Below, piece after piece: positions 1 to 64,000 of a DNA stretch of 64,000 nt. This DNA is from Cytophagaceae bacterium (lineage in GTDB: Bacteria > Bacteroidota > Bacteroidia > Cytophagales > Flexibacteraceae), in contig JAIXYP010000025.1 of NCBI GenBank assembly GCA_027490155.1, forward strand, positions 1-64,000, written 5' to 3'. Within the stretch, counting starts at the first letter, position 1; every line of letters starts with the position of its first letter. Under the pieces are notes generated by a model, which saw only the letters and a program-made list of their open reading frames with translations, was not told where the DNA came from and made no database searches. The position numbers were made by a program, and so were the translations under genes.

Positions 1-1030
1 GCTAACTTCAGCTACACTCCAACTAGTGCAACTGCTGGCACAACCTTCACCTGGACACGTGCTGCGATCGGTGGTAATGCTGCGATCACGACAGCACAAG
101 CAAGCAACCCTACAGGTGCCTTGGTGAACAATACCACCGCCCCAATTGATGTAGTTTACGCTTATACTCTGACTGCTAACAGCTGCACCAATACCCAGAA
201 TGTAACGGTACGGGTTAATCCGACACCAACCCTTACTAGTGGACTGAATCCTACCGCCATCTGTGCAGGTGCAAACTTCAGCTACATACCAACTTCAGCT
301 ACTGCTGGCACAACCTTCACCTGGACACGTGCTGCTATCGGTGGAAACGCCGCCATCACAACAGCACAAGCAAGCAACCCATCTGGTGCCTTGGTCAACA
401 ATACCGCTGCCCCAATTGATGTGGTCTATGTTTACACCCTGACTGCCAATGGCTGTACCAATACCCAGAATGTTACCGTAAGGGTCAATATCACCCCGAC
501 CCTCACCAGCGGGCTAAATCCAACCGCCATTTGTACCGGTGCTAACTTTAGCTACACTCCTACATCAGCTACTGCTGGCACGACCTTCACCTGGACACGT
601 GCTGCGATCGGTGGAAACGCCGCCATCACGACAGCACAAACTGGTAACCCATCTGGTGCTTTGGTCAACAACACCACCGCCCCAATTGATGTGGTCTATG
701 TTTACACCCTGACTGCCGGTAGCTGCACCAATACCCAAAATGTAACGGTAAGGGTTAATCCGACACCAACCCTTACTAGTGGTCTTACTCCAACTGCCAT
801 CTGTGCAGGTGCAAACTTCAGCTACACTCCAACTTCAGCTACTGCTGGCACAACCTTCACCTGGACACGTGCTGCTATCGGTGGAAACGCTGCGATCACG
901 ACAGCCCAAACTGGCAACCCATCTGGTGCCTTGGTCAACAATACCGCCGCCCCAATCAACTTGGTCTATGCCTACACCCTGACGGCCAATGGCTGTACCA
1001 ATACCCAGAACGTAACAGTGGTTGTTAATC
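1..1030 (+). repeat. Tandem 270-bp (90-codon) coding repeats
   Basis: Unit boundaries recur every 270 bp: the 'aatccgacaccaacc'-type junction appears near 214, 484, 754 and 1024. Three full units plus a partial upstream one are visible, and more may lie outside the window. Units are nearly identical at DNA level, so copy number could change by recombination. Confidence 0.9.
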
Positions 1031-2646
1031 CGACCCCAGCCACACCAACACTTAGCGTCAGTAATGGTGCCAACGAATGTATCGGCAACACCATCTCTGT
1101 GACCAATACCGCTGGCTGCGTTGGCTGTACTTACATCTGGAACGGGGGAGGAACAGGCTCAACAACAACGGTAATCGCAGGTATCAACGAGTACTCTGTT
1201 TCGGTCCGCACTGCTGCTGGTTGCACCACTACGACTGGTACAATTACTGTGACAAGTCTGCCAGCTGGCACCTGGGTCGGTGCTAGCAACAGCTGGGGCA
1301 CAACTGGCAACTGGTGTGGTGGCATCCCGACAGTCAATAGCGACATTGTGATCCCTGCAGGTGCCACCAATGTGCCAATGGTCGCTGGCAATGGTGTCTG
1401 CCGGAGTCTCACCCTCCAACCTAACCAAACCCTGACTATGACCAGTGGCTCTAGCCTCACCCTTTATGGCAACTTCACCGGTGGTGGTAAGATCTCTGGC
1501 GACTGCAACAGCACCGTCGAGCTAGCAGGTAGCAGCCTCCAGACCATGGGACGTGCCGATGTTGGACGACTTATCGTTAACAATGCAAGTAATGTTACCA
1601 TCACAGACCAAGTAATCGTTTGCACCAGCCTACTGATCGCAGCAGGCAACATCAATGCGGGCAGCAGCGTCCTCACCTTCGCCCCAACTGCTACCAAACC
1701 AACCGAGACTGCCTCTAACAGGATCATCGGTCGGGTTAGGGCCCGTGGTCGCAGCGTCGGCACCAGCACCCTTGATATGCTCGGTGTTCGCCTTGCAGGT
1801 GGTGTAGATGACCTTGATACGGTCTTTGTAGAGCGCCGCGAAGAGACTGCCACCTTCGGTACCAAACAAGGCATCAGCTACGTTTGGAGCATCCGTGCTG
1901 CCAACCAACCAGTAAGTGGTCGTTCTGTGCAGCTTACTTGGCCATCATCTGTCCTGAATGGCAATACCACCACCGGAATGCAAATGTGGCGCCGTCCTGA
2001 CAATGGTACGACTTGGTCTAAAGTGGGTACTCGCCAACGCCTGAATCCATCCAATGGCCTGATTAGTATGTGGGCAACTACCAGAGGCTTTAGTGACTGG
2101 ACCACAAGTGGCGAAAACAACACCCTGCCTGTAACTTGGGTCGGCGTGAAGGGCCAACGCAAAGACGATGGATCTGCCCGCCTTACCTGGACAGTCGCCA
2201 GCCAAGTTTCCAACCGTGGATTTGTGGTACAACGTAGCAACGATGGTATCCGCTTTGATAGCATTGGCTTCGTCAAAGGAGATGTGAACAACGCCAGCCT
2301 TGCCAACTTCGGTTTTGATGATGATTTCCGCCGCGCTGCCTACTACCGCTTAATGCAAGTCGACCTTGATGGCACAACATCACTTAGCGCTGCCGTCCTG
2401 ATCAATGCTGAGGTCACCAACCAACCACTTTCTGTCTATCCAAACCCTGCCAGCCGCGAGCTTTACATCATGGGCCTGCAAGACGAAGCCAAAGTGGAAC
2501 TCTATGGTGCCAATGGCCAGTTGCAACTCACCCAAACTGTCTTTGGCCAAGCAGCTATCGATCTTTCGACCCTCCCAGTAGGTGTGTATATGTATCGCAT
2601 CCTAACCGTCAATGGCCAACAGTCAGGCCGTGTGGTGAAACAATAG
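1..2646 (+). CDS. T9SS type A cargo protein with tandem PKD-like repeats (5' end outside window)
   Basis: The reading frame is open from base 1, so the start lies upstream; 881 residues are visible. The first ~340 residues are tandem 90-residue units (270 bp at DNA level) of the PKD/Ig-like type found in Bacteroidota adhesins, each with a 'GTTFTWTRAAIGGNAAITT' core and a 'NGCTNTQNVTV' end. Next come a diverged unit, a 'GTWVGASNSWGTTGNWCGG' segment typical of secreted Bacteroidota proteins, and a beta-rich region. The last ~70 residues, beginning 'LSVYPNPAS' and ending in a basic 'GRVVKQ', form a type A T9SS sorting domain. The protein is therefore expected to cross the outer membrane by T9SS and stay on the surface or be released. 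An adhesive or structural role is inferred; no catalytic domain is visible. A hairpin terminator follows. Confidence 0.9.
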   Translation, partial: ANFSYTPTSATAGTTFTWTRAAIGGNAAITTAQASNPTGALVNNTTAPIDVVYAYTLTANSCTNTQNVTVRVNPTPTLTSGLNPTAICAGANFSYIPTSATAGTTFTWTRAAIGGNAAITTAQASNPSGALVNNTAAPIDVVYVYTLTANGCTNTQNVTVRVNITPTLTSGLNPTAICTGANFSYTPTSATAGTTFTWTRAAIGGNAAITTAQTGNPSGALVNNTTAPIDVVYVYTLTAGSCTNTQNVTVRVNPTPTLTSGLTPTAICAGANFSYTPTSATAGTTFTWTRAAIGGNAAITTAQTGNPSGALVNNTAAPINLVYAYTLTANGCTNTQNVTVVVNPTPATPTLSVSNGANECIGNTISVTNTAGCVGCTYIWNGGGTGSTTTVIAGINEYSVSVRTAAGCTTTTGTITVTSLPAGTWVGASNSWGTTGNWCGGIPTVNSDIVIPAGATNVPMVAGNGVCRSLTLQPNQTLTMTSGSSLTLYGNFTGGGKISGDCNSTVELAGSSLQTMGRADVGRLIVNNASNVTITDQVIVCTSLLIAAGNINAGSSVLTFAPTATKPTETASNRIIGRVRARGRSVGTSTLDMLGVRLAGGVDDLDTVFVERREETATFGTKQGISYVWSIRAANQPVSGRSVQLTWPSSVLNGNTTTGMQMWRRPDNGTTWSKVGTRQRLNPSNGLISMWATTRGFSDWTTSGENNTLPVTWVGVKGQRKDDGSARLTWTVASQVSNRGFVVQRSNDGIRFDSIGFVKGDVNNASLANFGFDDDFRRAAYYRLMQVDLDGTTSLSAAVLINAEVTNQPLSVYPNPASRELYIMGLQDEAKVELYGANGQLQLTQTVFGQAAIDLSTLPVGVYMYRILTVNGQQSGRVVKQ

Positions 2647-2654
2647 ATTAGTTG

Positions 2655-2880
2655 CATTCTTTCTGAACTCAAATTCAAGAAAGTAGATTCAATAGCTTTT
2701 TGAGATAGGCTTGCAAATCCGCTCAATAAACCGAATTGAACTGCTTGTGCAATTGAGCACATAGATTCCTCAAAATCCCTTCATTCCGACGTATCTGAGT
2801 TCAGATATAGGATTGAAGGGATTTTGTATACTATTAAATCCCTCTAATCCTTTCCATCCGCTTAATCCGAGTTCAGCCCC
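2655..2880. repeat. Cluster of degenerate 'aatccg...gagttcag' dispersed repeats
   Basis: The gap between 2646 and 2967 holds several degenerate copies of a motif built from 'aatcc', 'taatccg' and 'gagttcaga'. An inverted copy is at about 2664 ('tctgaactcaaattca'); direct copies are at about 2795 and 2861. The same motif recurs at 20640-20735. Its function is unknown. Confidence 0.5.
2771..2826 (+). terminator. Terminator hairpin after the T9SS cargo gene
   Basis: A 13-bp inverted repeat (2771-2783 with 2814-2826; CAAAATCCCTTCA / TGAAGGGATTTTG) lies about 125 bp after the stop codon. The loop is about 30 nt and contains a copy of a dispersed short repeat. The right arm ends in a T-rich stretch. 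Confidence 0.55.
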
Positions 2881-2966
2881 CTCACAGCGTCCCCACGGCA
2901 AACTTTCGTTATACTTGCCAGCTGATTGACACCCAATCTGCCAAGCCTGACGACCACACGCCCACG

Positions 2967-3971
2967 ATGCCAACCTACCAAGACCTTTATCTAACACCCT
3001 GGCACGCAGATTATCCACTAGCCGAAACAACTGTCTTGGTCACCGGTGGAGCGGGTTTCATAGGCCATCATATCGTCACCTATCTGCTGATCCATGGTGC
3101 CAAGGTCCGGGTCCTCGACAACTTTGTGACAGGCCATCAACACAACTTGGCCCCACTGCTCCAAAACCCAAACTATGCCACCCGACTAGAGGTCATAGAG
3201 GGTGACATCCGTAACCTAGCAGATTGCCAAAGGGCCTGCCTCGGAGCTGATGTTGTGCTCCATCAAGCAGCTTTGGGATCGGTGCCTCGCTCCTTGCAAG
3301 ACCCGATCACCACCAACGAGGTCAATATCGGGGGGTTCCTGAATATGCTGGTCGCCGCCCGTGATGCCAAGGTGCGTCGCTTCGTTTATGCGGCCAGCAG
3401 CTCTACCTATGGCGACTCGGTTGGCCTGCCTAAGGTGGAAGATGTGATCGGCAGACCCTTGTCGCCCTACGCCGTCACCAAATACGTCAATGAGCTCTAT
3501 GCCGACGTCTTTGCACGCACCTTCGGCCTGCCCGTGATCGGACTGCGCTATTTTAATGTGTTCGGACCGGGGCAAGACCCGAACGGACCCTATGCCGCCG
3601 TGATCCCCAAGTTTTTGGCAGCCTTTAAGGCCCACCAAGCCCCCCATATCAATGGGGATGGCACCGTAAGCCGAGACTTTACCTTTGTGGCCAATGCCGT
3701 CCAAGCCAATATCAAGGCGATGGTAGTGCAAACACCCGAGGCACTCAACCAAGTCTATAACGTCGCTTTGGGCGAGCGCACCTCTCTGAACGAACTGGCC
3801 ACCACCTTGCAGCAGCTAACAGGCGCCCCACTACCCGCCACCCATGGCCCCGATCGCCTAGGAGACATTGCCCATTCGCAGGCGGACATCAGCAAGGCCC
3901 AACAACTGTTAGGCTATGCCCCAACCATCACTGTGCCCGAGGGTTTGAAGGTGCTGGTGAGTTGGGGGTAG
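2967..3971 (+). CDS. NAD-dependent epimerase/dehydratase (UDP-sugar 4-epimerase type)
   Basis: This is a 334-residue extended short-chain dehydrogenase. The NAD-binding loop GGAGFIGHH is at residues 27-35, an acidic residue (D51) ends beta-2, the 'SSSTYG' segment is at 144-149, and the catalytic Y168xxxK172 follows in 'YAVTKY'. The segment '[18 protein letters not shown]' resembles the WbpP/TviC/CapI branch, which interconverts UDP-N-acetylhexosamines or their uronic acids for surface glycans. Exact substrate is not readable. The start at 2967 is the first in-frame ATG and places the Rossmann motif at the usual distance. It is the first gene of the glycan region. Confidence 0.88.
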
Positions 3972-4068
3972 GTATAAGTTGCTAGTGCTGGCTTTCAAAA
4001 AGAGGTTTGGCTCATCTTACCTATATTGCCAACAATTTGGGCAATAAAAGCCTACATTCAGACGAAAT

Positions 4069-4842
4069 ATGGGACTCAAGTCGTTCATAAACAACCAGAT
4101 ACTGGCACCTAGGGGTTATAAAGTCATCAAGAATATTGATTATAATGACCCTAAAGTATCAGCGCCAGATATCACTGATCCTGAGTTTCTGAAGATTTAT
4201 CATCTGGCCAAACCCTACACAGCTACTTCAATCCATAGGATGTATGCGCTGTTTATGGCAGTCAAATATGTAATCCAGAATGGGATTGAGGGCGATTTTG
4301 TCGAGTGTGGGGTTTGGAAAGGCGGTAGCACAATGGTAATAGCAGCTACTTTGAAGCTACTAGAAGTAACAGATCGTAAATTATACCTCTATGATACGTT
4401 TGAGGGGATGTCCACTCCTACAGCAGATGATGTTGACCTCAAGGGACGTGACGCTGACTACTTGCTATATGGCGGGGTCCAAGAACTAGTCGACGAGAAT
4501 ATTTGCTTTTCCCCAATTGAGGAGGTAAAAGCCAATATGGCACTGACAGGCTATCCTGACAAACATACCTACTATGTCAAGGGCATGGTAGAAGATACTA
4601 TCCCAGGAGTGATACAAGAAAAAATTGCACTTCTGCGACTTGATACCGATTTTTACGAAAGTACAAAACACGAAATGCTGCACTTGTATCCTTTGTTGGT
4701 CAAGCGTGGTATCCTTCTCATCGATGACTATGGTCACTGGCAGGGGGCACGCAAGGCAATCGACGAGTACTTTGAAGCTAACAATATTCACAGCTACCTA
4801 TCGCGTATTGACTACACTGGTAGGATCATGATCAAGGAATAA
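4069..4842 (+). CDS. TylF/MycF-type SAM-dependent O-methyltransferase
   Basis: The 257-residue protein matches the macrocin-O-methyltransferase family: SAM-binding ECGVWKGGS at 79-87, YDTFEG at 108-113, LRLDTDFYEST at 189-199 and metal-site-like IDDYG at 218-222. Family members methylate sugar hydroxyls on macrolides or, in glycan clusters, on polysaccharide residues. Its position between an epimerase and later polysaccharide genes suggests methylation of a surface glycan. It is more AT-rich than the epimerase before it. Its stop is 4 bp before the next gene, so the two are probably co-transcribed. Confidence 0.88.
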   Translation: MGLKSFINNQILAPRGYKVIKNIDYNDPKVSAPDITDPEFLKIYHLAKPYTATSIHRMYALFMAVKYVIQNGIEGDFVECGVWKGGSTMVIAATLKLLEVTDRKLYLYDTFEGMSTPTADDVDLKGRDADYLLYGGVQELVDENICFSPIEEVKANMALTGYPDKHTYYVKGMVEDTIPGVIQEKIALLRLDTDFYESTKHEMLHLYPLLVKRGILLIDDYGHWQGARKAIDEYFEANNIHSYLSRIDYTGRIMIKE

Positions 4843-4846
4843 CTCC

Positions 4847-7800
4847 ATGACTTCGAAAAAATCACTAGGCCTTTTGATACTCTTGTTGTCAAAGGCCTTT
4901 TTTGTTTTAGGGCAGTGCAACTTAACAGCTGTCAACACAACGATTTGCCGAGGTCAACCAGCTGTTTTCGCCGTAACTGGTGGGCCAAGTTCAGGGTACC
5001 AATGGCATTATAGCGCCCCCACCTCGCAAAGGTTTCTTAACGAAGCAGGTTCCTCCATGACGATCAACAACCTTGAAGGTTCTACGACGCTTTGGGTTAT
5101 CCCACCAGGATGTTCAAACCGAATACCAGTCACAGTTACTGTTACACAGCCTCCAATTGACTTAGGAGTGACCTGTACCTCAGTATCTCCAAACGGCCTT
5201 GTTGCTCATTATCCACTTGATAATAATAGTATAGATGTCTCTGGCAACAACAACCACATGGTTAGCCAGGGGCCAGGTATTACTTATGGACCAGATCGGT
5301 ATGGCAATCCAAATAGTGCAGTCGTAATGACAGCCAATAACTACTTAGAGGCACCTAACTCAACCTCACTCAATTCCCCAAGGAGTGTCATGACCTTAGC
5401 AGGCTGGGTCAAAATCTCCAGATGGGGGCAAAATTATGCAGGTGAAAATTATGCTGCGTTTTTCTCCAAGGGTAACGGATCGCAATTCACCTTTCAGTAT
5501 AGGCTATATCCAACTGATCAAAACCTTGTAGCAAGTGCCAACCAATGGCAAATTGGTTTTCAACGTCCATTTGGCTTTCAGCTGGGCCAGTGGTACCACA
5601 TTGCTTGTACCTATGATGCTCAAAAGTTCAAGTATTATGTTAATGGTGATCTGATTGGTACAGTGCCGAGTAACACCCCGCTACCAACAGATGCAAATCC
5701 ACTGAATCTAGGGTCCGACAATACTGGAGCAATCAAAAAACTCATCGGCAGTGCTGATGATGCGAGAATTTACAACCGTGCGCTTTCTGAGCTTGAAATC
5801 CGCACCCTAGCCGACCGCTGCAAACCCTTCCGTGCCAACCTCCCCATCAACCGCATCTGCGAAAATGACCCCTTCAAACTAGAGCTGGTAAATGCCGAGC
5901 CTGGCATCCAGTACCGCCTGCAGGATAGCACGGGCACCCCACTAAGCCCCTATTTCACTACCGCCACCACCGACTCGCTCACCACCCTCGTTTCCTATCC
6001 GATTACGGGCAGGTCACGCCGCATTTATGTTCAGGCCAATAATAATGGTTGCACACGGGTTTTGTCCAGTTCTTGGGGATTAACGGTGGGCAACGTACCC
6101 TCTAACCTAATCCCGGATCGACTAATCACCCAGTGTGGCATCGCCCCTGTGACCATTAGCCCCATTATCATCACCATAGGCAGCTGGGTCTGGACCCGTG
6201 CTGGCAATGTCGTCAGTACCACGTCGCAAGTCGTGGCCACCCAACCCGGCCAGTACATCGCTCAGTTTACCAATCCGCAAGGCTGCCTAGCCCTTGATAC
6301 AGTGGATGTCGTGATGAATCCGGTACCCGCGGCGCCGGAGCTTATGCCGTTGCCATCCGCAGCCGGGATCTATCAGCTTTGTCAAGGCGATAGCATCAGG
6401 GTCACCAGCTCGTATGCAACAGGCAATATCTGGAACGGCGTGCCGCTGGCTACTAACAGTTTCCTGATCCAGAGCGCAGGGGCATATACGCTGCAACATC
6501 GGGATGCCAACGGCTGCCTAAGCCCTATCCACACCTTTGGCTCAACAGTCTCCCCTATACCTGCAATGCCTCAGTTGGCTTTTGTTGGTCGGCCCTCCAT
6601 CTGCTTGGGCGACTCATCAGAAGTCAGGGTGCTGAACCCAGATCCGGGCCTACAATACACTTGGGTGCCTCCCTCCTCTATCTCACAAGGGACTAGAACC
6701 TTTGTTTATATTGATAAGCCAGCTAGGGCTTTTGCAAGCAACAATGGCTGCATGAGCATCTGCCAAAACTGCCCACAGATAGCTCCCGTCCTGCGCCCTA
6801 CTATTGTGGCCAACGCTGGGGCAGACCAACAAATTTGCGCCAGCCTTACCCAAGCTTCCTTTGGCGCACCCAACCTAGACCGCTTTCTGAAGTTTCGGTT
6901 CCGCTGGGTGCAGGATCCCACCTCAGCCAATCCGTATTTAGGACAGGTCCTGATCGACACCTCCCTAGATGGCTCGGCCCAAGCTAGGTTTGTGCCTTCG
7001 CCAGCGCAGCAGTTCCCGGTCAGGTTCTTGGTTATCCAGCAGGCCATTGACATCAGCGGGCTGTGTGATGACCTCGATACTACAGTGATTACGATCCTGC
7101 CAGCTGTGTTGGGTGTGACTAGATCTGGCCCAGATGCATTTTGCGCCGGGTCCAGCATCACTAATACCGTTACACCCATCGGGGTGAACCCGGCCTTGGT
7201 ACGCTATCGCTGGACCAATGGTGATACAACAGCTACCACCACGATAAGCCGAGCAGGCACCTATGGCGTAACCATGTCAGTTGGTAGCTGCAACCTAGAT
7301 CTGTTCTACTGGATCGACTCCATTCCATTACCGAGTTTGCAAACGAATGGCCCTGGGGCGGTTTGCACTAATGATCGTCGTTTTGTCATTAACATTTCCC
7401 GTCCAGTGACTCCTCGCCAGATCATCACCGTCCGGCACATACCAGATCCCTCCATCAACTATACGGGATCAGTATTTTTAGGGGCAGACTTCTTCCTTGT
7501 ACGCTTCTCAATGGTCGGCACCCCGACCTATCCAGTAATCTCAAAGTTTGTTGTTACAGTCTTTGATAGCACCACAGGATGCTCCAAGTCCGACACCGTC
7601 CTGACCACGATCAACGAAAGCCCCTTGCCATTCCGTCTCACTCGGTCAGGTCCATTGGCCATTTGCGACGGAAGCTCTATCCTGCTGACGGGCCCTGCCC
7701 TATCGCCTGGCCAACGTTACATATGGTCCACTGGGGCCACTAGTCAGTCGATTTTGGTCAGCTCTGCCGGGCGATTTCGTCTTTCGGTCATCAACCCCAA

Positions 7801-10800
7801 TGGTTGCGCCGAGGCAGACTCGGTCACGACCACCATCCTACCCTTTGACAACGGCAATGCTGGCCCACCACGGACGGTCTGCGCCAGTGATAGTTTCCAG
7901 GTGCTGAATACCACGAGCGGTGGAGGTAGGTTAAGGGTCTTCTTCGAGGACTTTTATGATACCCCTGCTAATCCGCCTGCCTCGGTCACCTTTGATTTAT
8001 CCATCTTAACAGCTGCAAGGCTTACGTTCCGCGTTAACCCCGGGGCCACCTATCCTTTCCGGATCGGGATCAAGAAGAACATCAGCAGTTTGGTCAATGG
8101 CTGTGTCCGCTTTGACACCACTTATATTACAGTGCAGGAAGGGCCCACAGGAGTCAAGATCAAACGGGCCAGCAATGCCATTTGCGCAGGAGATACCTTA
8201 AAGCTAGTAGCAGGCCTTAGCCAGATTGGCAATGCCAACCCAACCTATAGCTGGACCTTTGCAGGGCTGCCCATCTCAACTGATAGCATGGTACAGGCAA
8301 GCCGTGCAGGTCAATACATCTTGAGGGCCACCATCGGGACCTGTAGTGTGGCCGACACCTTTAACCTCATCGTGAATCCGTTGCCAAGCCTGACTGCTGG
8401 GCCTGACTTTATTCTTTGTTATGATGCGAAACGCTCACTAGGACCAAGTCAAACAGCCGAGCCTAACGTGGCCTATCGCTGGTCCTCCGTGTCAACGAAT
8501 CCGCTTGATGGTCGGTTGCTGCTAGCTGACACTAACAGCCTAAACCCTGAGTTTGACCCCTCAAGGGCAAGCAACTTTAACGGAGCCGACACCTTGGTCC
8601 GCAACTATCGCTTCGCCCTTCGGTCGACTAATAACTTAACGGGATGCACTACCCTAGATACCGCAAGTGTTACCCTATTACCAACGCCAGTAGCCCAAGC
8701 TGGTGCCGATCAAAGCATTTGTTCTGGTGGGATTCTATCGCTCGGCAGCACGAAACGCACAGGGCATCGATACCGCTGGGTGCCTAGTCTTGGCCTCAGC
8801 AGTGACACGTTAGCCCAACCCGTTTGGTCCTATAGCCACAGCCGCAATGTGACCGATACCTTGCGCTACGTGCTAACTGCAGAGCAAACCAACGTGATCC
8901 CTGGTGGTGGCAACTTTGTTTGCACCAAAACGGATACCATCATCCTGTTGGTGCGGCCCAAACCACGCTTCTCCATTTCGGGCAACCCATCTGTCTGCCC
9001 AGGGGTGCTAGGTGTGCCCTACATCGCCCAGGATACCAACGGCGTGACTTGGCAATGGATCTCGGATGAGGGCTCGATTGCCTTTGGCCAAGGGCAGGAT
9101 AGTATCACGATCAACTGGCCCAATATCCGCCGTACCCAAACTTATGTCAAGGCCATTAGCCGCAGCATCTTTGGTTGTAGCAGTGATACGGTCAGTTTTG
9201 CCGTGCGTGTCCTCCCGAAACTAGAACCCAGCATACCAACTGGCGATACCTCCATCTGTGCCGACGCCACCACGACTACTTATCAGGTGCCTCGCTCACC
9301 AGGGTCGATCTATACCTGGACGATCAACGGAGGGCAGATCCTGAACGGCAATGGAGGCAATCAGGTGACGGTACGGTGGACTGGATTGGGCATACATACC
9401 ATCTGGTATCGCGAAAATGTCACAGCTGACACCATTTGCGAGGGTATTTCACCCTTCAAACAAGTGCGGGTCAACCCCGTGCCATTGGCAGCCCGCATCG
9501 TTGGCACACGCTCCTTCTGCGGCGCGCAACAGGCAATGGCTTATTCAATCCCCGGCTTTGCCGACAGTCGGTATGACTGGCGTGTGATTTCACCCACAGG
9601 CACAGTTGTCTTTGCTGGCCTTGGCGATAGCCTTATCAACCTTAACCTCAGCAGCCCAGGCGTGTACCGCCTATCCGTACGTGAGATAACGGCAAAGGGT
9701 TGTGCCGGCCCACTAAATCTGGATTCGGTCTTGATCAATGCCCTGCCACAAGCATTTGCTGGGATCGACCGCATAACTTGTAGCAACACCACAACAACCC
9801 TCGGAGGGGATAATCCAGCAGACCCAGCCTTGATCTATAGCTGGTCACCAACTACCTACCTAAGCAACACCAGCAGCCAAAGTCCACAATTTGCAGCCCC
9901 AACACTCAGCAGCACAGGTGGGCAGTTGCGCTATATCCTGAGGGTCCAGAACCGTAACACAGGCTGCAGCAGCCAAGATACCGTCTTTGTCAATGTTAAT
10001 CCTGAACCGATCAAGAACGGCATCAATACCGTCCTGACTGCATGCCAAGGGGACGCCGTTGGTCTGGCCTTGCCCGGCACTGTGGGCTATACCTATAGCT
10101 GGCAACCTGCTACCTACCTGGCGGGAGGCAATACAGCCCAGCCTACTTTCCGCCTACCCAACCGTGTGCGCCGAGATAGTACACTGTCATTCATCAGCAC
10201 CATCACCGACACCACCACTGGCTGCATTGTCAATGATACGGTAAGGGTACAGCTATTCGCCCGACCCATTGCTGAGGCCCAACGGGATACCAGCTACTGC
10301 GCAGGGAACGGCGTCCTACTAGGTACCCGCACACCTGAGCCTGGTGTTAGCTATCGGTGGGAACCTGCCCAATGGTTTAGTGGCCCTAACACCAGTGCCC
10401 CCTTAGCATGGTGGCCAGCTCAGCTCGGACCAGCAGACTCCCTCAAACGGGATACCACGGTCACGATCACAATGATCAAAACCAACAACTCGACTAGCTG
10501 CCGTGACAGCACCACTTTCCGCCTAACAGCCCGAGTTAAGCCTAGCACCGCGGTAATTGCAGATACTGCCATCTGTGAAGGCGAGCAAATTATAATCGGC
10601 TTGCCACCAACGCCTACTTATCGATATCGATGGGTTGGCGACCGTGGTCTCAGCAATGACACCATAGCCCAGCCTCGTTTCCGCGCCCCTACCTTGCGTA
10701 ACGGCTCTTCTGATAGTCTTGTACGGATAGTGGCCTACAAGTTTAACCGTCAGACCCTTTGTGGACGGATTGACACCTTGTTGGTAACGGTCAAACCCAA

Positions 10801-11638
10801 ACCTAGGTTTACGCTCTCTACTCAGGACACTGTCATCTGTGCTGGCCAGCCATTAACGATCGTAGCCAGCCCTTATGGTCAGACGGTCCCTACTACTTTC
10901 AATTGGACACAAGGCGGTCAGCCGCTGTCTAGCAGCACCTCTGCCTCTATCAATACGGACAACAATACCGAAGCCCCCGTCATTAGGCGTATCAGGATTC
11001 AGGGTAGTAGTCTTGCTGGTGGATTAGGAGGCAATTGTACTGTCGATCAGTCCATCACCGTAACCATCAGGCCAATGCCTATGGTTTCGCTTGCGGATAA
11101 CAACACATGGCTATGCCCCGGCAAGCTGGCAGGTCAGCGTTATCAAGCCCAAACGAGCAACGCCAATCTCAGCTGCGCTTGGCGGGCAGAAGGGGGCAAT
11201 ATTATCAGTCAAGATAACAATGGGGTCCTCATCAGTTGGGATCCGCAAGCCAACCCAGATGCCTATCGCTTATTCCTTGTCGGAAGCACACTCGAAGGCT
11301 GCCAAACGGTAGAAACAAGCTTTACCCCTCGGCTGGACCCTCTGGCATCAGACCCTAATTCGGGATGTGATGTTGCTGACTACTTCCCATCGGTGCTGCC
11401 CAATGTCATCACCCCAGACGTAGTAGATGGCAAAAACGACTATTTTGTTGTTGACAACATCGAGCTGTTCCCGAATGCGCAGCTACGGATCTGGAATCGA
11501 TTGGGTGTATTAGTATTTGAGGCACAACCCTATACCAATCGCTTTAGGGCCGAGGGCCTACCTACAGGTACCTATTTCTACCAATTTGACACTGGGCGCG
11601 GCAAGATTTACAAAGGCTGGATAGAGGTGCTGAAGTAG
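4847..11638 (+). CDS. Giant T9SS type B surface protein with LamG domain
   Basis: This 2263-residue protein begins with a signal peptide (residues 1-22, ending FVLGQ). A LamG/concanavalin-like domain spans about 110-310 ('GLVAHYPLDNNSIDVSGN', 'AGWVKISRWG', 'DDARIYNRALSELEI'). Then come many ~80-120-residue Ig/PKD-like units, several opening with 'GADQxIC' or 'ICxGD' signatures. The last ~85 residues, from 'LPNVITPDVVDGKNDYF' to 'YKGWIEVLK', are a gliding-motility-associated (CHU_C, type B) sorting domain. It should be exported by T9SS and held at the surface, probably with a PorP/SprF-family partner. An adhesin role is inferred. The first ~940 bp are clearly AT-richer than the rest, with a sharp change near 5790. 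Confidence 0.92.
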   Translation: MTSKKSLGLLILLLSKAFFVLGQCNLTAVNTTICRGQPAVFAVTGGPSSGYQWHYSAPTSQRFLNEAGSSMTINNLEGSTTLWVIPPGCSNRIPVTVTVTQPPIDLGVTCTSVSPNGLVAHYPLDNNSIDVSGNNNHMVSQGPGITYGPDRYGNPNSAVVMTANNYLEAPNSTSLNSPRSVMTLAGWVKISRWGQNYAGENYAAFFSKGNGSQFTFQYRLYPTDQNLVASANQWQIGFQRPFGFQLGQWYHIACTYDAQKFKYYVNGDLIGTVPSNTPLPTDANPLNLGSDNTGAIKKLIGSADDARIYNRALSELEIRTLADRCKPFRANLPINRICENDPFKLELVNAEPGIQYRLQDSTGTPLSPYFTTATTDSLTTLVSYPITGRSRRIYVQANNNGCTRVLSSSWGLTVGNVPSNLIPDRLITQCGIAPVTISPIIITIGSWVWTRAGNVVSTTSQVVATQPGQYIAQFTNPQGCLALDTVDVVMNPVPAAPELMPLPSAAGIYQLCQGDSIRVTSSYATGNIWNGVPLATNSFLIQSAGAYTLQHRDANGCLSPIHTFGSTVSPIPAMPQLAFVGRPSICLGDSSEVRVLNPDPGLQYTWVPPSSISQGTRTFVYIDKPARAFASNNGCMSICQNCPQIAPVLRPTIVANAGADQQICASLTQASFGAPNLDRFLKFRFRWVQDPTSANPYLGQVLIDTSLDGSAQARFVPSPAQQFPVRFLVIQQAIDISGLCDDLDTTVITILPAVLGVTRSGPDAFCAGSSITNTVTPIGVNPALVRYRWTNGDTTATTTISRAGTYGVTMSVGSCNLDLFYWIDSIPLPSLQTNGPGAVCTNDRRFVINISRPVTPRQIITVRHIPDPSINYTGSVFLGADFFLVRFSMVGTPTYPVISKFVVTVFDSTTGCSKSDTVLTTINESPLPFRLTRSGPLAICDGSSILLTGPALSPGQRYIWSTGATSQSILVSSAGRFRLSVINPNGCAEADSVTTTILPFDNGNAGPPRTVCASDSFQVLNTTSGGGRLRVFFEDFYDTPANPPASVTFDLSILTAARLTFRVNPGATYPFRIGIKKNISSLVNGCVRFDTTYITVQEGPTGVKIKRASNAICAGDTLKLVAGLSQIGNANPTYSWTFAGLPISTDSMVQASRAGQYILRATIGTCSVADTFNLIVNPLPSLTAGPDFILCYDAKRSLGPSQTAEPNVAYRWSSVSTNPLDGRLLLADTNSLNPEFDPSRASNFNGADTLVRNYRFALRSTNNLTGCTTLDTASVTLLPTPVAQAGADQSICSGGILSLGSTKRTGHRYRWVPSLGLSSDTLAQPVWSYSHSRNVTDTLRYVLTAEQTNVIPGGGNFVCTKTDTIILLVRPKPRFSISGNPSVCPGVLGVPYIAQDTNGVTWQWISDEGSIAFGQGQDSITINWPNIRRTQTYVKAISRSIFGCSSDTVSFAVRVLPKLEPSIPTGDTSICADATTTTYQVPRSPGSIYTWTINGGQILNGNGGNQVTVRWTGLGIHTIWYRENVTADTICEGISPFKQVRVNPVPLAARIVGTRSFCGAQQAMAYSIPGFADSRYDWRVISPTGTVVFAGLGDSLINLNLSSPGVYRLSVREITAKGCAGPLNLDSVLINALPQAFAGIDRITCSNTTTTLGGDNPADPALIYSWSPTTYLSNTSSQSPQFAAPTLSSTGGQLRYILRVQNRNTGCSSQDTVFVNVNPEPIKNGINTVLTACQGDAVGLALPGTVGYTYSWQPATYLAGGNTAQPTFRLPNRVRRDSTLSFISTITDTTTGCIVNDTVRVQLFARPIAEAQRDTSYCAGNGVLLGTRTPEPGVSYRWEPAQWFSGPNTSAPLAWWPAQLGPADSLKRDTTVTITMIKTNNSTSCRDSTTFRLTARVKPSTAVIADTAICEGEQIIIGLPPTPTYRYRWVGDRGLSNDTIAQPRFRAPTLRNGSSDSLVRIVAYKFNRQTLCGRIDTLLVTVKPKPRFTLSTQDTVICAGQPLTIVASPYGQTVPTTFNWTQGGQPLSSSTSASINTDNNTEAPVIRRIRIQGSSLAGGLGGNCTVDQSITVTIRPMPMVSLADNNTWLCPGKLAGQRYQAQTSNANLSCAWRAEGGNIISQDNNGVLISWDPQANPDAYRLFLVGSTLEGCQTVETSFTPRLDPLASDPNSGCDVADYFPSVLPNVITPDVVDGKNDYFVVDNIELFPNAQLRIWNRLGVLVFEAQPYTNRFRAEGLPTGTYFYQFDTGRGKIYKGWIEVLK

Positions 11639-11756
11639 GATAATGGGGAGCCAATTATATCTTGTTCTTTCCTAACCTGCACAACATCACCCAAGTCCCG
11701 ATCGACTTCCCGGTGGCAGTTGCCTTGTAATTTGGTGTTTGTTTTGTTGACCGAAG

Positions 11757-11780
11757 GTCTCGCCAATGGCGGGGCTTTTG
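11757..11780 (+). terminator. Rho-independent terminator after the giant T9SS gene
   Basis: An 8-bp stem with two G-U pairs (11757-11764 with 11768-11775), a 3-nt AAT loop and a following TTTT form a compact terminator about 120 bp after the stop. It lies inside the longest possible 5' extension of the next ORF, which argues for a downstream start there. Confidence 0.5.
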
Positions 11781-11798
11781 CTGTTTTGGTCCCCTTGC

Positions 11799-11830
11799 TT
11801 GACATCCCCCCTCCTGATTGCCTACTTTTG
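11799..11830 (+). promoter_or_regulatory. Bacteroidota-type promoter (TTG-N21-TACTTTTG)
   Basis: TTG at 11799-11801, a 21-bp spacer and TACTTTTG at 11823-11830 match the phylum's -33/-7 consensus. The ATG at 11835 is only 4 nt after the -7 box, so the transcript would start at or next to the start codon (leaderless or nearly so). Confidence 0.5.
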
Positions 11831-11834
11831 TGGT

Positions 11835-12707
11835 ATGCCAATCGCCAAGCCTCATAGCAGTAGTCAACAGCCTGCCATGGGCCAAACCCCCAACACGACG
11901 TCAAGCCATGCCCCTACTTCGAGGTTGATGGGCATGAAGCTTTCCATGCTGTCCTTTCAGGATGGCTTAACGAAGGTGTTGGACTTGGCGACTAGTACCC
12001 CCAAAGGCCAGCCAGCCGGCTATGCCTGCTTTGCCAACGTCCACATGACGATCACGGCACGCAGCCACCAACCCCTCAGGTCCGCTACTGACCAAGCCAC
12101 CTTTGTATTCACTGACGGTAAACCCCTTTGTGCTGCACTCCGCCTCACACAAGGCATCAGCCAAGAGCGCATCGCTGGCATGGACTTTATGCCACAAAGC
12201 CTTGCCCTCGCTGCTGACCGAGGCCTTAAGGTCTATTTACTAGGTGGCAGTCCCAGTACCAATGACAAAGTCCAGCAAGTGGCGCAACAGGCCTACCCCA
12301 ACCTCCAGATCGTTGGTGCAGAGAGTCCTCCATTCCGCCCACTAACCCCAGCTGAGGATAATGCGCTCATTAACCGCATCAATGCCAGCGGGGCCGATTT
12401 GCTTTACGTCGCCCTTGGCTGCCCTAAACAAGAAGTCTGGATGATGGAGCGGGACCGTATCTGGCCCTTTATGCTCGGTGTGGGTGGGGCCTTTCCTGTC
12501 TTTGCAGGGCTAGAGGCTAGGGCACCACAATGGGCTCAGCGCCTATCTCTTGAGTGGCTCTACCGGCTACTGCAAGACCCCAAACGGCTCTGGAAGCGTT
12601 ACCTGCTGACCAATACCCACTTTATGTTACTGCTTGGGTGGTTGTTGATCGGTCATTTTTTAGCTTATTGCATACCCAATGGCCGAAAATCACCTCCTCA
12701 AGCCTGA
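11835..12707 (+). CDS. WecG/TagA/CpsF-family glycosyltransferase
   Basis: The protein is 290 residues from the ATG at 11835. Family motifs are present: 'VFTDGKPL', 'VYLLGGSPSTNDKV', 'LLYVALGCPKQEVW' and 'GVGGAFPVFAGLEARAPQW', followed by 'EWLYRLLQDPKRLWKRY'. Family members transfer N-acetylmannosamine-type sugars to undecaprenyl-linked acceptors at the inner membrane face during glycan assembly. An ATG at 11766 would lengthen it by 23 residues, but that extension overlaps a terminator hairpin and a good promoter, so 11835 is preferred. The C-terminus ends in a hydrophobic segment. It overlaps the next gene by 29 bp, indicating translational coupling. Confidence 0.88.
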   Translation: MPIAKPHSSSQQPAMGQTPNTTSSHAPTSRLMGMKLSMLSFQDGLTKVLDLATSTPKGQPAGYACFANVHMTITARSHQPLRSATDQATFVFTDGKPLCAALRLTQGISQERIAGMDFMPQSLALAADRGLKVYLLGGSPSTNDKVQQVAQQAYPNLQIVGAESPPFRPLTPAEDNALINRINASGADLLYVALGCPKQEVWMMERDRIWPFMLGVGGAFPVFAGLEARAPQWAQRLSLEWLYRLLQDPKRLWKRYLLTNTHFMLLLGWLLIGHFLAYCIPNGRKSPPQA

Positions 12708-13965
12708 CAATGATCTCCTGACAGAGGAGCACCAAACCAATAGGTGGTATTATGTCCTCTGCCTGCTGGTTACGGCTACTTTCTTATTGGAGGGATACCT
12801 GCATTCCTACACCATAGGGCTCTTGGTCTTAGCCTGGATCGGCATCTATCGCTTTCAGTTTAAATGGGACAAGGACTTGAAGGTGGCCTTGTTTTATGCT
12901 GGCTTCTATGGCCTGCACATTATGGGTACGCTCTGGAGCGATAATATGCCTACCGTGACCCATGATCTGGAAAGTAAAGCGAGCATCTTGGCCCTCCCAC
13001 TGATCTATATTGTTTTCACGAGCCTTAGCCAACGCCAAGTCGAAGGCATCCTGACCTTGTTCGTAGGCGTCGTGCTGACTGCAGCCGTCTGGACACTAGG
13101 TAAAGCCACCGGCATCTACCTCAAAACGGGACAAACAGACCAGTTCTTCTACCATGAGCTAGGTGGACTCATCAACATGCACGCCATCTATATGAGCATG
13201 TACGTCTGTTTTGCCATCCTGATCTTGCTGCAATGGCTGGTTTCGGTTTGGGATAAACATGGCGGTCTTTGGCTCCAGATCAGCTTGATCGTGACCGTGT
13301 TTTTCTTGTTTGGCTATAACATTCTGCTATCAGCCCGGATGCCCACCTTGGCGTTGTGCCTGGTCGTTTTTGCTGGCATCCTGAAAGTGTTTTATGACAG
13401 GCGTGGGCTGGCCACAGGTATCTCGATCATCGTCCTTACCTCTGGCATCCTGATAGCTGGCATTTTGCTATCCCCTGTCAACAAACAACGCTACAAAGAG
13501 GCATTCAACGGCCAAAGTGTTGACGCCTCGCGTGACCTACAAGATGGCCGCACCCTTCGCCTCATGAAGTGGGACTGCTGCCTTGACATACTGAAGGATA
13601 ACTGGCTCTTGGGTGTCGGCACCGGTGATATACAGGACAACCTAGACCAGTGTTATAAGGCCAAAAAATACAATTACCTCACGGACCAAGACCGGCACTA
13701 TAACGCCCACAACCAATACTTCCAGACTTGGCTAGGCCTAGGCATCATTGGTTTACTCTGGTTTGTCGCCCTCCTGATCTACCCGATGTATGCCGCATGG
13801 CAACGACAGTACTACCTCCATCTGGGCTTCATCGTGATGTTTGCCATCGTCTGCACCACCGAAAGCACCCTACCTGTGCACAAGGGAGTCGTCTTTTTTA
13901 TGTTCTTTAGCATGGTGCTGCTGTTTGGCAAAGTGCCATGGCCTTGGCGCAATGTGCATGTTTAG
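12679..13965 (+). CDS. O-antigen polymerase/ligase family membrane protein
   Basis: This is a 428-residue polytopic membrane protein with about ten hydrophobic segments. Its large periplasmic loop carries 'RLMKWDCCLDILKDNWLLG' and is followed by the typical 'HNQYFQTWLGLGIIGLLWF' motif of the Wzy_C/WaaL family. Such proteins polymerise O-units or ligate them to lipid A core; which of the two cannot be decided here. The start overlaps the end of the WecG-like gene, so both are co-expressed. Confidence 0.85.
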   Translation: MAENHLLKPDNDLLTEEHQTNRWYYVLCLLVTATFLLEGYLHSYTIGLLVLAWIGIYRFQFKWDKDLKVALFYAGFYGLHIMGTLWSDNMPTVTHDLESKASILALPLIYIVFTSLSQRQVEGILTLFVGVVLTAAVWTLGKATGIYLKTGQTDQFFYHELGGLINMHAIYMSMYVCFAILILLQWLVSVWDKHGGLWLQISLIVTVFFLFGYNILLSARMPTLALCLVVFAGILKVFYDRRGLATGISIIVLTSGILIAGILLSPVNKQRYKEAFNGQSVDASRDLQDGRTLRLMKWDCCLDILKDNWLLGVGTGDIQDNLDQCYKAKKYNYLTDQDRHYNAHNQYFQTWLGLGIIGLLWFVALLIYPMYAAWQRQYYLHLGFIVMFAIVCTTESTLPVHKGVVFFMFFSMVLLFGKVPWPWRNVHV

Positions 13966-14068
13966 GTAGCGAAGCCTTTGTCAATCCCGTGCTGAGTAGA
14001 ATAGTTACTACCTAAGCTATTGCATTGGTATCAGTTGGGTAACCTACTAATCCAGCCGGATGCTGTCG

Positions 14069-14099
14069 TTGCTAATCCCAAGCGACTCTGGTATCTTTG
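14069..14099 (+). promoter_or_regulatory. Bacteroidota-type promoter (TTG-N20-TATCTTTG)
   Basis: TTG at 14069-14071, a 20-bp spacer and TATCTTTG at 14092-14099 are a full consensus match. The next ATG is at 14112. This promoter drives the small toxin-antitoxin-like pair. Confidence 0.65.
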
Positions 14100-14111
14100 G
14101 ATACCAAACCG

Positions 14112-14457
14112 ATGACAGCCATGTCGAAGCTAATCAGAACCTCAGAAACCGAGGTCAACTTCCCGAACGTAGTAGACAAAGAGCTACTGGAGACCATCCT
14201 TGGTAAAGAACTACCCAAAGGTGTCCTTGGCATATACCCCACGTGCCTATGTGGATTGGGAGGATGATGAGGTGATTATGATCCATGTCGTTTATGAAGA
14301 CAAGATCGATCTTGGCCGAGAGAAAGGTGTGCCAGACGTTGATTACTCTAAGATCCGGGAGTACTTCTGGGAGAATTATCCAAGCTATGTGAGTAGGATT
14401 AGGTCGGTTAATTTTTTAGGAGATAAAAACGATTCTCCAGCATGGCTAGGCAGGTAA
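14112..14457 (+). pseudogene. Frameshifted antitoxin-like partner of a HEPN gene
   Basis: Reading from the ATG at 14112 gives 'MTAMSKLIRTSETEVNFPNV...LETILGKELPKG' and then stops at about 14267. The +1 frame continues as 'LAYTPRAYVDWEDDEVIMIH...VPDVDYSKIREYFWENYP' to 14457. Removing one C from the CCC run at 14214-14216 joins the frames smoothly (ELPKVSLAYTPRA), giving about 115 residues. I do not recognise the family by name. The position directly before a HEPN-type gene, with a 16-bp overlap, suggests the partner half of a two-gene module. It is either a disrupted gene or carries a sequencing error. Confidence 0.5.
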
Positions 14458-14899
14458 AATATGCAGAGCCATTGATTTTGCAAGCGAATCAGTTGCTTTC
14501 TCAAGGTAGAGGGCGTCCGAATCAGGCAGATTTGCGAAGGGCTGTCTCCAATGCGTATTATGCGTTGTTTCATTACATTATATGATTGACAAAAGCCTTG
14601 ATACGATGATTGGGAAGTCACAGGATCCAGCAGTTAGATCATTTTTTGCTCGCAGTTATTTCCACGGTGGTATGAGGGACGTATGTCACAATATTATTTC
14701 TGGGCAGCGACTAACAGACAAGTACAATCCTATAAAGGACTCCCTACCTACAGGGCATTTCAATGCAAAAATTAAAGCCATAGCCAGGTCATTTATTGAT
14801 CTTCAGAAGGCAAGGCATCAAGCTGATTACGAAATCAGCTATAACTACAGTCAACGAGATGCCAAAGATCAGCTAAAACTGGCAATGGAGAGCATCTAG
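14442..14899 (+). pseudogene. Frameshifted HEPN-domain toxin-like protein
   Basis: From the ATG at 14442 the frame reads 'MARQVKYAEPLILQANQLL...RRAVSNAYYALFHYII' and stops at 14583-14585. Another frame continues from about 14582 with 'DKSLDTMIGKSQDP...YFHGGMRDVCHNI' to 14899. 'LRRAVSNAYYALFH' is the signature start of HEPN-type proteins that occur as RNase toxins or nucleotidyltransferase partners. One missing base near 14580 would join both parts into about 152 residues. The region is AT-rich relative to its neighbours. Both members of this pair need one frame correction, consistent with decay of the module. Confidence 0.55.
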
Positions 14900-15074
14900 A
14901 TTTTTGATGGTTGCCTCAAAACCCACCCTACAGAAATGCAGAAGTTATCCACGCTGCTTTTGTTGTCAAAAGTGAAGCAGGGGTAGGTTATTTAGATTGG
15001 ATTGAGTAATTACCATTCTGCCACAAAAGGGCCTGTATCAAAAGTTCCGGAGTCTATTTCAGAGCAATCATCCA

Positions 15075-16346
15075 TTAGACTTGGTTCTGAGTCCCTATTA
15101 ATTGATTCTGGGGCCGCCCCCACCAAAACAACAACCCCACCACAATAAATACCTCCACGAAAGTTATAGCCCCAATAATCCCAACAACGCCATAGTCCTG
15201 CACCAGCCAGACATTGAGACCGTAGGAGAGTAAGGCTGCTACCATTGTCAAAGCGGTGTAGCGGCTTTTGAGGTGGGTCGCGACCATATACTGGGCAAAG
15301 GGAACTTGCACCGCAATCAGGAACGCCAAAGGGGCCATCAAGCGCAAATAATAGGTAGCCATAGGGGCAGCCTCGCCTTTATTGATTAGCTGGATGACAT
15401 AAGGTGCCAAGACCAATATACCAACCAATGCAGCCAGCCCGATCAATCCGAAAACGCGGGCCAACTTTAGCAGGAAAGCACGCCCTGTAGCCATGCTGAC
15501 CGCAAACTGCCGCACCACTTGTGGATAGGAGGCCTGGAAACCTGCCGCAATCAGCTGCCTAAATGGCCAGATCAGTTTGTCAGCTAGGTTGAACTGGCCA
15601 AGGGTTGGTTTGTCCAGCACAAAGCCCGCAATGACCATATACATAGCCCCTAGGGCGTTCTGGCTCAGGTGGGCCAAAGAGACAAAAAAGCTATCTCGCA
15701 ATAAGGTTTCATCTAGTTGCACCAGCCAAGGGAACCATGCCCCCTTCAGCTGCCGTTGGAGCAAATACCAACCAAACAAAGCGGGCACTAGACTCCCGAT
15801 CGCATTCAGCGGATTGACGAGGCGGTAGTCAGCAGCACTAGTCACGAGGCTAAAGACCAAGGCTGTAAACAGGACTTTGGCAGCTATCGTGAGGCGCGAA
15901 TAGACAGCCATTTCATCCTGCCCCTGGAAGAAGAAAGTCGGAGCCAAAACCTGGGCCGGCACCATCAAGAAGGTCAAGGCATGCAGCCAATAGTCCTCGG
16001 CCAAGGTCGGGATTAGTGCAATTGACCCAAACCAAAGCAACCCGGTCAAGACAATCAGCAAGAGGCGTATCTGGAGCACTCGCCCAACGATCTGACGTAA
16101 TTTTTCGGGCTCGTCACGGCAAAGGGCAACTTGTTGGGTGGCAGTGATGTTGAGTCCAAAGTCTGCCAATGTGACCAAAAACGATACGATGGCGTTCGAA
16201 AAATGGACTTGGCCTAAGTTTTGGGCGCCGATGGTCCATGTCAGGTAGGGAAACGTCAGGAAAGGCAAGGCATAGTTAAACACCTGCATCAGGAGCAGAT
16301 GGCTGCTATTCTGTAAGACTTGCTTGAGCGGTTGCTGGTCGGACAT
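15075..16346 (-). CDS. Wzx-type polysaccharide flippase (MOP superfamily)
   Basis: The 423-residue protein consists almost entirely of paired hydrophobic segments. Its N-terminus 'QVFNYALPFLTFPYLTWTIG' followed by 'GQVHFSNAIVSFLVTLADFG' is typical of oligosaccharide flippases. Such proteins move undecaprenyl-linked repeat units across the inner membrane and pair with a Wzy polymerase, as encoded at 12679-13965. It is divergent from the next gene with about 150 bp between start codons. Confidence 0.88.
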   Translation of the reverse strand: MSDQQPLKQVLQNSSHLLLMQVFNYALPFLTFPYLTWTIGAQNLGQVHFSNAIVSFLVTLADFGLNITATQQVALCRDEPEKLRQIVGRVLQIRLLLIVLTGLLWFGSIALIPTLAEDYWLHALTFLMVPAQVLAPTFFFQGQDEMAVYSRLTIAAKVLFTALVFSLVTSAADYRLVNPLNAIGSLVPALFGWYLLQRQLKGAWFPWLVQLDETLLRDSFFVSLAHLSQNALGAMYMVIAGFVLDKPTLGQFNLADKLIWPFRQLIAAGFQASYPQVVRQFAVSMATGRAFLLKLARVFGLIGLAALVGILVLAPYVIQLINKGEAAPMATYYLRLMAPLAFLIAVQVPFAQYMVATHLKSRYTALTMVAALLSYGLNVWLVQDYGVVGIIGAITFVEVFIVVGLLFWWGRPQNQLIGTQNQV

Positions 16347-16499
16347 CGGAGGGCAATTTAGGTCAATTTAGGCCTAGTGGCGTGCTGGACTGTACTAAAT
16401 CAGCAATCCGTAGTGCAATCGTTCAGAACCAAATTAGCCACTCCACCAAGCAAACTAAACCCTTGCTTTCTCAAAACCCAGTACCTTAGCTGCGACAAG

Positions 16500-17603
16500 A
16501 TGAACCGCCGAAACTTTTTGATAGGGGCCACCGCTACTAGTGTGGCAGCATATACAATGTACAGCAATCCGCTGACTGCGATGGGCAAGCTGCCAACTGG
16601 CGCACGCAAAACCCGCATTTTAGCCTCGCCACAATACCGTGATGGGTCCTTCAAAAACGACCTACCGACCCCTGACATCGTCCCTCCACATTCCTATTGG
16701 TCGGTCGCCAAAGCCTATACCGAGACGGTGCCGAACAAGGAGCCTGCAGCACCAATCGTGGTAAGCAGCCCAAATTTTAGCCTACCCAAACAAGAAGCAG
16801 ACCCTATCCTGACTTGGCTAGGCCACTCGACCTACGTACTGCAATGGCCTAGCTTCAACTTAGTGATGGACCCTGTTTTCCACCGCTGTTCTCCTGTTTC
16901 GTTTGCGGGGCCAAAGCCTTATCAAGGGATGGATAACTTCTCGATCGACTCCTTGCCAGAGGTGATCGACGTCCTGATCCTGTCGCATGACCATTATGAT
17001 CACCTAGACTACCTCACGCTGGTGGCCATCCAACCACGGGTAAAGCACATCGTGACATCGCTGGGTGTGGGCGAGCACCTAGAGCACTGGGGCTTTGACC
17101 CGATGATCATCACCGAGCTGGACTGGTGGGAAAAACACCAACTAGGACCCAACGGAACGATCACGGCCACACCAGCACGTCACTTCTCGGGCCGAGGTTT
17201 CACCCGTAACCAAACCCTGTGGTCATCATTTGTGCTGGAGCGGGGCGATAAACGGTACTTCATCGGTGGGGACTCAGGCTATGGGCCACACTTTAAGGTA
17301 ATTGGCGATAAGTTCGGGCCATTTGACTGGGCATTCTTGGAGTGTGGGCAATATCACCCTGCTTGGGGCCTCATCCACATGCTGCCAGCCGAAGTACCAA
17401 TGGCGGCGCAAGACCTACTAGCCGAGCGATTGGTGCCCGTCCACTGGGCTAAGTTTACGCTGGCCCTCCACCCCTGGACGGAGCCTGCCGAGCTAGTCCT
17501 AAAGGCGGCCAAGGCACTTAATCAACCTATCTATTTCCCATTACCGGGTGCTAGCGCTGCCCTATCCAGTCTTGATGATTACAAGTGGTGGGATAAGGCC
17601 TAG
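16500..17603 (+). CDS. Tat-exported metallo-beta-lactamase-fold hydrolase (NAPE-PLD/UlaG-like)
   Basis: The protein is 367 residues from the ATG at 16500. It starts with a twin-arginine motif (NRRNFLIG) and a hydrophobic stretch, so it is probably sent to the periplasm folded. The metal motif H163xH165xD167H168 sits in 'LSHDHYDHLD'. 'TWLGHSTYVLQW' and later 'GDSGYGPHF' and 'PVHWAKFTLALHPW' match the COG2220 branch that includes N-acyl-phosphatidylethanolamine phospholipase D. Hydrolysis of a phosphodiester or lactone is likely; the substrate is unknown. An upstream in-frame start at 16377 would add 41 residues with no membrane or domain character and would bury the Tat signal. Confidence 0.85.
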   Translation: MNRRNFLIGATATSVAAYTMYSNPLTAMGKLPTGARKTRILASPQYRDGSFKNDLPTPDIVPPHSYWSVAKAYTETVPNKEPAAPIVVSSPNFSLPKQEADPILTWLGHSTYVLQWPSFNLVMDPVFHRCSPVSFAGPKPYQGMDNFSIDSLPEVIDVLILSHDHYDHLDYLTLVAIQPRVKHIVTSLGVGEHLEHWGFDPMIITELDWWEKHQLGPNGTITATPARHFSGRGFTRNQTLWSSFVLERGDKRYFIGGDSGYGPHFKVIGDKFGPFDWAFLECGQYHPAWGLIHMLPAEVPMAAQDLLAERLVPVHWAKFTLALHPWTEPAELVLKAAKALNQPIYFPLPGASAALSSLDDYKWWDKA

Positions 17604-17636
17604 CCAGTAGGTAGATCACAATAGCTGCAACTAATC

Positions 17637-20030
17637 CTAACGTGCCACATAACTGACACTAGCTCCTTGGTCCCCGACGACGGTGATGGTATGCTGGCCA
17701 GGTGTCACCTTGATGGGCATCTTGTGGACACCTTCTGTTGTGCCGATGGGTTGACCATCTTGCAGCCAAAGCAGTTGGCCCTGTTTGGTGCTGCAAAAGG
17801 CTCTGGCGACAAACTCCCCACCAGGCGCAATGATGGTCGCCCCTGCCAAAGGATATAGGATTTGGACCGTGGCAGGCTGTCCACAATCAGCCCTTGGTGG
17901 CGGTGGTGCTTGATAACTGGGGTGTGCAGGGGCATAATACCAAGCCAAAGCAGGCGGCAAAACAAGCCAATTGTGGCGGACAAGGGGCTCCGACCCCGCG
18001 CATTGTGCATTGATTTGGTGTTGCCCCACCTTATCTGTGAAAATCTGGTGATGGTAAGGGCAGATGCCGTTGGCTTTAATCGAACTAGGCAAAGCTCGGA
18101 CTAAGGTACTATCACAATAAGGCCCAGCAGGATGCCCAGTCACCCAGCAAAGCCGCACCTGATGCCATCCTGCAGTACTTGGGATCGGTGTTGATTTGGG
18201 CATGTTCGGTAGCAGGTCCAGGGCTCGGAACATAATCGGCGCTGCCATCCGGATGCCAGTCAGGCCTGCTACCCCTTCGCCAGTGGCATTGCCGAGCCAA
18301 ACGCCAACCAAGTAATGCTCATTATACCCAATGCACCAAGCATCACGCAGGCCCCAAGAAGTCCCCGTTTTCCAAGCCACTGGCTGCCTCTGGACCAACA
18401 TCCTGACTGCTGCATCCATATCAGGGCGATCGGCCAACAGCAGGGCATTCGTAGTGGCCTGTGCCGTAGCTGAGGTCCAGAGTGGCGTCTTGACGGTCCA
18501 TTGTTTAACGCTATCAATCTGACTTAACCGAAGTCCCTCGGTCTTGCCCCAAACCGCAGCGGGACGAGCCTGCTGGGAGTTCGCTAGTAAGGTATAGGCT
18601 TGACACAATTCGTACAATGTGGCTTCGGCCCCACCTAGCACAAGGGATAACCCATAATGACTTGGGCCATGGGACAAAGACTGAATGCCAAGCTGCCTTA
18701 AACCTTGCAAAAACCTCGCTGTGCCGACAGTCCGCTGCAGGTTCACGAAAGGGATATTGAGTGAATGCGCCAAGGCAATATGTGCAGGCACCACACCCTG
18801 GTATTGGTTGTTGAAGTTCCGTGGGGCGTAACTACCCTCATAAAGTTTGGGGACGTCTTCGAGCCATGCGGTAGGCGTAATCTTACCCTCAGTGATGGCT
18901 GTGGCATACAGAAATGGTTTCAGCAAACTGCCATATGAGCGCTTGGCCTGGACCATATCCACAAACAAATTACCTCCCCTTTGGCCGATTGCCTTGCTTC
19001 TGCTCTCGGCCTGCTCCGGATAGTTGCCATGGTAGGCAATCACTGCTTGGTCCTCTAGCCGCACCACCATCAGGCCAATATTATGAATCTGCTGGGCTTG
19101 TTTTTCGGGATAAATGTTTTGCAATAATTGGGCACCTAGGTCCTGAACCATGGGGTCAATAGTGGTCCTGAACCACTGGCCATAGCCACCACCCTGCTGT
19201 GCGAGCTGGTGCAACAAGTGAGGGCTCTGATGCGGGAAAGCCACTGGCCTACCGATGAGCTCCTCGGCCAATGCCCGCTGGTAGGTCTGCTGGTCGATGT
19301 GGCCTTCGTCCCTTAGCTGGCCCAGCAGCCGATTTCGTTTCTGCAATAGCCGGCCTCGCCCACGCCCAAGGTGGACCCAACCGGGTGCATTGGGTAACAC
19401 CGCCAAGGTTGCCGCTTGGGCCCAACTAAGCTGCTGGGGCAAGGTGCCAAAGTAGCGCCAACAGGCCGTGCTAAGTCCCACCACATTGCCCCCCATTGGC
19501 GCATTAGCGGCATAGTGGGTCAGGATCTCGTCCTTGGTCATCCATACCTCCCAACGGATTGCTTCTACCAGCTCGGATAGCTTTTGTAGGATGGTGCGGG
19601 GTGGGTTCTGTCTGCTAATCCGGATGGCTTGCTGGGTAATGGTGCTGCCGCCTTGCCTCACCCGTCCAGCTTGCAGATTAGCCCAAACTGCGCGGCCAAT
19701 ACTAACCGGGTTGAACCCAAAATGTCGATCAAAATACCGATCTTCGGCAATCAGCAAAGCCAGTCGGTACTTGTGGGGCAGGCTGTCCTGCGCCGGAAAT
19801 CGCCATTGCCCATCTGTGGCCACCAAGGCAGACAAAATGGTGCCATCGCTTCCTAGCACCACCGTGCTATAGGGCTGCCTCCCCCCCTTGAGTTGATCTA
19901 GGTCAGCAGGCGGCCAAAAGATATAACACGGCAAACCCACGACTAGTCCTCCCAATCCCCAGCGCAACACCAGCCACATCCTTTGGCGGAGGCGCTTTAG
20001 TCGGCTTGGACGGGATGAGCTTTGAGGCAT
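17637..20030 (-). CDS. pbpC: Penicillin-binding protein 1C
   Basis: This 797-residue bifunctional peptidoglycan synthase has a membrane anchor at about 20-40. Its GT51 transglycosylase carries E96DRYF and GGSTITQQ (127-134). The transpeptidase has S368xxK371, S423xN425 and K554TGT. The C-terminal ~100 residues form the beta-rich domain specific to PbpC ('PADCGQPATVQILYPLAG'-like). It polymerises glycan strands on the periplasmic side of the inner membrane; E. coli PbpC is a weak transpeptidase. All catalytic residues are present. The usual partner, an alpha-2-macroglobulin gene, is not visible next to it. Confidence 0.93.
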   Translation of the reverse strand: MPQSSSRPSRLKRLRQRMWLVLRWGLGGLVVGLPCYIFWPPADLDQLKGGRQPYSTVVLGSDGTILSALVATDGQWRFPAQDSLPHKYRLALLIAEDRYFDRHFGFNPVSIGRAVWANLQAGRVRQGGSTITQQAIRISRQNPPRTILQKLSELVEAIRWEVWMTKDEILTHYAANAPMGGNVVGLSTACWRYFGTLPQQLSWAQAATLAVLPNAPGWVHLGRGRGRLLQKRNRLLGQLRDEGHIDQQTYQRALAEELIGRPVAFPHQSPHLLHQLAQQGGGYGQWFRTTIDPMVQDLGAQLLQNIYPEKQAQQIHNIGLMVVRLEDQAVIAYHGNYPEQAESRSKAIGQRGGNLFVDMVQAKRSYGSLLKPFLYATAITEGKITPTAWLEDVPKLYEGSYAPRNFNNQYQGVVPAHIALAHSLNIPFVNLQRTVGTARFLQGLRQLGIQSLSHGPSHYGLSLVLGGAEATLYELCQAYTLLANSQQARPAAVWGKTEGLRLSQIDSVKQWTVKTPLWTSATAQATTNALLLADRPDMDAAVRMLVQRQPVAWKTGTSWGLRDAWCIGYNEHYLVGVWLGNATGEGVAGLTGIRMAAPIMFRALDLLPNMPKSTPIPSTAGWHQVRLCWVTGHPAGPYCDSTLVRALPSSIKANGICPYHHQIFTDKVGQHQINAQCAGSEPLVRHNWLVLPPALAWYYAPAHPSYQAPPPPRADCGQPATVQILYPLAGATIIAPGGEFVARAFCSTKQGQLLWLQDGQPIGTTEGVHKMPIKVTPGQHTITVVGDQGASVSYVAR

Positions 20031-20119
20031 AGTAAGATCTATGACCCCAAGTTAAGGTCCAAATGACCGAATCAGCAAAGGGGAACTAGATCAGTCCTAA
20101 CTCACTTGTAACCTTTGCC

Positions 20120-20359
20120 CTATTGGTTCCTAAAGGCGCGGACCAGCAAAGCAGTAGTTAGGAATACACCAATTTGAATCCCATAAGCCAGATTAGGGGA
20201 AGGCAACAGCCATTGGTTGATCACATATGTCACCAACGAAGAAATAGCAATCACCTGCACTGCTGTCACAACTATGTACTTGCGAAAGGCAGGGCGGTAC
20301 TCCGTCAGCAGGAAAAGTACGAAGGTTATGAGGATCAGGATGGAATTGAACGGGCCCAT
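20120..20359 (-). CDS. Small membrane protein of unknown function
   Basis: A 79-residue ORF with three hydrophobic segments (about 5-17, 26-47 and 57-73) and a short charged end 'RAFRNQ'. It lies 90 bp upstream of pbpC on the same strand and could be co-transcribed. I do not recognise the family. The regular membrane pattern supports a real gene. Confidence 0.5.
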   Translation of the reverse strand: MGPFNSILILITFVLFLLTEYRPAFRKYIVVTAVQVIAISSLVTYVINQWLLPSPNLAYGIQIGVFLTTALLVRAFRNQ

Positions 20360-20822
20360 AGGTTGTGGGTTGGCGGTAGTTTTTACAAATATTGCACCTT
20401 CCTATTCTGGATTAGTGCCTTCTGGAGGTCACCCTCACGATGGTCAGCTGGTAAACCCCGAAACTCGAGCACATAATTATCCTTAAACACCTGATCAGCA
20501 GTGGGATGTAATTCTCTCAGCAGTGCTGAGAGTTTTGGAAGGTCATGCGATTTGATCTCTATCTGAAATCGGATTTTTGAAAGCTCATTTTAGGAATTAA
20601 AAAGATTGACCTGAAAATACCTCTCTGTTAGGCTCCAAGGTGCGGATTAGGACACTGGAATCCGTTTAATCCTAGTTCAGACAAGCACTCTCGAATCCCA
20701 AAAATCCGTCTAATCCGATGAATCCGAGTTTAGATAAAGTAAAAACGCACAGACTAAGTATGGGTTAGTATTGGCAACGCACCAGCCGGACAAGATTTCA
20801 GCCGTAATTTGGCACCAAACTA
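20360..20822. other. Intergenic region with palindrome and dispersed repeats
   Basis: There is no convincing gene here. It holds a perfect 9-bp-arm palindrome (CTCTCAGCA-G-TGCTGAGAG, 20514-20532) followed by TTTT, and degenerate 'aatccg/gagttcag' repeats at 20640-20735. The overlapping short plus-strand ORFs near 20174-20486 have low-complexity, gene-unlike translations. Confidence 0.5.
20640..20740. repeat. Dispersed 'aatccg...gagttcag' repeat, second locus
   Basis: Two adjacent copies share the order 'aatccg' - 'taatcc' - 'gagttcaga': one ends at about 20680 ('cctagttcag'), the next at about 20732 ('aatccgagtttag'). The same elements occur at 2655-2880, almost 18 kb away, in another intergenic gap. 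Confidence 0.5.
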
Positions 20823-21308
20823 ATGCCCCCCATGCCCCTCTTCGTCGATACCAGCATCTTGATCCATGACTTTATGCACCGCCAGCCCGATGTAGCCGCA
20901 GTCCGGAACGTTGTGCCTGCCCATGCCGAGGCCTTGGCACACTACCGCGCAATGGTGCACCACAAGCTCATGGGCTTGGCCCAGGCGGGGGAAACGGTCC
21001 ATACGACAAGTGCGGTGCTATGGCGAATGGCGGCCCTACTTACGGAGTGGTTTATTCCGCCCCAAATGGCCCGGATCGAGTTGCAGTATCTGCTGTCCAA
21101 CTACGTGGTGCACGAGGTTGGCAAACAACATCTGGAAGAAACCATAAGCACCATGGGCAAGGCCCCAACCCAAAGCATCGACGAGATGGGCTGGCAATTG
21201 CTCGGGAAACACGCAGGCATCAATACCCTACTGACATGCCAACCCCTAGAGGCCGACAGCTGGCTAGGATGGCAGATTTTAAAGCCCGAAGAGGTGGTGC
21301 TCGCTTAG
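20823..21308 (+). CDS. PIN-like domain protein
   Basis: The 161-residue protein starts 'LFVDTSILIHDF', which fits the first strand and acidic residue (D9) of a PIN nuclease fold. It ends with 'HAGINTLLTCQP' and 'GWQILKPEEVVLA', which fit the usual PIN C-terminus (lLTnD..F ... i.kPeeF). The central Glu expected after the 'TS' motif is not evident ('TTSAVLWRM'), so the active site may be incomplete. No antitoxin gene is adjacent. It could be an orphan VapC-like protein or an unrelated fold. The start could also be the ATG 9 bp downstream. Confidence 0.55.
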   Translation: MPPMPLFVDTSILIHDFMHRQPDVAAVRNVVPAHAEALAHYRAMVHHKLMGLAQAGETVHTTSAVLWRMAALLTEWFIPPQMARIELQYLLSNYVVHEVGKQHLEETISTMGKAPTQSIDEMGWQLLGKHAGINTLLTCQPLEADSWLGWQILKPEEVVLA

Positions 21309-21793
21309 ACCAGTGGCCGCCAAATCAGGACAGAATCAGCACCAGCAGGGATAAAAATCAAATTTTAATGTCCATTAAAACGTCATTGGCACAGCTTTTG
21401 TAAAGATGCAGACGGTTTAGGTCAAGGTTAATTTTAGATTAAAATATTGACCTTTACTGGACTTAGTCCACTAATAATGAGTATTTTAACGGAAATTTTG
21501 TGTATCACCCAGTACCAAGCGCTCGCAAATCAGTAGATCGAACAGTGCCAACCACATAGACCTTGATCAGGCCCTTTAGTTGCGAGACCCTGCAACAATA
21601 GAAACCTACCGAACTTGGCCCAAACAAGCTCTGTCAAGGCAAACAAATCCGATGCAGCTTTCCTCCTTTTGCCACACATTTAGTAATCCAGATTCACAGT
21701 CCCGTTAATTAAACCCCTAATACCTAAGCCCTCCGAATGGGGTGACAAGTGTGGACCGCCCACACCGATCCCCACCAGTGAAAAACCACGTGC
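21309..21793. other. Intergenic region upstream of the type I secretion-like operon
   Basis: This 485-bp gap contains an AT-rich patch (about 21355-21500) and a 13-bp palindrome TGGACT-T-AGTCCA at 21458-21470. No gene and no good TAnnTTTG box near the next start are seen. It probably carries the operon promoter and control sites. Confidence 0.4.
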
Positions 21794-24040
21794 ATGACAC
21801 ACGAAAATATCATCTTATTGTTGGAAGAAGCGGCAGCCTTTGCAGGCCATAGTTTCAACCGCTATGCGCTCAACAACGCCATTAACCTGCCCCCCAGCTA
21901 TGGGCCTGACGAGCTAGAAGAGGTCATCAGCTACCTAGGCAACATGGCCTACAAAGCCAGAATGACCCAGGTATCGAAGGCACTAACGGTGTCTGACATT
22001 CGGCTCTCGATGACGAGCCAAGAGCAGCACCTACTGGTTTTCCTGAAGCCCACCAGCGGATCCGATAGCCTACCCCACCCTTATTGGCTAAGCCCGGCAC
22101 AGACTGTAGCACAGAAGGACAACCTCCTGATGGGTCGCCCTGTCAACCAGCCAAACGCAGCCTGGCGGGTAATCAACGCAGATGAGCTTTTCGCTTGGGG
22201 GGACGAAATGCCACCGCGCATTGCGGGCAAAGTGCCTGCTTTGTTCTACTATCCACTGACGGACATCACGAGCGAACATCAGCATAACCCTGCGCCACTT
22301 GGTGCCGAGCAGCACGCCAACACGGGGGACCTTAGCCAAGCGGATGGACACCATGCACATGGCCACGATGCACACAAACATCTACACCCCTTCGCTCGGC
22401 TGATGATGTTGTTCAAGCCAGATCGGAAGGATATCTGGTTTATCTACGTATTCGCAATTTCGGTTGCGCTCATCAACCTGACTCTGCCGCTTGGCACGCA
22501 AGCCATCATCGGCCTAATTTCGGGTGGGATGGTGTTTAACTCAGTGATCATCCTGATCAGCATGGTAGTGATGGGTGTCGTCGTAGGAGGCGGCCTCCAG
22601 ATCATGCAGCTTTCTATAGTAGAGATTTTGCAACGGCGGGTATTTGCCCGGGCATCGTTCGAGTTTGCGTACCGCGTGCCTAGGTTCACTCTTGCAGGGC
22701 TTGGCAATAGCTATGCCCCCGAGCAGATGAATCGGTTTTTCGAGGTCCTCACGATCCAGAAGGCTATCCCGAAGTTACTAATCGATCTGACGGCGGCTTT
22801 GCTACAAGTTGTGTTTGGCCTCTTGCTGCTTGGGTTTTACCACCCCTTCTTTGTGATCTTTGGCGTGTTTTTGCTTTCGATGTTGTTGCTGTTTTTGATT
22901 TACTACGCTCCTAAAGGGCTTAATTCTAGCATCCAGGAAAGCAAATACAAATACAAGGTCATCGCTTGGTTTCAGGATATGGCCCGGGCCCTGATACCCT
23001 TCAAGATGACGGGAAACAGCAACCTATCAGTCAGCAAAACGGACGAGTACGTCAACCAATATCTTTATTATCGTAAAAAACACTTCGGCCTGCTGATCAC
23101 CCAATACGGTGGTATCCTGATCTTTAAGGCCAGTGTCACCGCTGGTCTGCTGATCATCGGGACTTATCTGGTTGTGGATCGGCAAATCACCCTAGGGCAG
23201 TTTGTCGCCTCCGAGATCGTGATCATTACCGTCCTTAGTGCGGTCGAAAAAATCATCCTGACCCTAGAAGTTGTCTACGATGCGCTCACAGCAGTGGACA
23301 AACTAGGCCATATTACGGACCTGCCGCTAGAGCATAACGAAGGCATCAACCTGCCATCTACCTGCCCAGACAAAGGCACTTACCCATTGCTTGAGGTCAA
23401 GGACCTGAGCTTCAAATACGGTGACTACCATGTACTGCACAGCATCAACTTCAGGCTGATGCCCGGGCAGCACCTAAGCATAGCAGGCGGGAACGGCAGT
23501 GGCAAACACACCTTGGTCAAGATCATCTTGGGCCTATACCCCGACTATAAAGGCGAAGTCGTGATGAACAGGGTCAGCCTTCGGGATGCGAACCTGTCTA
23601 GCCTCCGGAATCAGATTGGTGAAAATGCCATCAACTGCGAGTTTTTTGAGGGTACCATCTACGACAACATCGCCATGGGACGCCCCGGTATTGTGGCCTA
23701 TCGGGTTAGCGAGGTGCTAGAAGACCTTGGCATAGCCTCTGTCATCAATCAATTGCCGAACGGCCTCTATACCAACCTCTCGATCGGCACACCTGTCCTG
23801 AACGGCACTGCCCTTTACTGCCTTACCTTGGCCCGCACCTTGGTCAACCACCCTAAGCTTGTGATCATTGATGACGAACTCCAGAAACTAAACCAAGCCG
23901 ACAAACTCCGGATCTTGAGCTATTTGCAGAACCCCAAACATGACTGGGCTGTGATCTACCTCAGCAACGACCCACTCATTCAGGCCGCCTGTAGCCAAGT
24001 TATTCACCTCCAGAAAGGCCGGGTTGACCTTGTAACCTAG
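21794..24040 (+). CDS. Type I secretion-like ABC transporter with degenerate ATPase domain
   Basis: The 748-residue protein has an N-terminal domain of unknown type (1-160), a His-rich linker (ten His within 162-198), a six-segment transmembrane domain (about 212-500) and an ABC domain (about 530-748). Compared with family consensus the ABC domain is degenerate. Walker A has K571 but H572 in place of Ser/Thr. The Q-loop Gln is I613. The signature is LNGTA (669-673) instead of LSGGQ. Walker B has D694 in place of the catalytic Glu. The H-loop His is N725. The fold seems intact but ATP hydrolysis is doubtful. It is followed by an HlyD adaptor and TolC, so it would be the inner-membrane part of a tripartite exporter. 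Confidence 0.85.
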   Translation: MTHENIILLLEEAAAFAGHSFNRYALNNAINLPPSYGPDELEEVISYLGNMAYKARMTQVSKALTVSDIRLSMTSQEQHLLVFLKPTSGSDSLPHPYWLSPAQTVAQKDNLLMGRPVNQPNAAWRVINADELFAWGDEMPPRIAGKVPALFYYPLTDITSEHQHNPAPLGAEQHANTGDLSQADGHHAHGHDAHKHLHPFARLMMLFKPDRKDIWFIYVFAISVALINLTLPLGTQAIIGLISGGMVFNSVIILISMVVMGVVVGGGLQIMQLSIVEILQRRVFARASFEFAYRVPRFTLAGLGNSYAPEQMNRFFEVLTIQKAIPKLLIDLTAALLQVVFGLLLLGFYHPFFVIFGVFLLSMLLLFLIYYAPKGLNSSIQESKYKYKVIAWFQDMARALIPFKMTGNSNLSVSKTDEYVNQYLYYRKKHFGLLITQYGGILIFKASVTAGLLIIGTYLVVDRQITLGQFVASEIVIITVLSAVEKIILTLEVVYDALTAVDKLGHITDLPLEHNEGINLPSTCPDKGTYPLLEVKDLSFKYGDYHVLHSINFRLMPGQHLSIAGGNGSGKHTLVKIILGLYPDYKGEVVMNRVSLRDANLSSLRNQIGENAINCEFFEGTIYDNIAMGRPGIVAYRVSEVLEDLGIASVINQLPNGLYTNLSIGTPVLNGTALYCLTLARTLVNHPKLVIIDDELQKLNQADKLRILSYLQNPKHDWAVIYLSNDPLIQAACSQVIHLQKGRVDLVT

Positions 24041-24193
24041 TGCCTCGCCAAACCCCAACTGCGCCACGAGGACTAAGTTAACGCCCCTCCGTGCCAGACC
24101 AAACCAAACCCTAAACCCACCCTGAGCGCTTCCATCCAGCTCACCCTGTAACGGATCCGCCTAGGCCCAACGATACTAGCAAGCCCACTCGCT

Positions 24194-25576
24194 ATGCTGC
24201 ATATATCAGACCCTCAACCAGGGCACCAACAAGAACTAGATACCGAACACCATGCGCTTCATACGCTCGGGACGCTGCCTACACCCCGTACGGCACGCAT
24301 TCTCAGGCTCTGGATCTATGTCATCTTCGGCATTATGTTCATCGCCTTGTTCTTGCCATGGCAGCAGAACATCACGGGCTATGGCAAAGTCACTGCCCTC
24401 AACCCCGCCGATCGCCCCCAAACCATCCAGTCCGTCATCCCGGGCCGGATTGCCAAGTGGTTTGTGCAGGAAGGTCAATTCGTGAAGGCAGGCGATACCA
24501 TCTTAGTCCTGTCCGAGCTCAAGGATGACTATTTTGACCCCGAATACCTCAAAAGACTTGGAGAACAAAAGGCAGCCAAGGAGCAGAGCATCGCCGCCAC
24601 TGAGCGCCAGATTGACGCTGCTGCGCGCCAGCTCACAGCCCTCAACAATGCCCTAACCTATAGCCTCCAGAAAGCGCGGAACAAGGTGCGGCAGGGAAGG
24701 CTCAAGGTCTTGGTTGATAGCACCGACTATCGTGCTTATGTCATCGACTACCAGATTGCAGACACCCAACTAGACCGCTACCAAAAGCTATATGACGATA
24801 AGGGTCTAATCTCCCTCACCGACCTCGAAAAGCGTAAACTCAAAGTCCAAGAGTCTTACGCCAAGATGGTCTCGAGCCAGAACAAGTTCTTCGTATCTAA
24901 AAACGAGCTCTTAAATGCCCTTATTGAACTTAGCTCACTCAATGCCGAATATGCCGACAAAATCAGCAAAACAGAAGGCGAGCGGGCAGCCAAGCAGTCT
25001 TACCTCGCTGAGGCCCAAAGTGAGTACAGCAAACTCCGGAACAAGATTACCAATGTCAATATCCGGACTGATAACTATGCCGTATTGGCCCCTCAAGATG
25101 CGTTCATCGTGCGGGCTGCGAAAACGGGTATCGGCGAAAACGTCAAAGAAGGCGACCCCTTGGTGACCATCCAGCCAGACCTACCTAGCCTAGCTGCTGA
25201 GGTCTATGTCCGCGCGATGGATGTACCCTTGATCCAGAAGGGCCGCACCGTCCGGATCGAGTTTGATGGCTGGCCTGCACTCCAGTTCAGCGGTTGGCCA
25301 AGTGTGGCTGTCGGTACGTTCAAAGGCGAAGTCTATAGTGTGGACCAGACCAATATGGCCGACGGTACGTTCCGTGTGCTGGTCAAACCCGTACATGAGG
25401 ACCGTGATTGGCCTACCCAGCTACGGCTCGGTAGTGGGGTTTATGGCTGGGTTATGCTAGATGATGTACCTGTTTGGTACGAAATCTGGCGGCAACTCAA
25501 CGGATTCCCACCTAGCCTAAAAGGCGAGCCAGAGGATGACAAAACAAAAGCGAAAAAGGACGCTGCCAAAAAATGA
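24194..25576 (+). CDS. HlyD-family periplasmic adaptor
   Basis: This 460-residue membrane-fusion protein has one N-terminal membrane segment (38-56), a lipoyl-like half motif after it ('GYGKVTALNPADRPQTI', 'GRIAKWFVQEGQFVKAGD'), a long charged coiled coil (about 115-290), then the second half ('YAVLAPQDAFIVRAAKTGIG') and a beta-barrel region. It should bridge the ABC protein upstream and TolC downstream. The C-terminus is a Lys/Asp-rich tail. Its stop overlaps the TolC start (ATGA), so the two are translationally coupled. Confidence 0.9.
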   Translation: MLHISDPQPGHQQELDTEHHALHTLGTLPTPRTARILRLWIYVIFGIMFIALFLPWQQNITGYGKVTALNPADRPQTIQSVIPGRIAKWFVQEGQFVKAGDTILVLSELKDDYFDPEYLKRLGEQKAAKEQSIAATERQIDAAARQLTALNNALTYSLQKARNKVRQGRLKVLVDSTDYRAYVIDYQIADTQLDRYQKLYDDKGLISLTDLEKRKLKVQESYAKMVSSQNKFFVSKNELLNALIELSSLNAEYADKISKTEGERAAKQSYLAEAQSEYSKLRNKITNVNIRTDNYAVLAPQDAFIVRAAKTGIGENVKEGDPLVTIQPDLPSLAAEVYVRAMDVPLIQKGRTVRIEFDGWPALQFSGWPSVAVGTFKGEVYSVDQTNMADGTFRVLVKPVHEDRDWPTQLRLGSGVYGWVMLDDVPVWYEIWRQLNGFPPSLKGEPEDDKTKAKKDAAKK

Positions 25577-27084
25577 TGAAGTTGCCACTACATCTTGGTC
25601 TGCGTGCCTGCCTATCTTTAATGCTGATGGTCTTGTTGGCTACTGGCTTGTCATTAGCCCAACCACCGACCCCATCTAAACCGCAACCACTGGTCAAAAC
25701 CAGCTCAGCGGTGACCATTGCTGCCAGTCCCACTGTTGATACTGCCAAGATCCTTGGTCTTAATGATGCCTATCTACTGATTCAGGCCTATCATCCACTG
25801 ATCAGGCAAGCTGTTTTGCTGTCCGAGGCGGCGCAACAGGACCTACGGATGGCCAAAGGTGGATTTGACCCCAAGGCCACTGTTGATTATGCCCAGAAGT
25901 TCTATAACAACAAGGACTACTACACCCTGCTTGATGCCTACGTCAAGGTCCCTACCTGGATTGGCCTTGATGTCGTTGGGGGGTATACCAAAAACACAGG
26001 TCTTGACCTTAACTCGACCGAAAACACGGCGGATGGCAAAGGATTGTATTACATTGGGGCAACGCTACCCATCGGTGCAGGCCTGTTTATAGACCAGCGT
26101 CGGGCGGTGTTGAAGCAGGCACAAATAGGCATCACCATGGCTGAGGCCGAACGTGTCAAGGCCATAAACAAAATCGTCCTCCAGATCGCGAAAGACTATT
26201 GGGCTTGGTATGAAGCTTGGCAAACCGTCCAGAACACAGCCTTTGGCTACCAGCTTGCGCTCGAGCGGTTCGAGGCCGTCAAACAGCGGGTAGAAGGCGG
26301 AGATATGGCTCGTATTGACTCTGTCGAGGCCCGCATCACGGTGCAGGACCGTGCCATTAGCCTCCAGACTGCTAGGCTTGACCTGCAACAAGCACGGCTA
26401 GCTTTTGAGGTCCACCTCTGGGCCGATGACAACCAACCCCGCGAGCTTATGCCGAATGTGGTCCCTGCCATGCCTGCCCTGGGTCAGGAAAGGGCCATGT
26501 TACCAACCGACCAGCTGCTGGACATGGCCAACACCCGCCACCCTGAGCTCATCAAGCTACAGACCAAGCTAGACCAGCTTGAGATTGACCGCCGCCTCAG
26601 TGTCGAAAACCTGAAGCCAACCATCAACCTCAAGTACAATTACCTCAGTGGTAAGGACGGCATCAGCAACGACTTTTCGTCCAACTTCGCCCAGCATAAC
26701 TACCAGTTTGGTGTGCAGGCCTTTATGCCTCTGTTCCTGCGCAAGGAGCGTGGCAAATTGGGTCTCACCAAGGTCAAGTTGTCGCAAGGCCAGCTTGAGC
26801 TCCAGCAACAACGCCGCAACATCCAGAACGAAATCAAATCTGCCGCTGCCGAGATGACCACCATGTCCGGCCTACTAGTTAACCAGCAGACCATGGTCCA
26901 GAACTACCAAACGCTAAGAGATGCCGAGGTTGAAAAATTCATCAACGGCGAAAGTAGCCTCTTCTTGGTCAACAGCCGTGAGTCCAAACTCATCGAGGGG
27001 CGCATCAAACTAGCGAGCCTGCAAGCCAAGTACCAAAAGGCACAGGCTTACCTACGCTGGGCAGCTGGGTTGGGGTTGGAGTAG
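25573..27084 (+). CDS. TolC-family outer-membrane efflux protein
   Basis: The 503-residue protein has an N-terminal signal sequence followed by a Pro-rich stretch. Two related helical halves each carry amphipathic coiled-coil segments, e.g. 'AINKIVLQIAKDYWAWYEAW' and 'NVEKFINGESSLFLVNSRE'-like ends typical of TolC proteins. It is the outer-membrane channel of the tripartite exporter. It starts 4 bp inside the end of the HlyD gene and ends 23 bp from a convergent gene. Confidence 0.9.
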   Translation: MMKLPLHLGLRACLSLMLMVLLATGLSLAQPPTPSKPQPLVKTSSAVTIAASPTVDTAKILGLNDAYLLIQAYHPLIRQAVLLSEAAQQDLRMAKGGFDPKATVDYAQKFYNNKDYYTLLDAYVKVPTWIGLDVVGGYTKNTGLDLNSTENTADGKGLYYIGATLPIGAGLFIDQRRAVLKQAQIGITMAEAERVKAINKIVLQIAKDYWAWYEAWQTVQNTAFGYQLALERFEAVKQRVEGGDMARIDSVEARITVQDRAISLQTARLDLQQARLAFEVHLWADDNQPRELMPNVVPAMPALGQERAMLPTDQLLDMANTRHPELIKLQTKLDQLEIDRRLSVENLKPTINLKYNYLSGKDGISNDFSSNFAQHNYQFGVQAFMPLFLRKERGKLGLTKVKLSQGQLELQQQRRNIQNEIKSAAAEMTTMSGLLVNQQTMVQNYQTLRDAEVEKFINGESSLFLVNSRESKLIEGRIKLASLQAKYQKAQAYLRWAAGLGLE

Positions 27085-27107
27085 CGACGGAATAGGCTCA
27101 ATCAAGG

Positions 27108-28760
27108 CTAAAAATGAATCAATTTGATTTCATTTTCGTTCTGCAAAATATGGATTCTGCTTCCATCAGCTAGGCGTTGGCTTAACGAAAGAACAGACGA
27201 CAACGGCTTTTTAGCTCCAAGGAACTCCGTAACTTCGGTACATGTCCCGTCTTTCGCTAGGTTGAGTGCCATGCCCCCGGCAAAGGTGGCAATGTCCTGA
27301 ATGAAGCGCGTAGTCATCAAGGAATAAGGTTTGGGGTCTTTATAACCATAGAGGCTCACTGTCCCGTAGATTCCATCTTTATTAGCTGAAAAACTATTGC
27401 CACAGATATAAGTACCCCACCTGATAAACTTTTGCATCCCAGGACTAAATGTTATCCCAACCCTTAACGCAGGCCGGATTTCACCAATTCTATGAATTGC
27501 CCGATCTTGTAGTCCAAAGGTCGTACCACTAAAAGCCATTTCGGTGGAACCTCCTGTAACATGGCCATGGAAATATGAACGTTTTTGGGTGCCTGAGCTA
27601 AATTCCGATGTATAATAGGAGGCCAAGGCTTTTGACTTACCTGCATCCAAAAACCACTCAGCCCCCCAGAGCATAAACTCCTTTCCGCCTGCATCATAGT
27701 AGTCAACGACCTTAAGGGTGCTGAAACGTTGAGGATCAACCTCAAAAGCCTTCCATAATTTCTGAACGTCTTTGACCCTAAAATCAGTCGTTTCAGATGT
27801 CACCGTTTTTAGCTCATACTTGCCATCCTTCGCCTCGGGTTTTACCAGCTGAATCGTTACAACCCTGCCCTTATCAGTAGTGGTATTGACGGATAAATAC
27901 TTTGTATAACCTGTAACTGGATCGATAACTGGTTCTACCTGTACTATGTCTTTACCACTAGAAGGAGGCAAAAATGGTAGTGCGTCAGCTGGGTAGATTT
28001 TATCCCCTTCGAGCGGGATAATTCCATAATAGATCACAAACAAAAATCTGCAGTCTTCAAAATCGAAAAAGGTGTAAGCATGCTCACTGCTTGGCATAAT
28101 CACACTTGCTGATTTTTTTGTTTTACTCTCCAATGATGTAGTCTCACATACAAGTTTTGCCTTCCTTTCACCCTCGGTTTGGATAAAATAGGTAGCATGC
28201 ACTTGTTTGTAATTGAAACTGAATGAAACATCTAGCCCCGCTTGTAGTTTAGTGTCCCTTGTATAATGTTTGATAATAAAGGTGGAATCCAAGGATAGTT
28301 GCCCTACCTCATTGATCGTGCGAACGGAATAGTAAACAGCTTTTTTATCACTTTTGATTTCTGGTGATGTGGTTATGGCATAAAGAGTACCATTACTATA
28401 CCCAACATTGACAACGCTATGGTCTTTTAGTAACCCAGGCTTTGACACCGGAATTGATTTCGTGAGCTCAAGCGACTTCAGATCAAAAAAGTCAAGAAAA
28501 AAAGGTTTCATGTCCTCCTTGTAGTCATCCTTAGAGCTGTAGATGGCTAGTTTGCCTTTCAGCAAGCCACTAGGGTCAACGTTGTCACTTGTGTGCTCTA
28601 TCGTCCTGAGTCCTACGAAGTGGACATCTGTGACGAATGAGGCCTTGTAGAGGTTAGTAGCAGGAACTGGGTAGGAGGCACCATACTGGACTTTCTGGGC
28701 ATAACTGGCCATGATCCCGCCAAAAATCCAGACCAAAAGGACAAAAAGGATGTTTTTCAT
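27108..28760 (-). CDS. Secreted protein of unknown function
   Basis: The protein is 550 residues from the ATG at 28760, which gives a clean signal peptide ('MKNILFVLLVWIFGG...SYAQ'). An upstream start at 28787 adds nine residues. The body is rich in beta-strand pattern, with no recognised domain and no T9SS sorting domain at the end. Its base composition is visibly AT-richer than the exporter operon beside it. It is convergent with that operon, so a role as export substrate is not supported by gene order. Confidence 0.65.
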   Translation of the reverse strand: MKNILFVLLVWIFGGIMASYAQKVQYGASYPVPATNLYKASFVTDVHFVGLRTIEHTSDNVDPSGLLKGKLAIYSSKDDYKEDMKPFFLDFFDLKSLELTKSIPVSKPGLLKDHSVVNVGYSNGTLYAITTSPEIKSDKKAVYYSVRTINEVGQLSLDSTFIIKHYTRDTKLQAGLDVSFSFNYKQVHATYFIQTEGERKAKLVCETTSLESKTKKSASVIMPSSEHAYTFFDFEDCRFLFVIYYGIIPLEGDKIYPADALPFLPPSSGKDIVQVEPVIDPVTGYTKYLSVNTTTDKGRVVTIQLVKPEAKDGKYELKTVTSETTDFRVKDVQKLWKAFEVDPQRFSTLKVVDYYDAGGKEFMLWGAEWFLDAGKSKALASYYTSEFSSGTQKRSYFHGHVTGGSTEMAFSGTTFGLQDRAIHRIGEIRPALRVGITFSPGMQKFIRWGTYICGNSFSANKDGIYGTVSLYGYKDPKPYSLMTTRFIQDIATFAGGMALNLAKDGTCTEVTEFLGAKKPLSSVLSLSQRLADGSRIHILQNENEIKLIHF

Positions 28761-28939
28761 GATGGCAAACATCAAACAAAAAGGCACAAAAACCTAGCAA
28801 CCGCATACCAAAGACCAATGGATAAGGAATTTTCTGATATCCATTGCAAATCAGCTAGGCCTGTTTGCTTGGACTAACCAACTGCTGGACCCAAGCTCAA
28901 ACACCACCCAATCCCCTTTTCCACTATCTTTACCCTGCT

Positions 28940-30070
28940 ATGGTTAGATACGTCTTGCTCCAGAAAATGAGTATTGCCACCCGCGCCCTTTTGTTTTGGG
29001 CCTTGTGCTGTTTGGGCTTCGCCTGCTCTACAGACTTTGAAGTTAACGCCCCTTATACCAAGATACCGGTCGTGAACGGTTTTCTGAACCCTGCCGAAAG
29101 GGTGCAGTATGTACGGGTGCAGCGCACTTTCCAGAACCGTAGCGGAGATGCCAGCGTCATTGCTCGTAACAACCGCGACAGCAGCGAGTTCCGCCCAGGC
29201 GAGATCCAGGTCAGCCTCTGGCGCGTCACCCCGACGGAAGTCAAGATTGGCAACTATCAACCCATCGAAAGCAGCACAAAGGACACCAATGGTAGCTTTT
29301 ATGGCCCAGACCAAACCCTCTTTAGGCTAGATCTTGGCGGTACCAATGTCCTGATACCAGGCCAGGTCTATAAACTCAAAATCAAAAATCTCGTCACTGG
29401 CGATAGCTCTGTCCAGGCCGTGACCAACATTGTGGGGCCGTTTAATATCATTGCGCCAACGAATGACCGCAACATTGCCCCCAGAGATACACTTGCCCTC
29501 AAGACTATTTATATCCAGCCGCAAGACGGCAATGAGTTCAATCTCCAGTATTTCCCGAGCTGCTATGCCCGCTTGACGAGCATGAATATGCGTATCAACT
29601 ACCGTGACATCAAAACGGATGGAACGACCGAGGATCATGACATTTGGTTCAAACAAGCAATCAGTGTTGTCGAGTCTTCAGTAGGCTCTCAATGTGGACG
29701 CAATGATCGCCCTAACCCCAAACCGATAGCAGTTAAGTCTCGACCGATTTTCCAGGCGATGATGGACAGCATACCGGCAGCTGACAACACGATTGCCTTC
29801 CGCAATTTTATTAATGTACAATGCTACTTCTATGCCGCCTCGCAGCAAGTAGCCGACTATCAGAACACCAATTTGCAGTTTCTGCCTATCACCCAGAGTG
29901 TGCCGACCTACAGCAACATTGCAGGAGGTGTCGGGGTGTTTGCCTCTGTGCGTTCAGAGATCGTGACGGCGGTCTTACAGCCCAACCTCGCTAACGAGCT
30001 CAATAGCAGAAATGCTGCAGGCCTGCCAATATACCCTAAACTAGAGGCCCTCAAGTTCCGGAACCGATAA
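28940..30070 (+). CDS. Putative outer-membrane lipoprotein, unknown family
   Basis: The protein is 376 residues from the ATG at 28940; an ATG at 28967 is also possible. The N-terminus is hydrophobic and ends in 'LGFACSTDFEVNAPY', consistent with a lipoprotein Cys followed by an acidic region. 'IPVVNGFLNPAERVQYVRVQ' resembles the start of a common Bacteroidota lipoprotein group with an Ig-like fold, but I cannot name it with certainty; DUF4249 is one candidate. A TATCTTTA box (28925-28932) lies just before the start. No partner gene is obvious. Confidence 0.65.
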   Translation: MVRYVLLQKMSIATRALLFWALCCLGFACSTDFEVNAPYTKIPVVNGFLNPAERVQYVRVQRTFQNRSGDASVIARNNRDSSEFRPGEIQVSLWRVTPTEVKIGNYQPIESSTKDTNGSFYGPDQTLFRLDLGGTNVLIPGQVYKLKIKNLVTGDSSVQAVTNIVGPFNIIAPTNDRNIAPRDTLALKTIYIQPQDGNEFNLQYFPSCYARLTSMNMRINYRDIKTDGTTEDHDIWFKQAISVVESSVGSQCGRNDRPNPKPIAVKSRPIFQAMMDSIPAADNTIAFRNFINVQCYFYAASQQVADYQNTNLQFLPITQSVPTYSNIAGGVGVFASVRSEIVTAVLQPNLANELNSRNAAGLPIYPKLEALKFRNR

Positions 30071-30300
30071 GAGCGGCTCAGAACTAGTATTGTTCAAGTC
30101 CTAACTACCCCACCAACCGCTTATCCGCTTTCGGTTTTGGTGGTATGGTCCGGATGGGCGAAATTGCGCCCCAATGGCAAAACCGCCTACCGAGCCTCAG
30201 ACCTTGTTTGACGGCTTGTGGCCTGCCACAATCACCCGATATGCGTCAGCAAGCACCGTTTAACAAGCACAACGTCCCTCCTGGGGCGGGGATCTTGGGT

Positions 30301-30816
30301 ATGCCAAAGGGCAAACCCGTCTTCACCAAAAAGACCCAGCTCGACAACAAAACCTATATCAGCATCTGCATGAAAAAGGCCCTGAAGAAATTCTGGTACG
30401 CCTTTTTGGTACCTCCTGTCATTATCCTGCCCGGTCTGTACTGGACAGGTGCCCTGATCTGGCTCGTCGTGGCTGCCTTGGTGATCACGATCCTGTACCT
30501 CTTGTTCTGGTACGTGCAGTTCTATGGAATGGCCATGTTGCCACAAGGCAAACCCTTGTTCGAGCGTCAGCTCTATGCGATTACTCCGGACTACCTTGGC
30601 ATCATGAAGAAGGAGACCGATCCGCAAGGCATGATGATCCCATGGGACAAAATCGAAACCGTCGAGCGGACAGCTGATAGCTTCATCTTCCACCTGACGC
30701 TGGCCCACATCGTGATCATTCCGTTCAACGTCTTCAACTCGCAGCAAGACCAAAACTATACCGAGTCCATCCTGCGCCGTCGGTCTTTGTTGCCTGCACG
30801 GGAGGAGAAAGTGTAA
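30301..30816 (+). CDS. YcxB-like membrane protein
   Basis: From the ATG at 30301 the protein has 171 residues: a short N-terminus, two membrane segments ('FLVPPVIILPGLYW' and 'ALVITILYLLFWYVQFYG') and a soluble C-terminal domain. 'YLGIMKKETDPQGMMIPWDK' and 'IVIIPFNVFNS' match the YcxB-like pattern. The ORF is open back to 30145, but the extra sequence reads like noncoding DNA. ATG 30370 is a third possible start. The function of this family is unknown. A terminator follows. Confidence 0.65.
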   Translation: MPKGKPVFTKKTQLDNKTYISICMKKALKKFWYAFLVPPVIILPGLYWTGALIWLVVAALVITILYLLFWYVQFYGMAMLPQGKPLFERQLYAITPDYLGIMKKETDPQGMMIPWDKIETVERTADSFIFHLTLAHIVIIPFNVFNSQQDQNYTESILRRRSLLPAREEKV

Positions 30817-30848
30817 GCCTAACAAGTTTAGCCACTAGATATTTTGGA

Positions 30849-30883
30849 GAAGCCAACCGCAGGAATGAGGTTGGCTTTTTTGG
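30849..30883 (+). terminator. Rho-independent terminator
   Basis: An 8-bp stem (AGCCAACC 30851-30858, GGTTGGCT 30869-30876) with a 10-nt loop and a run of six T lies 35 bp after the YcxB-like gene. Confidence 0.8.
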
Positions 30884-30927
30884 TTGGGACCTATTGACAA
30901 AGTATAAAAATATAACCAACGCAATAG

Positions 30928-30958
30928 TTGCATAATACCATAACCTTTTCTAGGTTTG
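30928..30958 (+). promoter_or_regulatory. Bacteroidota-type promoter (TTG-N20-TAGGTTTG)
   Basis: TTG at 30928-30930, a 20-bp spacer and TAGGTTTG at 30951-30958 match consensus fully. The start codon is at 30994, giving a leader of about 30 nt. It directly follows a terminator, so the next gene is its own transcription unit. Confidence 0.7.
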
Positions 30959-30993
30959 AAACATGTCATTTTTGACTTAACCAGCTACGTCCT

Positions 30994-33549
30994 ATGAAAA
31001 AAATCATCTTGCTATCGCTTGGCCTCCTATTCGTGCTGGAGGTACTAGCCCAGATCGACCCCAATGGAAAGTCTCCAAACCTTTGGGTCACCAATGGACC
31101 TATCTATAGTGTTATTGAACATGGGAATACCGTTTATCTTGGAGGATTTTTTACGAAAATAGGGCCTAACACAGGTGGCGCTGCTACTTTGTCATCCACT
31201 ACCGGACAGTTAGAGGGTGTACCCCTCGATGTAGCAGGCGATGTCATGGCGGTTGTCTCAGATGGTACGGGTGGGTGGTTTATAGGAGGTGAGTTTACCC
31301 ACGTTTCTGGTGTGGAGCGCAGCAACCTAGCACATATCTTGGCAAACAACACCCTTGACCTTAGTTGGAATCCAAATACTAATAATGAAGTAACCTGCTT
31401 ATCATTAAATGATGGAAAACTATACATTGGAGGTTCCTTCACAACTGTAGCTGGGCAAAGGCGAAATAGGATAGCAGCAATAAACGCAGTTAACGGGCAA
31501 TTAAACAACTGGAATCCTGATGTGGATGACCGTGTCAATACAATTACTGCAAATGGAGAGACGGTTTACGTAGGTGGCTATTTTACTGCAATAGATGGGC
31601 AAAGTCGAAGTAGATTAGCTGCGATAGATGCCAACACGGGCCAACTTAGGAGCTGGAACCCTGGGCCGGCAGGTGTCAATTCCACCATTAATACGATGGC
31701 GGTTAGGAACGGAACCATATATATAGGTGGCAATTTTAGCAGTATTGGTGGGCAAAACCGCAATGACATTGCCGCCCTAGACTCTGCAAGCGGCCTAGCA
31801 ACTAACTGGAACCCGAACGCAAACGGAAATATTCTAACAATTGCATTCAGAGGTAATTCGGTATTTGTGGGTGGTTACTTTTCTATGATCGGAGGACAAC
31901 CTCGAAATAAATTAGGGGCAATAGATGCTACTACAGGACAGGTAACGGCCTGGAACCCAACTAGTACGACTTCAACTCGCATTAATAGCCTTGCATTAAG
32001 TGGTAATTTAATTTACGCTGGAGGGGACTACAGTACCATCAGTGGACAGACCCGCAGAAAAATTGCAGCAATTGACATCAATACTGGTGTCGAAACCAGT
32101 TGGCAAGCAAACCCGAACGATGAGGTAAATTCCGTCGGTACCTTCGGTAACAATATCTTTATTGGTGGCAGATTCCGTTCTGTTAATGAACAGAGCAGGA
32201 ATATGATTGCAGCGCTTGATGCCCGCACAGGCCAGGCAACTAACTGGAATCCGAACGTAAATGAATTAGTTGGTGCGATAACTGTACAAAACGGTACCGT
32301 ATATGTGGGTGGCGAATTCACTGCAATTGGTGGTCAAACCCGGAACAGAATTGCTGCCATTGACTCTGTTACAGGAGTACCCACCAATTGGAACCCAAAT
32401 GCAAACATTGCTGTCACTTCTATTATTATCAAAAACAGCACTGCGTTCGTAGGTGGAGCATTTAGCAACATAGGAGGACAAAACCGAAACAGCATTGCAG
32501 CACTTGACATTATTGTTGGTAGAGCCAAAGCATGGAACCCAAACTTAATAGGTGTAGTTAATGATATGGCTTTGGATGGCAATACCTTATACGTAGGAGG
32601 CTCCTTCAGCACTGTTGGTGGACAAAACAGGAATAACATCGCAGCCATTGATACTACAACGGGATTGGCTACAAGCTGGAATCCAGATGCAAATAATAAT
32701 GTCCATTCCATTTGCTTAGATGGAAGTAAATTATTTGTCGGTGGCAGATTTACTATGATCGGTGGCCAAAGCAGGAACTACATAGGTGCTCTCGAAACCT
32801 CAACAGGCCAAGCCACAAGTTGGTCTCCTAATTCTAATGGTTACGTTGGTAACATCATTGTGTCTGGGAACCAAGTTTATGTCTCGGGGCCATTCAGATC
32901 CATTGGGGGGCAAAATCGGTGGTCAGTTGCGGCGCTTGACATCAATACAGGCCTTGCTAATAGTTGGAACCCATCTATTGACAATCAGGTTTTTTGGTTA
33001 GCCAAAGGTGCAAACACCATATATATTGGTGGGGGCTTTCAATATGTGGGTCGTCAAATACATAATTTCTTTGTCGGCATCCAGGCATTTGGGTGTCCCA
33101 ATGTCCCATCCATTACTAGATTAGTAGATACACTTAGGGCTCGACTCACATCGGGCTCATCCATTACTTGGTTGCTTAATGGCAGGCCAATCAATGGGAC
33201 AGATTCAACCCTACTTGTCAGCCAACCAGGTAATTATGAGGTGCAAATCACCTCAACTTCAGGCTGTACCATGACATCTCCGCCGATCTCCATCCTGACC
33301 AACATTCCACATAATTCGGCCAAAAAACTAAGGCTCTACCCCAACCCTACCACTGGCCGTATTTACATTGATACTGATAACATCAATATCCTGAACATCG
33401 AGATCTATAATCTACATGGTCAGCAAATGGTACCATTAGGCGCTAGTACAACCTCCGGAAGAATAGACCTAGATCTATCAAATTTACAAAAGGGCATCTA
33501 TTATGTAAGGCTTCCTGGTTATCCGATTGCCAAGTTGGTTAAGGAATAG
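30994..33549 (+). CDS. Delta-60-repeat (DUF5122-like) T9SS type A surface protein
   Basis: The 851-residue protein has a signal peptide (ends 'VLAQ') and about fourteen repeats of ~48 residues with the pattern 'GGxFxxIGGQxRNxIAAID...WNPN'. These are delta-60/beta-propeller-type repeats. A linker with an Ig-like segment follows, then a type A T9SS sorting domain from 'LRLYPNPTTGRIYID' to 'AKLVKE'. It is predicted to be exported and surface-bound or released; the role is unknown. The gene is notably AT-richer than average here, with its own promoter, consistent with separate acquisition. Confidence 0.9.
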   Translation: MKKIILLSLGLLFVLEVLAQIDPNGKSPNLWVTNGPIYSVIEHGNTVYLGGFFTKIGPNTGGAATLSSTTGQLEGVPLDVAGDVMAVVSDGTGGWFIGGEFTHVSGVERSNLAHILANNTLDLSWNPNTNNEVTCLSLNDGKLYIGGSFTTVAGQRRNRIAAINAVNGQLNNWNPDVDDRVNTITANGETVYVGGYFTAIDGQSRSRLAAIDANTGQLRSWNPGPAGVNSTINTMAVRNGTIYIGGNFSSIGGQNRNDIAALDSASGLATNWNPNANGNILTIAFRGNSVFVGGYFSMIGGQPRNKLGAIDATTGQVTAWNPTSTTSTRINSLALSGNLIYAGGDYSTISGQTRRKIAAIDINTGVETSWQANPNDEVNSVGTFGNNIFIGGRFRSVNEQSRNMIAALDARTGQATNWNPNVNELVGAITVQNGTVYVGGEFTAIGGQTRNRIAAIDSVTGVPTNWNPNANIAVTSIIIKNSTAFVGGAFSNIGGQNRNSIAALDIIVGRAKAWNPNLIGVVNDMALDGNTLYVGGSFSTVGGQNRNNIAAIDTTTGLATSWNPDANNNVHSICLDGSKLFVGGRFTMIGGQSRNYIGALETSTGQATSWSPNSNGYVGNIIVSGNQVYVSGPFRSIGGQNRWSVAALDINTGLANSWNPSIDNQVFWLAKGANTIYIGGGFQYVGRQIHNFFVGIQAFGCPNVPSITRLVDTLRARLTSGSSITWLLNGRPINGTDSTLLVSQPGNYEVQITSTSGCTMTSPPISILTNIPHNSAKKLRLYPNPTTGRIYIDTDNINILNIEIYNLHGQQMVPLGASTTSGRIDLDLSNLQKGIYYVRLPGYPIAKLVKE

Positions 33550-33656
33550 CTTCCCCAAGCCGCACAAATACGGCTCGCTCCTCAGCATAATACCAAGCTA
33601 GGAGGGCCACATCATAGCGTTTAAAGAACTGCAAATAGGCAGTACTGAAATACCCC

Positions 33657-34589
33657 CTACCAATTCGGCTTCTCCATATTCCGACCCTTGCCAGTTTTGG
33701 GGTAGCGTTTCTGCTGGAGGTACTGGACCTCGCTGTTTTTCATGGCGTCGAGCAAGGACTGGGCCTGCTCTTGGGACATCTTGAGTTTAGCGAGCTCTTC
33801 TTTGCTAGCCTGCATAACATCTGGCGTGCGCTGGTCGGGGGCCTCTAGTTTGCCCTTGCCATCCCCTTGGGGTTGTTGTTGATTCTGGCCTTTGCGCTTC
33901 TGGTCCTCGTTGTTGGGGTCCTTGGCTTGGTTGCGCTGTTGGCTATCTTTTTTGTCTTGGTCCTTACCTTGTCCGTCTGACTTGGAGTTACCCTGAGGGT
34001 CGCCATCGCCTTTGTCCTTGCCGTCCTGGGGGTCATTGCCGCCTTTATTGTTCTGCTTATTGCGGTCCAACTTGTTAGATGATGACTGCTGCTTTTGCTG
34101 GCGTTTGTCTTCAGGGCGTTGTGGCCGTTTGATGGGGTCAGCATTCGGATGCAGGAGCTTGACCATCTCGTAGTTATAGCGGGCGACCTCGTTTTCGGGG
34201 TTGGCTCGCAGCGCATTCCGGAAATAGGCAAGGGACCTTGCTGGCTGTGTCGAGGACATAAAGCCTAGTTGTTGCCAAGCAATGCTCTGCACGGTGCGGT
34301 TGGGCAAAGTTACCAGCCGTGCATAATACTGATAGGCTACCCGTTTGCGCCCAGCATAAAAGTAAGCGTGGCCACACTGTAGGGTAATCTTGGGGTCGTC
34401 TGCCTTGAGGCTATCGACCAAGATGGTGTAGTGATAGGCCGCAGTCTTAAATTGTTTAGCACGATAGGCCGTGTTTGCTGTCTGGAGGTGGTGGTTAATC
34501 GTCGCTATGCGGCTGAAATCTGACCAAACGTCTTGCCATAGGCTCAGGCCTAGGGTAAGCAAAACGACGATGGTGGACAGATTGAACAT
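33657..34589 (-). CDS. BatC-like TPR protein
   Basis: The protein is 310 residues from the ATG at 34589, which starts a membrane/signal segment ('MFNLSTIVVLLTLGLSLW'). TPR-type helices follow (about 35-150), then a long Lys/Gln/Asp/Gly low-complexity region (150-260), then a short conserved end, 'LLDAMKNSEVQYLQQKRYP'. This order matches BatC of the Bacteroides aerotolerance (bat) operon. No batA, batB or batD genes lie next to it in the window. The longer start at 34628 adds 13 residues that do not look like a signal peptide. Confidence 0.75.
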   Translation of the reverse strand: MFNLSTIVVLLTLGLSLWQDVWSDFSRIATINHHLQTANTAYRAKQFKTAAYHYTILVDSLKADDPKITLQCGHAYFYAGRKRVAYQYYARLVTLPNRTVQSIAWQQLGFMSSTQPARSLAYFRNALRANPENEVARYNYEMVKLLHPNADPIKRPQRPEDKRQQKQQSSSNKLDRNKQNNKGGNDPQDGKDKGDGDPQGNSKSDGQGKDQDKKDSQQRNQAKDPNNEDQKRKGQNQQQPQGDGKGKLEAPDQRTPDVMQASKEELAKLKMSQEQAQSLLDAMKNSEVQYLQQKRYPKTGKGRNMEKPNW

Positions 34590-34677
34590 AACTAGATCAG
34601 ACGAAGGTACGGGCCATAAGAAGGCCATACAGGGAATGACTGGCCAAATTGGCTAGCCAAAGATACAACCTTGTGCC

Positions 34678-35142
34678 TTAAACCACTGCCAGAATCAGGT
34701 AGTTAGCACCCGCAACCGAGACCTGATTGCCAACTTTTTGGCCAATAAGGGCTTTGCCAAGCGGCGCAGCGGTCGAAACAACAAGCACTTGGGTGTCATC
34801 CACCAGTAGTTTGCCAAGGCTGACGGCTAGGTATATGATGGCTTTATCTGTCTGCACCAATGTGCCTAAACCGACCTGATCGGTGGGTAGTTGATCTGCA
34901 AGGTGCAGCAGGGTGCTGAGCTGGCTTTGTGCCTCAGCGATCCGGACCGTAAGTTTCTCGATCTCGAGCTGTGCCATAGCACGGCCTGTTTCGTACTTAT
35001 CCCCTGCACTGCTTTTGGTTTCGTTATTGGCCGAGGCCTGGATGGCAGCAAGATCGGCCCGCATGGTAGCAAGCCGCCCTGCCAACAAGGATTGGCAAGC
35101 CGCATTGGTGGCCGGTTTAAGCACTCGGGGATCGATCGACAT
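34678..35142 (-). CDS. GreA/GreB-like C-terminal domain protein
   Basis: The protein is 154 residues from the ATG at 35142. An N-terminal coiled coil carries the hallmark 'ANNETKSSAGDKYETGR', and the C-terminal part ('APLGKALIGQKVGNQVSVAG') matches the FKBP-like domain of GreA transcript-cleavage factors. This Bacteroidota group is often mislabelled 3-oxoacyl-ACP synthase; nothing here suggests fatty-acid synthesis. A role in transcription through RNA polymerase binding is inferred. It sits between a TPR gene and a methyltransferase on the same strand. Confidence 0.75.
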   Translation of the reverse strand: MSIDPRVLKPATNAACQSLLAGRLATMRADLAAIQASANNETKSSAGDKYETGRAMAQLEIEKLTVRIAEAQSQLSTLLHLADQLPTDQVGLGTLVQTDKAIIYLAVSLGKLLVDDTQVLVVSTAAPLGKALIGQKVGNQVSVAGANYLILAVV

Positions 35143-35197
35143 TAGATAATTGAAGTGAATAAATAGGGGCAATTAGGCAGATTAAGCAAACTAGAGA

Positions 35198-36055
35198 TTA
35201 GACTTTCTCGACCACAATAATGTCCTGAAAATCAATCCCGTTAGCTGGATTACTCGTATCCCAATAGCCAAGCAATTGATGTTTGATAACGAGCCCATGA
35301 TTTACCAATTCTTGATCCATCCATTGCATGGCAAAGGCAACATTGGCATGGGGCGTGTTCAGGTCCATCACCCATGCCGTAGGAGATGTTGTCACAGGGT
35401 CGGTGGCATACTGATGCGGGAAATCAAACCCGGGGGTGCGCAGCCTGCGGTCAGGATCTTTGGTCGGGATCATGAACAAGGTAAATAAACAGCGCCCACC
35501 TGGCTTGAGCATCCGGCTGATTTCGGCCAAGTAGTTGGATACCTCTGCTGGCAACATGTGCGTAAACACCGAGGTCAGCCACACAAAGTCAAAGGACTGA
35601 TCCTGATAGGCAAAGCGATACGTGCTGGCATCTGCAGCATCGGTGCCAGTATAGAGGCTATTGTGTAGGTAGGCATGGTCAAACTGGAATTGGGCCCCAA
35701 ATGCCTTGTAGTGCTCTTGACACCAGCGAACACCTCGCGGCACCACATCAATCCCCCGATACCGCCCGTCAGCTGACAAAAAATGCGTAAACGGTAAGGC
35801 CATTCTGCCTAGGCCGCTGCCAATATCCAACACCTGATGATGAGGCTGAAGCCCACCATATTGCTGAAATAAGGATAGGTAATGCTCGCCAATCCTGATA
35901 AAATCCCCAGACCCCGTAAAGCACATACGCATAGGCGGTACCATCGGGTGCTGCTTCCCACTGAGCCAGTTGACCACATCCTGTGGGCAGAAGTAGCACC
36001 ATCGGGCAGCGTACTTCAGCGGCAAAGGAAGGGCGTAAAACAAACGACGAAGCAT
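35198..36055 (-). CDS. Class I SAM-dependent methyltransferase
   Basis: In this 285-residue protein, SAM motif I VLDIGSGLGRM is at 75-85, followed by 'YRGIDVVPRGVRWCQ' (motif II acidic residue), 'FDFVWLTSVFTHM' and 'SRMLKPGGRCLFTLF'. These features fit the Methyltransf_11/25 type acting on small molecules or lipids. The substrate is unknown. It is 15 bp downstream of the TerB-ABC gene on the same strand, so both are probably in one transcript. Confidence 0.82.
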   Translation of the reverse strand: MLRRLFYALPLPLKYAARWCYFCPQDVVNWLSGKQHPMVPPMRMCFTGSGDFIRIGEHYLSLFQQYGGLQPHHQVLDIGSGLGRMALPFTHFLSADGRYRGIDVVPRGVRWCQEHYKAFGAQFQFDHAYLHNSLYTGTDAADASTYRFAYQDQSFDFVWLTSVFTHMLPAEVSNYLAEISRMLKPGGRCLFTLFMIPTKDPDRRLRTPGFDFPHQYATDPVTTSPTAWVMDLNTPHANVAFAMQWMDQELVNHGLVIKHQLLGYWDTSNPANGIDFQDIIVVEKV

Positions 36056-36070
36056 AGCTCAGAACAGGAT

Positions 36071-39000
36071 CTATAGATTTTGATCTCGCTTAAATCCTTT
36101 CAGGACGAAACGAAGTAGGTCTAGGTAAAGCACGCCAAACAGCATGAGGCTAAACAAAAACAAGACAATGATATTAAAGACAGGGGTCGGGATCACTAAA
36201 CCTAAAAAGCACTTGACAGGCGAGAAAAAATGTGCCCTTATATCGAATAGGCTAACTGGCTCTGGCCATACAAAGACAGGGTAAGTCGTGACTTCAATCC
36301 GCTGACTAGTCAGGATAAGTTGCGGACTGGCACTGGTGTTGCGCATCCATTTGTCTGCTGCCTGGTTGTGAAAGTCCTTGCTTAGGGTTCGCAATTCTTG
36401 CCGCAACGCTGCAGTGCTACTTAACTGATACTGTAATGACTGATACGAACGCTGAGCGGCTTGGACTTTTTGTTTATAGTGGCGCTCCATCTTGTCCAGG
36501 TGTGGCCCTAACTGTTGCCAATGTAGCAGGTCATAGGGCTTGATGGACACAGTGAGCTTATCATAATCAGGATAGCGGATCACAGGGCTATCCCATGCCT
36601 CCGCCTTGAGGTGGTACATAAGGGCGTTCATGTACTGCGTGATCAAGATGATCGAATCTGGATTGGCTCCTGGCTGTAGCTGCACTATGGCTTGGTGCAT
36701 CAGCCGTAGCTGCGGTAACAATAAGTTTTGCTTGATATCCGTCAAGGCAATCTCCCGCTGTTGGTGATAACGAGGCGCCATGTAAGGATTGTTGACAAAC
36801 TGATTGACCATCAACCCTTCGAAACCCCAACGGGCCGGAATCCACTCAGCAACCTTAGGTACGCGGTTGCCGTCCGTCATGGCTTGGTTGATCTGGGCAT
36901 ACGGAATTACGACCCCACCCAACAATAATTGCGGGATCAACAAGATCGGGATCAGAACATAGATTGTCACGGCGGACCGAAAGGTAGAGCTCAAGATCAG
37001 ACTCGTGAGGGTGCTGCAGGCAGAAAGCGAAAACAGGGTAAGCCAGAACACAAAGTTCTGCCCTCTGAGCTCTAAGATCTGATTTCCGATCAGCGTGAAG
37101 GCAGCCATCTGCAAAGCCAAAATACCGAACATAATCCCCACCTTACTCAATAGGTAACTCATCCGGCTGAGGTGCAAAAATCGCTCTCGTCGTAGCAGCT
37201 TACGGTCATCCAGGATCTCGGTAGCGCTGAGTGTCAAACCCAAAAAAATGGCCACCACCGTACTCATGAACAAGTAGGCCGGGATATTGTCGTTATTGGC
37301 AAAGGAGTAGGCCGCATCACCACCAATGACCTCTGCATTACTATCTCGATGATAGTTAATGAAACCCAGCACCATGGCCAAAATCGGTGCCGTAAGGGCA
37401 TTAAGCCACACATATTGTTTGTTTGCCCATTTGGCCGTTAAATCCCGGGCAGTAAAGGCAAGCCACTGTTTGTAGGCATTGGGTTTGCGTTGCGGCATCC
37501 GGACCCGAGCGCGAACCTCTTGAACTGGAGCAGGTTTCTTGAGCCGATCACGATAGTAGCTATACCAGGTGCCGGGTGCAATGCGCCGCTCGGACGTGAA
37601 GTGCCCGACATGGTTTAATGTCCGCCCCTCGATAATGTCAAAGACCTGCTCGGGGTTGATATTAGCACAAACAGGACAGACCGATACCTCGGCACTAACC
37701 TGATGGATACACTGCTTAAAATAGACTACAGCCGCCACTGGGTCGCCATAATAGATGGGATAGCCGCCTTTATCTAGGATAATCAGGTGATCAAAGAGCT
37801 TGAAGATATCCGAGCTCGGTTGATGGATGACAACAAAAATGAGCTTGCCAACAAAGGTTTGCTCCTTCAGCAGGTCAATGATGCTCAGTGAGTCGCGAGA
37901 TGAGAGCCCACTGGTTGGTTCGTCTAGGAAGAAAACGGCTGGCTTACGTAGCAACTCCAGCGCCATATTGACCCGTTTACGCTCTCCGCCACTGATATAC
38001 CTGTCATGCACACCACCCACCATTTGGTCCTTGATAGGCAGCAACTCAACCTCGGCCAAGGTCCTGGTCACTAGGTCATCGAGCTCTGCCTCAGAGAGTT
38101 TGGCAAAGCTCAGCCGAGCGGCATAATAAAGGTTTTGGGCAACGGTCAAGTCCTCAATTAGCATATCATCCTGCGGGACGTAACCAATCAGGCCCTCGAT
38201 GCTACGGCCACGTTTATGGATATCATAACCATTGAGGCGCACCTGGCCGGTAGCAGGCTGCCGCAAGCCAATCAGTATCTCGAGCAAAGTACTCTTACCG
38301 CTACCACTAGGCCCCATAATGCCCACCAGACGGCCCGACCGCTCATTGATATCAAGCGTATGGAGTCCACCTTGCCCGTTGGGATAGTTATAGCTAATCT
38401 TCTCAGCAACGAAGGTGACTTTGCGCTCCTGATCTTGTGGCCTAATAATGCGCAGGATCTCAGCAAAGTAGAGTGTATCCATTGCGCCCCCCCTGATACT
38501 GCTACCCTTGGTTAGCTCCAGAGGCTGGTTAGGTACCATGGGTACACCATCAATCTGGTATCCCTCGGAGCCGATGTACTTGATGACCCAGAGATTCACT
38601 CCCTCCAGCCAAAGCACGACAAACATACCTCGAAGACCTGGCCAAACGATAGGATCATGGCCTTTATCGGTTTTGGGATGCGGCCGATCCAGAAATAGTT
38701 GAAAGCTGCGGTGACTGGCTTGGTCAGGTCGCTCGAGGAACACAAATCGCTCGATTAGGCCAAGCTCCTGAAAATTGATGTTAAAGACCTCAGCAGCAGC
38801 GTAAACCAAATCCCGTTCCAACTCCGTGATTGTACCGTCGGCGTTAACCAGCGTAAACATCACGATAATCAACCGGACTTTTTCGTTGGCCGTTAGCCCT
38901 TGGTTAAGTTTGTCGCATATCCTGATGACTTGGCCCGAAATCTTAAGACCTACAAATCCGTCGGTCAATTCGCCAAAACCATCTTCGATCTGGTCCTCAA

Positions 39001-39151
39001 ACTCGCCGATGTAGTACTCGGCCTTTTCAAGATTGAGCAAGGTGTTAAGATAGGCCCTTACAACTTGGCGTTCGCGTTCGTCAACACCGTCAGCTCTGCA
39101 CAAAATGGCCAGAACCTCAACTATTGCCGATACCAACGACTCGCTTAGCAT
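36071..39151 (-). CDS. TerB-ABC-permease fusion transporter (ABCG-like order)
   Basis: The 1026-residue protein begins with an acidic helical TerB-like domain (1-130; 'LCRADGVDERERQVV', 'LVNADGTITELERDLV'). A small beta domain follows (165-235), possibly FHA-like. The ABC ATPase has intact Walker A GPSGSGKS (280-287), signature 'YISGGERKRV' and 'VFFLDEPTSGLS'. A short segment with 'CPVCANINPEQVFD' comes next, then an ABC-2 permease with about six membrane spans. ATPase-before-permease resembles eukaryotic ABCG half-transporters. The substrate is unknown; TerB suggests envelope stress or metal sensing. A run of ten G lies 15-24 nt before the start codon. Confidence 0.88.
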   Translation of the reverse strand: MLSESLVSAIVEVLAILCRADGVDERERQVVRAYLNTLLNLEKAEYYIGEFEDQIEDGFGELTDGFVGLKISGQVIRICDKLNQGLTANEKVRLIIVMFTLVNADGTITELERDLVYAAAEVFNINFQELGLIERFVFLERPDQASHRSFQLFLDRPHPKTDKGHDPIVWPGLRGMFVVLWLEGVNLWVIKYIGSEGYQIDGVPMVPNQPLELTKGSSIRGGAMDTLYFAEILRIIRPQDQERKVTFVAEKISYNYPNGQGGLHTLDINERSGRLVGIMGPSGSGKSTLLEILIGLRQPATGQVRLNGYDIHKRGRSIEGLIGYVPQDDMLIEDLTVAQNLYYAARLSFAKLSEAELDDLVTRTLAEVELLPIKDQMVGGVHDRYISGGERKRVNMALELLRKPAVFFLDEPTSGLSSRDSLSIIDLLKEQTFVGKLIFVVIHQPSSDIFKLFDHLIILDKGGYPIYYGDPVAAVVYFKQCIHQVSAEVSVCPVCANINPEQVFDIIEGRTLNHVGHFTSERRIAPGTWYSYYRDRLKKPAPVQEVRARVRMPQRKPNAYKQWLAFTARDLTAKWANKQYVWLNALTAPILAMVLGFINYHRDSNAEVIGGDAAYSFANNDNIPAYLFMSTVVAIFLGLTLSATEILDDRKLLRRERFLHLSRMSYLLSKVGIMFGILALQMAAFTLIGNQILELRGQNFVFWLTLFSLSACSTLTSLILSSTFRSAVTIYVLIPILLIPQLLLGGVVIPYAQINQAMTDGNRVPKVAEWIPARWGFEGLMVNQFVNNPYMAPRYHQQREIALTDIKQNLLLPQLRLMHQAIVQLQPGANPDSIILITQYMNALMYHLKAEAWDSPVIRYPDYDKLTVSIKPYDLLHWQQLGPHLDKMERHYKQKVQAAQRSYQSLQYQLSSTAALRQELRTLSKDFHNQAADKWMRNTSASPQLILTSQRIEVTTYPVFVWPEPVSLFDIRAHFFSPVKCFLGLVIPTPVFNIIVLFLFSLMLFGVLYLDLLRFVLKGFKRDQNL

Positions 39152-39165
39152 ATCTTGAAACTGAT

Positions 39166-39196
39166 CCCCCCCCCCAAATGCCCTATCCGATAGGGC
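39166..39196 (-). promoter_or_regulatory. G10 tract and inverted repeat before the TerB-ABC gene
   Basis: On the coding strand ten consecutive G (plus-strand C at 39166-39175) lie 15-24 nt upstream of the ATG. A perfect inverted repeat GCCCTAT-CCG-ATAGGGC (39180-39196) is just beyond it. Tracts of this length are prone to slipped-strand length change; in this position they could alter promoter spacing or translation. Confidence 0.5.
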
Positions 39197-39396
39197 TGCG
39201 TATTAAATATGGATTGTGAAGCATGATTGCACTAGCACCATGGTACCCAACCTTGGCGTAATATAGCGAACAGCCTCCAGAGACAAACAAAACTAGAACC
39301 AGAATACCCTACAAAACAGGTACAAAACGCCCCAATTCAAGGTCTGGACTAGCCTAACCTAGCATCAACAGTGGTTCAGAACCAACGTCTAATCAA

Positions 39397-39431
39397 ATGC
39401 CCCCTACCAAACCAAAGTTTAGAGGGGGCAT
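39397..39431 (-). terminator. Terminator hairpin after the PorP/SprF gene
   Basis: A 9-bp stem (ATGCCCCCT 39397-39405, AGGGGGCAT 39423-39431) is followed on the minus strand by the T-rich 'TTGATT'. It lies about 45 bp after the stop of the last gene of the minus-strand operon. Confidence 0.5.
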
Positions 39432-39474
39432 AGATATGCTTGTAACAGGCTAGTAGTCCAGAGTCAGCCAACGA

Positions 39475-40536
39475 CTAGATACGTGGTGTATCAAAACGTT
39501 TACGTTTGTTCTCCTTCACCAAACGGATGGCAAAAGAAGCCTCTAGCGCACCACGGTTGTTGATAAAAGTATTGTACTGGCTTGTATTGAAGTCATAGCT
39601 CAAGCCAAAAGTGTAGGCACTGTTTGACAAACCAAGGCTGAGGATTGCCGCATCTTGTAGGCGATACCAACCACCCAAGATCAAATCAGTGCCGGCAAGG
39701 AAGGTGCCATTGTCCGGCACGATACCAAATGTGAAGTAAGCACCAGCATTGACTTGGGTAAAGCCGCCTTGGTTGCTTAGCAAGAAGTTAGGGCTGAACT
39801 TAACATCCTCGGACAAGAAGAAGTCCAGACCGCCATAGAGGTTAACCCTAGCTGGCAGTTTGTACTCTTTAGAGTCGTTAAGCGAAATGTTAGGTTGGTT
39901 CAGGTTATAACCTGAGGCACCGATATGGCCACCAATACCGCTGCTGTAGTAACTACGACCTGGGTTATAGCTATACATCACACCAAGGTTGGTAAGCAAA
40001 TAAGCCTTAGAGCTGAGCATATTGACCAATCCTGGGTCCGATACTGCGGTGTAAGAGTTGCGATAGCCAGTATATTGCTCATAACCAGCACCCCAAGTTT
40101 GGGCATTAAGGTCTAGGCCAGTCTGGACAACACCAACCTGAATACCAGCAGCGATTTTGTGCAGGCGCATATCCAGTGTATAGGCACCAGTAGCAAGGAT
40201 ACCACGCTTGGTTAGCGAGCCGTCTCCTGCCTGGTCATTGAAAAAAGATACACCAACACCACCCTTTTGGGTCGAACCATCAACGCCGCCAATGAAAGGG
40301 AAGATCCCAGATACTTGTGTCGTCAGGAAAGGGGTGTTGACCGCCCGCCACTGCGTGCGGAAGTTGGTATTGAGCGTCGGTGAGGTCTCGATGCCTGCAT
40401 AAGCAGGGTTGAGGTACAACGATGATGCATGGAACTGGGAGAACTGGATGTCTTGCGCATTAGCAACACCAGCAAACAAGCCCACAACACCTATAAACAG
40501 GCCACCTATCAGGCGTTTTGCTAAAGAAGTATTCAT
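39475..40536 (-). CDS. PorP/SprF-family T9SS outer-membrane protein
   Basis: The protein is 353 residues from the ATG at 40536; a TTG two codons upstream is also in frame. A signal peptide ends at 'GVANAQ', followed at once by the family hallmark 'DIQFSQFHASSLYLNPAYAG'. The rest has alternating beta-strand patterns of a 14-strand-type outer-membrane barrel. SprF is needed for surface display of SprB in Flavobacterium, and type B cargo genes commonly sit next to such paralogues. Here it follows the type B protein at 40602-42803 and should be its surface partner. A strong stem-loop separates the two genes. Confidence 0.92.
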   Translation of the reverse strand: MNTSLAKRLIGGLFIGVVGLFAGVANAQDIQFSQFHASSLYLNPAYAGIETSPTLNTNFRTQWRAVNTPFLTTQVSGIFPFIGGVDGSTQKGGVGVSFFNDQAGDGSLTKRGILATGAYTLDMRLHKIAAGIQVGVVQTGLDLNAQTWGAGYEQYTGYRNSYTAVSDPGLVNMLSSKAYLLTNLGVMYSYNPGRSYYSSGIGGHIGASGYNLNQPNISLNDSKEYKLPARVNLYGGLDFFLSEDVKFSPNFLLSNQGGFTQVNAGAYFTFGIVPDNGTFLAGTDLILGGWYRLQDAAILSLGLSNSAYTFGLSYDFNTSQYNTFINNRGALEASFAIRLVKENKRKRFDTPRI

Positions 40537-40559
40537 CTGCAAAGTTTATCTTAAAGGTT

Positions 40560-40591
40560 TTGGGGTCTTGGCATTGCGGCCAGGACCCCAA
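40560..40591 (-). promoter_or_regulatory. Intercistronic stem-loop
   Basis: Arms TTGGGGTC (40560-40567) and GACCCCAA (40584-40591) are perfectly complementary. The stem extends inward by about five more pairs with one G-U or mismatch. There is no T-run on the minus strand, so it is more likely an RNA-stability or processing element than a terminator. It sits between the type B cargo gene and the PorP/SprF gene. Confidence 0.45.
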
Positions 40592-40601
40592 GGGAACCTG
40601 T

Positions 40602-42803
40602 TTATTTAAGGAGGTTAACGATACCGGTTTTTTCGAATGTAGCACCGTCTAGGAACTTGCCCTTAACAGCATAGGTGTAGGTATCCATGATACACTCCTT
40701 GCCACCATTGTCCCTACCGTCCCAAGGGGCGTTTAGGTTGCTGGTTTCGTACACAACTTGACCCCAGCGGTTCATGACAATCATTTTGAAGTCAGTGCCA
40801 GAAATGTTTTCGCCCTGCACGGCAAAGGTTTGGTTACGCACGTCTTGCGCATTAGGGCTGAAGACGGACGGGACAAAGAACTGTTGGAAGCCACGGACAT
40901 CGATCATGATGGTGCTGTCAGAAAAACAGCTACCGTCTGACGAGGCAACACGCAAACGAACGGTAGCCATACCCAATGCTGAGAAGCTATATGGATATGT
41001 GGTAGCTGCGGATGGATTCTGGGTAGTGGTAACACCGTTTTGGGTGATGCTAAAGCTGTAAACTGTCCCTGCACCATTGGTGCCAGCCGAAGCTGCAATG
41101 AAGGTTATTGGGGCGTTCAAGAACGCAACATTAGGGCCGGCAGGAGTAGTATTGTATGTAATCTTAGGATCTGGTGGACTGACAAAATTGATCGAAACAG
41201 AGTCCACCAAAATGCCATAACACAGGTTCTCGAGATATAACTTAGCTTGGCCTAAGTAGCCAGCAGGGCGTTGATAATACACAACCGAGGCAGTAGTTGT
41301 TGGGTTGCCACTTGGGGCATCCAGCAATTGGCCACCTTGTGCACCAATGCGCCAAGTATAGTTGATATTCTGGTCACCCACCTTGACGGAGGCGATACGA
41401 ACAGAACCAAAGGTACAGAGACCAACTGGCAAGCTGTCCTTGGTGGTAATCCGTGGGCGGGAAGCTGGGTCAACTGGACTAAAGAAGTTGATCGGAACTT
41501 TGACTGCCTTGCTTTTGCAAAGCGAGCGGTCACGGATCATGACGTAAATGGTATCCGACTGACGATCTGCACGCCAAAGGTTAGCGAAGGTGCGTGTTGC
41601 ACTTCTTTGCCATGTCCTACCACTATCGAAACTATACCGACCGGTGAAACCAGCGGGGGTAGGAGTCCATTGGACAGGGTCTAGCGCAGTACCAACTTGG
41701 TAACGAACTACTGACGAGTCAAGCCGAATAGTGACGGACTGATTACGACAAATTGGGGTGTTGGCAGGTGTTACGTTCGTAAAGCCTGGGTTGAATACGT
41801 AAGGATAACAGGTTTCGTAGGAAACAGGATAAGGACTTGACGTAACAGAGTCACCACAAAGTGTATAAGATACAATCCGGATAGTGCCGCGTGTTACCGG
41901 AGCACCACCACAAGTAACAATTGGTGCAGTTGTCACACCAAACCTAACGGTAGTCCGTGCAATTGGAAGAGTTGGGTTGGCGCGCGAAATGGTAGAACCA
42001 ACCTGAATCCGCTGGCTAGAAGCCGGGCACGAAAACTGAGGATCGGGTGTGAAGAAAGCCTTGTAGATAGCACCACGACGATTGGCTTGTAGTGCCGCAT
42101 CATCCCAAGAGAAGTTAAACTCGCCAGAGGTCGTTACCTGACTAAAGCCTGCGGTTGGTACGGCAAGGGCTGTCTGAGTAAACAATATGGACGCTGGGTT
42201 AAACTGGAACTCAGTAGTGGAGTTCAGCGCATCATCTGCCTCTGCCTGTTGGAAAGACCTTAACAGAGTAAGGTTCGAGTTAGGATTGTTGCAAGTGTTT
42301 GCCGGATTGGCCAGAAAACCCATATTGCTAGTCCGGCCACAAAGTTGGGCAACAGGCGTGATTGTCGGCAGCCTAAAGGTGCAAACAAGCGTGTTAGATG
42401 TACCGCGACCAATGTTAGGTAGCCCTGTAGTTGGTGGGGTTTCACGCTCCTTTATCCGAACGACCACATAATCGCCAGCACCCTTGAAAACACGAAGCTT
42501 ACCATAATAGGCAGGTGTTGCAACAGTGTCCCATAGGCCAACGGCCGTAACACTGATGTTGGTGTTGGTGACGTTTACGAACTGCGGATCATACCTTACT
42601 ATGATGTCCGAGGTACCTGGCGCAATAGCCGAAGGCCGGCTACCTGCAAATTGCTGCAATCGGAGGGTTACCTCTACGTAATCGAACTGAGGACTAAGTA
42701 CTTGCGAACCTAGACACTGGAACCGTATCTGGGCCACTGCCGCTGTGCTTGCAAATAGACAAACCCAGCCCAGGACGAAAAAACGAAGTTTTGAAATTGA
42801 CAT
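40602..42803 (-). CDS. T9SS type B surface protein with cohesin-like N-terminal module
   Basis: The 733-residue protein has a signal peptide (1-24, 'STAAVAQ'). The N-terminal module (about 25-190) carries 'DIIVRYDPQFVNVTNTNIS' and resembles cohesin-type beta-sandwiches. Ig/PKD-like regions follow, and a type B (CHU_C) sorting domain runs from 'FVPSVFSPNAQDVRNQTFAV' through 'MNRWGQVVYETSN' and 'APWDGRDNGGK' to the end. It should be exported by T9SS and kept at the surface through the PorP/SprF protein encoded next. It starts 26 bp after the upstream 1344-residue gene. The cohesin assignment rests on pattern only. Confidence 0.88.
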   Translation of the reverse strand: MSISKLRFFVLGWVCLFASTAAVAQIRFQCLGSQVLSPQFDYVEVTLRLQQFAGSRPSAIAPGTSDIIVRYDPQFVNVTNTNISVTAVGLWDTVATPAYYGKLRVFKGAGDYVVVRIKERETPPTTGLPNIGRGTSNTLVCTFRLPTITPVAQLCGRTSNMGFLANPANTCNNPNSNLTLLRSFQQAEADDALNSTTEFQFNPASILFTQTALAVPTAGFSQVTTSGEFNFSWDDAALQANRRGAIYKAFFTPDPQFSCPASSQRIQVGSTISRANPTLPIARTTVRFGVTTAPIVTCGGAPVTRGTIRIVSYTLCGDSVTSSPYPVSYETCYPYVFNPGFTNVTPANTPICRNQSVTIRLDSSVVRYQVGTALDPVQWTPTPAGFTGRYSFDSGRTWQRSATRTFANLWRADRQSDTIYVMIRDRSLCKSKAVKVPINFFSPVDPASRPRITTKDSLPVGLCTFGSVRIASVKVGDQNINYTWRIGAQGGQLLDAPSGNPTTTASVVYYQRPAGYLGQAKLYLENLCYGILVDSVSINFVSPPDPKITYNTTPAGPNVAFLNAPITFIAASAGTNGAGTVYSFSITQNGVTTTQNPSAATTYPYSFSALGMATVRLRVASSDGSCFSDSTIMIDVRGFQQFFVPSVFSPNAQDVRNQTFAVQGENISGTDFKMIVMNRWGQVVYETSNLNAPWDGRDNGGKECIMDTYTYAVKGKFLDGATFEKTGIVNLLK

Positions 42804-42829
42804 GACTTCTGGGGTGTGCTGGTTGAAAA

Positions 42830-45800
42830 CTATTTGTTAAGGATGGCGTGTTTCTGTAAACGCGCATTGTTGTCCACAATGATCCTGTCCAAGTTGTCAA
42901 TCTTGGTATCAAGGTTTAAATCCAGGTCACGATAAATGTTCTGACGAGGATTACCAGATTGATTGAGGTACTGGATAATCTTCTCTAGGTCAAATGAATT
43001 GATACTTGAGGTCCTGTCCGAAATATTGCCTGCAATGGCAGCTACCCGACGTTGAGCAACAGGGGTGTTAGGTGCATATGGAATGACCCACTCGGACCCG
43101 ATACCAGAAACATAAGCTCCTTGGCGGATAACATTGGCCTCACGGGTAAAGTCAACAGTGCCACCAGCAGGACCTCCACCCGGAGGGTTAGCACCAGTTT
43201 GAGGTACGACATTAGCAGTCAACGTGCTGATGAGTGTAATATGAGATCCGTTTGCGACGTAGGCTACAACGTTTGAGGTAGGGGGGGTACTACCTGTTAG
43301 CCTCGCATAATCTACTGTACCCGTTTCGAAATCACGGATGGTACCATCAGGATACAACCAAGCTTTACCTTCGGCAACAGTTGTTAGAGGGCGTCCGTTA
43401 GTTGGGTCGCAGTTGAAGTCGGTCATCAAACCAACGTCAATCAGATCCACAGGTCCGAGCGAGTCGGTGGCAGGGCCGAAGGAGTTGGCAATTTTCCGGA
43501 TTGGGAAACCTGGCAACATAAATTCGGACCCACATTGGCCAGAGTTACGCTCATACCTTGACAAGAAACTGCCAGGGCGTGGATAGTCAGGACTTGGGGT
43601 GGTATAATAGTCGTTACGCATCCGGGGGTTAGCCGCAGCAACTGGCTGGACAAATGCACCAGATAGATAGGCCCTAACCCGAAGGTTAAAGTTCTCCTGG
43701 ACGTTAAAGGTGCTTGTACTAGTGGCCGACTGGCAACCTGACGAATCTTGAACGACTAGTTCAAAGTTATAGGTACCTGCAGCCGTTGGCGTAAAAATGG
43801 GGTTCAGGAAGTTGCGGTTATTGGCCTTGCCCGTTGCAGTTGAAACATTGATTGGTGCGATAGCACCGCCAGACAACATATTGAGGCTATTAGCAGGGTT
43901 GCTGCTACCAGCCGTCCAAATAATTTTGACTGAGTCTGCACGTGAAGTAATGGTGCGAGAGTAAGTTGGCGAGAAAGGTCCTGCTGGAGCTGCATAACGA
44001 TTCTGGAGGGCCGTGCCACCACCTAACCATGCACTGCTAAAGGCAGGCATCTGGATGCCGCAGGCAGCTGCTACACCCGAGTTACCAGTAGGTTTCGGGA
44101 AAATGCGCATGGTCACGAAGGTGCTAGACGCAGATCCTGAGCTAGCCTTGTTCGTTCCGTTGATGGCTGTCAAGGTCAATTTGGCACCAACACGGAAGTC
44201 GTTAAATGTCGTTGACCAGTTGATACAGATAGAACCTGAGTCAGAGCGGGCACCTGTGGCGGCGGTGAAGGAAACGGTGCCGGCGGTGGCTGGCTCTAAC
44301 TTCCAGCGGTAGGTCGTGAAGTCAAGCGAGTCTGCTAGTTTGACGCTGTAGCAAGTACTAGCCGTGCCTTGGCAGAAATCAAACCCAGATAATTGTGGGG
44401 CACCTAGCAGTTTGATATCCGGGGCTGACCTCGCAATTGTATCCGTAATATGGATCTTGAGCGATGCTGATGAATCTAAGCTGGTGCCACAGCTATTGAT
44501 ACCACGCATATTGATCTGATAAAAACCAGAAGGTGCGTTAGGTTTCAGCAGAAGGCGAATGCAATAGTCTGTACCTTGTTGTGGGCCTGCACCAGGGATG
44601 GCAACAAATGTGCCGATTGTGTCTTGTTTAAAACCTGGAGTTGGCACCATTGGGCGTACCTTCCAGATACCAGAGGTAGAATACTCAGGTTTTACATTTA
44701 GGTACTTTAACGAATCTGCATTATAGTTACGAAGGCAGATATCCACAAAGGTGTCCACTCCGCGGTGGATAGCACGAGAAATTGCATTAGGAACAGTTAC
44801 CGGTGCACCTGGTGCCCTTAGTGGCTTTGGCTGTATGAAGAAGGTCGTGGTGGCGGTGTCCCCCATCGAACTAGTATCTGCACTAGGAGCAAAGAGCCCA
44901 CCAACACCAGCATAATGAGATGTCGGCAAGCCGCCATGTCGTGCGTTGGTGTCAGTCATGCCAGCAGCGATGATTTTGACGGCACCATAATATTGTGGAT
45001 TCCAGAGTGCCCAGAAGCCTGTGCTGTCAGACCTAAAATAACGTGCGAAGTTGCGAGGGTAATTGGCCAAAACCGGAATAGCAGCTGGCAAAAGTGTTGC
45101 AGCAGGCAGATGGCTGTAAGGTTTCAGACGAGTACGGCTAGCAGCATCAAACCGCGTGATAAAGTACCGATACTTAGTTGTATCAGCATATTTGGTACCT
45201 GCAAATGCTGTGCGGAAAATGGCACGGAAGAAAGTCGAGTCAGTACCTTGGCAGGTAGAGTCAGTTGTGCTACCGTTGCTAGAGTTTATAGTCTGGACAG
45301 TGTCAGGACGTGGTACAAGCGCGTTCCAGTTAACCTTGATAGAATCCCAGCGTGAGGCTCCGCAGGCATTGCGACCACGGTACTTGAGGTATCCGACAGT
45401 ATCTGTCGTGAAACGTTGCCAGTTGATCTTGACCCTTAGGCTATCCTTGAACCTAGATGGAAGTAGATTGGCTGCATCCTGTGGTGTAAAGGGGGTGATG
45501 CGTGGATTGATGATCGTGTGGCGTGAGCCAGGGATGCGTTTGTTCTGGACTGTATCAGGATAAACGGCCCATTCGTATTCGCGGATGTTAGTACTACCGT
45601 TTGCAAACTCAAAAAACTGGTTGTTAGGGTCGTTAACCGAATAGGACTTTGCACGAAGAGTACTATCAGGGCGACGGGCACGACGTGGCGGTGCAGCTAG
45701 TACTGGGATACCACTATAAATACGGAAGGACTTCCTGAGGGTATCACCATTGCTTCCGCAGAAGTTATTGCCACGGACCGAAAGCTCATATACACCAGGT

Positions 45801-46864
45801 GCACCAGACCAAGTGACCGTCGCGCTGCTACCGATACCAGCACTTGGTACAATCGTACCAAATGAGCTTGGAGTAATGGTCCAGGTGTAGCTATTAGCCG
45901 ATGAGCTCGGAATGATGCGAAGAATATTTTGATTGCCTGATAGGCCGACTCCGCAAAGTCCTGTATCAAGGGCAATAGGATCTAGCAAGGTCGGCCTTGG
46001 AACCTTGTCTTGGACAATAACTGTAATCCGGTTGGTACGGTAAGAACATTGGGCAGTGGTAACTTCGCAAACGAGTGGATCACCGTTATTGATGGTAGGG
46101 GCACCAGCCGGGTTAAGTGTGGAACGTGACAATGTAGGCGTTGCGGTGGCAGGACCAAGGGCTACGTTGCCAGCAAAAAACCGATATGTGGTGACACCAG
46201 GAGTGGTTGGCACAGTTAGGGTCAGACGCTCGGTGGCACACATGGTGATAGAGCTTCCTGTTGCTGGACGTGGTGGTGTGCCAGCCGAAGCCGTCATAGT
46301 CGGCGTGGCAAACGCAGGCGCCAGGCTGAGGCTAGTAGGTGCATCAATTGTTAAGTCAGCAAACGGGTCAGCGATCAGGCTATTGAAGCTGCGATCTGAA
46401 ACTAAGGTAGCGTCGGTGCGCCAGCTTAAGTTGTTGTTGAGTGTACAGTTAAGGATCGGGAGTTTGATTTCGGCCAATGTCTCAGTGGCATTTGGTGCCA
46501 ATGTGACAGCTGGCCCACCTTGTACTGCCCGCATCGAGACCAAAATGTAACCACTGGTTGCATCATAGACCGCAGTCATTTGCGCAAATGAGGGGTTATT
46601 AGAGTAAACTGGGCTGAAAATATTAGGCCCGATAGTGGCCGTGTTAACCGCCAGCTGGTTGACGTCAAATGCAAAATCACAGTCGCCCGGTACATAAGGC
46701 GTACCAGTTGGGTTCTGGAGCAGCACCTTAATCGTCACGGTAGGTGTGGTTAAGGTCTGCTGTAACCTGACCTTAAGCTGCGCTTCGGCTGGGACCGTTG
46801 CCAATCCGATGAGGCAGGCAAGCACTCCTAGAAAGGTCGAAAGTCGGAAAACGTGTTTCATCAT
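42830..46864 (-). CDS. Large secreted protein with dockerin-like C-terminus
   Basis: The protein is 1344 residues from the ATG at 46864, which opens a signal peptide ('MMKHVFRLSTFLG...AEAQ'). The N-terminal ~160 residues ('DCDFAFDVNQLAVNTATIG') look cohesin-like and similar in layout to those of the next gene. Many Cys-poor Ig-like regions follow. The last ~65 residues contain two EF-hand-type motifs, 'INSFDLEKIIQYLN' and 'DLDLNLDTKIDNLDRII', the second a near-canonical dockerin Ca loop. No T9SS type A or B sorting domain is visible. It is the first gene of the operon, with an 18-bp palindrome upstream. A start at 46927 would add 21 residues before the signal peptide and is unlikely. Confidence 0.85.
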   Translation of the reverse strand: MMKHVFRLSTFLGVLACLIGLATVPAEAQLKVRLQQTLTTPTVTIKVLLQNPTGTPYVPGDCDFAFDVNQLAVNTATIGPNIFSPVYSNNPSFAQMTAVYDATSGYILVSMRAVQGGPAVTLAPNATETLAEIKLPILNCTLNNNLSWRTDATLVSDRSFNSLIADPFADLTIDAPTSLSLAPAFATPTMTASAGTPPRPATGSSITMCATERLTLTVPTTPGVTTYRFFAGNVALGPATATPTLSRSTLNPAGAPTINNGDPLVCEVTTAQCSYRTNRITVIVQDKVPRPTLLDPIALDTGLCGVGLSGNQNILRIIPSSSANSYTWTITPSSFGTIVPSAGIGSSATVTWSGAPGVYELSVRGNNFCGSNGDTLRKSFRIYSGIPVLAAPPRRARRPDSTLRAKSYSVNDPNNQFFEFANGSTNIREYEWAVYPDTVQNKRIPGSRHTIINPRITPFTPQDAANLLPSRFKDSLRVKINWQRFTTDTVGYLKYRGRNACGASRWDSIKVNWNALVPRPDTVQTINSSNGSTTDSTCQGTDSTFFRAIFRTAFAGTKYADTTKYRYFITRFDAASRTRLKPYSHLPAATLLPAAIPVLANYPRNFARYFRSDSTGFWALWNPQYYGAVKIIAAGMTDTNARHGGLPTSHYAGVGGLFAPSADTSSMGDTATTTFFIQPKPLRAPGAPVTVPNAISRAIHRGVDTFVDICLRNYNADSLKYLNVKPEYSTSGIWKVRPMVPTPGFKQDTIGTFVAIPGAGPQQGTDYCIRLLLKPNAPSGFYQINMRGINSCGTSLDSSASLKIHITDTIARSAPDIKLLGAPQLSGFDFCQGTASTCYSVKLADSLDFTTYRWKLEPATAGTVSFTAATGARSDSGSICINWSTTFNDFRVGAKLTLTAINGTNKASSGSASSTFVTMRIFPKPTGNSGVAAACGIQMPAFSSAWLGGGTALQNRYAAPAGPFSPTYSRTITSRADSVKIIWTAGSSNPANSLNMLSGGAIAPINVSTATGKANNRNFLNPIFTPTAAGTYNFELVVQDSSGCQSATSTSTFNVQENFNLRVRAYLSGAFVQPVAAANPRMRNDYYTTPSPDYPRPGSFLSRYERNSGQCGSEFMLPGFPIRKIANSFGPATDSLGPVDLIDVGLMTDFNCDPTNGRPLTTVAEGKAWLYPDGTIRDFETGTVDYARLTGSTPPTSNVVAYVANGSHITLISTLTANVVPQTGANPPGGGPAGGTVDFTREANVIRQGAYVSGIGSEWVIPYAPNTPVAQRRVAAIAGNISDRTSSINSFDLEKIIQYLNQSGNPRQNIYRDLDLNLDTKIDNLDRIIVDNNARLQKHAILNK

Positions 46865-46927
46865 TGTGCTGGATTGCATTTCTAACAGGCTTGTGTAGGC
46901 TTTGGTCAGGTCCTTGACCAACACCAC

Positions 46928-47342
46928 GGCGGCTGCCGCTGTAAAGATCTTGGTTCACCAATCATATTAGCCCTAATATGGGCAAACAGTACACAGGCCA
47001 TGATAACCAAGTGCAATTTTAGTGATTTCGGGGGGATTAACCCAAAGTAGGGCTCGAAAAATAAAAAATTAGTCCAGAATATCGCTGATAACGCAAATAT
47101 TACATCGGATCCTGAGGGATACCCTGTCGGCCAAGATTAAGCCAATGTGACCAAACTATGGGTTGCAAAATGCGATTTGGCCCAAGTTCGTCTCTAATAT
47201 CAAATTAAAAAGGCGTTAATTCTGCGCAAAATCTGGCCAAACCTTACACGGTAGGAATTCTGCCAAATTTTGTCTATTTTCTGTTCCGTTGTAGTCCAAA
47301 ATATACGGTATTTGGCAACATTACTTAGGTCTGATCTGGCTA
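46928..47342. other. Intergenic region upstream of the T9SS operon
   Basis: This AT-rich stretch of about 415 bp carries the palindrome at 46963-46980. No gene is visible. It must hold the promoter of the minus-strand operon; no exact TAnnTTTG box was found close to the start. Confidence 0.4.
46963..46980. promoter_or_regulatory. Perfect palindrome upstream of the T9SS operon
   Basis: CATATTAG-CC-CTAATATG has 8-bp perfect arms and lies about 100 bp before the start of the operon's first gene. It has the size and symmetry of an operator for a dimeric regulator. Confidence 0.4.
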
Positions 47343-48536
47343 TTAGTCGGCAGTATGGACCATGGTTTTGACCATCGAAAGGAGCCGATCGATGACAAAT
47401 TGCTGATCTTGCAATGAAAGACTTGGCCCAGTGGGCAGGCAGATGGCATGCCTAAACCAATGGTCCGAATTGGGCCAGTGTTGCGGACCTATCAGACTAA
47501 CTTGCTGACTAACAGCACCTTGCAGATAAGGCTGTTGGTGCATGGGTTTCCAGACCGATCTGCATTCGATACCATCGGTTGCCAAGGTTGCGCAAAGACT
47601 AAGGAGAGCGGAATGGGCAAATGGAAGCCGAAAAACCGGCAACCACCGATTGCTAACCACGTCTGGCGGCTCTGACTGGCCGATTATGCCATTTGGGGCA
47701 AGTGCTTCGGCATATCGATCATAAATCTGTTGTCGAATCAAGACCAAGTCTTTCAAACGGCTAAGCTGGCTGGACCCCAAAGCTGCCAAAACATTACTCA
47801 TGCGATAATTATAGCCGATTTCTTGGTGTTCGTACCACGAGACTGGCTCCTTGGACTGCGTGGCCCACTTGCGTACTTGGCCGACAATCGCAGGGTCATG
47901 CGCACCCAGTGCTCCCCCACCCGAGGTGCTGATTATTTTGTTGCCGTTGAAGGACCATACGGTAATATCGGCAAAGTGGCCAACAGGATAGGTGTTAGGA
48001 GTCGGGCCTGCAATGGAAGAGTTGGCATGACTATAACTGCCTAACGCCTCAGCGGCATCTTCCAGGATCTTGATTTGGCCATCATACAGGTCCTGTACAT
48101 GATCCCGAATGATTTGTGTCGGTGCGGGCATACCGAACAAGTCCACCACGATGATAGCCTTAGGGAGCCGATCAATCCTAGCCAATTGAGCTAAACAGCT
48201 GCTTAGATGCTCTAGGGAAATATTGCCAGTCTCAGGATCGGCGTCGATCAGGATGGGCTGGGCACCAAGATAGAGAATGGGGTTTAAGCTTGCTGCAAAG
48301 GTCAGGGTCGGGACTAGCACAAGATCTCCTGGCCCAACCCCAAGTGCCTTGAGCCCTAGGTGTATGGCGGCAGTGCCAGAGGATAGCGCAACTACATGCT
48401 GGCCAGTCACTAGGCCAAGTTCGGCATCAAAAACATCTAGGGCTGGGCCAACTGGCGCCAACCAACCAGAGGCCATCGCTGCTAAGACTGCTACCTGATC
48501 GTCTGGGTGTACCTGAGGTGGCGACAAATAGATCAT
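47343..48536 (-). CDS. DegT/DnrJ/EryC1/StrS aminotransferase
   Basis: The 397-residue PLP enzyme has cofactor-binding 'SSGTAAIH' (52-59), 'ILEDAAEALGS' (157-167) and the Schiff-base lysine K200 in 'VWSFNGNKIISTSGGGAL'. Members transfer an amino group to keto-sugars to make amino sugars for surface glycans, or act in related sugar pathways. It lies 78 bp after a glycosyltransferase gene on the same strand, which supports a glycan role. Length is normal for the family. Confidence 0.9.
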   Translation of the reverse strand: MIYLSPPQVHPDDQVAVLAAMASGWLAPVGPALDVFDAELGLVTGQHVVALSSGTAAIHLGLKALGVGPGDLVLVPTLTFAASLNPILYLGAQPILIDADPETGNISLEHLSSCLAQLARIDRLPKAIIVVDLFGMPAPTQIIRDHVQDLYDGQIKILEDAAEALGSYSHANSSIAGPTPNTYPVGHFADITVWSFNGNKIISTSGGGALGAHDPAIVGQVRKWATQSKEPVSWYEHQEIGYNYRMSNVLAALGSSQLSRLKDLVLIRQQIYDRYAEALAPNGIIGQSEPPDVVSNRWLPVFRLPFAHSALLSLCATLATDGIECRSVWKPMHQQPYLQGAVSQQVSLIGPQHWPNSDHWFRHAICLPTGPSLSLQDQQFVIDRLLSMVKTMVHTAD

Positions 48537-48614
48537 GGGCCGTAGGAAGTCTGTTGGTTTGATTTAACTGGATGCCTGAGTTTTGACATTGGCAACCTTG
48601 ACCCAAACAATGGT

Positions 48615-49772
48615 CTAAAGGCTAAGATCCCGATAGATTTGTACTAGTTTATCTTGCTCACGTTGCCAGTTATACTGATCCTTAGCAGCAGCACATGCAT
48701 CTTTAAGGCTGTTGTATACTTCTGGCTCTGCTTGCAGGTGCCGGATGGCCTCCGATATCGCTTTAGGCTCAGGTGTACAAAGGTAGGCAAAGGGATATGT
48801 TGATAAGATCTCTAGATACTCTGGCAAGGGGCTCAGTAGCTGGGGCAAGCCGTGCATCATGTAGTCGAAGAACTTGTTGGCAAGGGAATATTGGTAGTTA
48901 AGCCCCTGTCCGTCCAGGACCAAGAGTCCCAAATAGGCGTTTTGGTAGTACTCAGGAAGCCGATCTGGTGCCACAAACCCTTCGAAAAAAACCCTGTTCG
49001 ACACCTGTAATTGATTGCTCAATCGTTTGAGGTCTTGTAGGTCTGGCCCATCACCACAGATTACAAGGTTAAACTTGTGGTCAGGCATGGAGGTGATGAC
49101 GTGCTCCAGGCCACGGTTGCGGTTGACGGCACCGACGTAGAGCAAGTAGGGCACAAAGCGCAGTGGGCGCCTGGCAAGCTCTTGGTCCGCATGGTAATTA
49201 CTGATCGGTTGGAGGCCAGATCGCTCGGGTAGGTTCCGGACCACCCCAAAGGGCACCTTGGTCAGGGCTTGGTACCAGCGTGCTACTCCGCTTGAAACAG
49301 TGTAGGCCGCATCCACATGGGGTATGAAGAAACGCTCGGCTAAATGCCAGAGGCGGTGCACCATGGGGCGGGAAACAACCTCCTCTTGCTCCGAAAATAT
49401 CTCATGAGCATCCAGGACGATGCGCTGCCTTCGAAACAATGATACCAACCAATGCCCCATCATCGCACCAGGTAGGGTATCAATATCCGCAGCAGAAACA
49501 ATATCCGCCTTGGTGGTCAGGACCAAAAACAAAAGACGAAGCTGAAACTCGAGGTAAAAGAGGATCCCCTTTTCGAAAATACAGTTAATCCGTCGTTGTT
49601 GGTACTGCAAGGCATCTTGCCTAAGTGCTACTGACGTCCTCAATCTCCTGCCAATCAAGGTCACCTCAAAGCCAGCGGAACCTAGGGCGTCGGCAATCTT
49701 GGCCATGCGTTGGTCATAGGTCAGGTCCGTGCTAACCAATAGAAGTACGCTGGGCCCAAAAGTGATGCCCAT
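48615..49772 (-). CDS. Glycosyltransferase family 4 protein
   Basis: The protein is 385 residues from the ATG at 49772. The N-terminal Rossmann half starts 'VLLLVSTDLTYDQRMAKIADA', and the C-terminal GT-B half has 'YLLYVGAVNRNRGLEHVI', 'LVICGDGPDLQDLK' and 'YYQNAYLGLLVLDGQG'. It transfers a nucleotide-activated sugar, probably to a lipid-linked glycan. A start at 49904 would add 44 residues of Ser/Thr/Pro-rich sequence not seen in the family, so 49772 is preferred. It heads a two-gene unit with the aminotransferase. Confidence 0.85.
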   Translation of the reverse strand: MGITFGPSVLLLVSTDLTYDQRMAKIADALGSAGFEVTLIGRRLRTSVALRQDALQYQQRRINCIFEKGILFYLEFQLRLLFLVLTTKADIVSAADIDTLPGAMMGHWLVSLFRRQRIVLDAHEIFSEQEEVVSRPMVHRLWHLAERFFIPHVDAAYTVSSGVARWYQALTKVPFGVVRNLPERSGLQPISNYHADQELARRPLRFVPYLLYVGAVNRNRGLEHVITSMPDHKFNLVICGDGPDLQDLKRLSNQLQVSNRVFFEGFVAPDRLPEYYQNAYLGLLVLDGQGLNYQYSLANKFFDYMMHGLPQLLSPLPEYLEILSTYPFAYLCTPEPKAISEAIRHLQAEPEVYNSLKDACAAAKDQYNWQREQDKLVQIYRDLSL

Positions 49773-50252
49773 GTGCCCAGATGTTGCTGTTTGAGGTACT
49801 ATGGATGGTGATATTGACAATTGACTTGGGATAGTTGATGTCGGCGGCAGGTCTTGAAACGTATGGGGCAAGCTCACAACCCAAACGGATAGGCCAACTG
49901 GCATGCAAGGAACATAATTACGACAAAAATCAGCGAGGTAAGTTTTCGGGCATAAAACGCATTAAAATTGGTAGCCGAATGGCGTAATTGTGGCCGAAAT
50001 AGCAGAAATTGCCTCAAAGGCAACCAAAAGTAAGCAGCACTATTTGTTAGGGGATGCCTGGCCCTTCTGATAGGCCCCTGCTAGGCCCGTCTTACCTAAT
50101 ACTTCCTTTCCATAAAGAGCCTCAACACCTATCTACCGACTTTGAATTGGCATAAAACACTACTCCAAAACAACAGTTCTTGCACACAACCATTAGCTCA
50201 GTCCCAAAGGTCGGCTGGCTTGCTGGTTGTTTTGTGGCGTCCGGCAAGGTCG

Positions 50253-53114
50253 ATGAGAAAGGCCATGTCTGGGACAATTACAGGCTTGTTGTTGCTACTA
50301 GTCAGCTATTGTGGGTTTGCACAGACGGGTACTATCAGAGGATCTGTGCGCGACGACATAACTGATCGGCCACTGATTGGGGCAACAGTGGTAGTAGACT
50401 TTAGTGGGCAAAAAAGCAACACCAACGCCTATGGCGACTTTTTGATCGGCGGTGTGCCGGTGGGCAATGTCTCGATCACGATCTATAACCAAAAGTACAA
50501 AACCAGACGCATAGACGGACTCAGGGTCGTTGCAGGTCGGACCACAGTTGTCAATACCCACCTCAAGGAAGAGTTACTCAAGGTCAACGACTCGGTCAAT
50601 GCCAAACGCTTTCAGGATACGGAGGTGGCTGTCATTACCGAGATCAAGAACTCTGAAAACTTTGCCACAGGCATCAGTGCCGAAGAGCTGGTCCGGACAC
50701 AAGACGTCGATGCAGCCCAAAGCCTCAAGCGTGTTGCTGGTGTCCTGATCAGTGATGAACGCTTTGTCGTGATCCGGGGGCTGAACGAGCGCTATAACCA
50801 AGTGTTAATCAATGATGTGCCAGCCCCGAGTAGCGAGATTGACTCTCGGGCTTTTAGTTTTGACGTAGTGCCAACACCGCTCATTGACCGGCTAATGGTT
50901 TACAAAAGTGGATCTGCGGACCTGCCTGGCGACTTTGCTGGCGGCATCGTCAAGATCTACACCAAAGACATCCCGGACAGCAACCGATGGTATTTCGGTT
51001 TGGCCTCTAGCTTTCGGCAACAAACCACCCTCAGGACAGCCGAGCGATACCAAGGTGGCGCAACAGACTTCCTTGGTTATGACGACGGTACGCGGAGCTT
51101 CGTGAACCTATTGCCAGAACGGCTGCCAGACCTCGTCTTTGTGCCAGGGAAGATCGATAGGACAACAGCAAGAGAACGCAGTACTAGGGTCAATGGTGTC
51201 TGGAATACGGACGAGTGGCGGGCCTTGCCTGACTTTAGGTTCAACTTAGGTTATACTGGTAAGTTCCATGTTGGCAAATCGTTGATTGGCCACCTGACCA
51301 TGCTGGACTACCAAAACACGAACCAGATTCTGGAAACGACCCGCAATCGGTTCACAGGCAACAGCAGCACCCCGCGTATAGACACTGTATTTAGACAAAC
51401 TGACCAAAGCTATGCCTCCGAAATCCGGGTAGGTGGCATCCAGAACTGGACCTTTGCGATCAACAACCGCAACAAGGTAGAGCTCAAGAACCTACTCAAC
51501 ATCATCACGACGGACAACACAACCCTCCGGCGCGAGTATGACTTCGGCGGCGCCAAAAAACCCTTGCGCGAGTGGAATGCCTACCAATTGCAGTACGAAC
51601 GTCGGTTGGTCTATAGTGGGCAGCTGGCCGGCACACACTATGTGAGCAGCAACACACAGTTTAAATGGACGGCTGGCTATGGCCTCACGAACCGCAACGA
51701 GCCAAACACCCGCCGGTTCCGGCATTATAGACCACCTTACACCTACAGTCCGCAACGCAGTGATTATCTGGGTCTCTTGGCCCGGACGGACTCGATGCCG
51801 AACTACCGCAATGCCTCCCATTTCTACTCTGACCTTAACGAACGGGTAATTTCGGCTAGTGCCCACCTAGACCAAGTGCTCAACCCACTGGCAGAGGACA
51901 ATAAACAGATCAAACTATCTGTCGGCGGCTTTGTCGAGCGGAAAAGTAGAGATTTTAGTGCACGGCTGTTCGCCTACGAGCCAACTACATACCGCAACCG
52001 CAACGGTTCGCGATTGTACCAACGCCAAATCGATACGCTAAGTTGGCCTGAGCCCTTCTTCGGCGCACAGATCAATGACACGGTCGGCTTAGTGGTAAAT
52101 GAGAAGACACAGCCCACTGACAAGTACGAAGCAAGTAATATGCTGTTTGCGGGCTTTGCCTCGATTTTCTATCCGATCACGACTAGCCTGTCTATACGCG
52201 CTGGCCTTCGTTACGAAGTCAACAACCAATCTGTTACAACTGGGGGTAAAACGATAGATGTTCCGCTGACGTCTCCGCTGCCGTCGTTCCACCTGACGTA
52301 TGACTTTAATGATCAGGCCCTATTGCGGCTAGCCTACAATGGCTCGGTCATCAGGCCTGCGCTAGGCGAGCTGGCCCCCTTCACTGGGTATGACTTTCAG
52401 TTTGATGCTTACCGGACAGGCAACACAGACCTCAAGACGACCAGTGTCCAGAACTTTGATGCCCGTATCGAGCTCTATCCCACGCGCTATGACATCATTA
52501 CCTTTGGTGGGTTCTACAAAACGTTTGACAAGCCGATCGAGCTGGTGATGGACAGCACCCAGTATGTTACCCAGATGCAATTCATCAACAGTAAAAGTGC
52601 GTACCAATGGGGGGTTGAGCTGGAGTTGAGGCGCAGCTTTAAGGATATCTTCAAAGATCCGTTTCTGCGGTGTTTGTCCATCAGTGGCAACCTGACTTTT
52701 ACTGGCAGCCAAGTGACGGTCACCGATCAACAAGAGGTCTTGGGGCTGGATAACAAAAGGCCACTATTGGGCCAAAGCCCATATAGCGCCAATTTTGGGC
52801 TTTATTACATCAATGCTAAGCAACGGGCGCAAGTCAACCTAATGTACAACGTCTTTGGGCCAAGGGTTTGGGCTGTGGGCAACTCGATCCACCCGACGGT
52901 ATATGAGATGTCCCGTCATGTCCTGAACCTGAACATAACCAAGGAAATCGGTAAGTATTACGAAGCCCGTATGTCGATCCAGGATCTGCTCAATATGCCT
53001 TATCGGCTAGTGCAGGACGACTCGCGCAATGGCAACCCAGACTATAGCAAAAGCATCATCAGTAACTACCGCCGTGGCACCTTGGTCACGGTCGGAATCC
53101 TGATGCGACTATAA
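50253..53114 (+). CDS. TonB-dependent receptor with CarboxypepD_reg domain
   Basis: The protein is 953 residues from the ATG at 50253, giving the signal peptide 'MRKAMSGTITGLLLLLVSYC...AQ'. A carboxypeptidase-regulatory-like domain follows ('GTIRGSVRDDITDRPLIGAT'), then a plug ('DAAQSLKRVAGVLISDERF', 'VIRGLNERYNQVLINDVPAP') and a large barrel ending 'GILMRL'. It imports a large substrate across the outer membrane using TonB. No SusD-like lipoprotein gene is adjacent, so it is not an obvious glycan-uptake pair; the substrate is unknown. The longer start at 50142 would add 37 residues before the signal. Confidence 0.9.
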   Translation: MRKAMSGTITGLLLLLVSYCGFAQTGTIRGSVRDDITDRPLIGATVVVDFSGQKSNTNAYGDFLIGGVPVGNVSITIYNQKYKTRRIDGLRVVAGRTTVVNTHLKEELLKVNDSVNAKRFQDTEVAVITEIKNSENFATGISAEELVRTQDVDAAQSLKRVAGVLISDERFVVIRGLNERYNQVLINDVPAPSSEIDSRAFSFDVVPTPLIDRLMVYKSGSADLPGDFAGGIVKIYTKDIPDSNRWYFGLASSFRQQTTLRTAERYQGGATDFLGYDDGTRSFVNLLPERLPDLVFVPGKIDRTTARERSTRVNGVWNTDEWRALPDFRFNLGYTGKFHVGKSLIGHLTMLDYQNTNQILETTRNRFTGNSSTPRIDTVFRQTDQSYASEIRVGGIQNWTFAINNRNKVELKNLLNIITTDNTTLRREYDFGGAKKPLREWNAYQLQYERRLVYSGQLAGTHYVSSNTQFKWTAGYGLTNRNEPNTRRFRHYRPPYTYSPQRSDYLGLLARTDSMPNYRNASHFYSDLNERVISASAHLDQVLNPLAEDNKQIKLSVGGFVERKSRDFSARLFAYEPTTYRNRNGSRLYQRQIDTLSWPEPFFGAQINDTVGLVVNEKTQPTDKYEASNMLFAGFASIFYPITTSLSIRAGLRYEVNNQSVTTGGKTIDVPLTSPLPSFHLTYDFNDQALLRLAYNGSVIRPALGELAPFTGYDFQFDAYRTGNTDLKTTSVQNFDARIELYPTRYDIITFGGFYKTFDKPIELVMDSTQYVTQMQFINSKSAYQWGVELELRRSFKDIFKDPFLRCLSISGNLTFTGSQVTVTDQQEVLGLDNKRPLLGQSPYSANFGLYYINAKQRAQVNLMYNVFGPRVWAVGNSIHPTVYEMSRHVLNLNITKEIGKYYEARMSIQDLLNMPYRLVQDDSRNGNPDYSKSIISNYRRGTLVTVGILMRL

Positions 53115-53212
53115 AGCTGATTGAGATAACCAATTAGGCGAAGTCCCTTTAAAGCGAAAGCAAAGCTTTCAGCATCAGAATAGGCGTATTAACCAAACTG
53201 CAACATTGCGAC

Positions 53213-54619
53213 CTAAAATCCGTCAATCATGACGTTGAGGGTGCCGATGGCAGTGATCATACTCTGGACGCCTTGCTCTGTAACACGGAGCTGGTCTGGG
53301 CGAAAATGATCTAGCTTGCCTTTGAGTACGACCCCATTGGCAACAGTCTTGTTAAGGTTCTGGTCGATCAGGCGGCGGGCTTCGTCCAGTTGATCCTTGA
53401 CACTGACCTTGAAGTAAGGATTCATCATCGAGACAAACTTGCCATGAGCAAGCCAATCAGCCGTTTTTGCCAAGGTACTTTTGGTGTCAAGGCTATAGTC
53501 TAGGTCATCGATCACAAGCTGGTTGTTCGTAGCGTCAAAGTTGGGCTTGCCGGTCAGGAATATTTTGCCAGAAACAGTGCCCACTAGGTCCACCGCAACG
53601 ATCAGCTTGTTGTCCTGCCCATAAATTTCGAGGGCAGTAATGGTGACTTTGCGTTTGCCTTCTTCGAACGTTTTGCCAACGGCGAGGCCAGCAGCAATGT
53701 CCTTGAGGGTAGCAAAGCTGACAACGTTCATGAGGGAAACTTGGAAACGCTCGTTGATGGACGGTACAGTCTTGAGAGGAGGTAACTTGGTGTTGACATC
53801 TGCGGCAGGGCGTATGCCAACTGTACTTTCTGTGATGGCTTTGAGACCTAAGGACATCCGGAGATTGGTACCCTTCGTGGCCAAGGGTGTCATGATGATC
53901 TCTTCTGGTTTGATCTTGAGCCAAGCCTTGTAGTCCTTGTTGACCAAGAAGGGTTCCTGAATCTCGTTCCAGGCCTTTTGGACATATGGTTTTAGGTTGA
54001 GGTTCTGTTTTACCTCGTCATCCAGCAATTTGGCCACTGTTGGCAGCTGGCTATCCAATATCTTTTCGACGACGGAAGTGATCGGGATCTCGAAACCACC
54101 TAGTTTGATGACTGGCTTGCTTACCCAGCTATAGCCATTGGCGACGGTGGTAGTGCTGACAGCCCATGTGGGCCCGACGGCGACCTTGGTGGCAAAGTTG
54201 AGGTCTATGTCAAAGTTAGTGTCTTCGTACTTGCCTAGGACGATGCCAAACTTTTCGACCTTCCAGCCGGCTTTGACATAGATGGAAACCGGGACCCGAA
54301 AGCTGATGGCGCCATTGGTGCTTGTGACACCAATATTGGTCCGTTTCCGGACTTGGACGATGAGGTTATCCCCGCCGTTATTCTCTAGCGAATTATCCTC
54401 ATAAATGGTAGTAGCCACCTTAGCATTCAGCTGCCGTTCAATCTCCTGGATGGAAAGCTCTATCGGGATATTGAAGACCGATGGCTCGGTAACCTTGGTC
54501 AGCTGGGTGACGTAGGAAGCTGCAGGAGCAGTTGGCTTAACGGTGTTGCAACCCGTAAGGGCCAATATGGCACCCAGCACAACGATGGTTGTGGTTTTGA
54601 ATCCGACTATGATCGACAT
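53213..54619 (-). CDS. DUF4403-family lipoprotein
   Basis: The 468-residue protein has a lipoprotein signal with lipobox LTGC ('LGAILALTGCNTV'). 'SVFNIPIELSIQEIERQLNA' and the later repeats of alternating beta pattern ('PTWAVSTTTVANGYSWVSKP') fit DUF4403. Members may resemble lipid-binding tubular (TULIP-like) folds, but the function is not established. It is convergent with the TonB receptor. A TAGTTTTG box lies on the minus strand at 54687-54694, but I found no well-spaced TTG. Confidence 0.8.
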   Translation of the reverse strand: MSIIVGFKTTTIVVLGAILALTGCNTVKPTAPAASYVTQLTKVTEPSVFNIPIELSIQEIERQLNAKVATTIYEDNSLENNGGDNLIVQVRKRTNIGVTSTNGAISFRVPVSIYVKAGWKVEKFGIVLGKYEDTNFDIDLNFATKVAVGPTWAVSTTTVANGYSWVSKPVIKLGGFEIPITSVVEKILDSQLPTVAKLLDDEVKQNLNLKPYVQKAWNEIQEPFLVNKDYKAWLKIKPEEIIMTPLATKGTNLRMSLGLKAITESTVGIRPAADVNTKLPPLKTVPSINERFQVSLMNVVSFATLKDIAAGLAVGKTFEEGKRKVTITALEIYGQDNKLIVAVDLVGTVSGKIFLTGKPNFDATNNQLVIDDLDYSLDTKSTLAKTADWLAHGKFVSMMNPYFKVSVKDQLDEARRLIDQNLNKTVANGVVLKGKLDHFRPDQLRVTEQGVQSMITAIGTLNVMIDGF

Positions 54620-54739
54620 GAATATCCGCTTCGATTAGGAAGCCAGCAAGCTGCACAATGGGGATGCGCTGCTGGCAATGAGGCCGCAAAACTAACCCTA
54701 AATCATGAAATCGGGTTCGGAGCCAAGTCCAAAATCTGG

Positions 54740-56131
54740 CTAGACCTTTAAGGACTCTGGCTTGAGCGATTGCTGGAGCTTGAGGAGGTTGTTACTGATA
54801 TCCTCTTGGTTTTCGGATGTGCGTGCGAGGCGGTTCATCTGGCGCAGGAAGCCATTATAATAGTAAATGAAGACAAAAACAGGCCAAAAAGCCATGCCAA
54901 TAAAGGCAACAATACCCGGCAGATCCCCACCACGAAGGAGTGGGATGGTACTCGATATAATCATCCCCTTGATGATATACTGCACCTCAGACCCGTAGGA
55001 AGTACTGAACTGGAAGAGCTTCAGGATCAGGAAGGCATACAAAAAGCTAAAGAAAATGATACCAATGAGCCCCCCTTCTGCATAAAAGGACCCATAGAGG
55101 CTGGGCGAGATACCGACAGTACTACCTTCCATGTTATCGTTAAGGCCTAGCTTATTGATGTAACTGCCAAGTGGTTTGCCAGGCCACCAACTACGGGGAA
55201 TGGGGCGCAAAAGGATCTCGATATGCTCCATGCCAGTCGCGTAGGGCAGGTAATTAGGATAGACCTGCATGATCATCATCATACCGTCGAGCATGTTTTG
55301 GTCCTCGCCACTCTGGAGGCGCTCTTGCGCCGCCTCGATGATTTTTTCTGGGTCGCTGGACAAGCTAAGCTTGCCCATCCGGAGTACCCCAACGAAGCTA
55401 AAGAACAGGACAACTGCATAGCCTCCGAGGCCAAATAGGATGAATTTTTTGGTTGGTTTATATGTCTTGGTAAAGATAATCGCAACCCCTACGATCCAGC
55501 TCAGGAACCGAAAGCGGTTGTTGATGTCATAGGTGTAGATACCTGCTAGGACAATGAGGGTGTAGAACAACCACTTCATCATGACATCTTTGCCCTTGGT
55601 CAGGTTCCGTGCGGCCAGGAACATCAACAAAATCATGCCCGAAAGCGCAAAACCAAAGTAATAGGCGTAAGATTGGCCATAAGCCAAAGAGGTACCCTCG
55701 GAGGCGGACGTCAGGACAGCGCCCAACAAGACAATGGTTAGGATGAAAATGATAATGAACGAGCCCAGGATGATGGTCTGGTTCTTTTGCAGAAAAACCC
55801 TCAGCAGGTCGTCAGTATCACGTTTGACTGCTCGTGGCTTGCTAGACAAGGATAGCAATATATAAGACCCACAAAAAACAGCCGTTCCTGTCAGGAGGTA
55901 GTTCAGAGCTTGGTAGGCGATGTCATCGGTCATCGAGAAAATGTTCCGGGCATAGGCCACATAAACGTACTTGGTGGTGCCTGCCATGATCTTGTCATAG
56001 CGGCTGAGGCAAGACGAATAGAAGAAAAGGAGGATAACCGCAAGATACTCATCATTCTTGCTGAAAAAGTAAATCAGCGAGACCCCTGAAAGGATGTAAA
56101 AAATGATCGTAACGGTTGAAGAATCTGCCAT
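54740..56131 (-). CDS. O-antigen/oligosaccharide repeat-unit polymerase
   Basis: This is a 463-residue polytopic protein with about twelve hydrophobic segments. A large loop contains 'PYATGMEHIEILLRPIPRSWWPGKP' split by a Pro-rich turn, followed by 'GISPSLYGSFYAEGGLIGII', which is typical of Wzy-type polymerases. It would polymerise glycan repeat units at the periplasmic face. The C-terminal ~40 residues are charged and cytoplasmic. It is 39 bp downstream of a GT4 gene on the same strand. Confidence 0.82.
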   Translation of the reverse strand: MADSSTVTIIFYILSGVSLIYFFSKNDEYLAVILLFFYSSCLSRYDKIMAGTTKYVYVAYARNIFSMTDDIAYQALNYLLTGTAVFCGSYILLSLSSKPRAVKRDTDDLLRVFLQKNQTIILGSFIIIFILTIVLLGAVLTSASEGTSLAYGQSYAYYFGFALSGMILLMFLAARNLTKGKDVMMKWLFYTLIVLAGIYTYDINNRFRFLSWIVGVAIIFTKTYKPTKKFILFGLGGYAVVLFFSFVGVLRMGKLSLSSDPEKIIEAAQERLQSGEDQNMLDGMMMIMQVYPNYLPYATGMEHIEILLRPIPRSWWPGKPLGSYINKLGLNDNMEGSTVGISPSLYGSFYAEGGLIGIIFFSFLYAFLILKLFQFSTSYGSEVQYIIKGMIISSTIPLLRGGDLPGIVAFIGMAFWPVFVFIYYYNGFLRQMNRLARTSENQEDISNNLLKLQQSLKPESLKV

Positions 56132-56170
56132 AGCAATGCGTAGAGCAATTAAGCAAAAACGAGTGAGGAC

Positions 56171-57481
56171 CTAGGCTGAAAAGCGGCCCTCAACGAGCTT
56201 TTGCAGGTTTGCTGCATAGACCTGCCACGTAAAGTTAAGCACACTTTGGCGTGCGGCGGCACTCATGGCCCAATAATCTTGGTCCGAGAGCTGGCGTAGA
56301 TGTGCAATGGCATGTGCCACGGCTTGGCTATCGCGTATTGGTACGATGTAGCCAGATTGCTGATGGGTGATGACGTCTGGCCCCATACTATGGGATGTCG
56401 TGATGACAGGCAAGCCCGCTGCCATGGCCTCGACGATGACTAAACCAAAACCCTCGAAGACGGTAGGGAGGATTAAGGCATCATAGTCCTGATAGGCGCG
56501 GAACATTTCGTATTGGGACAGGCGACCATGGTGCTGGTATTCGCCTTCGTACTCCTTTAGACCCTTGCCACTGCCTTGTAGACCACCAATGATGTGCAGC
56601 TCAACCTCTCCTTTCGGGAAATTGCGCATGGCATCTAGGGCATAACGCAAACCTTTGCGTTGGGTCAGGTTGCCAGCATAAAGCAACCTTAAGGGCCTTT
56701 TGCTTATCTGGGCGTTCGGCAGTTGGTCTTTGGGGGTATAGGGGATGTGATCGAGCTCGAACCCAAGGGGCAGGAGACGGATTTTAGAGGCCGGCACGTT
56801 GTCCTCAAGCAAGGTGCTGACCGTAAACTTGCTGGCGGCCATCACGATGTCGGCATGGTGGGGCTCGTCCTCTAGCCGTTGCTGATAGTGGGGCGGGAAC
56901 ACCAAATTGTCGATGCTATCAGCCCATTCGGGGTGGAGTTTAGCCTCCTCGCCGAGGATGCGCTGGGCTGCTTTGACATGGGCTGTTGCGAGCTCCACAA
57001 CCGCAAGTTTGTTGCTGCGCTTGGCCGCTAGTAGGCTATCATGGGCGCTACCTTGGAAACCCCAATAAGCTTCGGAAGGGCGGCCAGAGAGCAAGCCAGC
57101 CACATATTGGTCGAACTGGATGTCACGGTCATAGACGGCATCTTGCGTGGTCTGGATCTTTCCGTAGCGGCGCCGAAGATAAATCTCCTTGAGCTCGAAC
57201 CGCCAGTTAGAGTCCACAAACCGACCGCCTAGGCCCTGCAAATACCGCCTGCTGAAGAATGTATTGTTGGTCCGGGTAAAGTACCGCTGGAGCCACAATG
57301 GCGCCACATAGCTGCTAGTGTAGAACTTATCTAGCAGACCAAGGCGCATTAGGCTGTTCGCGAGGTGGTAACTATGCTGCTTGCCAGCGTGCGATACAGT
57401 TATTTTCAAAACCTGGGGTGTCAGGCAGACAGTGCTGATTTGCTGCTTGCTTGCTCTGCAAAATTGCGGACTCTTGGCCAC
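56171..57481 (-). CDS. Glycosyltransferase family 4 protein
   Basis: The 436-residue GT-B enzyme has a C-terminal nucleotide-sugar half with 'LRLLYAGNLTQRKGLRYALD' and 'ALILPTVFEGFGLVIVEAMA', where the E-x7-E motif is present. Family members usually start close to 'KITVSHAGKQHSYH', about 25 residues after the annotated ATG. A TTG codon at 57409 would give exactly that start, so the true start may be TTG 57409. It is co-directional with the polymerase gene, suggesting a small glycan operon. Confidence 0.85.
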   Translation of the reverse strand: MAKSPQFCRASKQQISTVCLTPQVLKITVSHAGKQHSYHLANSLMRLGLLDKFYTSSYVAPLWLQRYFTRTNNTFFSRRYLQGLGGRFVDSNWRFELKEIYLRRRYGKIQTTQDAVYDRDIQFDQYVAGLLSGRPSEAYWGFQGSAHDSLLAAKRSNKLAVVELATAHVKAAQRILGEEAKLHPEWADSIDNLVFPPHYQQRLEDEPHHADIVMAASKFTVSTLLEDNVPASKIRLLPLGFELDHIPYTPKDQLPNAQISKRPLRLLYAGNLTQRKGLRYALDAMRNFPKGEVELHIIGGLQGSGKGLKEYEGEYQHHGRLSQYEMFRAYQDYDALILPTVFEGFGLVIVEAMAAGLPVITTSHSMGPDVITHQQSGYIVPIRDSQAVAHAIAHLRQLSDQDYWAMSAAARQSVLNFTWQVYAANLQKLVEGRFSA

Positions 57482-57944
57482 ATTGCCAAGCCCTGATTTG
57501 CCTAGTCAATATTAGGTCATGGCGGCAGCTAAGCTAGATTTTATATAATTATCTCTTGCAATATTTAGCCGCTAATGACCAAGCAATCTGGCCGAGAAAT
57601 ATAGGGGCGTTGAGGTTCAGAATCAGAAGTTGTAGCCGCTAATACTAACACAAGCTTGCAAGTATTATGGCCAATTGTACAATCGCGGCATGATTAGTGG
57701 ACTATATAACTTGTTGTGCGCAAAGTATTTAAGTGTGCAAGTACAATTACCCTCTCCACCCAACCTGTCAACCCCGACGCGCAACACCATAAGGTAGTTG
57801 CCACAATACTAGGCAGGTAGTACGGTCAGCCATCAGGGCTACAGTATTCCTGCAGCCCTGTTGACCAAGTAACGGCAAGCCTCGCGATAGCAAGTCTTCG
57901 TCAAGCGATAGTGCAAAAATAAATATCCCCCACTCCCCAAGATT
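57482..57944. other. Divergent intergenic region
   Basis: These 463 bp separate the GT4 gene (minus) from the PepSY-like gene (plus). The region is AT-rich near 57530-57750. I see no gene, tRNA or clear promoter consensus; a short minus-strand ORF at 57839-58057 overlaps the PepSY-like gene and is not convincing. Confidence 0.4.
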
Positions 57945-58385
57945 ATGAAATCAAACTCGATCAAGGCCATCATGTTGGCCACAGTACTATTTATGTCGGT
58001 CTTTGCTATTGGTATGGCTTCGGCTTCACCACAAGACTGGGCCCCTGAGGCTGTCAAGGCGGCGTTCAGGAAGGACTACCCTAACGTCTCGGACCAAAAT
58101 GTGGACTGGGACAAAGAAGATGGCATGTACGAAGCCCACTTCAAGGTCCAGAACGAAAAAATGATCGTGACCTACAGCCCGAACGGCGTCTTGCTCGCAA
58201 CCGAAAGCGAAGTGAGCCTATCAGCAGTGCCAGAAGCCGTGATCAAATCGGTCAGGAACATGCATCCAAACAAAAAACCTACGGTATATACCAAAGTGGT
58301 CCGTGGTAACGGTGTTGTGCTTTATCGAAACAAGACAGGAGGCCACAACATGTTGTTCACGCCAGAAGGTGCAATCACGAAGTAG
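57945..58385 (+). CDS. Secreted PepSY-like protein
   Basis: The 146-residue protein has a signal peptide ('MLATVLFMSVFAIGMASA'). Two PepSY-like halves follow: 'VKAAFRKDYPNVSDQNVDWD' with 'MYEAHFKVQNEKMIVTYSPN', then 'PEAVIKSVRNMHPNKKPTVY' and the end. This matches the putative beta-lactamase-inhibitor-like PepSY family of Bacteroidota periplasmic proteins. No function is established. It is convergent with dnaJ across a strong bidirectional hairpin. Confidence 0.78.
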   Translation: MKSNSIKAIMLATVLFMSVFAIGMASASPQDWAPEAVKAAFRKDYPNVSDQNVDWDKEDGMYEAHFKVQNEKMIVTYSPNGVLLATESEVSLSAVPEAVIKSVRNMHPNKKPTVYTKVVRGNGVVLYRNKTGGHNMLFTPEGAITK

Positions 58386-58463
58386 GCACTCTAGCCAAAG
58401 ACCTTAGGGTTGGCATTTTGCTGATCAAATAATCAGGACCTTGGGCGTTGACGTGGCCCACTA

Positions 58464-58513
58464 CCAAAACAAACGCCTTGGCTGCATCTCGATGCGGCCA
58501 AGGCGTTTTGGTA
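58464..58513. terminator. Bidirectional terminator hairpin
   Basis: Arms around AAACGCCTTGGC (from 58471) and GCCAAGGCGTTT (to about 58508) form a 12-bp perfect stem. It is flanked by A-rich sequence on the left and T-rich on the right. It lies between the convergent PepSY-like and dnaJ genes and can serve both. Confidence 0.8.
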
Positions 58514-58607
58514 TTGTCGAACTTGTCGTTTGGGTCAGAGACTTGGTAGGATTGATTTACCAAATGGCCAATCAATCCTATCTCATTTCCATAGTGCCTG
58601 ACTGGAC

Positions 58608-59765
58608 CTAGTTAAAGATGTCCCGGACCTTGTCGAAGAATGACTTGTCGGACTTGTCAGGGCGTGGGGTGAAGTTAGGCGAGTCACGCAGCTTTTCCAT
58701 CAGTTTGCGCTCGTCGGCACTAAGCTCTTTGGGCGTGAAGATGTTGACGTGGATGATCTGGTCGCCCTTTTCGTGACTATTGAGGACGGGCATACCCTTG
58801 CCTTTGAGGCGGAGGATTTTGCCTGATGATGTACCGGCCTCGATCTTGATCTTGACCTTGCCACTAATGGTCGGGATCTCGGCATAGGTACCAAGTGCGG
58901 CCTCAGGGAAGCTGAGGTGGAGCTCGTACATCAGGTGCTGGTTCTCGCGGGTGAGCTCGTCATGTGGGAGTTCCTCGATTGCGATCAGGAGATCTCCAGG
59001 CTGACCACCGCGGACGGGGACATGGCCTTTGCCGCGCATGCTGAGCTGCATACCGTCCTGGACACCAGCCGGGATGTTGGCCGTGATGATGTCGTCCTTT
59101 TCGAGACGACCTTCGCCATGGCAATGCGTACACTTGTTTTTGGGATCGATAATGCGGCCTTCGCCACTACAGGTAGGGCAGGTGGTGGCGGTCATCATCT
59201 GGCCCAACATGGTATTCACTACTCGCTTGACTTGTCCGCTGCCATTACAGGTATTACAGGTCCGGAGGGAAGTTCCGTTTTTGGAGCCATTACCGCCACA
59301 GTGTTGGCAGCTGACGTAGCGCTTGACCTTAACGGATTTTTCGACGCCGTTAGCAATCTCTTCTAGTGTAAGCTTGAGCTTGATCCGGATGGTGCCACCT
59401 TGTCGGCCACGTTGGCCACCGCCGCCGCCGCCAAACATATCGCCAAAACCACCGCCACCAAATACGTCTCCGAAACGGCTAAAGATGTCCTCCATGTTCT
59501 CGAAGCCACCGCCACCATAGCCGCCGCCACCAGCACCACCAACGGCTTGATGACCAAAACGGTCATACTTGGCACGTTTGTCTGCATCGCTCAGGACCTC
59601 ATAGGCCTCTGCTGCCTCTTTAAATTTCTCTTCGGCAGTTGGGTCGTCAGGGTTTTTGTCGGGGTGGAACTTGATAGCCACTTGACGGTAAGCCTTTTTG
59701 AGCTCGTCGGCGGTGGCTGTCTTGCTGACGCCTAGTATTTCGTAATAATCGCGCTTGGTGGACAT
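58608..59765 (-). CDS. dnaJ: Molecular chaperone DnaJ
   Basis: The 385-residue protein has all type I DnaJ parts: a J-domain with HPD in '[11 protein letters not shown]' (about 30-40), a Gly/Phe-rich region, and four zinc-binding CxxCxGxG repeats ([32 protein letters not shown]). The C-terminal substrate-binding domains include '[20 protein letters not shown]'. It delivers unfolded proteins to DnaK and stimulates its ATPase. grpE lies directly upstream on the same strand; dnaK is not in the window. Confidence 0.97.
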
Positions 59766-59869
59766 ATTGCCTTAAGGATAAGCATCAGACTGGCGATCTT
59801 GGAGGCTGATCGAACCAGCTTTATCAGGATCGGATGAAGTAACGGAAGGGTTTGGTACGGGACTGGGAC

Positions 59870-60469
59870 TTAGCTACCGATCACAACTTTGGCAAAGCGG
59901 ATGGTTTTGTCGTTGAGGAGGTAACCTTTTTCAACTTCGTCCAGGACGGTACCTTTCTGCTCGGGTGTTGGGGATGGTATCTGGGTAATAGCCTCATGGA
60001 GGTCGGGGTTGAAGGCAGTACCGCCGGCGTTCATGGGTTTTAGGCCCATTTGCTCGAGCGTGACACGGAGTTTGTTATGTACAAGGCTCATGCCATCCCG
60101 CAGGGCCTCAAGATCTGTGGCTGTGGCCATGGCCTTTTGAGCCCGTTCGAAATCATCAAGGGTCGGGATTAGCTTCAGGATAACGTTTTCGCCAGCGTTC
60201 AGGATCAAATCGGCCTTTTCTCGCTGTGTCCGGCGACGGAAGTTATCATACTCGCTATAGAGGCGGAGGTACTTGTCCTTCCACTCTACAAGCTCTGCCT
60301 GCGCCTTGGCTAGGGGGTCTGGCTCGGAGGTAGGCTCTGCTTCGATTGGCTCTGCGGCGGTGTCCTCGGCGTTTTGGTCCTGATCATTGGCCAGCTGGTC
60401 GATTGTGGCGCCAGCAGTATCAACTTGGGCATCAGGGTTGAGGGTTGGTTCTTGTGCGGTGGTGGCCAT
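59870..60469 (-). CDS. grpE: Nucleotide exchange factor GrpE
   Basis: The 199-residue protein has an acidic, Glu/Pro-rich N-terminus (1-50), a coiled coil with 'YLRLYSEYDNFRRRTQREK', and a C-terminal domain with 'GGTAFNPDLHEAITQIPSP' and 'GYLLNDKTIRFAKVVI'. It releases ADP from DnaK. It is 104 bp upstream of dnaJ and co-directional, the usual Bacteroidota order. No CIRCE-type heat-shock operator was seen upstream. Confidence 0.96.
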   Translation of the reverse strand: MATTAQEPTLNPDAQVDTAGATIDQLANDQDQNAEDTAAEPIEAEPTSEPDPLAKAQAELVEWKDKYLRLYSEYDNFRRRTQREKADLILNAGENVILKLIPTLDDFERAQKAMATATDLEALRDGMSLVHNKLRVTLEQMGLKPMNAGGTAFNPDLHEAITQIPSPTPEQKGTVLDEVEKGYLLNDKTIRFAKVVIGS

Positions 60470-60890
60470 AGTTGGAGTTATCAGAGTGGCTGCTATTGTA
60501 GTGACGGTTGGCGGTTGGCCTTGGTCAGGGGATGATGGTTTGACTGGTAAGGCCTCCTGCAGATTTATCAGGTTTGGCCTGTTGAACCCCGATCAGGAAA
60601 TCAGTACCAAATGGCTAAACAATTGAATGCTTTGGCTCAATCGACAACACCTTCGAAAGGCAGTTCGCCAAGCAGGGATCGAAAAAAGCCGTGCAAAACT
60701 ACACCAACAAACTGACAAGCTGACGTAATCTTGGTGGGATTAGGCAGGGAGTTGTTGGCGGATTGGGTTCAATTGCAATGGCTCAATTTGTAAGCCAAAG
60801 GTGCAAAAGGGGCAAGTATAGTGTCCAGAAGGCATCTAGATGTGTCGTTTTGGCAGGATAGGGCTACCCTCAGGACATGGTGCCTAGTGC
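60470..60890. other. Intergenic region upstream of grpE
   Basis: This 421-bp stretch has no supported gene. It should contain the grpE-dnaJ promoter, but no exact TTG-N-TAnnTTTG match or CIRCE inverted repeat was found. Confidence 0.4.
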
Positions 60891-62582
60891 CTATCGTGGC
60901 CTCACCTTGGTCGAAAGGGGATGCATAGCCACTCCTATATGTTGGTCAAGCCCGGTGATGGTCAGCGAGCCCCCTTGTGACATCCGCTCGTGGTTCTGGT
61001 CTTGTAATCGTTCTTGGGTCGTATGGTCCACCAGACGAGCCTCCGAAAAGTCGATCCTGATTGGCAGATTGGCCGGGATACCCTGCAATGCCTTATCCAG
61101 CGCAATGTAATTGGTGAAAATAGCTGGGGACCGATAGGTGATCAGGACCTGATCGGGGCTGGTCTCAATTGTGAACCGGGGCCTGAAAAGGGTCTGGAGG
61201 TTAGCCCCACGCCAAAAGTGGAAAGCCAAATTGATCAGAATGCCGGCGCTGATGCCAAGCAACAGGTCGGTCCAGAGGGTGACGGCGATGGTCACGACAA
61301 AGATCAAGAACTGCTCGTGCCCCTCTTTCCAGCTATGGATGAAGTGTTTGGGGGCAGCCAGGCGATAACCTGTAAAGACCAACATTGCAGCCAAGGCGGC
61401 CAAGGGAATCTGCTGCAATAAGCCGGGCAGGAAATAGACAAAGGCGAACAAAAATAGGCCATGGAAGATGTTGGCCCAGCGGGTGCGGGCGCCATTGGCC
61501 AAGTTGGCAGAGCTCCGTACAACCTCGGCGATCATGGGCAGGCCACCGACAAACCCACAAATGAGGTTGCCGACACCAATGACTAGGATGCTGCGGTTCA
61601 TGTCCGTTTTGCGGCGGAAGGGGTCAAGGGCATCGATGGCTTGGCAGGTCAAGAGACTTTCGATGCTACCAACAAGGGCAAACATCAGGACGTAGCCCCA
61701 AGAGGCAGGCATGGCCAATGCGCTGAAATCAGGAAAGGTGATGACTGATACCAAATCGTCAGGCAGCGTGACCAAAAACCTGATCGGGTCCATGGCATAA
61801 CTCTGGCCCTGGAAACTATAGTTGTGGACTTGCTCGAGCGAAAAGTAGCTCGTGAGGGCAATGGCAGCGATCAGGACCAGCAACTGAGCGGGGACCTTGC
61901 GCAACCAGGGTACATTCATGAGCGGGAGGCTGATCAGCAAATAGAGGCTAAAGAGCCCAATGATGGTGATGAAGGGGTTGTGTTGGGCAAGGGTTTCTGG
62001 TAGGGCCAAGAACAAGTCGATGGGCTCTTTGGCAGTTGGTTTGACCCCAAAGACGGTATGGATCTGTTTGCTGATGATGATCAGCCCAATGGCGGCCAAC
62101 ATGCCATGGACAGCCGCAGCAGGGAACAAGTTCATCAATCGGCCTGCCTTCAGGAGGCCAAAAACGATCTGGAGGACTGAAGCGACAACGATGACGGCAA
62201 GGGTGTTACGGTATCCAGCTTGGAGGTCGCCACCGCCTAAGGTCTGGACGGAGCCAACGACAATGGCAATCATGCCGGCAGCTGGCCCATTAATGGTCAG
62301 GAATCCACCACCCAGTTTGCCAACCAAAACACCTCCGACAATAGCTGTCAGGATGCCGGCAGCAGGCGGAAAGTTGCTCGCGATCGAAATGCCCAAACAG
62401 AGCGGCAAGGCAACCAGAAATACCAAAAATCCTGAAAGGGCATCCTTCTGCCAGTTTTGGCGCAGACCAGCGAGGCCTGTCAGGGGTGGGACTGGCAAAC
62501 CCATAACTGGCGTCATTTCCTGCATCCCAGATTGGGCCTCGCGGCGAGAAGCTTGTGGGTCTATGGAGCTTGGTTGTGGCAT
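60891..62582 (-). CDS. SulP-family anion transporter
   Basis: The 563-residue protein has an early 'KDALSGFLVFLVALPLCLGI' and 'FPPAAGILTAIVGG' typical of SulP/SLC26 carriers, about twelve membrane segments, and a C-terminal soluble part (about 455-555) with a STAS-like pattern. It probably carries bicarbonate, sulfate or a similar anion; which one is not readable. The motif 'INGPAAGMIAIVVGSVQ' matches the substrate-binding region of the family. No carbonic anhydrase gene lies next to it in this window. Confidence 0.9.
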   Translation of the reverse strand: MPQPSSIDPQASRREAQSGMQEMTPVMGLPVPPLTGLAGLRQNWQKDALSGFLVFLVALPLCLGISIASNFPPAAGILTAIVGGVLVGKLGGGFLTINGPAAGMIAIVVGSVQTLGGGDLQAGYRNTLAVIVVASVLQIVFGLLKAGRLMNLFPAAAVHGMLAAIGLIIISKQIHTVFGVKPTAKEPIDLFLALPETLAQHNPFITIIGLFSLYLLISLPLMNVPWLRKVPAQLLVLIAAIALTSYFSLEQVHNYSFQGQSYAMDPIRFLVTLPDDLVSVITFPDFSALAMPASWGYVLMFALVGSIESLLTCQAIDALDPFRRKTDMNRSILVIGVGNLICGFVGGLPMIAEVVRSSANLANGARTRWANIFHGLFLFAFVYFLPGLLQQIPLAALAAMLVFTGYRLAAPKHFIHSWKEGHEQFLIFVVTIAVTLWTDLLLGISAGILINLAFHFWRGANLQTLFRPRFTIETSPDQVLITYRSPAIFTNYIALDKALQGIPANLPIRIDFSEARLVDHTTQERLQDQNHERMSQGGSLTITGLDQHIGVAMHPLSTKVRPR

Positions 62583-63054
62583 TTGGAACCACTAAAATAG
62601 CGGCAAAATTTGGGTTTGACCTAGGCGCAAGGGTTAGGCCTGCTTGGCATTGGGATCAAGGCCTTGGTATTTCAGGCCCAATCGTCCTGTAAAAAGATCG
62701 CCTAAGAGCTTGACCAAAGTGTGATTTAGGAGCCCAAATCGTGGTAAAGCTGGGCACAAAGTAAAGGCCAAAGGACCTAGTTGCTGATTAAGATCTGTTA
62801 AGACCATGCCTCGGATGGCGAAAACTGCCATCGAAGCCGAACTTGGCAATGGCGTTGGCCACTGACGATGGTGCCTGAATGCACCTAGGCCGCTATATGG
62901 ATAAATAGGACGTAAGACTAGGCTTGATGTTGGGTACCTTCGCCGACTGAAATCGGCAATACCGATGTATCTGAGGTCAAACCAAGGCATCTCTGTTTGA
63001 CTCGGACCAGGACAATAACTACGCAATAACAACCGCTCAAAACCGATCATCCCT
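62583..63054. other. Intergenic region between the SulP and RNA methyltransferase genes
   Basis: This 472-bp gap carries promoters for the divergent genes. A minus-strand ORF at 62634-63071 (145 residues) covers most of it. Its translation lacks a signal, domain or regular composition and it overlaps the next start, so it is not called. Confidence 0.4.
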
Positions 63055-63801
63055 ATGGCTGCACCTACCACCGCCCAACTGAAGTTTGTACAGTCCTTGT
63101 TGCAAAAAAAATATAGGTCCGAGCACGGCTATTTCTTGGTCGAAGGGGCTAAAAACCTACAAGAGCTGGCCAATAGTGGTTGGCCTGTGGAGCGATACTG
63201 GATATCTGAAGGATTTTTGAACGATTTGCCAAGCGCCCGCAACTGGGACCCAATGCCCGAAATCGTCCCGCTAGCCACACTTGAGCGGGTCTCGAGCCTC
63301 CAGAACAACCACACAGGTGTTGCCGTTGTGCCGATGCCAGACTATGGCCGGTTCACTAGGGCAGAAGGCGAATGGGTATTGGCCCTCGACCAAGTGCGAG
63401 ACCCTGGCAACCTAGGCACCATCATCCGGATTGCGGACTGGTACGGCATCCGAAAAATCGTCCTGAGCCCAGATAGTGTCGAGCCTACCAACCCCAAAGT
63501 GGTGGCCGCCAGCATGGGTTCATTCTTCAGGGTTAAGGTTTATGAAAAAGGCCTTGCAGCCATCTTTGCCGAGGACCCTGATGTCGTACTGGGTGCCTAT
63601 ATGGATGGTGAGAATCTCCATAACACACGACTACCAAACACAGGTGGCTACCTATTAATGGGCAGCGAGAGCCATGGCATCAGCGAGGCACTAAGTGGTT
63701 TTGTGACCCAACGGCTAAGCATCCCTAGGTTTGGCGAGGCCGAGTCACTCAATGTTGGGGTGGCGACAGCTGTTATCCTTGATGCTGTGAGGCGAGGATA
63801 A
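63055..63801 (+). CDS. TrmH/SpoU-family RNA 2'-O-methyltransferase
   Basis: The 248-residue SPOUT enzyme has an N-terminal L30e-like substrate domain (1-95; 'QKKYRSEHGYFLVEGAKNL'). Motif 1 is 'DQVRDPGNLGTIIRIADWYG', motif 2 'YLLMGSESHGIS', and motif 3 'RLSIPRFGEAESLNVGVATA', with the knot-forming SAM site. It methylates a ribose in rRNA or tRNA; the target site is not predictable. It overlaps an unsupported minus-strand ORF at its start. Confidence 0.92.
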   Translation: MAAPTTAQLKFVQSLLQKKYRSEHGYFLVEGAKNLQELANSGWPVERYWISEGFLNDLPSARNWDPMPEIVPLATLERVSSLQNNHTGVAVVPMPDYGRFTRAEGEWVLALDQVRDPGNLGTIIRIADWYGIRKIVLSPDSVEPTNPKVVAASMGSFFRVKVYEKGLAAIFAEDPDVVLGAYMDGENLHNTRLPNTGGYLLMGSESHGISEALSGFVTQRLSIPRFGEAESLNVGVATAVILDAVRRG

Positions 63802-63888
63802 AGCTATGCACACTGCCCCACTGGAGGTATCGGTCCGGTTAACTTCATGATCATGTAGTTGATCTTGGTTTGAACACTCAAGAAATAT

Positions 63889-63931
63889 AAAGCCCCAGAC
63901 CTGCGATTTACCTGCTGGTCTGGGGCTTTGG
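63889..63931. terminator. Bidirectional terminator
   Basis: A perfect 13-bp stem (AAAGCCCCAGACC 63889-63901, GGTCTGGGGCTTT 63917-63929) has a 15-nt loop, T-rich sequence after it and A-rich sequence before it. It ends the RNA methyltransferase gene and probably the convergent gene entering at the window edge. Confidence 0.85.
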
Positions 63932-63969
63932 TTTTACTAGTCTAAAACTAGCTAGGCTTATTAGTATGA

Positions 63970-64000
63970 CTAGCGTGCGCCTTGTCCGTAGGTCTCTTTG
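63970..64000 (-). CDS. C-terminal end of a gene running off the window (tentative)
   Basis: On the minus strand a frame enters from the edge as 'KETYGQGAR' and stops with TAG at 63970-63972, about 40 bp before a bidirectional terminator. Nine codons are too few to identify a product. The terminator placement is the main support. Confidence 0.3.
   Translation of the reverse strand, partial: KETYGQGAR

Follow-up and report, generated by a model that had tools for sequence, protein, structure and literature searches.

The operon that occupies positions 21,794 to 27,084 of the window, by which we mean the whole 64,000-nucleotide stretch of DNA analysed here, encodes what we consider, with moderate confidence, to be a tripartite exporter that has ceased to be an ATPase: its transmembrane domain (TMD) would be gradient-driven within an HlyD-TolC conduit, while its nucleotide-binding domain (NBD) would have become an appendage. 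Three open frames on the plus strand make up the operon, namely an ABC protein of 748 aa (21794-24040) composed of an N-terminal domain, a TMD and a degenerate NBD, an HlyD-type periplasmic adaptor of 460 aa (24194-25576; PF13437 at 1.2e-13 and TIGR01843 at 2.5e-23, the latter below the TIGR01843 cut-off) and a TolC-type outer membrane channel of 503 aa (25573-27084; PF02321 (OEP/TolC) at 2.3e-35). The two partners agree with a preliminary description of the sequence, which had already noted an open ABC frame followed by HlyD and TolC.

The NBD (residues 525-748, 23366..24037, plus strand as all features below) is matched by PF00005 (E 1.1e-16 at residues 548-694), and its catalytic residues are missing. 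Walker A (GGNGSGKHT, 23486..23512) keeps Lys571 and carries His572 in place of Ser/Thr, the Q-loop Gln is replaced by Ile (I613), the signature LSGGQ reads LNGTA (669-673, 23798..23812), Walker B (LVIIDD, 23858..23875) keeps D693 with Asp694 substituting for the catalytic Glu, and the switch (H-loop) His is Asn725 (23966..23968). These motifs are read here in their usual ABC roles, a composite site being built from motifs of two chains. All of these substitutions had been listed in the preliminary description and were confirmed. Its argument that they are not sequencing errors also holds, as a relative from the same genus (G001, 99% identical) has the same motifs and losses of the same class occur in all 134 NBD-bearing members that we compared.

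As an in-genome control we used the best 28 of the 37 other PF00005 matches. Walker A Ser/Thr and the switch His are present in all 28 of these domains, 24 have the Q-loop Gln, 27 an SxG signature (SGG in 22) and 27 Asp-Glu. Two or more losses among Gln, SxG, Glu and His are combined in none of the 28. Among the remaining nine matches, which fall into eight stretches and were read by pattern search only, Asp-Glu was found in 7/7 with a visible Walker B. Two of the nine (L299 and L300) have no His at the expected place, so a departure at one motif is not without example in this genome. The combination of losses seen in the window is unmatched among the in-genome ABC domains that were read.

By comparison of orthologues, which are present in 210 of the 243 genomes of the order, the motif losses are old and family-wide and not local to the window. 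The comparison comprised 134 distinct NBD-bearing cores including that of the window (a repeat of the latter, L009, was removed), and seven NBD-less, 20 deep and two Gemmatimonadota rows were kept apart. More than one of the Q-loop Gln, the signature SG, the catalytic Glu and the switch His is kept in none of the 134 members, and 110 of them keep none of the four; taken singly, Gln673 is found in 0/134, the Glu in 10/134 and the His in 3/134. The Walker A Lys is present in 128/134 and the A-loop Tyr/Phe in 115/134, with Walker A Ser/Thr replaced in 42/134. The suggestion that the protein may bind ATP without hydrolysing it therefore stands in part: the sequences strongly favour a loss of hydrolysis, and simple ATP binding may survive in view of the conserved Lys and A-loop. 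A recent pseudogene, for which sister species with canonical motifs would have spoken, is at odds with the alignment, as none of the 134 homologues is canonical. The deep rows are a selection of places from other classes, four further other-class members (L221, L224, L225 and L226) being counted with the degenerate group. Glu and His are mostly retained in these deep relatives, and the 15 rows with both served as the deep set when the conservation of TMD and NBD was compared. Taken together, the sequences suggest a series that leads from an NBD probably active in deep relatives through a degenerate to an NBD-free state. One further locus (L296) has an NBD that is degenerate in the usual way. 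The two family members whose annotation was consulted (WP_309940528.1 and WP_004920602.1) are both named "ABC transporter ATP-binding protein" and have degenerate NBDs as well, so that such annotations may mislead for this family.

Judged from substitution rates, both the TMD and the NBD are under purifying selection. Between the window and L010 dN/dS is 0.008 for the TMD and 0.028 for the NBD, and it lies far below 1 wherever it could be computed, which was not the case for the NBD in 6 of the 11 NBD-bearing pairs tried. Mean pairwise identity of the TMD in the family is 0.52, and its most conserved positions include many polar and charged ones. Of 8,771 pairs compared, all but one (8,770) show lower conservation in the NBD than in the TMD, a comparison that includes the two Gemmatimonadota rows and leaves out L121, L010, L077, L026 and L051 as well as pairs with a TMD identity of at least 0.9. 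HlyD is as conserved as the TMD, with 42-58% identity in 20 neighbourhoods (the same-genus L061 apart). Although its catalytic residues are missing, the NBD is kept under purifying selection in most lineages and so has some function where it is retained, to which ATP binding might yet contribute.

A lone TMD frame was found in 52 genomes, i.e. 48 of the order, G026 and three at class level, the 48 being among 64 low-scoring genomes that were re-searched out of the 210 positive ones. Of 49 such places, 12 were scored as NBD-less on frame length alone, and shortness may equally result from the splitting of a gene, as in one case (L293). In trees calculated by a quick method, the 41 NBD-less rows that are distinct after removal of three repeat loci (from a batch of 37 rows) group in a single clade with SH-aLRT 98, which is nested within the NBD-bearing rows; with outgroup branches of great length, the roots of the trees are uncertain. 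Independent losses of the NBD had been suspected from the scatter of these members over four families (f10, f12, f17 and f23), and both trees returned a single clade. Directly downstream of the family gene lies HlyD at 118 of the 138 loci examined, and on the same strand at all 41 NBD-less loci read, which were covered in sets of 7, 30 and 7; the gap is -8 to 118 bases in the set of 30, three of which repeat others. The sequences show that the NBD-less clade retains TMD, HlyD and TolC. No stand-alone family NBD was found elsewhere in the seven NBD-less genomes tested, the best match having 35% identity. One of the seven loci (L057) has an ORF for a generic ABC ATPase at a distance of 4.3 kb downstream. 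From the conservation of the NBD-free proteins and their continued place in this operon we infer that ATP hydrolysis is dispensable for the core function and that the energy source is probably a different one. This possibility had been mentioned as the last of several in the preliminary description and now takes first place, given how widely operons without an NBD are distributed.

The TMD (residues 195-520, 22376..23353; model pLDDT 85) is predicted to adopt a type IV ABC exporter fold with six long helices (199-243, 249-297, 308-349, 351-398, 411-461 and 467-508). The modelled protein matches HlyB (8dck_A) with Z 26.5 and 3.3 A over 581 residues and chains of MsbA, TAP and PCAT1 with Z 26-27.5, the best structural matches of the window protein being PCAT1 and HlyB. 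The fold of the NBD is intact in the model (Z 27.7 against the TAP1 ATPase domain). Preceding the TMD is a soluble N-terminal domain (residues 1-165, 21794..22288; model pLDDT 81), which is missing from many family members. Its two best fold matches are C39 or C39-like domains of ABC exporters (E 0.09 and 0.29, non-significant), and Pfam scans gave no C39 peptidase match; it is possibly a decayed C39-like domain, going by the model. When the window protein and three NBD-less members were scanned against Pfam with E values up to 1 allowed, PF00664 (ABC_membrane) was found and, in the same four proteins, no match to the SbmA_BacA model. SbmA is not among the 50 fold matches listed by VIA-align, which does not speak to an absence of similarity.

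A short model helix between TM4 and TM5, residues 400-405 with F403-K404 (22991..23008), is what we take to be coupling helix 2, and we likewise assume 298-311 to be the coupling-helix-1 region. Out of 304 fourteen-column segments of the TMD alignment, the eight whose conservation fell most in NBD-less members have their first column at 398-405 without exception. Mean identity of region 398-411 drops to 0.297 in that clade, against 0.472, and no loss is seen in the coupling-helix-1 region (0.596 against 0.448). F403 and K404 are present in 132/134 and 121/134 NBD-bearing members, the window protein among them (IPFK at 401-404), and in 10/41 and 1/41 NBD-less ones, the change at position 404 being a mild one (Arg in 39/41). 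At the level of sequence conservation, the coupling-helix-2 region is thus shown to have decayed in the NBD-less clade.

TM6 carries three charged positions, E474, E485 and K486 (23213..23251), that are nearly invariant in the family, with 132/134, 133/134 and 133/134 in NBD-bearing members. In the NBD-less rows E474 and K486 are found in 41/41, and position 485 is Glu in 28/41 and Asp in 12/41. From their conservation we regard E474 and E485-K486 as the first candidates for coupling. E277, E310, H350, E382, D496 and K503 are, like E474 and K486, invariant in all 41 NBD-less rows; E277, E382 and H350, which are ionisable and nearly invariant in their turn, may be located beyond the membrane core. 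E474 is also present in 19/20 deep rows and the TM6 charges are mostly kept in the deep clades, where ATP is probably used. They consequently predate the loss of the NBD and are by themselves no proof of ion coupling. A gain of acidic residues at the loss of the NBD was considered as well and was not seen, the TM6 charges being older.

Some family members have a TetR-type gene next to the operon, a label derived for one of them (L067) from a Pfam scan and for the others from clustering; no gene of that family was found near the operon of the window. Such a neighbour hints at small-molecule or lipid efflux.

The competitor that fares best against gradient-driven transport, although we think it unlikely, is a device that binds ATP only, with the NBD acting as a switch or gate and the substrate moving down its gradient. 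Nucleotide gating is known from CFTR and SUR, and the conserved Walker A Lys and A-loop, the intact NBD fold of the model and the purifying selection on this domain would all fit. However, the uniform absence of Gln673 and the broken signature lead one to expect only weak ATP-sandwich dimers, the Ser/Thr of Walker A is often replaced, and a whole clade does without the domain. We give a clearly smaller chance to a heterodimer, in which a catalytically intact half-transporter from elsewhere would supply ATP hydrolysis to the degenerate chain. Heterodimeric exporters with one degenerate site exist (TmrAB and TM287/288; PMC8277102), and the genome encodes four ABC frames of half-transporter size (607-627 aa) with largely canonical motifs. 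But one and the same chain has lost both the signature and Glu/His, and even an intact partner would therefore yield no canonical composite site. In addition, neither the window operon nor 20 neighbourhoods hold a second half-transporter of the family, the NBD-bearing paralogues (L283 and L281) that share a genome with NBD-less ones (G457 and G497) are degenerate too, and the decay around coupling helix 2 argues in the same direction. The active partner elsewhere that the preliminary description had envisaged is hence unsupported. Slightly less probable still is that the inner-membrane protein is a mere scaffold for HlyD and TolC, with the substrate entering from the periplasm: the energy motifs are all gone while HlyD is still as conserved as the TMD, yet the conserved polar and charged positions of the TMD seem to be more than an anchor needs. 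A pseudogene or decaying operon, as the several lost motifs and the lower conservation of the NBD might suggest, is hardly credible in view of listed orthologues free of internal stops, of dN/dS far below 1 in the computable pairs and of an order-wide presence.

In the gradient-driven exporter that we favour, an inner-membrane channel of ABC fold, the HlyD adaptor and the TolC duct would form a tripartite exporter, found in a Bacteroidota-wide family. The TMD dimer would perform alternating access, most likely powered by an ion gradient if the analogy with known cases holds, and would hand its substrate to HlyD-TolC, whereas the degenerate NBD, where it remains, might serve as a structural or nucleotide-sensing appendage. 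Among the precedents, SbmA is presumed to derive from an ABC TMD that lost its NBD and coupling helices (PMC13316013), MsbA without its NBD is reported to carry out drug efflux on a pH gradient (PMC4979069), and LmrA without its NBD is reported to transport on ion gradients, with a Glu314 in its TM6 (PMC6155054). The textbook divide sets ATP-driven ABC transporters against gradient-driven carriers, with SbmA as a bridge, and gradient transport by NBD-stripped MsbA and LmrA has so far come from truncated laboratory proteins. Here, that change appears to have proceeded stepwise in the evolution of a large conserved family with known operon partners, and in its NBD-less members there is no ATP site left to dispute. 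We see about even chances that an ATP-driven ABC exporter has here, for a second time besides SbmA, been turned into a secondary transporter, in an HlyD-TolC pump and with all stages extant. If true, nature would offer in this family a test of whether membrane domains of ABC exporters can be driven by ion gradients alone. We found no description of it in the open-access literature, preprints not covered.

Among known systems, HlyB, PCAT1 and LssB resemble the family in the type IV fold of the TMD, in the NBD behind it and in an operon with HlyD and TolC. They differ in that the window family is devoid of functional ATPase motifs, one of its clades being NBD-free, and, compared to HlyB-like proteins, the N-terminal domain is not recognised as a C39 peptidase by Pfam. 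TmrAB, TM287/288 and TAP share non-canonical motifs in one chain; there, however, the partner chain restores one canonical site, whereas in the family a single chain has both site halves broken, with no partner seen alongside. SbmA/BacA (SLiPT) offers an ABC-type TMD uncoupled from ATP, with NBD and coupling-helix sequence lost and a full ABC transporter as presumed origin (PMC13316013). Unlike SbmA/BacA, the window protein keeps a degenerate NBD and a coupling helix, the absence of the NBD being confined to a sister clade and the decay incomplete in most members, and it is predicted to have a soluble N-terminal domain instead of TM0 helices and is encoded in an HlyD-TolC operon. A further parallel is found in MsbA-MD and LmrA-MD, NBD-free ABC TMDs reported to transport on ion gradients (PMC4979069 and PMC6155054); while these are engineered fragments, the NBD-less form of the family, known from sequence, is natural, conserved and embedded in an operon.

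The operon on the forward strand begins with the gene for the 748-aa ABC-type protein (21794-24040), followed by genes for an HlyD-type adaptor (24194-25576) and a TolC-type channel (25573-27084), an order given in the preliminary description and matched by protein-family searches. The replaced ATPase residues listed there (H572, I613, LNGTA at 669-673, D694 and N725) were all exact on re-reading, as were the retained K571 and D693. Among the best 28 of 37 other PF00005 matches in the same genome (G000), Walker A Ser/Thr and the switch His were present in 28/28, the Q-loop Gln in 24/28, and the SxG signature and Asp-Glu in 27/28 each, and no domain was without two or more of switch His, Q-loop Gln, SxG and Asp-Glu. 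One ordinary half-transporter (L004, G000:C43) has Asp-Asp for Asp-Glu, its remaining motifs being canonical. The nine weaker matches, covered by pattern reading only and in eight stretches, have Asp-Glu in all seven stretches with a visible Walker B; two of them, the stand-alone ABC ATPases L299 (G000:C36, 233 aa) and L300 (G000:C41, 218 aa), retain Asp-Glu, but a His is missing where the switch residue is expected. Single departures thus do occur, but the complete set of losses was found in no other ABC domain read in this genome. Upstream of the operon, a 161-aa ORF (20823-21308, starting MPPMPLFVDTSILIHDF) looks PIN-domain-like by eye and had no Pfam match at 0.001.

Alignment with homologues showed the motif losses to be common to the main group, and hence the mark of a family rather than an accident. 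Orthologues occur in 47 of 59 related genomes (E < 1e-56), separated from other ABC exporters (E > 1e-28), and, at E up to 1e-60, in 210/243 genomes of the Cytophagales and 99/392 of the Bacteroidota. A contig of the same genus is 99% identical. A scan of named genomes gave at least 585 relatives, 80 of which include Pontibacter, Hymenobacter, Polaribacter, Tamlana, Olleya, Flavobacterium, Salegentibacter, Saprospiraceae and two Gemmatimonadota MAGs. The members from these MAGs (L126, L135), which have lost the Walker A Lys and kept the switch His, reflect either horizontal transfer or a binning error.

To judge by its motifs, the ATPase is broken across the main group. Among 134 distinct proteins bearing a nucleotide-binding domain (NBD), the Q-loop Gln is found in 3, the signature Ser-Gly in 8, the signature Gln in none, the catalytic Glu in 10, the Walker B Asp in 35 and the switch His in 3; scored on Q-loop Gln, signature SG, Glu and His together, 110 proteins have none and 24 have one. 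The Walker A Lys (128/134) and an A-loop Tyr or Phe (115/134) persist. Replacement at the lost His is not random, since Asp726 directly follows it in 97/134, often as S-N-D-P. When aligned, three sequences (L051 from G002, L214 and L297) prove to be without a Walker A motif, a further step of NBD decay, and L293 (G491) carries its transmembrane domain (TMD) and NBD in two overlapping frames, through either a frameshift or a split gene.

The deep set, made up of 20 sequences that belong to other classes within the phylum (four further other-class sequences, L221, L224, L225 and L226, went into the degenerate count instead), looks active or nearly so from its motifs: Walker A is complete in 20, the catalytic Glu is present in 19, the switch His in 15, the S-x-G-Q signature in 3 and the Q-loop Gln in none. 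If the canonical state is ancestral, Q-loop and signature would have been lost first and Glu and His later, an order that depends on a weak rooting. The protein is under purifying selection: compared with the family member L010, the dN/dS of the copy in the window is 0.008 for the TMD and 0.028 for the NBD. Pairs within the main group have a mean identity of 0.523 for the TMD versus 0.342 for the NBD, and NBD identity is the higher in only 1 of 8,771 pairs; in the 15 deep sequences keeping Glu and His the values are 0.489 and 0.449, the NBD being higher in 38.5% of 104 pairs. By its fold matches (PCAT1 9azl, E 3.2e-27; HlyB 8dck, E 5.2e-27, Z 26.5 across 581 residues), the whole protein is a HlyB/PCAT1-like exporter. 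The NBD is folded normally in the model, matching the TAP1 ATPase domain at Z 27.7, and the N-domain, whose C39-like fold matches were not significant, may be a decayed C39-like domain.

Part of the family consists of lone TMD frames, roughly 330-390 aa long, which stop a little past TM6, in seven loci soon after '...VTDL', the expected start of the linker to the NBD. Such NBD-less frames occur in 52 genomes (4 of the 59 related, 3 class-level and 48 low-scoring genomes of the order, with three overlapping; 12 places among the last were called by frame length alone). HlyD lies downstream on the same strand at all 41 distinct loci read (sets of seven, 30 and seven loci, three of them repeats; gap of -8 to 118 bases in the set of 30), and TolC is next in 14/14 with enough flank. 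No NBD match lay within 1.5 kb at any of 30 loci, and the window NBD as query found no match above 35% identity in seven NBD-less genomes; at one of seven loci with wider flanks (L057) a generic ABC ATPase ORF lies 4.3 kb downstream. In TMD trees built with the coupling region omitted, 7 NBD-less sequences (SH-aLRT 99), and likewise 41 (SH-aLRT 98), form one clade nested within NBD-bearing ones, which suggests a single deletion that persisted and spread over the families f10, f12, f17 and f23. One genome (G497) has three family operons (L279, L280, L281), each including HlyD and TolC; two of them lack the NBD and the third has a degenerate one. Across 138 loci, 12 had no HlyD within the stretch examined; as no contig end is near two of these (L063, L070), the ABC gene need not be accompanied by HlyD.

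In the structural model of the 748-aa protein (pLDDT 85.3), two short helices, 300-303 and 400-405, occupy the places expected for coupling helices 1 and 2. Mean identity over columns 398-411 is 0.297 in NBD-less versus 0.472 in NBD-bearing proteins, whereas the remaining TMD is more uniform in the former (0.628 versus 0.527), and the eight greatest conservation losses among 304 fourteen-column windows all start at 398-405. R398 (10/41 versus 127/134), F403 (10/41 versus 132/134), G407 (5/41 versus 112/134) and K404 (1/41 versus 121/134, with Arg in 39/41 NBD-less proteins) have largely gone. Conservation of the coupling-helix-1 region is not reduced (0.596 versus 0.448), and E277, E310, H350, E382, E474, K486, D496 and K503 are each present in 41/41. 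By this alignment, part of the coupling machinery was lost along with the NBD.

Since the NBD-less members are conserved and still lie in the operon, the job shared by the family should be possible without this protein hydrolysing ATP. Instead, the ABC-fold TMD would probably run on an ion gradient, with the near-invariant TM6 charges E474 and E485-K486 as candidate coupling residues. In the alignment, E474 corresponds to an Asn of PCAT1; the TM6 charges also occur in the deep clades, and are thus compatible with ion coupling without proving it. It is unlikely that the NBD acts as an ATP-binding gate without hydrolysis, which could account for the persistence of the Walker A Lys but leaves the NBD-free clade unexplained. 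An active partner encoded elsewhere, an option raised in the preliminary description, is improbable: with signature and Glu/His broken in one chain, a heterodimer could form no complete composite site even with an intact partner, and in G457 and G497, the two genomes of the low-scoring set with both NBD-less and NBD-bearing paralogues, the latter are degenerate too. That the inner-membrane ABC protein is a scaffold only we regard as improbable. As to what a gradient-driven exporter might carry, an adjoining TetR-type gene hints at efflux of small molecules; it is found at 53 of 138 loci examined (labelled from one member, the others by clustering), at 45 of these 53 immediately upstream on the same strand, and no member of this gene family was found in the window at 14001-36000.

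We found no published description of the family in the open-access literature (preprints and subscription papers were outside the scope), and the two annotated members read are both named as ATP-binding ABC transporters. Gradient-driven transport has been reported for NBD-stripped MsbA, with efflux of ethidium and erythromycin (PMC4979069), and for NBD-stripped LmrA (TM6 Glu314; PMC6155054). SbmA is described as an ABC-fold membrane domain powered by the proton gradient, its NBD and coupling helices reportedly lost (PMC13316013). Like SbmA, the NBD-less clade is without an NBD and has an eroded coupling-helix-2 region; unlike SbmA, it keeps the coupling-helix-1 region conserved, so that the parallel is not complete. 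We rate the family as a putative case of SbmA-like uncoupling inside a tripartite exporter resembling type I secretion systems, one in which the intermediate stages survive.
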